Source of the DNA: Hydra vulgaris
Taxonomy: Eukaryota; Cnidaria; Hydrozoa; Anthoathecata; Hydridae
Length of the DNA stretch: 64,000 bases
Assembly (NCBI RefSeq): GCF_038396675.1
Contig: NC_088929.1
Location: forward strand, 33,958,501 to 34,022,500
Reading direction: 5' to 3'
The notes below the pieces were generated by a model. It searched no databases. It saw only the letters and a program-made list of their open reading frames with translations, and was not told the DNA's origin. Of the stretch, positions 1 through 64,000 are shown one piece after another (the first letter of the stretch is position 1; every line of letters starts with the position of its first letter). Both the position numbers and the translations under genes were made by a program.

Positions 1-801
1 CGATGATATCCCAATCAACTGCCTTAGTCAAGATTAGGTGCCATTGGTTATTTATAGGAACTTGTTGACCGTCAAATATTATGCAGTAAGCTTACAAATC
101 TTTTTCAAATCAATTACCAATTTATTAAGAAATATCAAAAAAGTATTGCACTCAATTTCCATTGGTGTTTGCATTAATTTAGTAGACTTTATGTCTCGTA
201 GATGCGAAGTTGTTCTTAATAGTAAAGATAGTACTACAAAATAGTAATGTGATTTTGTATATCTAATAAATTTTGATCAAACATCGTTCAGAAATTCCTA
301 CTTATTAAAATATAAAGTTTTTTCTGCAAATTTTTAAATTCATCAAAAATGGTTATTTTTTTCGTCAACTAAAATGTGTTAAATGAATTATCAATATTTG
401 TTCATATATCATCAGCAGAGAACCAAGAGGCTGTATGTCCACATTTTGTGTAAATTTTTTTGTATGTGTGTTTATTATCAATAAATATTCAACAATTGAT
501 TAGGTGCGTGTCCAATAAATCTAGTCACAAGAATAATGCAACTTTTTAAAATATTAAAAAAATTAGTTGACCATTTTGACAGATTTTATAAATTAAATTT
601 TAAAACTTGATTTTCTCAAAAACACAAAAAATGGACATAGGTCCAACGGACATATTCGTTTGGTTATATACGATTTATATAAGGCTTATTATTTTTATAA
701 TTTTTTATTTTTTCAACAGTTTCTCAACTTTACAAATTAGCACACACAAATTTAATTGGAAAAAAAATGTTTTACAATTGTTCTTTATATGCTCATTATG
801 A
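1..801. other. AT-rich non-coding DNA, probable HIP1-like intron
   Basis: I see no convincing coding exon here. Short open frames have no recognisable domain. Because the next conserved exon to the right (4632) enters in mid-domain, this stretch is probably intron of the HIP1-like gene, but no upstream exon was found. The last part (about 788-801) is the left half of a near-perfect 25-bp palindrome that was the target of the hAT insertion starting at 802. Confidence 0.5.
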
Positions 802-1108
802 CAGGGTTCCCACAGTCCTGGAAAGTCCTGGAATTCGACTAGTGTCCTGAAAAGTCCTGGAATTTTTCATTTTTTCTCTTAAATCCTGGAAAAAACTTGA
901 AATTTTTTAAATTCAAGGATTTATTAAATTCTACTTAATATATCTGTAAAAATGCTTGACATGATAAGAACTATATGATTGATTGAGAATTTTTCATATT
1001 TTTAAATTAGTTAAATGTTTATAGCGTAGTTTAAATTGCAGTCAGTTTTTAAAATTATGTTTAGATTTTTTCAAAATGTTTTTTATTTTAGTGTAATAGA
1101 TTAAAAAA

Positions 1109-2145
1109 ATGCCTAAGAATGAGTGTGTATTTCAAGAAAAATGGTTGTATGATGATTAATTTAAACCCTGGGTTCGGAAGATAAATGAAACAATGGCTAA
1201 GTGTATCTATTGCTTTAGTAAAATCAATGTTTCTAACATGGGAGAGGCTGCATTAACATCGCATATGAGAAGCAAAAAGCATATTCAAAGAAAACCTTTA
1301 GAGCAAACCATCAAATCGTATTTATCACCTTTAACTTCCCTACCTCCTATTCTAGAAATTTCTGCTCTATTCTAGAAACACTCTGCTATATCTGTAAATC
1401 CAATCCAAATGGCCAAAGATAGCAAACGAAGTAACTGTGTCAAAAGTTTTTCTGTTCTTTTACAAAAACTAGTAAATTGCAATTGTCTGTCAACAAAGTC
1501 TGCAGAGCTTGCAAAAGAACAATACAAAAAACTTTTGACATCAACAAAAGCGCATTTCAAAATTTTGACCTTAAAAATGATCGACTTGACCAATTTTATT
1601 CAGACTTCATTGGGAAAAATACAGCTTATGAAGAAGTTTGGAAGGTTTTTAAATTGATCTTTGTGCTCTCGCATGGTCAGTCATCAATAGAACGTGGTTT
1701 TAGTATAAATAAGCAACTTTTAGTTCAAAACTTAAAGGAGAAATCTCTTGTTGCTTTACGTATCATTGAAGATCACCTTTCATCTTCAGGAGAAACTCCT
1801 GAAAGCATCAAAATTACCAAAGAAATGCAGCAACATGCTAGAAAAGCAAGCAGCTCATACCATGAAGACTTGAGAAAGCAAAAATTAAAAAAAGAAAATG
1901 ACAATGTGGCGTTAAAGCAAAAGATTGTTGATGATGAGTTAAAAGCTGTTCGGGCAAAACGAAGACTTCTTCAAAGTCAAATTGAGTTGTTATCTAATGA
2001 GTCGGACAAACTTGCCATTGACGCAGAAAAGAAAAGTGACTTTACGCTTTTAAAAGAGTCAAATAAACAAAAAAAGTTGTGTAATGCAAAGCTGAAGGAA
2101 ATTGATGAGTTAGATTTGATTGAAAAAAAGCTGAATAAGAACTAG
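1109..2145 (+). pseudogene. hAT transposase remnant: zinc finger joined to dimerisation domain
   Basis: From ATG 1109 the frame reads MPKNECVFQEKWLYDD, then an in-frame TAA at 1157, then a CxxC...H....H finger (CIYCF...HMRSKKH, 1193-1290) of the BED-like type found at the N-terminus of hAT transposases. A second frame (1477-2145, 222 codons) carries the C-terminal hAT dimerisation signature: LSHGQSSIERGFSINKQLL followed by a lysine/glutamate-rich coiled-coil tail. The central RNase-H-like catalytic core, normally several hundred residues, is missing. The two halves are in different frames. The copy therefore cannot encode an active transposase, although the C-terminal frame is still open. Confidence 0.8.
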
Positions 2146-2259
2146 ACAGTATTTTCCATCTGGCATTCTTTGATGATATTTTATTATTGTTATATTAAAA
2201 ATGCCAATTACTATATATTTCATTTTTAGAGTTTAAAAAAAGTCTTAATAATATTTCAA

Positions 2260-2449
<190 letters not shown>

Positions 2450-2933
2450 TAACTCCCGATATCTCGAACCTCCAAGGGACCTAGAAAATAGTTTGAGTTA
2501 ACAAATGTTCAAGTTATTGGGACATTCTATTACACAAACTTTGGCCGATAAGTAAAAACAATTTGAGTTACCAAAAGTTTTAATCTCTAAGGTAAAAATA
2601 ATACATTATAAATTAAAAAATGTTCTGTCACTCTGTCTTAGTTTTGAAGAAACACCTCTATTGAATATAATTGAGACTTGTAAGACTGAAGGGTATATAG
2701 TCATACAATACTTGCAGCGCCTTCCGAATATCACTAACTTTTGAAATTCCTGCTTTTGCAAAACAATTAACGATGTTGGAGATTTTCACTTTTTGCCATG
2801 CAAGATCAAGCATTTTCATTGCATCTAAAATCGAATAAACAGGAAGATCTTTTCTTTTATCGATAACTATGACCAGCCTTTGCAATGCCTCAGATTTGCA
2901 ATAAACGTTCAAAGAGCGTATAACTCCCTGATT

Positions 2934-3011
2934 GATTGGTTGAAGTTTAGATGTGGTATTTGGTGATGAAAAAATTGGTTGAAGTTTAGATGTGGTATTT
3001 GGTGAAGAAAA
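2934..3011. repeat. 39-bp tandem duplication inside Tigger
   Basis: TTGGTTGAAGTTTAGATGTG plus the following bases to GGTGATGAAAAAA occur twice in succession. This doubles the HQIPHLNFNQ segment of the transposase frame. Confidence 0.9.
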
Positions 3012-3342
3012 ATGAGCTTAATAGATTTTAGTTTATCAACGGTCAGGTGTGCTGGGCAGTTATCTATTATGAACGCTTCTTTCTTTTCTTTTGTAAACTT
3101 TGTATCCATTTCTCGTATCCACTCTTCAAACAGTGCGCTATCCATGGAGCTTTTATTTTGATTTCTGTATCTGCAAGGTAAGTGTTAAATTTCTTTTAAG
3201 CAGCAAGGTGATTTTGATTTTCCTATTACAAACATAGGAATTTTATCACCCACTGCACCTTCTGCGACCATTCCTGTAAGACAAATTTTACTGTGCTTTC
3301 CCCCTATACACGTCTCAGATTTAAGATTTAGTGACTTATAAG

Positions 3343-3464
3343 GTTGCATACATCGGTTAGGAAGGAGGCATGAACTTCCGAATAAATGCACATTCGCTGT
3401 GCTCTGTGATAAGACTGTAAGGACTTCTTAGGGCACCTAAAAAATAAAACAAAAATAAAAATAA
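3343..3464 (+). repeat. tRNA-derived SINE, family A, copy 1 (5'-truncated)
   Basis: It shares the 3' body of the family seen complete at 52470-52673: CATCGGTTAGGAAGGAGG, AACTTCC, GTGCTCTGTGATAAGAC, AGGACTTCTTAGGGCACCTA, then an A-rich tail (AAAAAATAAAACAAAAATAAAA). The tRNA-like 5' part is missing. It has inserted into the Tigger frame between the codons for ...FCIKL and YKSLNLK.... A short TTATA is present on both sides and may be the target duplication. Confidence 0.8.
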
Positions 3465-4065
3465 AGTTTTATACAAAAAGATAATCCAAATTCATCTGCA
3501 TTATAAATTTTAACAAGTTTATACCTGCATAAAATTGTAGGAAGAGTTGTTTCCTTCCATGGCGTAGTCATTTCAGCTGTGCACATACCATCTTGAAAGA
3601 AACATACCTGTTTTTCCAACAATCAAACCAACTATCAGACGCTTGAAATCCATTTATATTAATTTTTTCAGCAAGTTTTCTGGATTTTGTTTTAAGAATT
3701 GCTGATACTGCCACATTTCTACCCCTTGTATTTAAAAGCCATTTAAAAACAAGATTATCTAAATTTGAGAATGTTCCTTCTTTAATTCTCATACATTTTG
3801 ACTTAATCCCTTGCATCTTCCTACATTCGAAAATATTTTTCATATTTTGTAGCACGAGACTTTGACAATACTTCTCCAATTTCCTATAAATCAATGTACT
3901 TTTTTAAAATCGTTTTGTGTTCTTTACAGCGACAGAAGCCATAATAAAATGTAAAGACAACAAATTTTATTATAATACTGCAATGTGCATTAGTATAACT
4001 TATACTATAAACTTAATTAAACTATTATTATCGTATATAATATATATATTATATATGCTTTTATT

Positions 4066-4225
4066 TTAGGTGCCCTAAGAAGTCATTACAGTCTTATATT
4101 AGAGCACCACGGAAATGTATTTAATAAGAAGTTCACGCCTCCTTCCTAACAGATGTTGCAAAATATGCCCAGAGATGGGTTTAAACCACAAATACCTAGT
4201 TTCTACCACTACCACTGTGCTAGAC
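4066..4225 (-). repeat. tRNA-derived SINE, family A, copy 2
   Basis: Starts AGGTGCCCTAAGAAGTCATT and runs through AGAGCACCACGG, GAAGTTCACGCCTCCTTCCT, GGGTTTAAACCA to CCACTACCACTGTGCTAGA. On the minus strand the last two segments correspond to a degenerate B box (TGGTTTAAACCC) and A box. The orientation is opposite to copy 1, so the pair forms an inverted repeat around the Tigger N-terminal region. Confidence 0.8.
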
Positions 4226-4631
4226 TATTTTATACTTTAGGTTTTGTGTTTTATTAGAAACATTTGTTTATGAAAATTTTAGATTCAAGTGGTAATAAAG
4301 TTTTTTATCTTTTTAAATGGTTTATTTCAAAGGAAATTTTCCGAATTTTTTATAGCTAAATCCTGGAAGGTTCTGGAATTTTTTTTTTTCGGGGGAAATA
4401 TTCTGAAAAAGTCCTGGAATTTTGTTTCAAAAATCCTGGAAAAGTAGGAAAATGGTCCTGGAAAGTCCTGGAAATCCCTGGAATTTCGATTTTTTTTTTC
4501 TGTAGGAACCCTGTATGAGCATATAAATAATGTTATCAAAATATTTAAAATGTTGAATGTTGATGTTATTTCAATTTTCAAAATTCATAAAGTATACAAA
4601 AGTATATAAACTATTTTGTTAAACATTTTAG

Positions 4632-7364
4632 TTGGTGAAGCCACAGCTGGTGTTGTTGCTGCCGTAAAAAGTGGGGCATCTATGACAGAAGAACTAAGTG
4701 AGATATTTTGCATTCTAGTATGAAAATAAAATTTGTTCAAATTATCTTTACTGTTACTTAAATAAAATTCTTTTTTACTATCAGAAGCTGTTCCAGATTA
4801 TTCGAAAATGACTTTAACACAAGCTAAAAGATATGAAATGAACAGCCAGGTGAAATAATTCTTAGTGATTATTTAAACGATAAATGAAACAACTGAATGA
4901 AATTTTTGAAGTAACCTTAAAACCCATAATCCCGATTTGTGGTGTTTATATTGACGCTTGAGGTTTTAATAAATGTTTGAACGGTAAATTTGCAGTTAAG
5001 CGGCGTAAAATAGTTTTATTTTTTCGTTTGTTGCGAGACTTGCTCAAAGTGGTGACTTTTTAATATAAACATACGGAATATTTTAATATCCTTTTAATTA
5101 TTTTTTTTTTTATTATTTAATAGACTGCCTGCCCCAACCAAACCCTCAGTCGATGTAGCGGCACTTCCTTGTGCAGCAGGCTATAAGATAGTCGATGTAT
5201 GTACTGAAGCCAATAAATATTACTTATATTAAATATTATATATTAAAAAGTCACCACTTTGAGCAAGTCTCGCAACAAGCGAAAAAATAAAACTATTTTA
5301 CGCCGCTTAACTGCAGATTTACCGTTTGAAATTTTAGAAGAAAAGAAACATTTTTTAGAGATCATTTTTTACTTTACATTCTTTACTATAGGAGAAATTA
5401 ACTCTGACACAAAATACTTTTATTATATGCTGGTGCTTTTGGTTAAGTATAGGCTAGAGATAGTGTCTAAATAAAAATACTCATCTTGGGCAGATGTAAA
5501 CTGCATTTAGCTACTGTCTTACAGAAAGGCTTCCTTGCAAAGACTTTAGGTTTAAGTAGAAAAGTTTTAGTAAGTAGTCTTGCACTCCTTTCCGATTAAC
5601 AGCTGTAAATTATTAAAGTATTAAGTGTGCCGTTTTGCTCACAGTGTTTCTGTTAGAGCTTTTTGTGCGCATTGTTGAGGTTAAGATACTTTTAGTATCA
5701 ACTTTAGGTTAATTAGCAGGAATAAAGCTACTGCACAGCTTATTGCTTAGGGTACCAATTGCAATTTATGATTAAGTTTTCCAAATTTGACCTTGACATA
5801 CTATGAATCAATTTAGCTGTTTGTTGTAAAATCAGATTTAAATCCTCTAACCATTCTATTATGAGCTTTTGTGCTTTTATCTTTTGTATTATCATTTTAT
5901 TGCTTATCATTCTATAGGCATGGAAGCTTTATTTTTTTTTTTGGTTTTAAGTCAAGCCCACTCTGCTTCACACTCACTCGCTTGCTCGCTCACTCTCTGT
6001 TTTCTCCTTTTTTGTTTAGCTGATTGTAATCTTTTTTTTTTTAAATCTTTTTTTGTCACAACTCTTCTCTCAAGAAAAAAATTTTATTTGTTATTTTAAT
6101 TTGCGAGAAATCGAAGCAAAAAGATATTGTCTATCACTAAGGTCCATTACTCTTTAAATTGCATATTTTATCTCACAAGTTCTAGAGATTTGGAAAATCT
6201 TTAATAGTGTTACCGACAAAAACAAGTTCAACATATCTTATAAGTCCATCACGTGATTTTTTTTGTATTACTTTATTACTTAGAATACGGTAGTGCTTTG
6301 TAAGTAAGATTTACTGAGTTTGATCTCTTCGACATGTGCTGAACTTTTTATCTCACGGAGTGGCCTGTACATACAAAAAAAAAAAAGAAGCTGATCTTGA
6401 ATTTGATTTTTCTTTTGTAACTTCTCGGAGCTCTCAGTTGCTGGTGAATTTTAACCCAACAAAACTCAGTTTTTATGGCTAATAATTATCGCAATATTGT
6501 TGGTATTCTCATTTTGATGATTGGGAACTTTAATACTAAGTATAGTACTTTAGGGCTTCTAGAAATATTTTTGACTACTGCCAAGCATATATGCAATAAG
6601 CTTGAGCCAAGCTTGTTACATCATTTTAAGGTTGCACTTCGATGTTGTTTTTTTACTACCATGGTTACTGCTCAAGTGAGTACTTCCTAGCAATTGTTTA
6701 TAACAATTACTACTACAGTCGAGGAGGCTACTTACTACAAAGTCGCTGCGCGGAGAAACAAGTTGAGCTCGGTATTACCAGGAACGTGGTGGGGATCAAA
6801 GGGAACTTCCCGCTTATGAGGCGAGCACTCTACCACTACACCACTACCGCATAAAACATTACATATAACACAAACATAATTATAATTAACATATTTTGAT
6901 TGTAGTTAAAGTAATATTTAATCGATATATATAATATATGTGAAAATTAATAATATGTGAATTGTCTGTTATTCATTGATAGAATATTTCAACCTAAAAT
7001 ATTTTTTTACCTAATATTATGCTTGCAATGCGTAATCAATGTCAAAAAAAAATTTAAATAACACAAAAACCTTGTTAACGTCTATAATTACATAAGTAAA
7101 ATATAATCGACACAAATTATATGAATATTCAGTATCTTCTATGTTTTAATCGATATGATCTGCTCTAGGTTCGGATTCATGAACTTGAAAATGAACTGCA
7201 GAAAGAGCGAGAAAATCTTGGTCAGTTACGTAAAGCTCATTATCAAATTGCCGTCGAACTTTACGGCGAAGAACAGGTTTTTCTTTTTTTTTTTTATTTT
7301 TGCTGAGTTTATGACTAAATAATATTTTTTACCACCGATTTTTTTTTAGGTAAATTTAAGTTAA
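4632..7364 (+). CDS. HIP1/HIP1R-like endocytic adaptor, C-terminal exons (partial)
   Basis: Four exons join in frame. 4632-4697 (after TTTTAG) encodes GEATAGVVAAVKSGASMTEE. 4785-4849 (TATCAG/ CAG-gtgaaa) encodes AVPDYSKMTLTQAKRYEMNSQ without its first residue. 7169-7276 (CTCTAG/CAG-gttttt) encodes VRIHELENELQKERENLGQL and then RKAHYQIAVELYGEEQ. A short last exon, 7350-7364, would add VNLS and a stop. Phases agree at each junction. The order ATAGVV..SGKS - MTLTQxKRxEMxSQ - VRxLELENxLQKERxxLGxLRKxHY is the end of the I/LWEQ (THATCH) actin-binding region of HIP1/HIP1R/Sla2, which couples clathrin-coated pits to actin. The 5' part (ANTH, coiled coil) is outside the window. Introns hold a MITE, a LINE relic and a SINE. 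Exon 7350-7364 is the least certain. Confidence 0.85.
4981..5325. repeat. Fold-back MITE in HIP1-like intron
   Basis: Arms 4981-5061 and 5245-5325 are near-perfect reverse complements over 81 bases (ACGGTAAATTTGCAGTTAAG ... GACTTTTTA against its complement), with only two mismatches that I can see. The loop of about 183 bp contains GACTGCCTGCCCCAACC and TATGTACTGAAGCC. There is no coding capacity and no clear flanking duplication. Confidence 0.9.
5466..6380. other. Intronic DNA, no gene seen
   Basis: Moderately T-rich sequence with several pyrimidine runs (5930-6090). Nothing with domain-like coding content was found on either strand. Confidence 0.5.
6380..6680 (+). pseudogene. Non-LTR reverse transcriptase relic
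   Basis: Around 6430-6500 the frames give LLVNFNPTKLSF and NYRN, matching the LVNFNTDKTQFF...YRNK segment of the better-preserved copy at 57291-57730. This segment follows the catalytic YADD region in Jockey/CR1-type reverse transcriptases. Frames are broken and the fragment is short. Confidence 0.55.
6688..6850 (-). repeat. tRNA-derived SINE, family B, copy 1
   Basis: On the minus strand it begins GCGGTAGTGGTGTAGTGGTA (A-box-like TGGTGTAGTGGTAGAG), continues through CTCGCCTCATAAGCGGG and a degenerate B box (TTTGATCCCCACC), then CTCAACTTGTTTCTCCGCGC and a body ending near GTAGCCTCCTCGACTGTAG. Head and body resemble the copies at 19850, 27886 and 29093. It resembles a glycine- or aspartate-type tRNA head but is not a functional tRNA, because the acceptor stem is not complementary. 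Confidence 0.8.
6855..7168. other. Intronic AT-rich DNA
   Basis: It lies just upstream of the HIP1-like exon at 7169. It contains no coding or repeat structure that I can name, apart from short AT runs. Confidence 0.6.
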
Positions 7365-7921
7365 AAATTCTAGGAGAATAATAGTGAGACATGTTTATGT
7401 TGACGATGAAGCGATAAGTAATGTTGAAATGCATAATAATCAAATGTAAAAATTTGCAAGCGAAAGAGAACGGGATCATCGTAAATATCTATGTACAGAT
7501 TCAACACTTTGTACAATATTTAACAAGTTAATATATTACAACAGGTTATGATATATAAAATTGGTATGAGCTCTTATTATAAATGATTGTTGACGATTTT
7601 TAAAGTCTTAAATATCTAGAAAATTTTAATTCTAAATTTTGTGTTACCATCTTAAGTATTTTTTTATATGTATTTATATACGTACTTTTGTGCAAAATTT
7701 TGTTTTACTATTTAAGGGGTGCTTTTATTACAAAATTTAGGTTTGCAATAAACTTAATTTTAACTAATTTTTTTTTTTTTTTTTGTATTGCAGAAAATTT
7801 TTTTTACTATATTGCAGAACATTTTTTAAATATTTGATATTTATGTAATAATTCGAACTCAAACTTTTGTTGTTGCATTTAATGATCTTGTAAGTTACAG
7901 AATAAGAGGGTGTGTTCTAAC

Positions 7922-8202
7922 CAGAGCTGTGGAGTCGGAGTTGAAGTCGCTGAACAAAGCTGCGACTCCGACTCCAATAGTAAAACTCGGTATTGCACGT
8001 GCATGTACAAAATATTTAACCTTCAAAGAACTTTTCATATGTTTTGCAAAAAAAGTTTTTTTAAATTATCGCGTTATATTTTTTATGGAATTCAGAGATT
8101 TTTTTAAAAAATTTGCTTTGGAGTCGGAGTTGAAGTCGGAGTCGTACTCTGAAAGTTTCAACGATTGGAGTCGGTACTTTTTTTTACGACTCTACACTCA
8201 TG
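7922..8202. mobile_element. hAT-type MITE with GGAGTC hexamer repeats
   Basis: Ends read CAGAGCTGTGGAGTCGGAG on the left and, reverse-complemented, CATGAGTGTAGAGTCG on the right. The 8-bp word GTTCTAAC flanks both sides (7914-7921 and 8203-8210), the duplication length expected for hAT. Direct and inverted copies of GGAGTC/GACTCC are reiterated inside (GGAGTCGGAGTTGAAGTCGG at about 8119). It is 281 bp and non-coding. It lies downstream of the HIP1-like stop codon. Confidence 0.88.
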
Positions 8203-8210
8203 GTTCTAAC

Positions 8211-9540
8211 AAAATCAAATGGTTTCAAATTTCAATCTGGTGTCTTAATTAAAAATCTAATTTTTGTGTCTTAACTGCTTATAAAAAATGATATATTAGA
8301 CGAAGAATATGCTTTAGGCTTTATTAAACAGTTTTTCAGACATTTCTCTGATAAATTAGAAATGCTCTCTTTTTTTTTTAATTAGCGACAATAATGTGCT
8401 GCATCAGGCAGTCTTCAATACTCGTACTCATCTGTCACATAACTTCCATACTTTAAAATATATGGTACTTGTACATATAAAGATAGTTATTCGGTTTTAT
8501 TGTTTACATTTTTTTTTTTCAATGAAATGTTTGATACGTTAATAAATAGCATTGGCTTTTGTGGTGATGCAGCGGTTTGGCAATGTTAAATTGAAGTTCT
8601 TGGTTTACATAATTCTTTCTGCAAATCCTTACCAAAGCAAAAAAGAACAAAAGTTTAGAAAATTTTAGAATTTGGCTGAATCTTGCTTTGAAGAAGTTCC
8701 ACTTTGTTTAATAATCTTTAACATTGACTGGCAGCAAATTAAATCCATGATATTGTACTTATTTGACTAAATGTTCATTGCTCTTCTCTCTCGAGAAGGA
8801 GGTGCAGTTTCATTGATAAAATAAGTTCCGAAAGAAAGGGGGCTTCTATAGAGTATGTACGCAGTGAAACTACTGATTCGGGACCTTTTCAAAGCATTAA
8901 ATACCAAAAAAACTCTGTTAAATAACAATGTTAATTTTTTAAACTCGTCAAGTTCAATGGTTTTGTTGAAAAAAAATTAAGTTAAAGGAGAAATATAAAC
9001 AAACCGCGTACGTACTCGCTGTCTTAACACAACACCACCTCCTCTCCCCATCTTTCTATGCATTCTTACGTTTTTGTGTATTTTAAGTCAATTCGATTTA
9101 TAATAAATAAAAATTATAACAAATTTTTTTTAAATTAATTTTTTTTTTTTTAATGTTAGATAACATTTTGGTTTTGGTTTAGATCATTTAGTTACATGGT
9201 TTATAGTTAAAGCTAACTCGATGTTGTTAAAATTTGATAAAATGGATCTGACTGACATTTTTGGTTCACTAAAAAGCTTTTAAGACCTCAATTTTTCTTT
9301 ACCTAAATTTTGTTCAAAATTATTAACGACATGTTTTTAGTTAAACATAACTAAAATCATTGTGCTTTAAGAAAACTGAAGTATACCTTACATGTAACTC
9401 ACAAAGGTAGACAGCTTTTGATTGTGAAACTTTGACGATTCTTCCTGATACTGCATACTTAATTTTAAATCAAATTTGAAACTATTTGATCAGCTGCCGC
9501 AATATCTCGTTTGATAAGTAGCTTAAAGTTTTTAAGATTT
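8211..9540. other. Non-coding interval, possible MITE remains
   Basis: No gene recognised. Between about 8796 and 9050 GGAGGTG...GAGTATGTACGC faces GCGTACGTACTC...CACCTCC, which could be the ends of an old inverted-repeat element. The inverted match is short, so I do not assign it. Poly-T runs are common. Confidence 0.4.
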
Positions 9541-9585
9541 GCAAACAATTATCCAAAGTTTGGTTAACTTAGGATAATTGTTTGC
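9541..9585. repeat. Short hairpin
   Basis: GCAAACAATTATCC (9541-9554) is a perfect 14-bp complement of GGATAATTGTTTGC (9572-9585), with a 17-base loop. Confidence 0.9.
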
Positions 9586-9761
9586 AATCGAGTGGCAAAC
9601 CTTTTACCCAAATAATTTTGGCAGTCAGCACACCTTTTTAGTGTTCTTTCTTGGGAACCATTAATGGTGTACAATTGACTCTTTTTAGTTAGCTTCAAGC
9701 AACCAGTTTGACAAATTAAGCAACTGCAACTTTGGTTCTGTATCTCAGATCGAATTTTCAT
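9564..9761 (-). other. Unassigned cysteine-rich open frame
   Basis: On the minus strand the frame has the pattern CSCLICQTGCLKL...KRCADCQNYLGK, two CxxC pairs that look like a zinc-binding knuckle. Such fragments are common in transposon-encoded proteins, but I cannot name the family. An unrelated frame (9832-10086, +) follows. Neither has a start context, splice sites or domain that would support a host gene. Confidence 0.25.
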
Positions 9762-10524
9762 AGAAGAAAAATTAAAAAAAAGGAAGGGTGACGTCTTTCC
9801 CCTAATACTTCAAAAATGCCATGAGAAACTTTTGCATCAAAAACATCAATGTTTATGTTCTATACAACATGTAGACATTTTTCTTGTTATCCTCATGAGA
9901 CCTAGCATGATTTGGCATTTTAAAATCTTTATTTTTTTCCCTGAAATAATAGTTAAAATGCTGCAGGGGCGGAGGAAATATCATCACAAAAAAGTTATAA
10001 ACAATGTGTTTCGTAGTGCTTACAACAAAAGTACATTAATAAATGAAAGCCCTAAACCTGATTGGCGTAAACTTACTATGAGTTAGCTCTAATAGAATTT
10101 CTAAATATTTCTTGATTTTTTATGTGAAAAACTTTCTAAGGAATGTAGAGATTTGTAACTTAAATCAAAAGAAGAGACTCGTAGGAGTTTGAAATTAAAA
10201 AAATATATTGTAAAAGTAATATTTAAAAAGTTATACTATGATTGCTATAACTATATCTTATATTAGTTAAATAAAACGCTCACTTTGTGGTTCATTTTCG
10301 CAACCAAATGCAATACCATTTTCCGAAAAAGTTATTCCTTTCAACAAATCACTTAAGTATAACTAAGTGTTTGTTGAAAGGTTTGTTGATCAGTATTATA
10401 TTTTCAGAACATCTTTTTTGGAATGATGTATGCATTATATCTTACGTGTAAGACATAATGGGTATTTCTTTCCAAAACAGATGATTTAAGGATAAATATT
10501 GGTCTGATTTTAAACTGGTTTTGT
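9762..10524. other. Non-coding interval
   Basis: AT-rich sequence with no recognised domain. A short inverted pair, CCTTTCAACAAATCACTTA / TAAGTGTTTGTTGAAAGG (about 10336-10381), forms a small hairpin. Confidence 0.5.
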
Positions 10525-10600
10525 TGTATTACATATTTTTTTTTTGTTATATTGCATTGTTTTGTTATATTACATTGGTTTGTTATATTACATCATTTTG
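10525..10600. repeat. TGTTATATTACATTG tandem repeat
   Basis: Four to five diverged copies of a unit of about 18 bp: TGTTGTATTACATATTTT, TGTTATATTGCATTGTTT, TGTTATATTACATTGGTT, TGTTATATTACATCATTT. Confidence 0.8.
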
Positions 10601-10849
10601 TTTAAGTCACGATATAATTCACTGAGAAAAGTAACTTTGATAAAAAATGTGACTTTTTACAAATATTTCAACTTTTTTATACATTATAGTGATTTGTATG
10701 GCTTATCGCTAAATTTTATTAGAAAAAGTAATAACTAATATATTTTTTATCGTACTTGTGTATAAATAAAGCAAAATATATTTTTGAATACTTTTATGAT
10801 GCAATTTTTTTGAATGCTGTCATTTCATTATAATATGTAATCACCCAGC

Positions 10850-11627
10850 TCAAGAAGCTAAACGACGAACTCGCAGCTACTAACATTCTAGATAAATCGT
10901 TTCGGAATGTTATACATTGAAGGACAGGTCGCATCAGTTGCATTAATTTCATCGAATCAACGACCAATCAGTGTAATGTGTTTGCATCCCCAGCCAGAGC
11001 CCTGGCTGACAACGCTAATCGCACAAACGCTCCTAACTCAGAAACCACCACTGCCATCTAGACGTCCTAGACCGATAACTAAAAGCAAAAATAAAACTAA
11101 TCTAGGCGAACGCTTCCACCGCTCCACCTAGCCGTTTACGCTACAGGGCAAACAACCCATGCTCACTTAATAATGGCAAACACCAAGAGCTATTGGCCAA
11201 ATTATCTCCTCTACCTAATTCTTGTTGACCACACGTCCTATTTTTTGTGGAAACTTGGTTCACAAATTTTTCTGACTTTGCCATACCCGGCTACCAACCA
11301 CATCGCAAAGACAGAGACAATAGGGGCAGGGGAGTTGCCCATTTACACAAAAGACAATATCATATTTAACGAAGTTAATTCTACTCAGCTCAACTCAACA
11401 TCAATAGAGAAAATCTGGCGGAAAATAAAAATTGGTGAAAAATTGTTTCTCCTCGGATGCTTTTATCGTCCTCACAACCTTAATGATCAGGTTCTTACTC
11501 AGTGTATCACATAGATAACGGCCGCTCGGCAGATACTGCCTAATATAAACTGCTCAACAATACTACTATATGGAGATTTCAATTTTAGCTATACATTTTA
11601 TGAGCCTGTCAAAGTTAACGGTGGCAT
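10850..11627 (+). pseudogene. Non-LTR retrotransposon fragment: ORF1 end and AP endonuclease
   Basis: Around 11250-11500 the frames read ETWFTNFSDFAIPGYQPH-like text (in two frames), GRGVAIYTKDNIIF-like, then IEKIWRKIKIGEKLFLLGCFYRP, and at 11560 LYGDFNFSY. These are the ordered ETW, GGVAxY, YRPP and GDFN blocks of the apurinic endonuclease of Jockey/CR1-like LINEs. Several frameshifts break it and no reverse transcriptase follows. The homology stops exactly at a palindrome (11628-11666). Confidence 0.8.
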
Positions 11628-11666
11628 ACGCTCATCTCTCACGTTGCTAACGTGAGAGATGAGCGT
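11628..11666. repeat. Perfect 18-bp palindrome at an element junction
   Basis: ACGCTCATCTCTCACGTT, loop GCT, AACGTGAGAGATGAGCGT. To the left is LINE endonuclease sequence, to the right Tigger-like C-terminal sequence, so the palindrome marks the join. Confidence 0.97.
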
Positions 11667-12170
11667 CAAGGCGATATCAGGTTCCAAATGCATCTTGATA
11701 AATGTCACCTAACTCAGCTTGCAAATATTGACCAAATGAAAGCAGAGAATCGGAAAGTGTGCCGCAACTCATAACAAAAATTCTTTAGCAGTTTTGTTGA
11801 AACAGTTAGAAGATAATCTAAAGGAAAATGGCAGAGAAAACCTGAAGTCTGGTTTTGATAAATGTGGTATATTCTTTGAATCGAGATCGAGTCCTCCAGA
11901 AACTACCAAACAATGCACCACAATCAACTTTGTCGCCAAATTAACTCCATCAACGTGTTAGCGCATCTTTCAGTGAATTTTTAACTCAAACCAGATCGGA
12001 TAATACACCATTAGTCCGAAAAGTTAGACGTAAGTTGAATGTTTCAGCCTGTAAGATTATATCCACAGCCGACGTCGAACAGGATGTAGGAGGTGCTACT
12101 ACAACTTAAAAACTTTGAAGTACTACAAACACAGGCTCAAAACAAAGGAAAAAAAGATTTCTTCCAGCAG
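11667..12170 (+). pseudogene. pogo/Tigger-like transposase C-terminus
   Basis: Frame 1 reads SLAVLLKQLEDNLKENGREN then LKSGFDKCGIFF. A +1 shift near 11875 restores SLNRDRVLQKLPNNAPQSTL. The sequence 'LLKxLxxxLK...NLxxGFxxxGIxPLNRxxVLxxLP' is the characteristic C-terminal block of invertebrate pogo/DDE_1 transposases. The catalytic part is missing and further shifts follow, ending in a serine/aspartate-rich tail near 12180. Confidence 0.75.
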
Positions 12171-12254
12171 AATCAGACAGAATCAAGTCTAGCGACAGCA
12201 ATGAGGTTCAAAGTGAAAAAATATAATTTGTTAAAAAGAGTTTTTTATTTTGCT

Positions 12255-12530
12255 AGTAGTCAATTCATGACATATAGGTATAGTATTATACTTAAGCAAT
12301 TATTAGTAATGTGCTTAAACATCGTAACATCTATAGTAGTTAGTTTCATAAAATGTTGATCTCAGTTTTTTAAAGTTTTTAAAAACAGACATCATCGGTG
12401 AAAAATTTTTTTATTTATTTATTTTATTAGTCAATTCGTGACAGGCTTAGTTCTTACCTAGCGGTGCCTTAAGGTGTTAAAATTTATAGTTTTATAACAT
12501 TTGATCTCAGTTGTTAAAAATTTGTAAAAT
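12255..12530. repeat. Diverged tandem duplication
   Basis: TAGTCAATTCATGACA...TTTCATAAAATGTTGATCTCAGTTTTTTAAAG (12256-12377) is repeated with divergence as TAGTCAATTCGTGACA...TTTTATAACATTTGATCTCAGTTGTTAAAA (12428-12522). Units are about 100-120 bp. No coding content was found. Confidence 0.75.
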
Positions 12531-13445
12531 AAATTCATTACTTATAAATTCGTTTTCCATGCTAAAGTAATGAGTGTACTCATATAGCCTCATAATTGGG
12601 TCTAAATTAGTACATTCTATTAGTTTAAAAAAAAAATCCAAGAAAATTTTCAAAAAAAAAAAACCATAAACATGCTTAGTATATGTATAGACTATCAATA
12701 TAAACAATGACATGTTGAAAAAACAATAAGTGACTGCTCTAAACAACTAAAGAAAATGCAACAACCACAAAAACTTACTCAATTAACCCTGGTTTACGGT
12801 ACTTAAGTTTTATTTTTATGATTTTTGGTAACGTCAATAAATGTTTTTTCACCCTGTATTGGTGGGTTTCTTGGGTCATGACCTTGTTCAAATTGTCAAA
12901 TATAAATAATAGTGTTACTTATGTATCAAGAAAAATAAAATAGATAGTTTTTATAGACTGTTATGAATTTGATTTTTAGATCAGCAACTTTTAATTTATT
13001 TAAATAAAATTTTACATTCATTTAAATTGCCATAAACAGAATTTTGTTTAATAAATTTTGTTCTTTTTAAAAAAAGAAATAACTTCTTTTAAATAACTTT
13101 CATTTTTATTAATTGTCAGTCGGACGCAATGTTTATTAACCGTCTGAAAGGTATTAGGAATCTTAAAAACCGTTTATAGCATCTCCCACATTTTGAAAAG
13201 CAATTTATCTTCTGTCAGTATTATTTTCAGTTTTATAATTGCTACATTCATTTATTAAAATTAAATGTATACTTGGTTTATTAATTCGTTTTTTGAAATT
13301 TTTATACTTGTGTTTATTTTGCGTAATAATATTTATCTCTACAAAAATAGAACATTCTTGCGTAGTTACATAAATTTATGTAGTTATATATTTGTAATGG
13401 ATTATTCAATAGAAACAAAAAAAAGCTATGCAACAATATATTTGT
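12531..13445. other. Non-coding interval
   Basis: Very AT-rich. The open frames here are low-complexity and have no domain. Confidence 0.5.
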
Positions 13446-13449
13446 GTGT

Positions 13450-13600
13450 GTGTGCTCCAAGAAGACTATACGGTCTTATTACAGAGCACCGCAAATGAGC
13501 ATTTAACTAGGAAGTTCACGCCTCTTTTCTTACCAATATTGCTTATCTGACCAGAGTGGGTATTGAGCCTCGGACCTCTTGGTCCTGAACCAGAATTTTT
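13450..13600 (-). repeat. tRNA-derived SINE, family A, copy 3 (diverged)
   Basis: GTGCTCCAAGAAGACTATACGGTCTTATTACAGAGCACCGCAAATGAGCATTTAACTAGGAAGTTCACGCCTC matches the body of copies 2 and 4. The tRNA-like head (about 13555-13600, GGGTATTGAGCCTCGGACC) is degenerate. Confidence 0.75.
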
Positions 13601-13989
13601 ATTACTGAAAAAAATTTTCGGAGTTTTTTTTAGTAAAATTTTTGTGTAGCCGCAGCTTATCACCTCAATTCTTTGGAAGCGGGAACGTTTTTCCTGACTC
13701 AAAAACTTTACAGTCATTCATATGCAAAACAAAATATTTTGTATTTTAAGGTGGATCCATGGATCCATGGTAAAAGAAATGAAAAAAATGATTTTTTTTT
13801 TTAATATTGTTTTTATCAGAAAAACTACTTATTTTCATTGAGTTATTTATATATTTTTTTTTTTTTACATTGAGTTATTTTCAATTGAGTTATTTTTCTA
13901 TTTTACAAAAGGCTTTATTAAACCAAATTATTTGCTTTTAGTTTTTTATTCTGAAATTTTATCTTTTACTTAATTTATTTCAGGTTTCA
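13601..13989. other. Non-coding interval
   Basis: Contains a short direct duplication, GGATCCATGGATCCATGG (13753), and T-rich runs. No gene is seen. Confidence 0.5.
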
Positions 13990-14170
13990 TTTAAATGTTT
14001 GTCAAAATTTTTTTCAAGTGTTTCCATTGAAAAAACTCTTTTTAATTTCAATATTGTATGCGGTTAATTTAGGTAGTTTTAATGGAGGTGTCTTGGATTT
14101 AGAAGGTTTTGTAAACAAAATTAATTTCGTTTTATCAATACTCAATGGAAATTTAAAATCAGTGGTTAAG
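13990..14170 (-). pseudogene. Non-LTR reverse transcriptase relic (thumb region)
   Basis: On the minus strand the frame reads FPLSIDKTKLILFTKPSKSK then TPPLKLPKLTAYNIEIK, the N-K-T-x-x-I-F block just downstream of the polymerase palm in Jockey/CR1 elements. The rest of the element between this piece and 15660 is unrecognisable. Confidence 0.7.
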
Positions 14171-14199
14171 GATTCATTAAGTTCGTGTTCACATTAGAA

Positions 14200-15655
14200 A
14201 AAATATCTTTGAGTCTGATCAACGTAGTTAAAGCGAATTAGTAAAACTTAAATCGAAATTTTTTATAATAATCTCATTTTTTACAATATTAGATTTTACG
14301 TTACAAACTTAGGTTTTAAGTGAAATGAAAGTTTATTTTTGTTTAATACAACTTATTCTGCTTCTGTTTCAAAAATATTTCTTTAAGTTCTTTTTTTTTT
14401 TTGTTACAGAATTTAAGACTTTTATAAAGTCTCTATTTGAACTTCTTTAGGATTTTGCTCAGTCGGTTTGCTTCAATTTCTTTTAAAGAAAATTAAAAAA
14501 CGTCCTTAATTTGTACATGATCATAGGTCAAAAGAGCTAGAACTTTTATAAAGTATTTAAGTTTATAAATTTTATAAAAAACATGTTTTTTTCACACAAA
14601 AGTATGCTTTCTACTTAATAGTAAACACAAAAATTGTATAAGTACTAGCTCCTCTTTTTCCATTTCCTTGAGGAATATATCTTTGCAATAGTTAAAATAA
14701 TTCCAGCACCGAGCAAAATCCTCACTTAAAAATAGTATCCAAGAACTTAAGATTTCACAGGCCTGCAAATTAAATCTAAAGTTAGGACTCCATAATATAC
14801 CGCAATTATACTATATTAAATTATATAGCAAAAGTTCTTAATAGTTATATTACACATTTAATGAATTTTTTAATGAAGAGTTCTTGTAAACGACAGTAAG
14901 ATTTTTAGTGTTTTCTCTTAAGACAATCTAATTGTTTATCTTGACTAAATAAAATCTTGAAATATCTCAACTGTTTAAATTAATAACCAAGTGACGGCAA
15001 TTTCTCGAAAAGCGCCTTACTCTTGAGTCTTTAATAAAAGGAGGGGGGGGGGTAAGGGTGGTGACGTTTATTCATTTTTGTAAAATTTTCCCACCCACTC
15101 TCAGCTTATGAAGACCCAACCTCCTCTTGTTTAATAATTTTTACTTGTTCTAAACAACAACAACAAAAAATCAGTGAAAATTGGCCTTAAAAATTAAAAA
15201 ATAACTACTTCAATCACTGGTAAAAACAAAAACTTTCAGTGTAAATAGGCTTTAAAAATAAAAATAGTAAATCTCGATTTGTCAAAAACGAGCATTTGGT
15301 TTATTTCTCACCAAAGTATAAAACTTATATCAGCATATTAAATTCTTTAAAATTATTTTTAAACAGCTGTTGGAAAATGCGCATCTGACCTCAAGCCACG
15401 CTAGAATTAAATAGTTTTGAGCGTGTTTTGTAAAAATTATTAGTTTGGATTTATAAACTGAAGTTTTTTATAAAAAATACTTATATTTTAACATAAATAA
15501 AATCCCCCTTTTATTAATTTCCCCCGTTTATTAGATCTGGAATAAAATTACCCCGCCCCCCCCCCTTGTATTAAGGACGCGAGAGTAAAAACAGTGTGAA
15601 AGAAAAAACAAAAAAAAACTCTTAATTAAATAATGTTGAGGACAAGTAAACATTA
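14200..15655. other. Non-coding interval with G/C homopolymers
   Basis: No gene recognised. GGGGGGGG (15042-15049) and a C-run around 15553-15565, together with CCCCCTTTTATTAATTTCCCCCGTTTATTAG (15506-15536), are striking in this AT-rich background. They resemble ends of degraded MITE-like repeats, as at 16484-16679. Confidence 0.45.
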
Positions 15656-15659
15656 TTTT

Positions 15660-15840
15660 ATAAAAAAAATCCAAGTACTGATCCCTAGGGAACACCACAG
15701 TTTATAGATTATTATCACGTGTTAATTATATAGAACTCCTTGTTTACGATTTTCCAGATAACACAGACCTTTTAAGTTGGAGAGTACCACTACATAGTCT
15801 TTAGATCTACCAAATGCGTTTGATAGATCTGAAAAAATTA
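15660..15840 (-). pseudogene. Non-LTR reverse transcriptase relic (palm region)
   Basis: Minus-strand reading gives SDLSNAFGRSKD (equivalent to IDLSKAFD) near 15800-15835, and INCGVP-stop-GSVLG (equivalent to CGVPQGSxLGP) near 15664-15700. These are two ordered polymerase motifs, with a stop codon replacing the Q and the spacing shortened by deletion. Confidence 0.7.
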
Positions 15841-16170
15841 CCAGCGCCGAGTTAATGACAAGCTAACAATAATTTCTAACGATAAAGTTAGTAATTTGGC
15901 CTCGAGGACAACTAGCTACCTCAAAAGTTGGAAACAAAACCACCCTATTTTTTATAAGTTGAAAAATCTGAAATTCAAAGAATTTCAATAAAAAAAATTC
16001 AATAAAAATCCAACAAATAAAAATTATCAGTGCCGAATTAATGACAAACTAACGATAAAGATAGTAATTTGGTCACGAGGACAACTAGCTACCTCAAATG
16101 TTAGAAACAAAATCATCCGATTAAATTTTTTTTAAATTGTTAAATCTGAAATTTAAATAAATTTCAACAA
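15839..16170. repeat. Tandem duplication of about 160 bp
   Basis: ACCAGCGCCGAGTTAATGAC...GAGGACAACTAGCTACCTCAAAAGTTGGAAACAAAA...AATTTCAATA is repeated as ATCAGTGCCGAATTAATGAC...GAGGACAACTAGCTACCTCAAATGTTAGAAACAAAA...AATTTCAACA. The units begin near 15839 and 16024 and differ by small indels. Confidence 0.88.
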
Positions 16171-16392
16171 CCATAGTTAACTTACCATGGTAATTTAGCA
16201 GGCAGCTTAGCTAAATTTAAATCTTTTGATAATTATTTTCAGTGAGTTTTGTTACTTGTCTGTGGTTTTAGATAAAATAGGGATAGCATGCTTGCAGGAA
16301 AAAAAAAATCGGCAATAACTCTACTATCTATTTTATAATATCATTATAAAGAAACATGAATGTATTTTATAGTGTTTATATTGGCAAGTGTC

Positions 16393-16433
16393 ATTTTATG
16401 TTACATTGACATTGTAACAATGTAACATAAAAT
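16393..16433. repeat. Perfect 16-bp hairpin
   Basis: ATTTTATGTTACATTG (16393-16408) and CAATGTAACATAAAAT (16418-16433), with a 9-base loop. Confidence 0.95.
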
Positions 16434-16483
16434 ATTACACAATAATGTTCTTAGTATCTAGTGTATACATACAATGTCATGGC

Positions 16484-16679
16484 CCGTAGCAGCCGGGGGG
16501 AGGGGGGGTAATGGAACGGGAGGAGCAGGGGCATTTGTCCCCCCCCCACTATAATTTTTCAAATAAATAATTTTGAAAAAATCGACTGAAAAAATGACAT
16601 AAAAAAAAAAAAAGTTCCTTAAAACTATTTAGGTTTAGTACTGCCCCCCCCCCCCAATATAAATCTTGTTCCTATGGGC
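16484..16679. repeat. MITE-like element with G/C runs, flanked by direct repeats
   Basis: GGCCCGTAG...GGGGGGAGGGGGGG on the left and CCCCCCCCCCCC...CTATGGGCC on the right look like short terminal inverted repeats. The outer flanks share AATGTCAT and TAGTATCTAGTGTATAC (about 16453-16469 and 16730-16746), so a larger direct duplication surrounds it. It is non-coding and its class is unknown. Confidence 0.5.
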
Positions 16680-17112
16680 CTGAATATACCATGCAATGTC
16701 ATAATAACACACAATATACAATCTTCCTAGTATCTAGTGTATACTATTGCTATTGTATAAGTAATAATAAGTAATAACATAACGGAAAAAAAAAAAACTG
16801 AAATTTTTTTATTTTAAAATATATTAAAAATAAACTTTATTTAAAAACATATTTAAAATATTAATATCAATGTTTTAATTAAAACTTTATCAAGAATTAT
16901 TAATAACTATTTTCATTGACAGACCTTGCATTGAAAGATTTTAATATGCATTTAAAGATTCATCATTATGAGATTGTATAATTATACACAGTGTCTTGTT
17001 CTGTTATTTTTTTAAATCTTTCAGTTTTTTTGTGCTAAAAATTAATAGGTTTTTGGTGTCTATTTCGAAATAGCAAGTTTGTTTTAAACCTTGTATGCAT
17101 TTATATTCCTTT
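16680..17112. other. 3' flank of the TM7SF3 gene
   Basis: It lies downstream of the TM7SF3 stop codon on the minus strand. It is AT-rich and presumably holds the 3' UTR. No poly(A) tract typical of a retrocopy directly follows the stop codon. Confidence 0.5.
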
Positions 17113-18918
17113 CTATGATGGGTTTACAGGGTACTGTAATGGCTGAAATGATGAAACTTGATTCCAGTAAGGATTTACAGGTGATTGAACTCCATCAGAA
17201 GGGTTTTGATATGCATTTGTTTGAAAAGGAGCTGTAGAACAACCCTGGAAATAATCAGGAGGAGGTGAACTGGTAGAATAAGATCTTGAAACAGGTTGTT
17301 CATTTTTGCACAAAGGTGTTCGTTCATTATTTAAAGAAATTGTCTTTGTATTCTTGCTTTTTTTTGGTATTGAAGAAACTACAGGATGTCTATTGAATGG
17401 AAGTTTTTTAGTTGTATAACATTGAACAAAAAATCCAATAATAAATAAACAAAACCAAATCACCACTAGAATTAACTCATTCTTTTGAAATGGAGGATTT
17501 AAGAAATTTATAGATATCTTATAGTCTATTAGCCGTAACATAACATTCTGAACAATAAAATGCAAACTCGATTGAAGAAAATAGTTTGCAAAAAGAATAA
17601 CAAGATAAGATCCAATAATAGAAGAACATAAATAACAACTGGTTTTTGGGAAAAAAAGCATAACTAAGGTAATAAAAGTAACAATGGAAGCAAATGCAAT
17701 ACAAAAGTTATTAGTTTGCACCCAAAGATCCATGCCACCAAACGGCGTATAAAACAAAATTGAAGTTACGATTAATGCCAAAATGATATTAACACATAAC
17801 AAGCTTATAAAAATACATTTTCTAAAGATATTTAAAAACAAAAAGAAGGCCCCACCTAATATTGACCATAATGATGAAATCACAAGTAAATCTTTGAAAT
17901 CTATTTTTCCTACAATATTTGCAATAAGAATAACACTAATAATCCAAAACAAAAGTGTTCCACAAGTAAATAGAAACAGATGAAAGTATTTAAACCCTGC
18001 AAAACATAGCACAACACCAAAAATTGCAAGAATGACCAATAAAACAAGTCCATAAGTTGATTTGTATATGCAAGCGCTAAAATCTGATAATGTAAGTTTA
18101 CAGCCATATGTGACAGCTGGAATATATGCTGAGAACAAGCCATGGCTTTGATCTGAGACTATAACATTAAATACAATACCATATCCAAAAACTGTTTGAA
18201 CATGTAAAGCTAACTTATGACCTCCAGTAATCTGTGTTAACCATGTGCCATGCTTTTTAATATCTAGAGGAGATGTCATTCTTGAAATAGCATTGTAAAG
18301 TCCTTCTTTTGTGTAATCTTTTGATTCTAAATATAAATAATAAACATCATAGGTCAAAGAATAACTGTCAGGAAAATCAGAATCGTCACACTTTGGAGGA
18401 TCTAAAGTATTCTCATAAGATTTGCTTGCTCTTTCAAAAACTAATAATGTTTGTATTGAATCATAACTGATATGAATATTTGGATCTATATTTAGTGCGC
18501 AAGTTAAGCAACATCCTCCTGGTATAGGTGACAGAACTTTATAAGCTATAGCTATTAGCCAAACTTCTACAAACTCACTTTTATTTGAATCAATACCAAT
18601 GTAAGTAGTCACCGAGGTATTGTCAACCATTTGAATAATACCTGAATCAGAAGCATTGTTTTCATAGCCATATTTTGAATAAGGTAAAAAAGAAGTTACT
18701 ACCTTTTCACAGAGTGTGTGAGCTTGAAAACTCATAAAACTATAATTTACTTTTGGGTGAATATGGGTATTTACTTTATGATAAGCTAATGGTGAAGATA
18801 ATAATACACGATAAGGAATGTTTAACTCAATTTGAATCCCATTTCTTTCAGAAACTAATTGGTTATCAACGTATTGGTTAATTATAACTTGTATTACAAA
18901 GAAAAAAAATAATAACAT
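17113..18918 (-). CDS. TM7SF3: TM7SF3 homologue, seven-transmembrane protein (single exon)
   Basis: A 601-codon frame starts at ATG 18918. It opens with a hydrophobic segment (LLFFFFVIQVII) that can act as a signal peptide. An extracellular region of about 275 residues follows, with family landmarks: PIPGGCCLTCALNIDPNI, DPPKCD, YDVYYLYL, and NVIVSD...SAYIPAVTYGCK. Residues of about 285-505 hold seven hydrophobic helices. The cytoplasmic tail is about 95 residues, rich in S/P/Q, with NERTPLCK and a YPVNPS end. Order, spacing and length match vertebrate TM7SF3 (about 570 residues), a multi-pass membrane protein linked to cell survival under stress. Here the whole frame is uninterrupted, with no intron. 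The start is chosen because it is the first ATG and precedes the signal-like core. Confidence 0.92.
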   Translation of the reverse strand: MLLFFFFVIQVIINQYVDNQLVSERNGIQIELNIPYRVLLSSPLAYHKVNTHIHPKVNYSFMSFQAHTLCEKVVTSFLPYSKYGYENNASDSGIIQMVDNTSVTTYIGIDSNKSEFVEVWLIAIAYKVLSPIPGGCCLTCALNIDPNIHISYDSIQTLLVFERASKSYENTLDPPKCDDSDFPDSYSLTYDVYYLYLESKDYTKEGLYNAISRMTSPLDIKKHGTWLTQITGGHKLALHVQTVFGYGIVFNVIVSDQSHGLFSAYIPAVTYGCKLTLSDFSACIYKSTYGLVLLVILAIFGVVLCFAGFKYFHLFLFTCGTLLFWIISVILIANIVGKIDFKDLLVISSLWSILGGAFFLFLNIFRKCIFISLLCVNIILALIVTSILFYTPFGGMDLWVQTNNFCIAFASIVTFITLVMLFFPKTSCYLCSSIIGSYLVILFANYFLQSSLHFIVQNVMLRLIDYKISINFLNPPFQKNELILVVIWFCLFIIGFFVQCYTTKKLPFNRHPVVSSIPKKSKNTKTISLNNERTPLCKNEQPVSRSYSTSSPPPDYFQGCSTAPFQTNAYQNPSDGVQSPVNPYWNQVSSFQPLQYPVNPS

Positions 18919-19849
18919 TCCAAAATTAGAACTCGTTGATGTATTGGACTAATATTGTATCTTTTGTTGCTGTTGTTGTTAATAAATTAAAGAGTTTTAC
19001 CAATAATTGTTTAAAACAGCTAAGATAGAAATCCGTTATCTGCAAAAACTACAAATACGTTACCAAAAAATGAGTCGGCTTAATTCTACGTTGTTAATAC
19101 ATACTGCGATAAAGATTTATATTGCTGACATTGATAGCAGAATATAACTGACAACTTGACAAAAACTCAAATTACATTTACTAAACACTTTTTTCAAACA
19201 AATATTCTTTTACTTGTTTGAATTTCAGTTAATTTTTCTCGGAAATGCTGCTTATCACAAAAAGTCAAGTGACTTCAATAAAACGTAAACAAGACCATGT
19301 CATTGTCAATCATGCATTCGCCCCACCTCTAATAATTTTTTTTTTTTTTAATGATATCATTATTTATCCGCATGAGAGGAAACATAAGTATTCCTCGACT
19401 ATTTATGTATACAAATAGGGATTTTATAAGTTTACTTGTCCATTTTTGTAGAAGAAGCATAGAAATAAAAATAGATCTATATTGAATTTTACAACCCATA
19501 TAAATGATTTAGCAATTAACTAAATACGTTCAATGTTAGTAGAAAATAAAAAAAAATAGAGGCCGGATGACTTTAAACAGCACACACTCGACAATAGAAA
19601 ATGCAAAAATTTGTGATTACATAACTTTCGGTAATTGCAATTTTATAACATTGCTATTTTACTTTTTTTTCTTTTTCTTTTTTTCCAATTAAACTGTGTT
19701 TTCACGGAAACGATTAAGAAGGCGGATCTAGGACGAAGAGAACCGGGATCTATCAGTTTCAAGAGACCACGATGTCTACTTTCAAAAGAAACTTCTCAAC
19801 TCACAAAAAAATGTTTAACGAAAACCTATCCAACAAATATTTATGTAGT
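18919..19849. other. Upstream region of TM7SF3
   Basis: This should contain the promoter of TM7SF3, but I see no distinctive element. A long frame reading through 19635-20054 begins with TTG, not ATG, and runs into a SINE. I do not consider it a gene. Confidence 0.5.
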
Positions 19850-20053
19850 AGATTTGTTTTGGACCGAGTTCAATTCCCACCACGTCCCTGGTAGTACCGC
19901 GCTCAACTTGTTTCTCCGCGCAGCGGCCTTGTTCGTCAAGGTTCGTGTTTCGGAGTTATTGAGTTGGGAGAGGGTTATAACCATATGTAGCCTTCTCATC
20001 TGTAGTGGGCTTCTTGGCCTTGGGGAGGTGAATTACAACAACAACAAAAAGTA
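19850..20053 (+). repeat. tRNA-derived SINE, family B, copy 2
   Basis: Begins around a B-box-like GAGTTCAATTCCCACCACG and continues CTCAACTTGTTTCTCCGCGCAGCGGCCTTG...GTAGCCTTCTCATCTGTAGTGGGCTTCTTGGCC...GAGGTGAATTACAACAACAACAAAAA. The A-box end is lost. The tail (ACAACAACAACAAAAA) is the likely 3' end of the family. Confidence 0.8.
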
Positions 20054-20108
20054 GACATTTTGAGGGGTTCATTGGAGCTTAGCTTATCGGTTACTTAATG
20101 GACTATTT

Positions 20109-21079
<971 letters not shown>

Positions 21080-21082
<3 letters not shown>

Positions 21083-21692
21083 TGCTATTCTAATTACCCA
21101 GCAAACATTCTATAAAAGAATTTCATTAGACCTATATAGACATTTTGAGCGATCCGCTGTTGTTTTGCTCATCGGTTACTTAGTTAATTATTAGTAGCAA
21201 ATTAGGCTATCCAATGACTAGCCACTATATAAGATGTTGAAAATTTGTTGGCTGGCTTTATCGTCCCCTCACTATTATTTTTTTCTAGCTACAAATGTAA
21301 TAAATAAAATGTTCTATCTAATACATAAAATAAATAAAAAAATGTACATATATATAAATAAATACAATGTTCTGCCTGATATAATATATTATATTACATA
21401 GAATATTGTATTTATTTATATATACATATTTTTGTATTTATTTTATAAATTAGAAAAGACATTTTATTTATTACATTTGCAGATAGAACAAAGTAATACT
21501 AAGGGGACGATATGGCCAGCCACCAAATTTTTAACATGTTATATAGTGGCGAGTAATTGAACAGCCTAATTTACTAATAATAATTAGTTAAGTAACCGAT
21601 GAGCAAAACAACAGCGGATCGTTCAAAATGCCTTTATAGGTCTACTGAAATTCTTCTATAGAATGTTTGTTGGGTAATTAGAATAGCAGAAT
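21080..21692. repeat. 613-bp fold-back element
   Basis: The left half starts ATTCTGCTATTCTAATTACC and the right half ends with its near-exact complement. Other paired words include CGATCCGCTGTTGTTTTGCT with AGCAAAACAACAGCGGATCG, and GTCCCCTCACTATT with a diverged partner near 21500. The halves meet near 21385 in ATATAATATATTATAT with no real loop. A fragment related to one arm (CATTTTGAGGGGTTC...ATCGGTTACTTA) occurs at 20056-20098. It is non-coding, probably a MITE. Confidence 0.92.
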
Positions 21693-21751
21693 ATTATGGT
21701 AAAAACAACCGACAAATTAATTGTCAGTTGTTTTTACCATAATATTCTGCT
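21685..21751. repeat. 33-bp palindrome at the end of the fold-back element
   Basis: AGCAGAATATTATGGTAAAAACAACCGACAAATT is followed directly by its complement, with one mismatch and one indel. The inner arm overlaps the right end of the 613-bp fold-back. Confidence 0.9.
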
Positions 21752-21759
21752 ATTAATTT

Positions 21760-22823
21760 TTTTTCCAATTGATTATTTCTTTGTTTTGTTTTTATCATAG
21801 TATTCTGCCATTCTAATGAGGTCTTCGTTAAAGTTTAATCGTTTAATCTATTATTCTTTAATACAATAGCAAAAAATCTCGACAAGACTTTTTTGATAAC
21901 TGTTTATTATTGAATACATCTCTAATGTTGAACCTTATTAGAACTTGTCTACGTCTGATGAAGAAGTTAAATTTTTAGACAGGTTGTTTCTATTGAGAAC
22001 CGTTTTTTCTCAATGATTTGAAGACCTATTTCTATTTAAAATATTATTTTTTAAGCACGAAGTTGCGAACTGATAACAAATTTGAATAATTAAAAAGCCG
22101 TTTATTTACAGGAAATATCTAAAAAATTAAATGTGGATGTTGTAATTTACAATAAAAAATAGTTTGCGGGATAAATTACGTAACAAGTTTTGCAAATCTG
22201 AAAGGAGGTCGTTTCTATTAAAATTATTATTCTCGACTCTAAAACTGGTTATGCCTAAAACCCGACCTGGCCCAGCCCATTAATCTAATTGCCAGTTCAG
22301 CCCAACCTAAAATACGACTTTTCTGAATTTTACTAAAGTATTTATTGTTTGAAATCTATTTTTTTTTTTTTTTTTTGCGCAAAAGGCATATATTTGTTTA
22401 CTTTTTTCTTGATTAAAGATATAAAGATTTGCAAATATGTAAAAGAAAGTACTTAGTAAAAAAAATTATCAGTCTGTGTATTATAAAATTTTACGGCTTC
22501 TATTGATATAATGTTTTTATGTAATTTATACATTTATACAAGATATAAAATTTTTATATAATTTATACCCATATTTTTAATATCTCTAAATATGAGAGAT
22601 AATTAAAGAATTACATATAAAAATAGATACATAAATAAAAATAAAGCGCAAAATATGCTCTTTAGCTTATATCTATTTTAACAAAAAAAAAATTGTATAT
22701 AATGTAACTTATATTAAATATTATAATAAAACGCACAAACAAAAACATTAAATAAAAAAGCAAACAGATTTTTTTTATGTAAACCGTAAAATCTTTTTTA
22801 AAAACGATCGTACGGTTTTGTCA

Positions 22824-22825
<2 letters not shown>
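21760..22825. other. Non-coding interval
   Basis: AT-rich and without a gene. AACCCGACCTGGCCCAGCCC (22259) is an unusual GC-rich patch that may be an old transposon terminus. Confidence 0.45.
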
Positions 22826-26084
<3,259 letters not shown>

Positions 26085-26092
26085 TGTATATG

Positions 26093-26094
<2 letters not shown>

Positions 26095-26185
<91 letters not shown>

Positions 26186-26203
26186 ATATATATGTATATA
26201 TAT
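26095..26203. repeat. (TA)n microsatellite
   Basis: TA array with TATG interruptions directly next to the right end of the 23458-26084 transposon. Confidence 0.97.
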
Positions 26204-26400
26204 AATTGATAGTTTAAATAAAGTTATTTTTTACTGATGATATCCTTCTACTTTTGATTGTGGCAGAGATTGAGAGCAGATTTGTTGTTAAAGCTTGCTA
26301 AATGTTTCAAGTTTTTTTTTAAATTTGAAAATCTAAATTAAGTTAAAGCTCTTGAAAATTTTTTGATTCGTGTGTGTGTGTTTGTATGTTTATTAGCAAA

Positions 26401-29400
26401 ATGATTACACCAGGCTTGTTATTTTTCATTGTTGTCAGCATACAACTTACAACAACTACGAATTCAAGATTGGTAGGAGGCATAACAACACTTTCGGAAA
26501 ATGAAATTTCTGAAGAAAATTTACCCAATGATTTAATTGATGGTTTAAACAAAATTGTTGAAAAAATAAATCTTGATCAAAATGATAAATATCGGTAAGC
26601 TTATTTATTTAAAGCTTTTTTTCTAATTTTAAAATTATTCAGTTTTTTTAACTAAACAGAGAGAAAAAGTTATGTTGAAGTAACTTTTTTGTTTTAAATG
26701 ATGTACTTTAATTTTGAACGGAATTGAAACACTTGAACAAAATAAAGTTATCAAAAAAAGTTTAAAAATAATTAACTGGTGTTATCCTTTTACTTTTTTT
26801 TTTTTACTGATATCCTTCTACTTTTGATTGTGGCAGAGAACAGATGTGTTTTTGAAGCTTGTTAAATGTTTTGGTTAAAAAAGTTTCAAAGTTAATCTTT
26901 TTAAGTTTAAATTTTCTTTAAATTTAAAAATCGGTAAGAGTTTAAGCTTTTAAAAACTTTTTGATTTAATAAAGCAGAATGATAAGTTGCAAAATGGTGT
27001 TGCTGATTAGAAGCTAGAAAAGCTAATAATAAAGCTTTTATTTTTTATATAATAGTTTTTTTACTACAAATAATAATAATAAATAAGCTCGGAATAAATG
27101 ACCAAGTAACAGTTACTTTTATTCTTAATGGTGTCTCTGTTGAAACTGCAAAAAGAATTAAAAGAAATAAAAAAATACTCTGGTTTTTAATGTTGATGAA
27201 TCAAAAAAAAACAGATGTTAAAAAAGCACTTAACAAAATTTTTGATGTACGTAAATTTGATAATGATAAAATTACATGTTTTAACTCTATAAACTAATAG
27301 CCAAGAACAAATAATTGTTGAAATGATAAATATGCAAATGGTACAAGAAGTAATTAATGAAGCAATGAAGTTGGGTAAAATAAACTGATATAAAAAATAA
27401 GTTTTTAATGACCCTGTTCATTGTTGGCTCAATGATAGAAAAAAAAATTAATATTTGCAAAATGATACAGGCTAAATAATCTGAGAATCAGCCCTTTTGG
27501 TTTATCCTCAATAATGAATAAATCACCTAATTTAAATTATTAAAAAAAAAATTTCAAAATTTCTATAACAATAAAAAGTCCCAAATAATTCATACAAAGA
27601 AACAGGAATGCGAAGTCCTATTGAATTTTAGGGACTCCGGGATCAAAATATAGAAACTCCTTGGTCTCTGGACTCCAAATTTTTTTTTTTTGATTTTTTT
27701 GTGTTAATTAACCAGAGTTTTTAGGTATGAAAATGCTACAGTAGATTATATAAAGTTTCAATTATGATGTAAAAAATTATAATTTGTTTTTTACTCTTTT
27801 CTTTGCTCAAAAAATAACTTTTAGGTTCAAGGTATTACTACTAAGATACTTTATATAACATACTTGTTAATTTCAAGTGTACATGCACTAGTGGTGTAGT
27901 GGTAGAGCGTTTGCCCTTTACCCTGCTCAACTTGTTTCTCTGCGCATCAGCCTTTTCTTATTTTATACCTTCCCAAAATGACATAATCATTTAAATAGTC
28001 TACAAAAAAAAGTTATTAAAACTTTTATTGTAATAACTTGTAAACTAAACGCATGTTTAAACCAAATTGTCTTAATGTATTTTTACTTAATTTAAATGAT
28101 AACTTATAGCTACTCAAAATATATTACAAATTTTATTCCGATCCTAATTCCAAGGCCTATGTATGATATATTTACATTATAAAGTTTTACAAAAGTTAGT
28201 GAGTAACAAATGAAAAATACAACTTATTGCAAAAATAAAAACTGTATTTTATCATTTTACAGGCCTTTTTTTTTAGATTTCCTATTACCATTTATAAAAA
28301 AATATACATAGTTACATTTTTACTTGCCTTATGAAAAAAAGTTTAATGGATTTAAAAAAAAATTTATCATGCACATAAAACACTGTTTAAAAAAAAAAAA
28401 GAATTCCAGTAAAAAACTTTTTTTTTAAAAAGTAAAATCCTAATGTTAAGTAGTATTTAAAAATAAAATTGGATTCAAAATTAAATTGTCTTTGTTTTTA
28501 ATTTTATCTGAATTTATTTCATTAGTAAATAGCGCTAATATTGAAAATAATTGTCATTCAATATTTTGAAACAAACTTTTTTTGCATAATCGTTATTCAA
28601 ATGCTTAAGTTGTTTTTATAACATTAATTACTTCTTTTATCTTATCTAAAATGTCCTGTTTTTTTTTAAATAATTGTAATTTTTTCAATTGAATACCAAA
28701 TAATATTAAAAAAAAAAAAAAAAAGGAAATGGATAAATCAAAAAAGATTAAATTTCAGTTACAAAAATATGAAAAAAGCATATATTTTAATTTTTTTAAT
28801 TTTTTTGAAATTTGATTTGAAGATATATCATTCCATGATGAAAAGCCAAATTGTGAAGTCATCTTATTTGAAAATTTAAACTTTTCTTGTCATCTCAACG
28901 TTGTCTTTGAAGTTTTTCTTCAAAGCTTATTTGTAAAAAAGTTTAACAAAGCAATTTTTCTTTAAATCTATTAACAATCTTCCTGGAGAATCATTTTTAC
29001 TTAGAGTTAGAGAATGCCCATATATTTTGTACGTTAAACTTATTTTAAAAAATAGAAGTAGTAGATCATTTGCTCTTTTTTTTTTTTTTTTTTTTATTTG
29101 TTTCAATTTACCTCCTCAAGACCACGAAGGCCACTACAATTGAGAAGGCTACTTTAGTTGTGTTTACAACCCTCTTTCAACTGTATAACTCCAAAACATG
29201 AATCTTGACAAACAAGGCTGCTGTGCGGAGAAACTAGTTGAGCATTAACTTTGAACATAAAAGGCTGATTTAATTTAAATTCTGATTTAAATTAAGACTC
29301 TGCAAGGGAAACCATGTGATCTTTTTTCTTGAATGATTAAATTTAGCATTTCTTAATCTATAGACAATCCCTTATACTCCTAAAATTCTGTACTTTGTTT

Positions 29401-30325
29401 CTGAATTTTAAAAAAGCGCATTAAAAAGTGTATTTGATAAGAAATATCACACCTTATTTTGTCTGATTTCTTAATTAAAATGCAGCACTGAGTAAAAGAA
29501 TGAATGTTAAGAGGCACAATCAACATCTATCTTAAACATGTTATAGTTTTTCATCAGCTCATCACTTAATAATACAATATTGTTGCATTTAGCAAATAAA
29601 AATGATCCTATTATTATAATTATTTTACTGTTTATATATAGATTTTGTTTAAATCTTACATATGATTAAATTTAATTACAAAAATATAAATAATAAACAA
29701 ACAGGGGACTAAACAAGATATGGACGGCATAAGACCCATATTATCTTTTTGCAGAGTCTCTACACATTAAAATAAAATTTAAATGTACTTGAAAGTAATT
29801 CATGTAACAGAGCTCATAAACTTTAAATCAAATACAAATAGTCACACACAAATTTAAATAAAAAAAAAACTCAAATTAAAAGCATTGTGATAATCAGAAA
29901 CTGTAATAACTTTAATGATTTTGTCATATTCAAATTCTTCTTTAGTATAATATGTATTTTTAAATAAAACAGTATTTTTTATTCTTGAAATATTTCATAA
30001 TAAAATCATTACATTTTCAAAGACTTTTTACTCTCAGTACTATCACTCTATCATTTCTGTAGGTTCAAATTCACCATTTAATAATTTCATATAAGATAAA
30101 CTCAAGTTAACCTATTGGTGTTACACATACAGAAAGGCTATATAAATGGAGTTTTTGCATATGCATAATTTTAAATGAAATATTTTTATTAGTTTACATT
30201 AGTTACATATTTACAAATCTTTTATAGAAATTTCTTATACTTTCTTATAAAAAAATGCAGAAAACTTATTTTCGCCTTTTTTTTCTTTAACAAATGCCAT
30301 CATCAATTGGCTCTGTGTCAAAACA

Positions 30326-30408
<83 letters not shown>

Positions 30409-30409
30409 T

Positions 30410-30464
<55 letters not shown>

Positions 30465-30504
30465 ACTACTACTACTACTGCTGCTACTACTGCTGCTGCT
30501 GCTG

Positions 30505-30546
<42 letters not shown>

Positions 30547-33500
30547 AACTACTACTACAACAAATTTTTACTCAAAAGTAAAGACCATTTGAAAATTGGT
30601 GGAGAAGTTACTATTTTCTCTCAACGATATTAGGTCTGAACATGTGCTGACTATTCAAGATGACACTGATATTGACATAATTTGTGTTGATTTTTGTTGA
30701 ATTTGTGTTGACTTTAGGTCCCAAAATTTTTTTTAAATTTCATGCTACTAACAACCTTAATATTCCAAAATAAAATTTGACTATCTGATTTCTATGGTAT
30801 AAGTTATAAATGATTGTGTTATTCAGTTTCTCTATATTTACTGAGAAATGAACTCAGTCCATTTCTCTTTAAATAATAATGATAAATATCAGTCTGAAAA
30901 TCTGAATCTTTTTATGATATTATCAATGTTGATGTAGATAGCCATCTATTTTACTTTTCAAGTATTAATTAGGATTTTGAATTTTCTTTATTGATGAATA
31001 TTAAAACATTTTTTGTTGTCAAAAATCTTCTAATATTCATCAATAAAGAAAATGTGTGTATTGAGTCATTAATTTGTTGTATATTGAGTCGTTTTTAAGT
31101 AAAAAAAGTTTTAAATTGTAATAATATTTTTATTACATTAACTTTTTCATATTGTCAAGTAGGCATTATCAAAACTGTCGCTAATTGATATCATTCATAT
31201 AAAAAGTAATTTATTACAGCAACTTTTTATTGTTGCTAATTTTTTAAACAAAAATGTAGGTTTGTGCGAGTATATATTTAAAATGTTTTCTCTATTTTGT
31301 TTGTCAAAACTATAATAATAGTTTCACCCCTCACAATTTGAAATATCATTTATGGTACAAAAATATATTAATCCCAATGTTATCCCATATAGAGGATAAC
31401 ATTGACATTTGCACACCAGCAACAAATTCAATTATCTATGGCTGCAATGTCATTGGTTTATGGCAACATTATCATTATTAAATACATAAAATCAATGACT
31501 TCAATCTTTTTTTCTCCAGTTTCGAAAAGAACATCAGCATCCAATCCTAATAATTACGGACCGATTTCACTCTAATGTACCATTAATGGAACATCAACAA
31601 AAATAATTCAATTTGAATATCATTAAGTGTTTAACTCACTATAACCTTATAGCCCATAATCAATATGGTTTCCTCAAGAAACTCGTACAAATCTTTTAGA
31701 ATCTGTTAATGATTAGAGTATTGCACTAGACAAACATTTAATTACAGAATAACTACCCTTTGCTAGCAATATACATTTTGTACATAGGATCATGTCTGCT
31801 TCATTGAGAAAATGTACATTTCAACTATAAGTTACAAGATTTTAACTTTGTCTTCAAATCCGAAAGATCTTGGTGTAACTCTGGGTTCTCACCCTAATAT
31901 TAATAAAATATAGCAAAAATATTTGCTAAAAAATATAATCTTTTTTGTACTAAAAAGTAGAAAGTAAACTTTTTAATTTAAATTTAATAGTTCAGTAAAC
32001 TAAAGATTGACAGGTCTGCAGAAGATTTATATAGAAACATACCTGTCAATCTTTAGTTTGCTGAACTATTAAATTTAAATTAAAAAGTTTATTTTCTACT
32101 TTTTAGTACAAAAAAGATTATACTTTTTAACAAATGTTTTTGCTATATTTAATTTTCTACTTTTTAGTCTTTACAGAAAGTTACAATATTTAGCAATGCT
32201 TTTGTCAACTCGTTTGTAATTAAATCAAGCTTTTAATCCTTATTGAAGAAACGGAGTATTTTCTGATTAGAGGAGTGGAGTTCTTCTTTTTTTAAAGGAT
32301 AAAAATTTTTTATATAAAAGTACAAATAATTCATTTACCAATGTAAATGAAATATTTGTACTTTTATATAAAAAAATTTTATCCACCCTCGTCCTTCCAC
32401 ATATGTAGTATATTTTTATATTAATATTAAACAAAATTATGTTGTAAGTTATTTTTGCAATTTTATTAAAAAAAAATTTTTTTCAAAATTAAAGCATAAA
32501 AAAAAAAAAAAAAGTACAAACCCACAAGCACTCTTAGCCAATTTTAAAAATGAAAAGATGTAATTATATAATAGAACAAATTATATTATTAAAAAAAATT
32601 ACAAACCCAAAAGCAATATAAAACTATATTTAAAATTAAAAGGTTTGTTAATAATAAAGGTTACTTTTAAAAACAAACCCACAAGCAATATAGTAGCTAA
32701 TTTCTATAGAAAAGGTTAGTTTTCTACTGCTCAAAGGATGACAAAGAAAGTTGAGAAAAGAGTCACGTCAAGTTAAAGAAAAGATTTTAAAAGACATTCA
32801 AATGTTATCCATGCAGCTAATACTAGAGCATTCCTTATTTTAAATGCATTAAGTAATGTGATCCTAGTAACTCAGTAAAAGCCTTCACTTCATTTATTAT
32901 ATCAGATACAATATTGCTCCCCTGTTTAATTGCCATATCAAATTAAAAAAGCCTATGCTTAAGCCATTTAACCAGACGATTTCAGTAGCTTAAGACAAGT
33001 TAATTAAAATATAACTTATTGACTTGCTTCAAAATTCTGTATTACTTGCTTTCAATCGACGAATTTGATTTATTTTTTATTGATAACAAAAACGACAACC
33101 GAAATCATAAATAAGATGCACAAACAACAATTTCAAATAAATACTTGCAAATATAGCATTTGTAATCAGTTGCCTTTAGAATTTGTTAATGCTGATAATA
33201 TCAAGATCTCTAAAAGAAAAATGAACTCATATGGTTTTGAAAAGTTTTGTTTGTGTTAAATTGTATATTATTGTTATTTTTTATATGAATTTTTTATTTG
33301 TTATATGTCAATGTTGCACGCTAATACATAAATTATTATTGGGCCACTTAAGAACATGCTCTAATAAATACAATCATTTGCTCTAATAAATACAATCTAA
33401 TTTAATCTGATGCTTTAAATAAAGTTATTCAAAATTTTAATAACTTTGTTTTCATCGAAATGAAAATATAAATGTATTTTAAATTGGTGTTATTTTCATT

Positions 33501-33965
33501 CTAATAAACCAGTTATAGTTTATTGTATATTGTAAGTCATGTATATTATTGTATTTATTGTCATGTATTGTATTATTGTAATTATTGAAACAACTTTTTT
33601 TTAGGCTTAAAGCAAAAAATTGTTTTTTGTATAACAAATGCTTGAATTAAAAAATTTAATGACTACAATTATTTTTTATTATCATTGTTTACTACATACT
33701 ATTTTAAAATAATTATCTTTAACTCTGTTTTAGATATATAAGAGGTAAAATACATGAGTTAACAAAGCAAGTTGTCGCTGGCATGTCATACAAAGTTATT
33801 TTCGATATCTTTAAATCTTCCTGCAGTAATCCAGACGAAAATAACACGCCAGCAAAGCAGTGTTATATACATGATTACTCTACGAGGCAACGATGCCAAG
33901 CATCTATTTATTCTCGAGTGTGGATGAAAAGTCCGGATAACCTAATAGTTAGTTATAAATGTTAA
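26401..33965 (+). CDS. Secreted type-2 cystatin, two exons
   Basis: Exon 1 (26401-26594, then gtaagc) encodes a signal peptide (MITPGLLFFIVVSIQL) and the mature N-terminus RLVGGITTLSENEISEENLP, with the conserved glycine pair of cystatins, ending NDKYR. Exon 2 (33734-33965, after GTTTTAG) completes the split R codon. It encodes YIRGKIHELTKQVVAGMSYK, which contains the protease-binding QVVAG loop, then four cysteines (SSC, KQC, QRC and the final KC) in the spacing of the two cystatin disulfides, and a W (SRVWMKSP) in the second hairpin loop. Total length is 141 residues. An in-frame upstream ATG (26386) would add five residues. Such proteins inhibit papain-like and legumain-like proteases. The intron is 7.1 kb and full of repeats. 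CAAAATG preceded by TTATTAG could also be a spliced-leader acceptor. Confidence 0.92.
26795..26990 (+). repeat. Diverged duplicate of the cystatin 5' region
   Basis: ACTGATATCCTTCTACTTTTGATTGTGGCAGAGA...AAGCTTGTTAAATGTTT...TTTTGATT (26806-26965) repeats the sequence upstream of the cystatin ATG (26236-26369). It continues to GCAAAATG at the position equivalent to the start codon, but the signal-peptide coding part does not follow. This looks like a decayed tandem copy of the promoter and exon-1 region inside intron 1. Confidence 0.75.
26991..27885. other. Cystatin intron, unassigned sequence
   Basis: A short frame near 27106-27298 (VTVTFILNGVSVETAKRI) has no family that I recognise. GGGACTCCGGGATC...GGTCTCTGGACTCC (27628-27670) may be a MITE end. 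Confidence 0.4.
27886..27965 (+). repeat. tRNA-derived SINE, family B, copy 3 (head only)
   Basis: ACTAGTGGTGTAGTGGTAGAGCGTTTGCCCTTTACC (A-box-like head) joins directly to CTGCTCAACTTGTTTCTCTGCGCATCAGCC. The B box is deleted and the 3' body is missing. Confidence 0.75.
27966..29092. other. Cystatin intron, AT-rich
   Basis: A/T homopolymers and degenerate sequence. No gene or clear repeat family. Confidence 0.5.
29093..29256 (-). repeat. tRNA-derived SINE, family B, copy 4 (3' part)
   Basis: On the plus strand: TTTTTATTTGTTTCAATTTACCTCCTCAAGACCACGAAGGCCACTACAATTGAGAAGGCTACTTT...CTGTGCGGAGAAACTAGTTGAGCA, the reverse complement of the body of copy 2 (GTAGCCTTCTCATCTGTAGTGG...). The tRNA head is missing. 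Confidence 0.78.
29257..30328. other. Cystatin intron, AT-rich
   Basis: No recognised gene or repeat. Isolated A/T runs only. Confidence 0.5.
30329..30546 (+). repeat. Compound trinucleotide microsatellite (ACT)n(GCT)n(ACT)n
   Basis: About 30 ACT units with one ATT interruption, then a block of about 15 GCT/CTG units, then mixed ACT and GCT units and a final ACT block. It is open in several frames (poly-Thr, Leu, Ala and Tyr), which produces long meaningless open frames. It lies in the cystatin intron. Confidence 0.98.
30981..31053. repeat. Perfect 23-bp palindrome
   Basis: ATTTTCTTTATTGATGAATATTA (30981-31003) is exactly complementary to 31031-31053, with a 27-base loop. Confidence 0.95.
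31375..31904 (+). pseudogene. Non-LTR reverse transcriptase relic
   Basis: Around 31520-31680 the frames give PVSKRTSASNPNNYGPISL (equivalent to the P-x-NYRPISL block) and QYGFLKK. Near 31855 another gives SKDLGVTLGSHPN (the KDLGVxL block after the palm). Motif order is right but the distance is much shortened. An 11-bp hairpin (CAATGTTATCC/GGATAACATTG) lies at 31375-31404. Confidence 0.7.
31907..32150. repeat. 107-bp inverted repeat with 29-base loop
   Basis: Left arm 31907-32013 and right arm 32043-32150 are complementary with about five mismatches (for example TTTAATAGTTCAGTAAACTA against TAGTTTGCTGAACTATTAAA). The loop is GTCTGCAGAAGATTTATATA plus nine bases. It starts directly after the reverse transcriptase relic. 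Confidence 0.93.
32298..32384. repeat. 40-bp palindrome with 6-base loop
   Basis: GGATAAAAATTTTTTATATA AAAGTACAAATAATTCATTTA pairs with TAAATGAAATATTTGTACTT TTATATAAAAAAATTTTATCC. There are one or two mismatches, and the loop is CCAATG. Confidence 0.93.
32390..33733. other. Cystatin intron, last part
   Basis: Three loosely repeated segments near 32510-32700 share ACAAACCCACAAGCA...TAGCTAATTT words. Otherwise it is AT-rich DNA with no recognised gene. Confidence 0.5.
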
Positions 33966-34679
33966 TAACCTCACAGCTTCATCTTTGAAGAAAAAACTTC
34001 ACTTTTTTCACTTTACTTTTCTTTTGGTTTATAAAATTTATAAAGTTGTGTTGCTTTATGTATTGTATAAAAATTTATAAATGTTACAAATCTTTTATTA
34101 AATATTCTTGCTTTGAAAATTTTTCCATACTCAACACAGATTTAAAGTTTTATCACTCATTACGTCATATATCGAGGTTTGAAGCTCTTGGAGGGTCAAT
34201 CCTATAAGACTTTATAAAAATAGTGCAACGTATGCATGTAGCTACTCCAAAATTTAGCGTAAAAAGTCGTAAAAAGTTTGAAATAAATCATGAATTTAAA
34301 CTTCCAACCTAACAACGTAGATGTTTAGTAGATGTAAAATCATCACATTACGAATTGCGTCATCGCATTACGAATTGCAACAACAATTTTATCATCACTT
34401 TTATCAGTTATACTAAAAAACAAATAAAAATTGGATGATAAGATTAAGTTAAGAACAAAATTTGACTTTTTACAATGATTGTCTGAGTCTAAATTTTGTT
34501 ACCTTGAAGTTTTTTAAGGGAACAAACGAAATGGGGCGTTTTCTGTGACTAGTAAAATTGGATTCGATCCGTACCACTTTACTAGTCATAATAAATGTTT
34601 TTTCCTAATATGGCAAAATACGCGTTCAACAAAAGCATTTAAAATAAAAAGGATATGACAATTTAAGCAATAATCAGCC
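33966..34679. other. 3' flank of the cystatin gene
   Basis: Probably includes the 3' UTR. ATTAAA occurs at 34097. No further gene is seen. Confidence 0.5.
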
Positions 34680-34744
34680 AACTCAAGTCAATCGGAGATT
34701 ACAGGGTATTCACACCAAAAAACTATATATATATATATCTTTTT

Positions 34745-35332
34745 TTTTTTTGGTCTTCGAGACCAACTCCCAGACATGGAGCAAACTCCAAACATTTATA
34801 TGTTTATACTTATGTCAAATAAGGATGCTTTGCAAAAAGTTGCGATGATTGGAGCCTGGTAACAAAAAAGCCCCCTCTGCCCCAAACGTGAGAGCAACAA
34901 GTTGATAAAATATTTTTTGTACTATTTTCAACTAGACTTATATTCATCGAGAAATTTTAAGTTTCATAGTATATTTTCTCAGCGTTCAAAAATTATTACC
35001 ATATAAAATTTGCAACCTCCTCAAATTGAGGGGTGTTTAAACTTTATATGGTTATATATTTTGAAAGATAAAATATTTTACTATGAAATTTAAAATTTAT
35101 CGTGAATGTAAGTTTAGTTGAGAATAGTTCAAAAAAGATTTCATTAACTTGTTGCTCTCACGTTTGGGGCAGAGGGAGCTAAAATTTTGGGGCTTTTTTG
35201 TTCCTAGGTTCCAATAATCGCAATTTTATGCAAGGCATCCTTATTTGACATAATCAACATATAAATGTTTGAAGTTTGCTCCATGTCTGGAAGTTAGATA
35301 TCTCAAAGACCAAAAAATGCTGGTGCCACCCC

Positions 35333-35335
<3 letters not shown>
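34745..35335. repeat. Fold-back MITE ending CAGGGGGTGGCACCAGC
   Basis: Arms of about 270 bp face each other: GGTCTTCGAGACCAACTCCCAGACATGGAGCAAACTCCAAACATTTATATG...CCCCAAACGTGAGAGCAACAAGTT on the left, and its diverged complement on the right up to GGTGCCACCCCCTG. The first bases of the left arm are missing. Orphan terminal pieces of the same type (CAGGGGGTGAATATA, CAGGGGGTAAAAACTTTATA) lie in the TA array at 39281 and 39332. Confidence 0.85.

Positions 35336-35427
<92 letters not shown>
35336..35427. repeat. (TA)n microsatellite between two element ends
   Basis: Pure TA repeats. The left border is the MITE terminus (...CCCCCTG), the right border is the hAT terminus (CAGTGGCGG...). Confidence 0.98.
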
Positions 35428-35430
<3 letters not shown>

Positions 35431-38400
35431 TGGCGGAACTACTGGACGCAGGACCCTGCGTTGCGGGGGGGCCTACCAGCTATAGGGGGCCCTCATATAA
35501 AAAAAATTATACTCTCAATAATATTTATACTATAAAACTCTTTTCCGCAGGTATAGTGGGCCCTAAAATATAAAACTTGGATAAAAAAAATGTCATCCAT
35601 CGTATTAAAATATATTGTTCAAAAATTTATTTTTGTATTGGAGTGCGTAGTTTACATTTAAACGAAAAGTTTTAACCTTTTTAAAATTGCATACGCAATT
35701 GAGAAATAAAGTACGATTATCAGCTGCGAACTGCCAGATGTTATTGTATAGTTAATTTTTATACCGTTATGTTGTGTTTGTGTATGAATTAGACAATTAG
35801 ACTGAATTCGGTAAAAGTAATAATTTGTTGCGTATAAGTTTTTTTTAAACTGTAAGAAGTTCTTCAATTTATAAGTTCTTAGTTGCATATTCAATATTTT
35901 TAAAATATAAACAATATTATTTGTTATGTCGTTGCATATCAAGGATAATGATTCTATAATCCTTGTTGCAATATACAAATTAACTTTTAAATGTATGTCC
36001 TCATTTTCAATTTTATATTAAATCTTCCGTTGTATTAAGTTAACTTTTCATTTCTTATTTTATCTGAATTGCTAGTCTCCAATTTATTTAATCGTGTTAC
36101 GAATAATAAAGTATTGTTGCACGAGAGTTTATTACTTCACTGATATATTTAATAAAAGGTAATTAATAAATTTGTAATAATTAAAAATTTTACAACAGGT
36201 ACTGAATTTATAAATTTATAATAATTTAGATTTTGACTCATAATAATGGAAAAGAAATTAAGTAGTACAAGCGGTTCAGCAAAAAGAAGAAAGTTAAAAG
36301 AAACAAAAGCTACTTTAGCTAAATTGCCGAAGCTAACAACGTTTTTGAAACCAATCGAAAAGCGAGCGGAAACGGAAGTGGAAAGTCAAAACTCTGCAGA
36401 AGTGGTATGTATAAATCAGTCAGTAGAACATGATGATATCGAAGAAAACATTGCTACTGGTAATAAAAATGTGAACGAAGAAGATGTGAATAGGTCTCCG
36501 AGAAACCACCGAAATGAAGACAAGGAGGATTCAAACTCTGATACGAATGACGCCATTGAACAAATTAATTTAGAAAAATCAAGTGAATTATTTTCTACTG
36601 ACATTGCAAATTTTCATGGTAAAATACTAACAAAAGATATTAAGAAAATAATTGTATTATCGGAATCGTGTCGGCCAAAAGGTCCTTTTATACGCGACCC
36701 CTTGCAAGAAAACCGTAGGTTTTCCAAGGAATATTTTAAAACTACCACAAAATATGGATCTATAGAAAGAATGTGGCTTTGCTATTCCCCAAAACTTGAT
36801 GCCGTTTATTGCGAGCCTTGTTGGTTTTTCTCAGAAGAACGAAAAGCAAAGGATAACTGGCGTGAGCATGGTGTCAGAGATTGGCGTGGTCTTTCTAAAA
36901 AAATTAAAATTCACGAAAATAGTCAACAACATATATTTGCTTGTTGCATTTATGAAAAATGGCGACATAATGAAACAATTGATAAAAATATAGAAGAACA
37001 AATACGATACCAATCAAATTTTTGAGTGCAAGTCTTAGAGCGGATAGTAAATATAACATTAGCACTTTGTAAAAATTCTTTGGCTTTTCGTGGTCATCGT
37101 GAATCATTTGACAATGAATATAATGGTAATTTTTTAACTCAAGTTCAACTTTTAGCTAAATATGATAATGTTATGAAGCAAGTTTTGAGTATGCCAAATG
37201 GATCTATAAAATATTTAAGCCATCAAATTTAAAATGAAGTCATACATTGCCTTGCAACACATTTAAAAGCCACTCTTACTGCTGATATTAATAGTTCACC
37301 TTTTTATTCAATTATAATGGATACAACACAAGATATTACTAAAAGAGATCAGCTCAGTCAAGTATTTAGATACGTAAAAATTATTAAAAATGAAAAAGAT
37401 GAAGCCACATCAATTGAAATTAAAGAAGTTTTCTTGGGATTCACGGAAATATATAACCACACTGCTGCTGGACTACATGAAGAAATTTTAAATCTGTTAG
37501 AAAAACATCATATAAAATTAAGTAACTGCAGGGGTCAAGGTTAAGATGGTGCGAACGTCATGAGTGGGATATACAATGGGGTTCAGGCCCTTTTTAAGAA
37601 AAATCAACCCAATGCTATGTATATGCATTGCGCAGCTCATAATTTAAATCTTGTTATTAACGATGCGGTTAAATGTTGTGTTGAAGTTGCTTCATTTTTT
37701 GTAATGCTAGAAGATGTGTATTCATTTTTCGGAAATAGCATAAACAGGTAGGGTCTACTATCCGAATATACAGGAGAATCACAAATAACATTAAAAAGGT
37801 TAAATCCAACGCGATGGGCAGGACGATATACTTCTCTTTTCGCCGTTAAAATTCGCTTTCTTGATATAATGAAAGCTCTTTCCGAGATATCATAACAAGT
37901 ACAAAACGTGAAGAACGCGAAGAAGCAGTACGAATACAAAAAAATATGAGCAGTTTCGAATTTGTTTTTTTATGCGTGCTTTTGTCTAAAGTCCTTAATG
38001 AGGTACATATACCATCAAAATTGCTGCAAACTAAAAATTTAGATCTTACGACAGCTTCAGGTTCTCTAGAAAATGCCAGCAAAAATTTAAAACAATATAG
38101 AAAGATGTTTGATTCAGCAAAACTTGAAGCGGTAGAAATAGCGACTACGTGGCAGATTCCTGCAATATTTTTTCAAAAAAGAAGAAAAATTGTGAAAAGG
38201 CATTTTGACGAATTATCTACAGATCACCGTTTTGATAGTAGTAAGGAAATTTTTCGCATCAATATTTTTATAAAAATTTTGGACGTCGTTATCAACCAAC
38301 TCGACAATAGATTTAAGGAATGCAAGAAGTGGTACAATTATTTTCCTGCATCCATCCAAATAAATTAATGGTAATGAAAGATCGTGAGATCATAAGCTGT

Positions 38401-38974
38401 GCAGAAGCCATTCAGAGAAAATATAGTGAAGATATAACAACTGAATTTCCGCTGCAAATGGTTATGGTAAAGTCAATGCTACACGATAAAATATCAAAAT
38501 ATCATCTATACGTGAATTGGCTGACCTTTTAATAGTAAAATTGTCAACTATAGCTGCAAGCGTTCCACAAGTGATAACAACATTGTTATTGTTTCTTACA
38601 TTACCTGTTACTGTTGCATCAGCTGAACGTTCTTTTTCGAAACTTAAAATAATAAAAAATTATTTACGAAATACCATTGGTAAAGAACGTTTAAGCGACC
38701 TTGCAATAGTTTCTATTGAGGCAAAAGCGGCTGGAAAAATGGAAATGAAAAACATCATTACCGATTTTGCCAATATGAAATCAAGGAGGAAAGTTTTCAC
38801 TATTTAAGTTCGGTTAAGTTTTAGTTTCGTTTTGAAGCTATCTTTATCTTTATTTAATTTTTTGTTTTTAAATATGATATATGAAATAAATATCTATTTA
38901 ATATGTGAAGCTTTATTTTTTTTAAAAAAAACATTCTTTTGCGGGGGGGCCCAAATTTTGAAGTTCCGCCACTG
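35428..38974 (+). mobile_element. hAT transposon, ZMYM/TTF-finger type
   Basis: Perfect 13-bp terminal inverted repeats CAGTGGCGGAACT / AGTTCCGCCACTG, followed by G- and C-runs on both sides (GCGGGGGGGCC, GCGGGGGGGCCC). TA arrays adjoin both ends, so an 8-bp TATATATA target duplication is possible but cannot be proven. The plus strand carries a nearly full-length transposase (36246-38807). Confidence 0.92.
36246..38807 (+). pseudogene. hAT transposase with TTF-type zinc finger, lightly damaged
   Basis: The N-terminus (MEKKLSSTSGSAKRRKLKET) is charged and acidic to about residue 120. Next comes a TTF-type zinc finger: RPKGPFIRDPLQENRRF, ERMWLCYSPKLDAVYCEPCW, then KIKIHENSQQH. The catalytic region includes SIIMDTTQDI (first aspartate), GANVMSGIYNGVQALF and MHCAAHNLNLVINDA. 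The C-terminus carries the dimerisation block TLPVTVASAERSFSKLKIIK and KERLSDLAIVSIEA. Stops at 37023, 37229, 37542 and 37749, plus shifts near 37890 and 38365, break it. The layout is that of ZMYM1-like/DUF4371 hAT proteins of about 800 residues. With so few lesions it is probably a fairly recent arrival. Confidence 0.88.
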
Positions 38975-39542
<568 letters not shown>

Positions 39543-39586
39543 TTTTGGCTGTGAATACTCTGTAATCTCCGATTGACTTGAGTTTA

Positions 39587-39774
39587 CGATAAATAAATAG
39601 TATAGGAAACAACTAAATAGTGATTGATTTTGAATTATCATGTGACAAAATGCCACCATCAGTATCAGTTGCATTAGTTTAAAATTTTAGCAAAATTTGT
39701 CTTGAATAAGTAAATATTACTTAAAATGAACTTTGATATAATTTAACCGTATCATATCATATAAAGCAGAATTT
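39587..39774. other. Short non-coding interval
   Basis: Nothing recognised. Confidence 0.5.
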
Positions 39775-40760
39775 TATTATTTCAAGTGATACGCTGAAGC
39801 TCACGTTGCTTTTAACCAATATAGAACTAGGTATTATCAAAAGTTGATTAACATTGTGAGTGAGAATGGTACAATTTTTCTGTGTTTGCCTCCTCATTGA
39901 GCACATCTAAGTGCAGAAACTGCTGATATTATTTTCCTTGATAAAAAATCCTATTGCTGATACATGTGACATGGTACTAGCCACCTCTGTGTCTCTGTCA
40001 GCCATCTATTTGTAAGTACAAGTTATCCAGCCATCTATCTGTAAGTACAAGTTATCCAATACAACCCAATTACTTACAACTGCTTTTAGTAATTAAATTT
40101 TTTTTGCAATTTAAATGTTTCTAACGTCCATACAATAGCTTCTACAAGCCAATTATTTGATTTTACCAGCATATTTTCCAAATAATTTGCAGTATCTTAA
40201 CAACATCTATGAGCATTGTTTATACCACATCATTTCAAAATGTGTCTCCCAGGTTTATCATTCCAATACCATAGCAGTCACTGCAAAGGAGGCTATCAAG
40301 ACAGAGTGGAAAAACTGCGATCCTAATCTCCTTTTCATATAGAGCCTTACTATTTACACCCTGAGGAAAAGTGAGCGAAAGTCATCAAAAAAAGGAAAAC
40401 GGCTCAAAATGACAAACAAAAATTGTTATGAATATAAAAAATAAAAAAAAAGGTTAAGTAAATGGACAAAACACTGCATCTAAAAGTTGGACAAAACACT
40501 GCATCTAAAAGTTGGACAAAACACTGCATCTAAAAAGGGGAAACGGTAAAAATTTCAGACGAAAACACTTCCTGTCTACACTGTCAAAAAAATTACTCAA
40601 CTAGTGTTGGAAGTTACTTTTCTTATAGTGATTATCACAGCTGCCACATTACTTGTATACTGGTTTAGAAAAAGAAGATAAAAGGCCAAGTTTTACTTGT
40701 GAACTATGCCTAAAGTCTACTACATATGTTATTGTTACATTTATACCCCTTGCATGGGGC
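39775..40760 (+). pseudogene. pogo-like transposase relic with C-terminal PHD-like finger
   Basis: Around 39790-39900 the frame reads EAHVAFNQYRTRYYQKLINI then VSENGTIFLCLPPH, the block just before the last catalytic residue in pogo/DDE_1 transposases (usually LPPHxTHxxQPLD). Downstream, 40157-40342 (PAYFPNNLQYLNNIYEHC...AIKTEW) is weakly similar to their C-terminal part. At 40565-40725 the pattern CLHCQKNYS...SCHITC...FTCELC resembles the C-terminal PHD-like finger of some invertebrate members. Stops are frequent. Confidence 0.6.
40463..40535. repeat. 25-bp tandem repeat, three copies
   Basis: GGACAAAACACTGCATCTAA AAGTT repeated three times without change, between the transposase C-terminal part and the PHD-like finger of the relic at 39775-40760. 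Confidence 0.97.
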
Positions 40761-41990
40761 AAAATGGTTTTTTTCTAGAGATTTTTAAATGTTAAATAAT
40801 TTTTTTAAAATTTGATTCTATTGACTTTTTATTTTGTCAGATAGTAGTTTGTGTTGTATTTTGTCATTTAAAAAAAATGTATATATATAGCCTAAGGCAA
40901 AACACAAAAAAAACCTTTGCTACAAGTTTTATATATTTTTGTTATACCGAAATTATTTTATTTATTTTATCAAATTCTGTAAACTAGGAGTGTGTGATAT
41001 TGAAACTTAGGATAAAAAAACTTTTCCTACACTTTATAAAACATGAAAATATAAATACTGAAAATGAATTTGCGAGGTTAGGTGTAAACTAACCAGATTC
41101 AGATAAACCATTCTACGGAAGATTTAGCAGAACTTTTATGTATGAAAATTATATATAATGCTATAATTTTTACTATAATTTTTTAAAGTAATAGATTTTC
41201 TGTTTTTAATTATTAATCAACAAAAACCAAATCCAAAAACAAAAAAATAGATATCGTAAGATATATATAGAAAAAATAGATATTATAAACCTTTTTATAT
41301 TAAAAATTCCTAAGAGTCAAACAAAAACAACATGAATAAAAAATGTATTACCCAAAAAAATCTTTGTTGAACGTAATTTTTTTAACTACACTCATGCTTA
41401 AAAAAAATTATATAGTTATCAATACAAAATGAAAATATAATAACAAAGGTACAACTATTAATGTAATCTACACATATAATACAAATTTATTTCCATTTCT
41501 ATAATATTACTAATGTTATCATATATATTACAACTTTTCATCCTTTGAAATTTTCATTCTCACTTATTTACTTTCATAAAAATATAATGTTACAATGCTA
41601 TTTTTACTTCTTCAATTGCCATTACTTGTAACGTTTAGGCTGAAACTTTTTTTAAACAATTTTGATTGCGTGTACCGCATATATACCAAACTCTTAGTTA
41701 CCATGGCTAACGTTTGATATCTTTTCTATAACCTAGTAAACACACAATTAATATTACGTTATCATATGAATATATAATATAGCTTTATAATAATATAATG
41801 TTGTAATATAATTTACTAAGTTATAAAACAGATATTAAACCCTACTATATTATGATATAATCATATATTCAATGATCATAATCAAAATTATTTAACACAA
41901 TGAAAATTGACTTACTATAGAATTACAAAAGATTTACAAAAAATGAGTAGCATACATAATTTTATGTTGCACTAAAGAAGCGTTTTTTGA
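40761..41990. other. Non-coding interval
   Basis: AT-rich DNA without recognised genes or repeats. Confidence 0.5.
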
Positions 41991-42286
41991 ATGTACAGTA
42001 TTGGACAAAACATTTGCAACCAACATCGAACAATGCTAAAAAGTGTTCCTAATTTTACATGTCTTAAAAACGAAACGAACTATACTACCACAGCAAACAG
42101 TTCAGGAGTCTGGAGTCATAGCATGCCATGACATGAGCAATCAGCTGACAGGTGACAGCACACAGGCAGAATTTCGTTGACAAGTGCCATTTTGCAGCGG
42201 ACAAAACAAGTGCAACTTTTTTGGTTTGTTTCATTTTCTTAAGTCTGGTCCGTGTCAACGTCACGGAAGTTTTTTAATAATTAAAG

Positions 42287-42455
42287 GAAGTATCCAGAAG
42301 TTTCCAGAAGCATGCAGAAGCTTCCAGAAGTTTCCAGAAGAAGCATCTGGAAGCATCCAGTAGCATCCAGAAATATCCAGAAACATTCAGAAGCATCCAG
42401 ACGCATCCAGAAGCTTCCAGAAGCATCGAAAAGAGGCATCTAGAATCTTCCAGAA
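42287..42455 (+). promoter_or_regulatory. Heat-shock-element array (GAAnnTTC units, 10-bp period)
   Basis: GAA recurs every 10 bases (42287, 297, 307, 317, 327, 337; then 350, 370, 380, 390, 410, 420), with consensus GAAGCWTCCA. Several intervals carry the inverted TTC at the correct spacing. The run 42317-42339 is GAA-gc-TTC-ca-GAA-gt-TTC-ca-GAA, five consecutive perfect heat-shock-factor pentamers. Three-unit sites GAA-nn-TTC-nn-GAA occur at 42297-42309, 42410-42422 and 42443-42455. This matches the known HSF consensus nGAAnnTTCnnGAAn. The last site is about 25 bases upstream of the TATA box. Function is inferred from motif and position. Confidence 0.75.
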
Positions 42456-42479
42456 CAGGTTCACACAGGTTCATTTTAC

Positions 42480-42516
42480 TATATAAGAGACATGTAAATT
42501 GACATATAATTCAGTC
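42480..42516 (+). promoter_or_regulatory. TATA box and initiator of the Tc1 transposase
   Basis: TATATAAG (42480-42487) is followed, at the canonical distance, by TTCAGTC (42510-42516), an arthropod-like initiator (TCAGT) with A at 42513, about 31 bases after TATAAG. An untranslated leader of about 240 bases then precedes ATG 42754. Confidence 0.7.
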
Positions 42517-42753
42517 AGTATATGGAAGTCAATCAGTCTGTATTATCAAGACAGTTTATCGAAGTGAGTTTTATTAAAGTGTTTTATCGAAGAACATCAA
42601 TACAAGAAGTGAAATACAACAAGTGTTTCATTACATCAATACAGTCTACATCTAACCAAGACGTTGTGTTCCACAGAGCATTATTGTATCATCACAAGGT
42701 AAATGTAACACGGTAAGCCTTGAGAAGCGTGATTAGTTATTTTTATTATTTTT

Positions 42754-43557
42754 ATGACTTCAAGTGCAAAAATGGCTCCCGACAGTCTTGGATTGGAACT
42801 AAGAAAGAAAATTATTGGCGATTACGTAAGTGGAATGTCACAAAAAAGTATTTGTGATAAATATCGCGTGAAAAAATGGACCGTATTAAGACTATGTTCC
42901 AAATATCGTTCTACGGGGAAGTTGGCACCTGATAACAAAGGTGGAAAACCGCGTTCCACCACTTCTAGAGAGGATTCTTTGATCGTCAGATCTGTCAAGA
43001 AGGATCCCTGGATATCATCAGTCGAGATACAAAAGTGTACGTCGACTGGCCAAAAACGCCTCAATTTACGTTACTACCATAAGACCATGAAGCATGGTGG
43101 AGGCAATGTAATGGTCTGGGGTTGTTTTTCTGTTAACGGTCTAGGTCCAATACATCGAAACGATAGAATGATGGACCGTTTCATGTATTAAAATATCCTG
43201 AAAGATGTTATGTTACCTCATGCTGAATGGAATATGCCAATAAAATGGGTTTTTCAGCAAGACAACGATCCAAAACACACTGCAAAAGTAGTCAAGCAGT
43301 GGTTTCAAGACAACCACCTATCGGTGATGGATTGGCCTCCTCAATCTCCGGATCTCAACTCTATTGAGAATCTGTGGGAGATCGTCAACCGCAGAATTAA
43401 TTGTGAAGGTGTTCGTAATAAGGATCAACTGTTTGAACAAATCCAAATGGCCTGGGCAGCGATTCCACAAAGTTTCATTGATCACCTGATCAAATCTATG
43501 CCTCCAAAATGCAATGCTGTGATCGGCAACAAAGGATTCGCTACGAAATATTAATAG
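42754..43557 (+). pseudogene. Tc1-family transposase, in-frame deletion
   Basis: From ATG 42754 the frame is continuous to the stop after GNKGFATKY, with a single TAA (43189). Residues 10-60 form the paired-like helix-turn-helix region (GMSQKSICDKYRVKKWTVLR), then the GRPR-like linker as GGKPRSTTSRED. After SVEIQK the sequence jumps to KTMKHGGGNVMVWGCFSVNG, so the second HTH and the first catalytic aspartate are lost. The second aspartate (FQQDNDPKHTAKVV) and the final glutamate (WPPQSPDLNSIENLW) remain. Relatives are about 340 residues; this one is 267. It could at most bind DNA. Confidence 0.93.
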
Positions 43558-43825
43558 CGAAATACAGCTTGGTCAACATTTTGTCGAGTTGCACTTGTTT
43601 TGTCCAGAAGGAAATCAACTTTTTTTAATACTTTTGATTAATTTATTAATTTTCGTGTACAAATAATGAACTTTGTGATGAATAAAACTTGAAGAACTTT
43701 GTCTCTAAACAGTTACGTAGTTATTTCTCTAAATTGAAAAAATGCAGCACTTTTATATAAAGAAACTAAATTAGCATTATTTGGTTGCACTCGTTTTGTC
43801 CAATACTGTATATTTAATTTATTTC

Positions 43826-44170
<345 letters not shown>

Positions 44171-44609
44171 ACAACAGCCAGTGATAATTGATTGAACTTT
44201 TTATTATAAACAAATAACTTAGTTGTAACAGTGTGATTACAATTTAGAACATCTTAAAACTTAATAAAAAAAGAAAATGCTCTTTTCTATTGTGCGCCTT
44301 ACAATGATGTAATAGTATAACTAGATGCGTGACTTGCAGCTTTTTGCGTATAACTAAGTGAACCCATCGTCCGCCATTTTGCGGTACGGCAAAAACATAA
44401 GACGCGACTATAAAAGCATAGAGAACTATTTATCTAAATAATTAGTCATAAAATTTAATTAAGAATCTGTAGAGAATTAATTTTTACTTTATTTTTATTT
44501 TTCTACAATTGAAAAATGTGTGATGATGTGTGAATAAGTCACACATTATGACACAGATTCATAAGCAAATTGCTAACTCTGAGTTATCAAGCACATAGCT
44601 ACAATTATA
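44171..44609. other. Non-coding interval next to the P-like element
   Basis: No gene. Small hairpins are CCGCCATTTTGCGG (44371) and TGTGTGAATAAGTCACACA (44530). The 3' terminus of the P-like element may lie here but could not be identified. Confidence 0.4.
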
Positions 44610-44846
44610 GCTTAAGAAAAATAACATTTTTGTTTGACTTTTGACGAAGACTTGCTTTTAACCCTTGAATAAGTTCGCGGTAATATTATTGACCATACTT
44701 TTTGAGTTTAATGGTTAAAAATCTATCAGCAATTTTTTTAATCAATTAAACAGCATGTAAGTCCTCATTAAAATTATCATGGTCAATATGATTATCCAGC
44801 ATTGGAAAAATATTAACATAAGGCGAAAGTTTACTTAAAACCACAT

Positions 44847-45872
44847 TCAAGATTACACCTTTTTTGAGAACTTAAAAGTTGTAATTAAGAAACTTAAAAT
44901 GTAATTGAGAAGATAAAAGTTGTAATTAAGAAACGTGAAATGTAATTTAAAACATGGGACGTGGTTGGGAAGCGTAGGGTGTGGTTTGGAACATGAAAGT
45001 TGTGGTTGAGGAGCGTAAGGTGTAAATTAGAACATGAAAGTTGTAAATAAGAAATCGTAAAATGTAATTGAGAAGATAAAAGTTGTAATTGAGAAAAGTT
45101 TATAATATAGATTCTCAGAATGAATTTTTTTGAATTTTTTTGAATTTTTTAAATTTTCGCTGCGGACCCAATTGTATGCTGTATTATATTTGACACCTAA
45201 TGTTTGCGCCAGAGTCACCCAATCGTCTTTTCGCTCAGCACATTCAATTACTCTTTTTCTATCATTCGATGAAGATAAAATAAGTTTTCTTTCAACTTGT
45301 TCAGTTGTATGTATTTCATGTCTACAAATTGGACAAGGTGGTTCTGATTGTTCCAGAAGTGGTTGTAAACAAATTTGGTGAAATAGATGCTTGCACGGAT
45401 TTAATTTAATAACAGACTTTCTGTTCATAGTGTATTGACAAATAACACAACGATCTTTCGATTCCATTAATGTATAAATGTATTGCTGGTGCATGCAAAC
45501 GCTAAACTTGATATTATTAACTTATTAAAATGCATGTACAATAAGATTCTTTATAATGGCCTTTAAGCTTACATTGTGAATTCACAATCACAAATAATGT
45601 ATTCTCATTTACATATAAAGATATCTAAATTACAACTTTTGTTTTTCAAATTACATATTGCGATTTCTTATTAACATGTTGGGTTTCTCAATTACATTTT
45701 AAAATTTCTTAATTACATGCTGTGTTTCTAAATTACATATTGCGACTTCTAAATTATATGTTGTATTTCTCAATTACATCTTACTCTTCTTAATTACAAC
45801 TTTCAAGTTTTCAATTATATCTTGAAAAGGTGTAAATTGATGTTCTGCTTAACGGTAATTGAGGTTGAATTT
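44847..45872 (-). mobile_element. Fold-back element carrying a RING+HTH gene, nested in P-like transposase
   Basis: About eleven tandem units of 19-21 bp on the left (44880-45105, consensus TGTAATTGAGAAGATAAAAG) face about eleven units in inverted orientation on the right (45600-45830, consensus TTTCTCAATTACATTTTAAA). The outermost repeat bases are TTACACCTTTT (44853) and AAAAGGTGTAA (45825-45835). The 9-bp word AAACCACAT flanks the unit (44838-44846 and 45873-45881) and may be the target duplication, but this leaves asymmetric ends. The interior is a single minus-strand gene. Both flanks are P-like transposase sequence, so the unit is clearly an insertion. The structure recalls Drosophila FB/Galileo fold-back elements. 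Confidence 0.8.
45027..45494 (-). CDS. RING-H2 finger plus helix-turn-helix protein
   Basis: ATG 45494 starts a 155-codon frame. Residues 16-58 form a RING-H2 finger: CVICQYTMNRKSVIKLNPCK then HLFHQICLQPLL...CPIC, giving C-x2-C-x14-C-x-H-x2-H-x2-C-x10-C-x2-C. All eight zinc ligands are present, so E3 ubiquitin-ligase activity is plausible. Residues of about 77-112 (DRKRVIECAERKDDWVTLAQ and TLGVKYNTAYNWVRSE) look like the helix-turn-helix of IS630/Tc1-type transposases. No DDE core follows. The frame then reads into the left tandem repeats (from about residue 130), so the true functional end may be earlier. The only gene in the element, it is presumably its own protein or a captured one. The RING is certain, the HTH probable, the role unknown. 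Confidence 0.75.
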   Translation of the reverse strand: MHQQYIYTLMESKDRCVICQYTMNRKSVIKLNPCKHLFHQICLQPLLEQSEPPCPICRHEIHTTEQVERKLILSSSNDRKRVIECAERKDDWVTLAQTLGVKYNTAYNWVRSENLKNSKKFKKIHSENLYYKLFSITTFIFSITFYDFLFTTFMF

Positions 45873-48200
45873 AAACCACATAAGCTAACTTTAAAAGCTT
45901 TTTCACAAGCTTCAACAACTTTTACAACACCTAATGATTGAAAAACCCTCCTTTATTTTATGCACAATAAAACTGTGTCAGTGTCCTATTGGTTGTGTGT
46001 TGGCATAGCCAAGGTAATCATTGACTGAAGACATAATTCCAGTTGGTGTTAATGCTTGGGCACACATTGTGTACTCAATAATGTGTAACAAATCACGAAC
46101 AACAGACCCTGCAATGTAGCATAACACAGCTTGTTGAAACATGCTTATGTTTTCTTCGTCTAGTTAAAAAAAAATGATTGAAGAAATGGCTGCTCATTAA
46201 ACTTGATAGCTTGTACATCTGGAAGTGGCGTTCTTCGACGTAACCATTTTAGACTAAAAAGTTGAAGGTCGGGCGTACAATCTAAAACTGAACAGTTAGA
46301 ATTTCTGCTCGGAGCTGTTGTGTATCAGTATCTTTTTGATTGAAGATTAAAATTGCATCTGGATTATTATTAAACCCGTTTTTTCCACGAATGCAAGCAA
46401 AAGTTAGCTCAAGATGGTCCTGTGATAACTTATAAGTTAATAAATACTTTAGTAGTTCAAATCCAAGGTTAAATAGATCAAGAGCTAAGCTCTGAGTACT
46501 TATTGCATTTGTGGCATCTCTAATAACACATGTTTTACGGCAATGTGAAGCCAATAAAGGTTCATTTTTGCTATATGTACGTAGAGACAGCAGATATGCA
46601 ATACTGCTACTAAATGTCTGCATCCAGTATCTTCATCTAGTATCTATTGTTGAGTTTAAGTGGCTGCTTAAAATTTTTTGCAAACGCATTTTTAGAGTTC
46701 ATCATACCAGATAAACGATCAAAAATACGTATAAAATTCACCGTACTTGTTGCATCCTCAAACCTTTTCACATTACACTTCATCAAAAATTCTATAGCAT
46801 CCGCTACTAATGAGCTCAATGTTTGACCAGCAACTTTTACATTCATTTTATGTTGTTGGAAGTGTATATGTCTGGTACTAATTTTGTTGCTAAGTGCTAA
46901 TCTTTCTGTTTTGCACTTGACATAAGAGTATAATTTGTTCCCATTTAATGACATGACCATTATTATCATACAACACAACAATATCAGCAAGAGCATTCCT
47001 TGCCAGTTTAAGTATATGGCATGCATCTAATAGAGCATAAACAGACCTGTTAGAAATTGTATAGCAAAATTTAGAGTAAAACTGATCTATTGTCACTCCA
47101 AATTTACAACGCAATTGTTGTAAGCAATTCATATTTACTGGACTTCCATCACATGTCAAAGTGTATACTCAATGTTACTCGATTCACACTTTTGCAAACA
47201 AGTTTGAAAGAATGCTTTTAAATTATGTCTTGTCAACCTATGGATAGGTACATAACCAACGGGATATTTCCAATAATTTTGCAAACAAACAAGCATATAT
47301 ACAAGCGCTTCGGTTGCAACATTATCATAGATTCCACACTTATTCCTCCATAACCTACAAACTCAATAAACTTGCCAGATTGTTCATTATAGATTATACG
47401 TGCTTTAATATGCATAGAATCCATTATTAAAGCTGCATTTCAATACATTAAGTCATTATTAGTGCACACTTTCAATTCATCAAACACAGCATTATAAAAA
47501 CCAGGTTCAAAACTCACAGATGATGTCCAATTGGACCATGAACTTGTTACAGGCAACATATAAACTGTTCGCAAGTATTCGTAAGCACGAGTTGAATAAA
47601 ACTGAACAGTTAGAGCAAACTTTTTGACTTCTTCTAAATACTTTCTGTCTGTTGTCTCTTTTTTTTAAATTTTCAATTTCATTTGTAAACATACTAGCTG
47701 TTAGTTCTGAAAAGTTTCATTTAAAAAGTTCGCTACGTATTCGCTACGTATTTGCAAACCCATTTTTTCTCATGAAAAGATTTAATAGCTTGAGATAAAT
47801 TACTAATCTTCCTTGATTTGTGATGCAATTTTTGTTGTAAACACTTAACTTTTTTTTTCAGAAGCTGTTCGTTTGGAGATTCAGTATGCTATTTCTTATG
47901 TTCTGGTTCATGTATATTATTGTCACCTGATAAGCATGGATCACTTGTAGTACTAGTCTGAAATACTTCTTGCACAACTCTTTTTTTTGGCAATTTACAA
48001 TGTTTTTTTGCATGAAAAAATTGAAAACAGAGGGTATAGCATTGGGACGCAATTGCTGTATTTCACATCCAGGGCGCACTAGTAAATCTTCTGTAAGAAA
48101 ATGCTCATTACAGACTTTTATTTAGGAACAAACGTATCTCGCTTCAGTGCCACTAGCCACAACTTGCTTCTATTTTTATCTTTTAATGGAAACCTAAAAA

Positions 48201-49744
48201 TAATATAAAGTAAGTAAGCATTCAACTTAACAACTTCACAACAAAACGTATGTTTATGTACTTCATCCTACCATTTATTTAATTGTATCTTGAGATTATA
48301 CTCTCACATTGATAACATAATATCATATTGATATTTGCAGAAAAAATATTACAAAAAATTGGACACTCCAACTATAATTAACTCCTGAATAAAAATTAAT
48401 TATTAATAAAATAAAAAGTAATATTTAGAGCGTTTAAATATTTTAATAACACAATAATGTAGAATAAACACAAACTTCATAAAATGATCTGATTGAATTT
48501 CTCGGTTAAACATGAACAACACTGATGTGTAGCCAGTTACACGTTGCAAGTTAAGATATTTGTAAACATTTTTTATACTGGTTTATATATGTATTTATAC
48601 CTACTAATAAATATTATTTTTATGAAATATATTTTATCAATAATAAAATTAAAAAATTTTTTTTTTCAATGTCAAGTGACAAATAAATAAAAAAATTTAT
48701 AATATTTACATTTTAACATACAAGATCGAATCTTAAAAAATAGTTGTTTTTTTAAATCAAATAATAAAAAAATATTTTTTAAAAATGGCTGTCAATTTTC
48801 TGAAAATTAATCAAAAAGTCACATAGAAACATCAGAGATAAAGTCATACGTATCTTTTACTTCATTAATAAAAAAATTCCTGAAATGGTCCTTTGTGTGT
48901 TAGGTTAATATTTAGTTAGAGATTTTAAAGTTAATTCATTATTTCAGATTTTAAGACTTTTTGAAAATCTAAAAGTTCAATTTTTACAAGAAAAAATAAG
49001 ATATCTCAAGATATATTTATCAACTTTCAAAATCTCAAACTAAAAAGAAAGATATTAATGCTAGTATCAATGTCAAATGTAAAACTGTGTGTATAGAAGA
49101 GGTAACATAATGGTTTATTGAGCAACTTTTTGTAGACTTATTTATTATGATTTAAATAATACGAAGAATGTGTAAAAACATGTATATTTTATTTATGAGC
49201 AAAAAATATAACTTATATTTCAACATATTAACACATTAAAACATTCAACTTTTGACCATTTAAGCCATGAACCTTGGTTACTTAACTGCATATTTTAGTG
49301 TAGTCTGAACCAAACGTAAAAACATTTCAGTCTACACAACATTTAGTTTTAATAGTCGCGAAAAATAATTCGCACTGAAAGATTTTTGGCCAAAAATTAA
49401 CGCCGCGATAAACCCCATACTAAAAGACGTTAAAAAGATAATTCAAAGACAACGTCAAAAATAATAATTTTATCATTTTTCTATTTTCAGTTAAAGTGGG
49501 CTTGAACTGTTGCCCCATTATTTACACTGTTTTCCCTGTTTAATAATACTGCGGAATGTTTTTATTTGAAATATTTAGTATTCCGATTCTCCCGTTTATT
49601 AGGATTTCCCTGTTTATTAGATTTTGTAATTATATTTCTGATTATCCAGTTTATAAAACCCCCTTTTGGAATTATTTGGTTGGTAAGAATATAAATTTAT
49701 TTTTATATAAGGGAATGAACAGCTTAGACTTTCATCAGAACTAG
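48201..49744. other. Non-coding interval
   Basis: It could contain the first THAP exon of the P-like element, since AG is followed by the FPLKDK codons at the edge, but I could not find it. Otherwise AT-rich. Confidence 0.4.
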
Positions 49745-50125
49745 TAGAATGCGAAAGATCCTGATGAATTAAATGGTAACATTATAATTGGATCTTACGA
49801 AATCATAAAAACTATACTCTTTAAGGTCTTTAGTTGTTCAATTAAAAAAGGAATGTTTCCCGACTAACTAAAGATTGCTAAAGTTACACCAATATTTAAA
49901 GGGAGGGGGGGGCAGAATTATCAAGTATAACTAATTATTGTCCAATTTCTGTACTCTCTGGTTTTTCAAAAGTTTTTGAAAGGATTTTTTACAACAAAAT
50001 ATATAATCATCTTTCTATAAATAAAATATTAAAAACAAGTCATAATGGATTTAAAAAAAATAATTCCACTGAACACGCAATACTTTATCTGACTAGAGAT
50101 ACTGCAGATCATTACATTAAAATAA

Positions 50126-50164
50126 AAGAATCTAATGATCTATAATATAGATCATTAGATTCTT
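50126..50164. repeat. 18-bp palindrome at a deletion point in the LINE
   Basis: AAGAATCTAATGATCTAT, loop AAT, ATAGATCATTAGATTCTT. The right arm continues the normal reverse transcriptase text (DHSILIQKL-like). The left arm replaces the missing IDLSKAFD segment. Confidence 0.93.
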
Positions 50165-51063
50165 ATACAAAACTTAAAAAACTATGGAATCAGCAACAAT
50201 TTTCTAAAATTACTAAAAGGCTATTTAAGCAACCGTAAACAGTTTATTCAAATTGATGTATCATCCTCTACAAAGTTACTTGATGTAATATGTGGTGTTC
50301 CCAAAGGTATATACTAGAAACACTTCTTTTCCTCATTTATGTTAGCAATCTTCATAATGCCTCAAATTTAATGACTGTAATGTTTGTTGATGACCTTTTT
50401 CTGTCCAGTAATGACATTTTAAAACTTTTTTATGACATGACATAGAGCTAATTAAAACTTTTTTTTTTTTTTAACAATATTTTCTGGTAAAAATGTCGTT
50501 GGTACATAATATATGAAGAACACGGAAACTCAAAGACGATCGTAGATCCTGTCACCGAGAACCGTTTAACAATACAAAAATTATAAACCAATTATTTCAA
50601 AAAAATATAAAATAAAAAGTAAATTCTTAAAAAAACCGTTTAAGAAAACCTTTATACAAATAAAATACCGATTAACAAAACTAAAACTAAAAATAAAATA
50701 TTTTAAATTACATTTAGATAACACTTATAAAAGAGAAACGAAATCAGAAGATCTCGAAAATATTTTCTATTGAGAAAATAACTTTTTCAGTTTATTTTTG
50801 AAAGTAGAAAAATTCCAATTTTGGGAAAAATCAAAACTTTTTAAAACTATTTAATTCCACAAATAAGCTCCGCGATAAGATATAAGAGACCTTCCGAAAT
50901 TTGAGTGCGAATAATTTTGATAAATAAAATTGTCATTTCTTAGATCATATTTGTTTTTGGGCTTTATTGCATATAAATTTTGAAAAGGTATAGGAGTTAA
51001 GTTTATCTTACATTTAAATATAAAGCAAAGAATGTTAAAAATATTTAGTTGGTATATATCAAG

Positions 51064-52317
51064 TAGTGAACGGAAACTTTCGGCTTCGGCCGACACCGAA
51101 ACCGAAATTTCTGCTTCAACAATTTTTTACTTTTCCTGTTTCGGCCGAAATTTCGGTACAAACCGCAACCGAAATGAACCGAAACTTTTATAAAAATTTT
51201 TTTAAGTTTAGATAACTTTTTTTTAATTTAGAGTGGGTCATGACGATTTCCTAATTGTAATCGTTTGTTAGTAAATCAATTTTTAATTATAACAATTGTA
51301 GAAATTTTATTTGAAATCACGTTACATAATAGTTTTAAGTTACTATTCTCAAATCATTCTTAAAATGAATTAAAATTTATGTGAAGCAACCCATATTAAC
51401 AATTTCATCAAAAGTTTCTTAATACTAAATTTTAAAATGGAAAATAATCGATAGAAAACCTGTTTGTGGAATCATTTTACCGCGACAGCCTGTGATTCCA
51501 AATACGCAACTTGCAATATTGCAATTTGAAAATATCTCGTGGATCGCACAATCCAAAACTTCAATCACTTAGCGGACTTTCATTACATTTAAGAAGGCGA
51601 CACCCACAGCTTACTCTAAAAAATCTCCTAACTGAAAAAGCAATACTCACAACTAGCGGCAGTTTTGAAAATATACCAACTTCAGATCAAGTTGAGCCTA
51701 TTACAATTAAAAAAAGAACAATACTCTTATTAGACATCAGATCAAAACGGTATAGGCCTGAAATGTTGCAATTTACAATGCCTGGTTGGGTTGACAATAT
51801 CTCAATAATTGACTGAAACTCCGAAGAAGATCTGAAGTTTCAAAGATCTATATTAAAAAGCAACATTAAAAGCAAAGTTTGGTTTAGCAAAAGTAGCAAA
51901 GAGATTCCTTACATCTCCACCAACATCTACCGAAGTTAAAAGATTGTTTTCAACTGCTGGAGACATTCTTTCAAATGTAAGAAACAGTCTTTTGCCAGAA
52001 AACATGAGAAAAAATGTATTCTGCAGAGAAAATATTTCAATTATTAACTTTAATTATTGAAATGTCTTAACATATTATAGTTTTTATCAAACTATGTTAC
52101 ATGGTGATTGTTTAGATATATGTTGGACAGTTTTTTTTGCTTTAACTCGGTGATCATAAAAGGTTTAGGGGTTTTCAATATTCTTTTTCAAATTTCGGCC
52201 GAAATTTTGGTTTCAGTTTCGGCCGAAATTTCGGTTTCGGTTTCGGCTACGGCTTCACTGAACCGAAATTTCGGTACTTTCGGTTTTGGCTCAAATTTCG
52301 GTTTCGGTCGATCGCTA
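51064..52317 (+). mobile_element. hAT transposon, deletion derivative
   Basis: Left end TAGTGAACGGAAACTTTCGG, right end reverse-complemented TAGCGATCGACCGAAACCG. The 8-bp duplication ATATCAAG flanks it exactly (51056-51063, 52318-52325). Subterminal regions are full of TTTCGGCCGAAA / CCGAAACCGAAA words, unusually GC-rich here. It interrupts the LINE ORF2 C-terminus. Confidence 0.93.
51436..52058 (+). pseudogene. hAT transposase remnant: BED finger joined to dimerisation domain
   Basis: From 51436 (MENNR, stop, KTCLWNHFTATACDSKYATC) the frame has the W..F......YA.C..C start of a BED finger, continued in the 51511 frame as KISRGSHNPKLQSLSGLSLH LRRRHP. The middle hundreds of residues are missing. 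After 51890 the dimerisation block appears as LTSPPTSTEVKRLFSTAGDI LSNVRNSLLPENM and a normal stop codon. The catalytic core is deleted. Confidence 0.85.
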
Positions 52318-52469
52318 ATATCAAGAATACTCATTTTGAATAAAAGTGGTTTTGCATGATTAAAACGATCTTTAAAGTTTATTAGTCGTGCTAGATGCTT
52401 CTGTTGCCGATAAAGAGGATCTAATTGATTTTTTTTAGCACTACCCCGTGCAATATTTGAATAATTGAG

Positions 52470-52673
52470 ATTTTTTTATTTTTTTATTTTTTTATTTTAG
52501 GTGCCCCATAAGTCCTTACGGTCTTATCACAGAGCACCGTGGATGAGTATTTAATTGGAAGTTCACTCCACCTTCCTAACCGATGTCACAAAACTTGCCA
52601 AGAGGTGGGGTTTGAACCAGGCATCCTTTGTTTCTAAAGCAAATGCGCAACCACTGCGCCACGGCTGCTCTCA
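52470..52673 (-). repeat. tRNA-derived SINE, family A, copy 4 (most complete)
   Basis: Minus strand: GCAGCCGTGGCGCAGTGGTTGCGC (A box TGGCGCAGTGGTT), then GGTTCAAACCCC (B box), a body with GTGACATCGGTTAGGAAGG...GTGCTCTGTGATAAGACCGT AAGGACTTATGGGGCACCTA, and a 3' tail (AAAATAAAAAAATAAAAAAATAAAAAAATC). Both RNA polymerase III boxes are close to consensus. It lies inside the antisense LINE. Confidence 0.92.
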
Positions 52674-55458
52674 AATTTAGATGACATTGAATAGGTCAGT
52701 AATATAGTTGAATTAATGCGTGTCTATTTACAAAACTTCTCGCTTTATATAATACTCCAATATTTTTTGAAACTTTGTTGCGCAAGGTTTCAATATGATT
52801 TTTCCACGTAAGGTTTTCATCAATAAGAACACCAAGAAAAAGTATAACTTTTGATTGTTTTATTTGAATATTATCAATATATATTTGAGGCATATCATTT
52901 GGCAAAAGATATTTTTTGGAATGTGGATGTAATAGAATCCATTTAGTTTTTTCTATGTTAGTTGATAACTTATTTGACTTAAACCATTTTGAAATTTTAA
53001 TTAGCTCTATGTTCATGTATTTAAATAGTGTTATGATATTATTGCTAGACATAAAAAGTTTGTGTCATCAGCAAACATTACTGTTTTTAAATTTGAGGCA
53101 TTATAAAGATCATTAATATAAATGAGAAAAAGAAGTGGTCCTAGTATAGACCCTTGGGGAACACCACATATTATATCTAGTAAATTTGTTGTAGAGGATA
53201 CATCAATTTGCATATACTGTTTACGATCGCTTAAATAGCTCTTAAGTAGTTTTAGAAAATACCGCAGATTCCATAATTTTCTAGTTTTTTAATAAGAATC
53301 TCATGATTTATCGTATCGAAGGCCTTTTGATAGATCTATGAACACTGCAAGAGTAAATTGTAATTTTTCAAACGAATCTGCAATATTTCTAGTCAAATGA
53401 AGCACTGCGTGTTCAGTAGAATTATGTTTTTTAAATCTGTATTGGGTTGTATTTAGTATTTTATTTTTAGAATAATGATCATAAATTTTATTGTAAAGGA
53501 TCCTTTCAAAAATCTTTGAAAAACCAGAAAGTACAGAAATTGGACGATAATTAGTTATATTTGATAATTCCCCTCCTTTAAATATTGGTGTAACTTTGGC
53601 TATCTTTTGTTGATCAGGAAATATACATTGTTTAATTGAACAACTAAAGACCTGAAAGAGTATAGTTTTTATGATCTCGTAAAACCTGATTATAATGTTA
53701 CCATTTATTTGATCTGGGCCTATCGCTTTATTGATTTTTAGCATTTTGTGAGCACATTCAAACTCTTTAATCGAAAGTTCAAAGTTATTAAGTATAGAAA
53801 TTATCGGAAGACTAAAATCATTAATTGTGTTAGTTATAATTGGAATATTTTTTGCTAAATTTAGACCAATAGTTACAAAAAAGTTATTTATTTGATTTGC
53901 TATATCTTTAGGATTATATAAAAAATCATTATTTTTTTTAAGTTGCATGTTTTAATTTTTTGATTGCCAGTAATTTCATTTAAAATTTGCCATGTGCGTT
54001 TAGCATTATTCTTAAACTTCTCTAATAAGTTTGAATAGTATTTTTTTTTTTAAGTTTTTTTTTTTGACTTTCAAAAAGCTTTACATAACTTTTATAAATT
54101 TCCTTATTTTTATCTGTTTTTGACTTTAAATACTTTATATTCAATTTTTGTTTAACTTTGGAAGATTTCCTGAGGTCTTTGGTAATCGATGGTGCCTTTA
54201 AGCTATTTTTGTTAAAGTTTTCATTTTTTATTGTGGAAAATTTGCATCATAAACTTCATAGAATGTTCTAAAGAATGAGTTATAAACCACATTTGCTTCC
54301 GACGAAAAATTTTTATGTTTCCAATGTAGTAATGATAGTTGTTCATTAAATGATGCAATTTTCTTCACTGAAACAGCGTTTTAGGATAACTTGTTTTTTT
54401 ATTTGTAATTGTTCAATATCAGTAATTATTGAAAAGAAGATAGGAAAATGATCTGAAACATCATTTTTAATTAACCCTTTTTTAAGAGATTCATTAAAAG
54501 TGTCTGTTGTCATTAAGGATATCTATTAAGATATTAAGGATATCATATCTATTAAGGATACTGACATTAAAGCTACTCTTGTTGGTTTATTAATAAGCGG
54601 AATTGCACCGTTTTCAAATAAATCATTATAAAAAACTATTAATTTTGGAATTTACGTGATATTTTAATGCGTCTAAATTTATGTCACCAATTATGTAATT
54701 TAATTTCTTTTCTATTGTACATTTTGTTATAATATCAGTAGTTAAAATGGGCTTGAAACTATTTATTTCACCAGATGGTAGGCGATAACAGCAACTTAAA
54801 AGTATATTTTTAGTTTTTTTGGCTAAAATTTCAATTGTCAAAACCTCTTTATCGGCATCAGAAATACTCATGTCAGGCCTATTTATTAACCGCATTTCTT
54901 CACTTACATAAAAAAGTACTCCACCGCCTCGTTTTTTTGTTTTACGTGCTAAAGAAACAGGATTAAAACCTGACAGGTGAAGATTCGAGTTAGATATAGC
55001 CTCGTCAGAACTACACTAAGTTTCTGTTAGGCATATAACGTTAAAAATATTTAAAGTTTCCTCAATATTATTCTTAAAATTTTCAAAATTCTTTTTTAAA
55101 CTTCTTATGTTAAAATGTATCACATTTAAGCGATCTCGCTCAAGAAATTCTTTTAGTTCATTGTTATAAAAATAAAAAGAATTGTTTAACAAAGCACCTG
55201 CTTTACTAAAATAAATTGAATCAGTTTCATCGTTTATTGTTTGAAAAAAGTCAAAAGATTTAAACTCAAAATTATTTGCATGTTTTGAGTCAGTTTTTTA
55301 GTTTTTAAATATAGAAATAAAAGAATTTCGGACAGAATTTAAGCTTAACATAAATGTAAATGTTACATTCATTTAAAAATATCAAGTTAATAATTTGAAG
55401 AATGAAAAAATTAAAAATATCCCATAAAATATCAAGTATCTAAAAAAAAAAAATTAAT

Positions 55459-56285
55459 TTATACTTGGCGATTTTTTGCGTCAACTTTCTTTTCTGCCCA
55501 TTCACGAATGATATGTTTGTCGTAGGAGATGTACGCATACTTTCCTTGTTTTCTTTCTCTTAACATTTTATCTCTTAAATCTTTTCGTATTTGAACAGAT
55601 TCGTAACAGAAATCCTTGTTGATATAAAGGTTGATTTTTTTAAGCCTTACAGATCTCTTCAATATATCAATCTTATTTTTATAGTTTAGGAGTTTTAAAT
55701 TATTGTTCTATTTTTTTTAGCATCTCTTGGTCCGGTTCTATGTGCTCGTTCATTTTTAACATTTTTGATTTCAAGCGTCTCTTCAAATAGTTTTAAAACT
55801 TTTAACTCACTTTCTTCCCAGCTTTCGTGTTCACTTTCTTTTATTCCAGTTATCCTTAGGTTATTTCTTCTCGATCGATCTTCTATTTCCCTTAACTTGC
55901 TGTTTATTTTATTTACAGCGCTTGTATCTGACTACTTACTTTCTTTGTTTTGCTCTTTTATTTTTTCAAATTTTGATGCGACTATTTCATCGTTTACATT
56001 AATAATTTTTTTAATATCATTTAACTCGTTTTCTAATGACGATATCTTTTGATAAGATATCTCCAAAGCTTTTGTAATACTCACAACTTTTGTTGAACTG
56101 TTTATAAAGTCTGTTTCAAGTTTATTAAATCTTTCGATAATAATTTTTAAATTAGCAGTCGTAATTGCAGTAAAACTTTTTTCTAATTCTTTTAATAGCT
56201 TATGACTTTCTTCAACTATTGTGTTTTTTTGTTTTTCCAAAAGTAAGTTAATTAATTGTTCTATAATTTCCATTGTAAGATCCAT
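55459..56285 (-). pseudogene. LINE ORF1 (L1-ORF1p-like)
   Basis: ATG near 56285 starts a coiled-coil segment (MDLTMEIIEQLINLLLEKQK ... ITKALEISYQKISSLENELN). After a stop near 55930 a neighbouring frame gives RSRRNNLRITGIKESEHESW EE and NERAHRTRPRD, the conserved RNA-binding core of L1-type ORF1 proteins. The C-terminal part, 55662-55459, follows (RKDLRDKMLRERKQGKYAYI). At least two frame breaks separate these parts. Confidence 0.8.
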
Positions 56286-57060
56286 TTATAAATTAATTAT
56301 TATTTTTTTTTTTATATAAATTTTAAAATCTAAACCTCAAACTGGTTTAAGTCAAAAAAAAACTACCAATAAACATAGAAAAAACTAAATGGACTCTATT
56401 TCATCCAAAATCCAAAAAACATAATTTACCAACCGATATGCCTCAAATACATATTGACTATATTCAAATAAAGCAATCAAAATCATTTCCTTGGTGTCAT
56501 CATTGATGAAAATCTCACATGGAAAAATCATACCGAAACTTGTGCAACAAAATTTCAAAAAAAATTGTAGTATTGCATAAGGCAAGAAATTTTCTAAATA
56601 GACATTAATTCAACTTTATTACTTTCTTATTCAATGCCATGTAAACTATGCGTGTATCGCATGAGGTAGTGTTAAAAGAAAACTTCTCTTTTTCGGCAAC
56701 AGAAACATCTAGCACGTCTAATAAACTTTAAAGATCGTTATACTCATGCCAGACCTCTTTTATTAGAAATGAATGTTTTTAATATATATTAACTAAATGT
56801 TCTGAATGTTTTTTTGCTTTTGTTTTGTTCTTTAATCCTATCAAAGTTTATACGCAATAAAACGGAAAAACAAATATGATGTAAATAAACAAATATGATG
56901 TAAGAAATGACATCTTAATCATCAACATTATTCGCTTACAAACTTTGGAAGATATCTTATATCATATTACGGAGCTTTACTGTGGAACCAAGTAGTTTTA
57001 AAAAATTTTGACTTTTCTCAAAGTTAGAATTTTCTTTTTTTCAAAAATAAACTGAAAAAA

Positions 57061-57290
57061 GTTATTTTAACGATTGATAATATATTCGAGTTCTTTTGAG
57101 CTTGATCCTTATTGTGATCCATATTGTGTGATTTCTTAATGTGATATCAAAAATATTCGATTATTTATATAAAAAATATTTTATATTTTGCGGTTTTTAT
57201 ATATTGTTGTTTTTGTGTATTATTTTGTTAACGGTATGTTATTGTACTCTTTCAATACTTGGTTATATTTTTATTATATTCTTGTAGTGA
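57061..57290. other. Short interval between two LINE fragments
   Basis: Contains the probable 3' end of the split LINE. Nothing else was seen. Confidence 0.5.
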
Positions 57291-57735
57291 TAAGAAACCA
57301 ACACTCTCTGACTGCATGGAGGGGGCATTTGAGCTTGAAAAGGATCTCACTTCTGCTACAGCATGGGGCTCACAGTGGCTGGTGAACTTCAATACAGATA
57401 AAACTCAATTTTTTTCACCCAATAGTTATCGCAATAAGTTAGATCATCCTATATTTATGAACGGTGATGTACTCGATAAGTCATCTACTCTTCATCTTCT
57501 AGGATTAACTCTTACTTCCGATCTTTCTTGCAAACCATGTATCAAATCAGTTGCAAAATTAGCTTCTGCTAAAGTTGCATCTCTTTATCAAGCTCGACAC
57601 TTTTTTATTTTGGATTCTATTCTCTGTCTCTATAAATCTCAAATCCGGCCTCGTATGGAATACTGTTGCCATATCTGGGGTGGATCTTCTAATGATGCCC
57701 TTTCTCTTTTACACTGTAAAACGAATCGGTTTTTT
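57291..57735 (+). pseudogene. Non-LTR reverse transcriptase fragment, second family
   Basis: One open frame begins KKPTLSDCMEGAFELEKDL, then WLVNFNTDKTQFF, LHLLGLTLTSDLSCKPCIKS and LYKSQIRPRMEYCCHIWGGS, ending LLHCKTNR. This is the region from the YADD motif to the C-terminal thumb of a Jockey-like element. Both ends are cut. The related decayed copy is at 6380-6680. Confidence 0.85.
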
Positions 57736-57894
57736 AGTGGTTTTTTGAATAACTACTTGGTTTTTCAAAAAACGGTATCATGATTTTTGGTTTTTTAAAA
57801 ATCCAATTGGTTTTATAATTGACGTTTTACGTTTTACTTGAAGTATAACGGTTTTTCAAAAAACCGTATCTTCAAAAAATCGTATCTTAAGGCC
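57736..57894. repeat. Short GGTTTTTT/AAAAAACC repeats
   Basis: Several copies of GGTTTTTCAAAAAACCGTATC and its shortened variants (57760-57880), partly self-complementary. Possibly remains of a small inverted-repeat element. Confidence 0.6.
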
Positions 57895-58633
57895 TTAAGG
57901 GTAATTCCATGTCAAAACAACAACAAAAATTCAAAAAAATAACCCACTATCTCTAAACAACTTCATTTTTGCAACAAAGATACTTAACTACGCTAAAAAG
58001 AATTTCCCAAAGTTGTTTTAAACAAATCGGAATATTTTAAAAGTTATGCTAGTTTGAAATTCAAAAGTAGCATTTTTACTTAACACGCTCCCCTAGCAAC
58101 GTCCTTAGTAACAAGTAAATGTCGATACATACGTTGTTACCTTAACTATATTATTTCATAATTTGAAATTTTCCATATTTTATTAGATGTTAAACCATAA
58201 AATTATACTAAGAAATAATAATTTTTTATATTTATTAATAATTCAATAAGAGTAAATCGGCGTTTTTAATAAAATTTAAAAGTAAACATGCTTACTTTAA
58301 GAAAAATTACAGAAAAGGTTATGAACTATATATTCCCAAACTTCATGTTCTTAAAGTATATATAAATATCTAAAAAAAAAAAAACGAGTTGTTTTTTTGA
58401 CTTACTAATCTAAAAAATTTAATTTTTACATTTGATTGAAAGTATATTGAGATTTGACAGAAGATTGATTGGTATTTATGTTTAGGCATAACCAGAAAGT
58501 AAGAGTTCTTACTTACACGTAAAACTACAATATGCATATTTAATGAACTCAATTAAAAATATTTAAATATTAAAGACAGGTATATTCACTCAAAGCTAGT
58601 CAAAAAAATAAAAGGTATTTTCACTTAGGTGTA

Positions 58634-58728
58634 AAACTGCAATATCCATGACATGCAATATGCATGTCATGGATATTGCAGTTTATTTATGTACATGGAT
58701 ATGCAATATCCATGTACATAAATAAACT
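58634..58728. repeat. Two adjacent overlapping 23-bp palindromes
   Basis: 58634-58656 pairs with 58662-58684 (AAACTGCAATATCCATGACATGC, loop AATAT), and 58680-58702 pairs with 58706-58728 (AGTTTATTTATGTACATGGATAT, loop GCA). They share bases 58680-58684. A related unpalindromic version lies at about 58518-58560 (GTAAAACTACAATATGCATA TTTAATGAACTCAATT). Confidence 0.96.
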
Positions 58729-59199
58729 CAATTTTAAATATTAAAACGCATTAACTCTTTGAATTCCGTGTTTTTATGAATTGACAAATTTTTTTATACA
58801 AATTAGTGAACTATAAATATTTTTTTGTTTTTCTTCGAACTGTAAAATAAAACAAAATTAGGTACTTTTTTTTAACAAATGAAATATATTGTCATATACA
58901 TATCATAGACATACACAAACTGTCGATTCTGAGTAATAATTGATAAAAAGAAGCAAGCAAATGTCTTTCAAGATTCAAGGGCCATGTTGGTACATAAATT
59001 TAAATTCCATATCAACTTTGCACATCACCTTGCTTCTCACAATTTTTAAACATGTAAATCAAACTTGACATAGTGTCATCACTGCAGTATCTTATCTTAA
59101 CTTCATTTTGACATACAGAAATAAATTCATGAAAGTCTCTTGTTCCTGGTATTGTTTTTACATTTTTAAATCGTTCAGATTGTAATAATCTTGTTTAAA

Positions 59200-61340
59200 C
59201 CAAACTTTTACTTGAAATAAAAATAAAGTTTATACCTTTGATGTTGTTAGTGCAATATGTAAACATATCATGTGAGTTCAATATTTGATTTGTAGAAATT
59301 CTCTGCAAACTAGCATTAGCTACAAGCCGTTTAACTGTTCCTCCTATACCATCACAAGGTTGCTTTCCTTAGCTGGTTGAAAAGAAAACCCATTTTGCAT
59401 CTATTCCAAACTCTGATTTATGCTGATATAGGTTTAAAATGTTTTTGCAGTTTTTATATTGAGATGAACAGCCATCAGAAAAGTAGATCACATTTGCAAT
59501 GCTGGCTATCTTTTGCTTCAGATTATTTATAATTAATTTTTGTATCTTGTAAACCATTGGTATCATGATTGTTATCATCTGATATAATACAATATGAAGT
59601 GGAATCTAAAATTTGATTTTCTTTATAGTACACAACTACTGGATGAAGTGTGCAGTGAAGATTGTTATAATAGAAACCGTGTACTTCATCCTGCACAACA
59701 AAACTATAGTTTTCTGCAAAATCTCCTAGAATTATTGCACTATTTGATGGCAGTTCTTCTTTAAGATTTTTTAAATATTTAGATTAACATTTAGAAATAT
59801 ATGAATGGGCTGTTAGCTTGACTAGTTTTTCCATCACCATATTTACATAATCTGGTATGCTTACAAGTTGTATAACTAAATCTGATCTATCAGTAGTAAC
59901 CCATTGGTTAAATTGGATAGTGTCTTCTTCCTCAAACTGCCCTATTAGTTCGAATAGATTTTCTTCTAATTTAGATGTATTTTTTGGACATTGTGTTCAT
60001 CAATTTAACATGCATTCTTTGTTTTGCATATCACAAACAATAAATTTATATAGTTCATGGTAATCAATTTTAATGGGTAGGAGAATTAACTTCATATTTT
60101 GATGGTAGATACAAACGCAACAGAATGGGTTCCTGATGAGTTTGGCAAAACATACCATTTAGGTCTTAAAATACAAAACTTGGAAAAACCTAACTTTACA
60201 TGTGGATATAGAATTTTAAATGAGACAAATAACTATTTTAAGCTTGATAAAAGTAGTCGCTTTTGCATATGGACTTTCCAACAACACTTACAAAATCTTT
60301 TTGACCAGGCATCTGGAGAGAATTTTCACCATCTTCATAAAAATTTTTCACTAAGGTATTTATTTGGTTAGGCAGCATTTTACCTCGCTTAGTTTGTGGA
60401 ACTGCAAGAACTCCTTCCTTCTTTATTAAAGATCTAGATTTTATTATTAGATACTTTAAAACACCAAAATACTCACTTGCTGCTTCAATTGACCATTCTT
60501 GTGGGCACAAAGTCAATACTTAAATTTTGTCCCTAAATTAACAGCATTTTTTAAGTTTATCTTTTATCAAAACTAACAAATTTTTGAACTGAACAACTTT
60601 TTTTTTAAAATCAAGAATATATTGATTATCGAAAACTTCAACTTCTGTCAATGGAGTTTTTAAAGAACTTGATAACTTTTCTTTGAAAACTGTTGTAATA
60701 GTTTTAATTTTTTTTTCTCAATTCTCATATGATTCGCAAATGGTTTTCCATGAAGCTTGACTGGTGCCAAGTATACTGAGACAATCAGAAAGTTCTTGTC
60801 TGTTTTTATTTATATCAGCTTCTCCTAGAATGTTAAATACATTTTCTTTATTTATACTTTCGTTTGTGTAATCATCAGCAATATCAATGTTATCAGTATT
60901 AATTTCAGTGGAAGCTTTTAATTTGACTTAGCAATTTGTAAAAATTTTTTGACCAGGTACAATATTGAACCTGTTGTTTAAAGCTATGGTTTTTAACATG
61001 ATTTCTCTGAGAGATGCTAAATTAGAAAATATAACTTGATCAAATAAAATGTGCCTAGTATTATTAAACATAAAGAACATAATATTATGACAAAGTAACA
61101 TTTATAAAAAAATTTATGACAAGCTTTCCTAACCTCTGCACGGTCTTTTGTGAACTAACAGCAGATCACAGCACTTATTCTGAAACACAGGGAACTTCTC
61201 AAGATAGAACTTTTGATGATGAAAACATAAATCAATAATCAAAACTAAATTTTGCTCATCTGGAGCTAAACCTTGAAAAAATTTTATTCCAATGTGGTTT
61301 GTAAATGTTAACTTGTGACAATTTGATTTTAAAATCAATC
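59200..61340 (-). pseudogene. Transposase of the TTAA element, disrupted
   Basis: Minus-strand blocks in order: QNKCCDLLLVHKRP (about 61150), LTLCPQEWSIEAASEYFGVL (a start at about 60510 with the SW-I helix-turn-helix-like region), KRGKMLPNQINTLVKNFYED and MPGQKDFVSV (60300-60400), then at 59480-59370 IYFSDGCSSQYKNCKNILNL and FGIDAKWVFFSTS. After a stop, GKQPCDGIGGTVKRLVANAS follows (59350-59310). The YFSDGxxxQYKN...EWxFFATSHGK..CDGIGGTVKR string is a conserved catalytic region that I know from uncharacterised cnidarian and insect transposases. Stops and shifts make it inactive. Confidence 0.72.
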
Positions 61341-62236
61341 CAACTGAGCATTGTGATGTTGAACATTGTTCCAGCCATTATATTAATATTTAATTTCAAC
61401 ATTTCATTTTTCTAAAATCAACATTAAATAAATAATAATTTCTTGCATGAGTATTATTAATACTCAAATGTTACAAATCATAGCTATGATTACACTTATT
61501 TAGTTTAAAATAAAAATGAATTGCTGTTTTCTTGTTTAATCAATTAAATGGAGCAATTGGTTTTAACATTTGAGTATTAATAATACTTATGTGAGAAATT
61601 ATTATTTTTTCGTGAGAAATTATTTTAGTTATAATCTCTATGTGGAGATTACAACCAAAATGGTAAAAAAAAATGCAAAAACAAAACAATAAAAAAATAG
61701 ATATGCACATAAAAAAACAGTGAAATAATTTTTTCCTCTTACAGGTATTTATATATAAACTATTATTGTAAAGATTTAAAATGAATAGATCAATACCTTT
61801 TCTGCAATTAATCTTAAACTAGACATGTTTACTGAAATATTATTGTTAAAAACCCGGTTTGCATTTCAAAGTTTTTCATCAAATAGAAGATCGAATAACT
61901 TAAAGTAATGATTTTTGATTTCTTTCTTCAAAAGTTTCTATACCTATTAAATTTTGTAAACGTATGGTTAATGCAACTGTGTATACTTTAATATTTTAGT
62001 GTTGCTATAGACGTTGCTAAGAGAGCAGAGAATAAAAAAATGTAAAAAATCTCAAACTTTAAAGACACATAACTCTTAAAATAATGAAATTGGCTCCAAA
62101 TTGTTTTTGATTATTCCTAACTGCATTTGTGCCAAAAATCAAGTATTTCTGAGATGGTGGGTTATTTCGACTTGTTGTTTTGACATGGAATTACCCGTAA
62201 GCTTTTTACTATTTGAGTTTTGAAAATTTTGCGAAA

Positions 62237-62485
62237 ATGGCTGGAATCGTTGTTAACATTTTGCCAGTAAGTTTGAGTATAAATTTTATACCATAAACTA
62301 TATTCTTTAACTTTTGCATAAAAAACTAAAAATACTTACTACAAAAATACTCGAGTTATTATTATAAAAACTCTTTGAAATTTAAAAATATTTGTTTTAG
62401 GAACAACCTGAAACTTGGTCATCTTTGGATGTTGCTCTATGGTTAAAAAATTGTGGTTTAGAAACATGTGTTGACAATTTCATAG
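62237..62485 (+). CDS. SAM-domain protein, first two exons (partial)
   Basis: Exon 1 (62237-62266) starts GCGAAAATGG, a good initiation context, and encodes MAGIVVNILP before gtaagt. Exon 2 (62401-62485, after GTTTTAG) continues in frame, EQPETWSSLDVALWLKNCGL ETCVDNFIG, before gtagtt. The W-x-x-x-D-V-x-x-W-L-x-x-x-G-L-x-x-x-x-x-x-F pattern is the first half of a SAM domain, a helical protein-interaction module. The split and splice sites suggest a real gene whose remaining exons are beyond 64000 or hidden behind the transposase that follows. The start lies only 40 bases after the TTAA element. Confidence 0.65.
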
Positions 62486-62518
62486 GTAGTTTTTAAAAAA
62501 AATTCAAATTTAAATAAA

Positions 62519-64000
62519 ATGGTAAATTTTTTCCATTGTTCAATATGTTTAACACCAGTATCAAATATTTTAAAGCTATATAGGCATTACAGTAATTACC
62601 ACCTACATGATTTTAATTTGAAGATTAACTGCTGCTATTCAACCTGTTATAAAAGTTTCAAAAAGCTTCACAGTTTTCAACAGCATGTGAGGAGAGCGCA
62701 TGCAACTGATAACGACCCAAAACCGACAATTAGCACATCAGTTATAATTGAAGATTTTGCTCCGTTATCAGAAAATTTAATTCAGGACACCAATTTTCCA
62801 GGTCTCTTTCTACAAACAAAATGTCTTATTTAAAAAATTCTTTAGGCCATATGTTCCTAAAATTAAAAGAAAAACATGTAGTTGCAAGCCAAGTTCATGT
62901 TGATTTAGCAAGTGACATAAGGGAAGTGTTTTCTTTTTGTCGTACAATAGTTTAATAAAGCAATTAATCCAACAAAACGATACTATCAGTTTAGTCCATA
63001 TATTAGATAATGACTATCTCTATGATGTATTTTCTTCTTTTATTCATGAATATCAATTGATTAGTTTTTGTAAGTCTAATTTAAAAATGGTAGAGCCACA
63101 AGAAAAAAAAGTTACAGGTTCAGGCGGAATCACTCATAAATACCACTATGTTAGTATAAAAGATAATCTGGAAAGAGTTTTAGGTATAGAAGATATATTT
63201 AATGAATTTTGTCACATGCATGTAACTGAAAATTCTACTGGTATTATGTAAGACTATTGTCATGGAGAAATTTACAAAAGACATTCTTTTTTTACAAAAC
63301 ACCCTACTGCTATTCGTATCCATTTGTTTATTGATGAATTTGAAACTGTTAATCCTTTAGGTTCTAAAAAAGGTAAACAAAAACTTTGTAGTTTATATTA
63401 CACTATTGGAACACCTCGCCGTCTTGTTCAGATCTAAAATACTGCAGATTTCTTCTTATCATGATGTATTAAAGCCGCTGATTGATGAACTAATATCCCT
63501 AATGAGTTCTTATGTTACTGTTAATCTAGGAGGAACTAAACACAATCTTCATGTTTGTATTGCCTCAGTATCTGCAGACAATTTAGGGGCTCACACGCTT
63601 GCTGGTTTTAGGTGCTGCTTCAATTCAGGTAGAATTTGTTGATTTTGTTTAGTTGATCATAAAGCCATATCTTTGAGATACACAGAAGACTCTTGTTCAT
63701 TGAGAACAATTTCAAATTATAACACTTATCTACAAGCAGTCAAAAGTTATTCTGCAAATAAAGCAATATTTGGAATAAATAAATCATGCAGCTTAGACAG
63801 ATTGCCTAACTTTAATGTTATTAAATCCTCTCCACCAGACTTACATCATGACATTCTAGAGGGAATAGTTCCACTTCTTTTGAAATTGACAGTCCAAAAA
63901 CTGATTGAAAATAAGATCATAAATTTAATCCAGTTAAACTATAAAATAAAAACATTTCCATATGGGTTTCATGATTCAAGAAATGTTCCATGTAAAATAC
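62519..64000 (+). pseudogene. CACTA/EnSpm (tnp2)-like transposase with C2H2 fingers (partial)
   Basis: ATG 62519 opens a 104-codon frame with two C2H2-like fingers (HCSICLTPVSNILKLYRHYS NYH and CCYSTCYKSFKKLHSFQQHV RRAH). After a stop, further frames continue: SLIKQLIQQNDTIS, KYHYVSIKDNLERVLGI, IRIHLFIDEFETVNPLGSKK (63321-63375), SADNLGAHTLAGFRCCFNSG (63571-63630) and SPPDLHHDILEGIVPLLLKL (63832-63890). The DEFExxNPLGSxxG...DNLGxHxxxGF...HDxLEG series is the core of animal proteins related to tnp2/EnSpm transposases. Frame breaks near 62834, 63250, 63420 and 63640 make it a pseudogene. It runs off the window. Confidence 0.75.

Follow-up and report, generated by a model that had tools for sequence, protein, structure and literature searches.

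HSF binds alternating nGAAn units as trimers, and animal hsp70 promoters in general carry a cluster of such heat-shock elements (HSEs), a TATA box and an initiator (Inr), in that order. Transposons that bear HSEs are already known. In Caenorhabditis many HSEs are provided by Helitrons, which heat induces through HSF-1 (PMC6927752; PMC6765114; PMC8896005), and the LTR of ONSEN in Arabidopsis has an HSE-like element that binds HSFA2 (PMC3907296). The Tc1-like transposons of salmonids show transcript levels that rise with stress and toxicity, and stress-responsive promoters have been called plausible for them; the available part of that account mentions no HSE, and the genes whose expression correlated were those of defence and signalling (PMC1192797). 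A search of the open-access literature returned, among the matches listed, no Tc1/mariner element with HSEs and no case of a Hydra transposon linked to heat shock. The locus described here, in Hydra vulgaris, is a Tc1 element in which the whole layout of such a promoter is present.

Each of these systems shares part of the Hydra arrangement. Helitron1_CE is likewise a DNA transposon whose repeated, tandem-like HSEs supply many of the HSEs of its genome, but it is a rolling-circle element of another superfamily and host, and its HSF-1 binding and heat induction have been measured, whereas the Hydra case is read from sequence (PMC6927752; PMC6765114). In ONSEN an nTTCnnGAAn motif within a transposon promoter couples the element to the host heat response, but ONSEN is a retrotransposon served by plant HSFs and has 8 copies in the reference genome (PMC3907296), while the Hydra element is a DNA transposon whose tandem array has about 14 units. 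The heat-mobilised elements TCN3 and TCN12 of Cryptococcus also have putative HSEs in the LTR, although these are LTR elements and the putative HSEs number two in TCN3 and one in TCN12 (PMC12810828).

The Hydra element lies in a window of 64,000 nucleotides, by which we mean the whole stretch of DNA analysed and to which the coordinates below refer. Its ends are arranged as follows:

41994..43810, plus strand: Tc1-like element with terminal inverted repeats, flanking TA included at both sides
41994..42021, plus strand: left outer inverted repeat with TA, starting TACAGTATTGG
42199..42216, plus strand: left inner direct repeat of an IR/DR layout, 89% to the outer copy (D4)
43588..43606, minus strand: right inner direct repeat (D3)
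43783..43810, minus strand: right outer inverted repeat with TA, matching the TACAGTATTGG end

The termini read TA-CAGTATTGG at 41994 and CCAATACTG-TA at 43810; the terminal inverted repeats have 0 and 3 mismatches relative to the end sequence used as query, and other copies of the family are delimited by the same ends. The presence of an inner second repeat in each end places the element in the IR/DR subgroup of Tc1. TA stands at both sides in 21 of the 27 copies having both ends, the other 11 of 38 copies being without one end inside the fetched stretch. Microsatellites of TA occur at 43831-43945 and 44094-44171 of the window, and also in the flanks of copies L010-L046; many Tc1 copies sit inside such repeats, which may be favoured as insertion sites or may tolerate insertions better.

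The transposase gene of the window copy is broken into two parts:

42757..43191, plus strand: transposase N-terminal part (HTH, paired-like), terminating at an in-frame stop (43189-43191)
43034..43036, plus strand: junction where about 223 bp found in copy L012 have been deleted, among them the stretch with the first catalytic Asp
43192..43554, plus strand: transposase C-terminal part, DDE_3, with the second Asp and the Glu

In the 120-residue C-terminal part, the invariant D24 and E59 leave 34 residues between the second Asp and the Glu. Pfam recognised DDE_3 above its cut-off and PAX at its cut-off in the window copy, with no Tc3_2; in L012 and L020, two copies whose frames stay open for 326 and 332 codons, Tc3_2 (HTH) and DDE_3 were both above their cut-offs. 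These two also have the first catalytic Asp (SDESKF), which is absent from the window copy, and the sole PDB match of the L020 transposase was Sleeping Beauty. By its catalytic spacing, its domains and its TA-flanked terminal inverted repeats, the element belongs to the Tc1 (DD34E) transposons. With its internal deletion of about 223 bp and its in-frame stop, the copy in the window is dead, unable to give a whole transposase, but it has retained its promoter. Splicing of the 5' leader is conceivable, as a splice-donor-like AAG|GTAAAT is present within 42696-42756, downstream of the predicted start and ahead of the transposase ATG.

The features of the candidate promoter follow the left IR/DR end and precede the transposase start, all on the plus strand, the perfect HSEs being defined as alternating GAA/TTC at 5-bp spacing:

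42287..42427, plus strand: tandem array of 13.8 units with period 10 and consensus GAAGCATCCA, as called by Tandem Repeats Finder
42297..42309, plus strand: perfect 3-unit HSE
42317..42339, plus strand: perfect 5-unit HSE
42410..42422, plus strand: perfect 3-unit HSE
42443..42455, plus strand: perfect 3-unit HSE, closest to the TATA box
42480..42487, plus strand: TATATAAG box, 24 bases past the last HSE
42510..42516, plus strand: initiator TTCAGTC, predicted start A at 42513

An earlier, sequence-only reading of this DNA had described five perfect alternating pentamers at 42317-42339 and three further three-unit sites, and all four are present as described. Its account of the periodicity held in part: GAA does recur at 10-bp steps from 42287, but with a 3-bp break of register from 42337 to 42340, a second break after 42428, and some steps skipped. 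The same is true of the proposed pairing of GAA with TTC at HSF spacing, since the second half-site of the ten-base units is a perfect TTC in 5/15 but ATC in 8/15, as in the consensus, which contains GAA...ATC. The fourth HSE (42443-42455) is separate from the array and out of register with it. Elsewhere in the 64-kb window, whose G+C content is 27.9%, there are just two more runs of three units. Windows simulated with a first-order Markov model (100 trials) contained a mean of 0.82 runs of at least three units and no run of five, and sequences simulated from the composition of the promoter region itself contained a mean of 0.009 runs, with four runs or a five-unit run in none of 2000. Chance does not account for the cluster, and perfect HSEs are far above expectation.

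The same reading had placed a TATA box about 25 bp past the last HSE and a TCAGTC initiator about 31 bp after TATAAG. The first distance is 24 bases, and the predicted start A at 42513 stands 31 bases downstream of the T that opens TATAAG. When both strands of the window were searched for TATAWAAR and TCAGTY separated by 28-34 bases, this was the sole pair, against a background of 122 TATA-like and 68 Inr-like sites. A second TCAGTC occurs downstream of the promoter Inr within the analysed stretch. The window copy therefore shows two sequence marks of a heat-shock promoter, namely three or more alternating nGAAn units and, downstream of them, a TATA box and initiator at promoter spacing. Relative to animal hsp70 promoters in general (not Hydra's own), the order of elements is the same and the spacing is similar, but the promoter of the Hydra element would drive a transposase, and its array is longer and more regular.

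These observations are probably best explained by an HSF-driven transposase promoter belonging to a high-copy Tc1 (DD34E) family that was scattered by a transposon burst. Trimers of the host HSF would occupy the GAA/TTC array, which lies some 58 to 226 bases ahead of the start, several of them loading on heat, while the TATA box and Inr would position polymerase at 42513. Transposase would then be made mainly when HSF is active, under heat or other protein damage. The burst of the family would have spread copies of the array through the genome, and the gain or loss of whole 10-bp units would maintain the spacing register of the HSEs.

The host genome searched comprises 911.5 Mb in 15 contigs. 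A search by DNA similarity gave at least 93 matched pieces, and 40 of 1933 first-look candidates were scored; 39 places were fetched, 38 of them with a promoter region, the upstream sequence of L047 reading N. A perfect run of at least three units is present in 38/38 other copies with a readable promoter (39/39 counting the window), and a run of at least five in 34/39 aligned copies, the window counted. As the DNA query itself contained the array, only a second set, fetched with a related transposase protein as query, is free of that bias. Among the best 30 of 120 places listed in this set, runs of at least three units occur in 30/30 and of at least five in 16/30; these 30 include one place already in the first set (L075, the same as L016), a pair of twins (L048 and L049), and two copies (L070 and L077) in which part of the promoter region is lost or replaced. 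The match is without a stop codon in 11 of the 30 (two of them twins), and all 11 keep HSE runs. The loss of GAA/TTC spacing in other copies, which the sequence-only reading had named as the outcome that would count against it, is not seen in the copies examined, every one of which keeps a perfect run.

The core promoter is less uniformly retained. The exact TATATAAG is found in 28/39 aligned copies (window counted) and is missing from 11/39; together with TTCAGTCAGT it is found in 25/39, with identical spacing in all 25. In the protein-fetched set, both the exact TATATAAG and the Inr are found in 22/30. The hsp70-like layout inside a Tc1-like element, as first described from the window, is thus common to the family and not a local accident. 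The sequence-only reading as a whole is partly supported: it had the layout right, the reach of the finding is wider than it foresaw, and the function is a prediction.

The length of the array varies among copies. In 37 copies the array stretch measures 172 bases in 26, 182 in 9, and 171 and 168 in one each. In the protein-fetched set, the difference from the 240 bases of the window's stretch is a multiple of 10 (zero included) in 18/30, L077 among them, and is not in 12/30. The array therefore often, though not always, gains or loses whole 10-bp units, whereby the half-sites stay in register. The tree of copies is star-like, as expected after a burst. Several pairs of copies have identical scores and opposite orientation: L048 and L049 on contig 8 (34466684 and 34455466), and further pairs on contig 15 (37215476, 37227769), contig 12 (81187189, 81196559) and contig 6 (6689169, 6691605). 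Being 2 to 12 kb apart, they suggest inverted duplications or an assembly effect. Beyond the host genome, viral_contigs yielded no copies to searches with the protein, the end sequence, the array pattern or by alignment; genome_contigs yielded none with the array pattern or the protein, and phages and plasmids none by blastn. The protein database does contain relatives of the transposase, as protein-only entries.

Conservation was measured as the number of alignment cells differing from the majority letter, by region, in a set of 37 rows (L014 and L015 dropped as near-identical to L013) and in a set of 63 rows, from which four more were removed: L049, being a twin of L048; L070 and L077, whose 5' region is broken; and L075. 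In the 37 rows, 75/3551 cells differ in the array cores and 64/2697 in the array spacers (p=0.49), compared with 153/8834 in the 5'UTR (core vs 5'UTR, p=0.16), 43/1368 from TATA to Inr, 341/8189 in the left end, 56/2510 in the flank at 42217-42286 and 13/888 at 42456-42479. In the 63 rows, the counts are 139/5853 for cores and 133/4465 for spacers (p=0.063), 274/14992 for the 5'UTR, which is lower than the cores (p=0.013), 71/2327 from TATA to Inr, 140/4325 for the flank and 31/1499 for 42456-42479. Sites with a minor letter in at least five copies (4 in the cores, 3 in the array spacers, 4 in the left flank, 2 between TATA and Inr and 3 in the 5'UTR) are too few to use. The expectation that the GAA/TTC array would be kept more strictly than its neighbours thus failed: in neither set are the HSE cores measurably better conserved, nor is the TATA-to-Inr stretch, which is one of the more variable parts. 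With neither of them protected, the promoter does not pass a test of conservation. That test says little about active copies, because almost all copies would be passengers after insertion. Neutral decay is what one expects of dead copies, and decay of the cores therefore neither proves nor refutes use by the active ones. A star-like burst gives low power to detect selection on active copies.

The lack of extra conservation in the cores also fits an account in which the array is a 10-bp minisatellite, grown by slippage within a transposon, that resembles HSEs because its unit combines GAA with a near-TTC and that has no role in expression. Unit number that differs among copies, often in 10-bp steps, and a consensus half-site of ATC would also be expected of such a repeat. 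On the other hand, the array directly precedes the sole TATA and Inr pair of the window, the fourth HSE stands apart and out of the array register, and the perfect run is kept in every copy examined, including the 11 without stops. We regard this account as unlikely, though it deserves to be kept in mind. It is considerably harder to credit that another factor, an ETS or STAT-like binder of GGAA/TTCC, reads the array and confers a tissue- or immune-type expression in place of a heat response. The TTCCAGAA motifs are also close to such consensus sites, but TTC and GAA are separated by 2 bases, which is the HSE spacing, and STAT sites have a spacer of 3. That the array is phased at 10 bp for the sake of DNA shape, to bend the DNA or to position nucleosomes close to the transposon end, and resembles HSEs incidentally, is very improbable, for although the GAA steps are near the helical repeat, phasing requires neither TTC at +5 nor a TATA box and Inr, and the fourth HSE is out of phase.

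A survey of perfect five-unit HSEs, as distinct from weaker three-unit sites, counted 2342 (1187+1155) in the 911.5 Mb, vs 22 (12+10) for the reversed pattern. The 100 matches listed of these 2342 are all in the first 39 Mb of contig 1; 85 were typed and 15 overlapping a typed row were left out, which gave 65 places. Classified by motif type and not by reading each place, 59 of the 65 differ from the transposon type by at most one base, 3 are at two bases and 3 are further away. Seven of the 65 are copies found independently by the DNA or protein search, and one of these seven (C1:25551961) belongs to the two-base group. Among this contig 1 sample, most of it classed by motif, no strong HSE is known as a single-copy host promoter.

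The three outlying places were considered as possible host hsp genes, and this was rejected, as all three sit in one other dispersed repeat, dissimilar to the Tc1 element, that has perfect HSE runs of 6 or 7 units and whose copies share 77-81% identity in alignments of 594 to 939 bases. Its copies, on contig 1 of the host genome, are:

L078:1210-1773, copy of the second repeat
L079:644-1243, copy of the second repeat
L080:430-1010, copy of the second repeat

An exact TATAAAAG box lies near the HSE run, on the minus strand, in two of the three. L078 and L079 contain short minus-strand ORF remnants, neither of which matched a Pfam family above cut-off.

The Tc1 family thus appears to supply many of the strong HSEs of its host, and most of those within the listed sample. 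More tentatively, nearly all strong HSEs of the genome may come from mobile or repeated DNA, that is, from this one Tc1 family and the second, unrelated repeat. There would then be roughly 1500 places with HSF-binding arrays, a figure extrapolated by scaling the 65 places formed by 100 listed matches to 2342, and these might suffice to bring neighbouring genes under heat control or to titrate HSF under stress. If HSF does drive the promoter, a very abundant DNA transposon would have coupled its mobility to heat stress and would be the source of many, perhaps the majority, of the strong heat-shock sites in the genome of an early-branching animal. Hydra species differ in their heat-shock response, to judge from the titles cited in one report (PMC2908143), so the copy number and placement of the family would offer a testable source of regulatory difference among them.

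Further open reading frames occur in the window outside the element:

17113-18948, minus strand: 611-codon open frame similar to TM7SF3-like membrane proteins
36237-38807, plus strand: ORF that by eye we take to be a broken hAT-type transposase
52696-53951, minus strand: ORF that, also by eye, is presumably a non-LTR reverse transcriptase

The best-ranked named relative of the TM7SF3-like frame is a protein of the hydrozoan Clytia with 37% identity.
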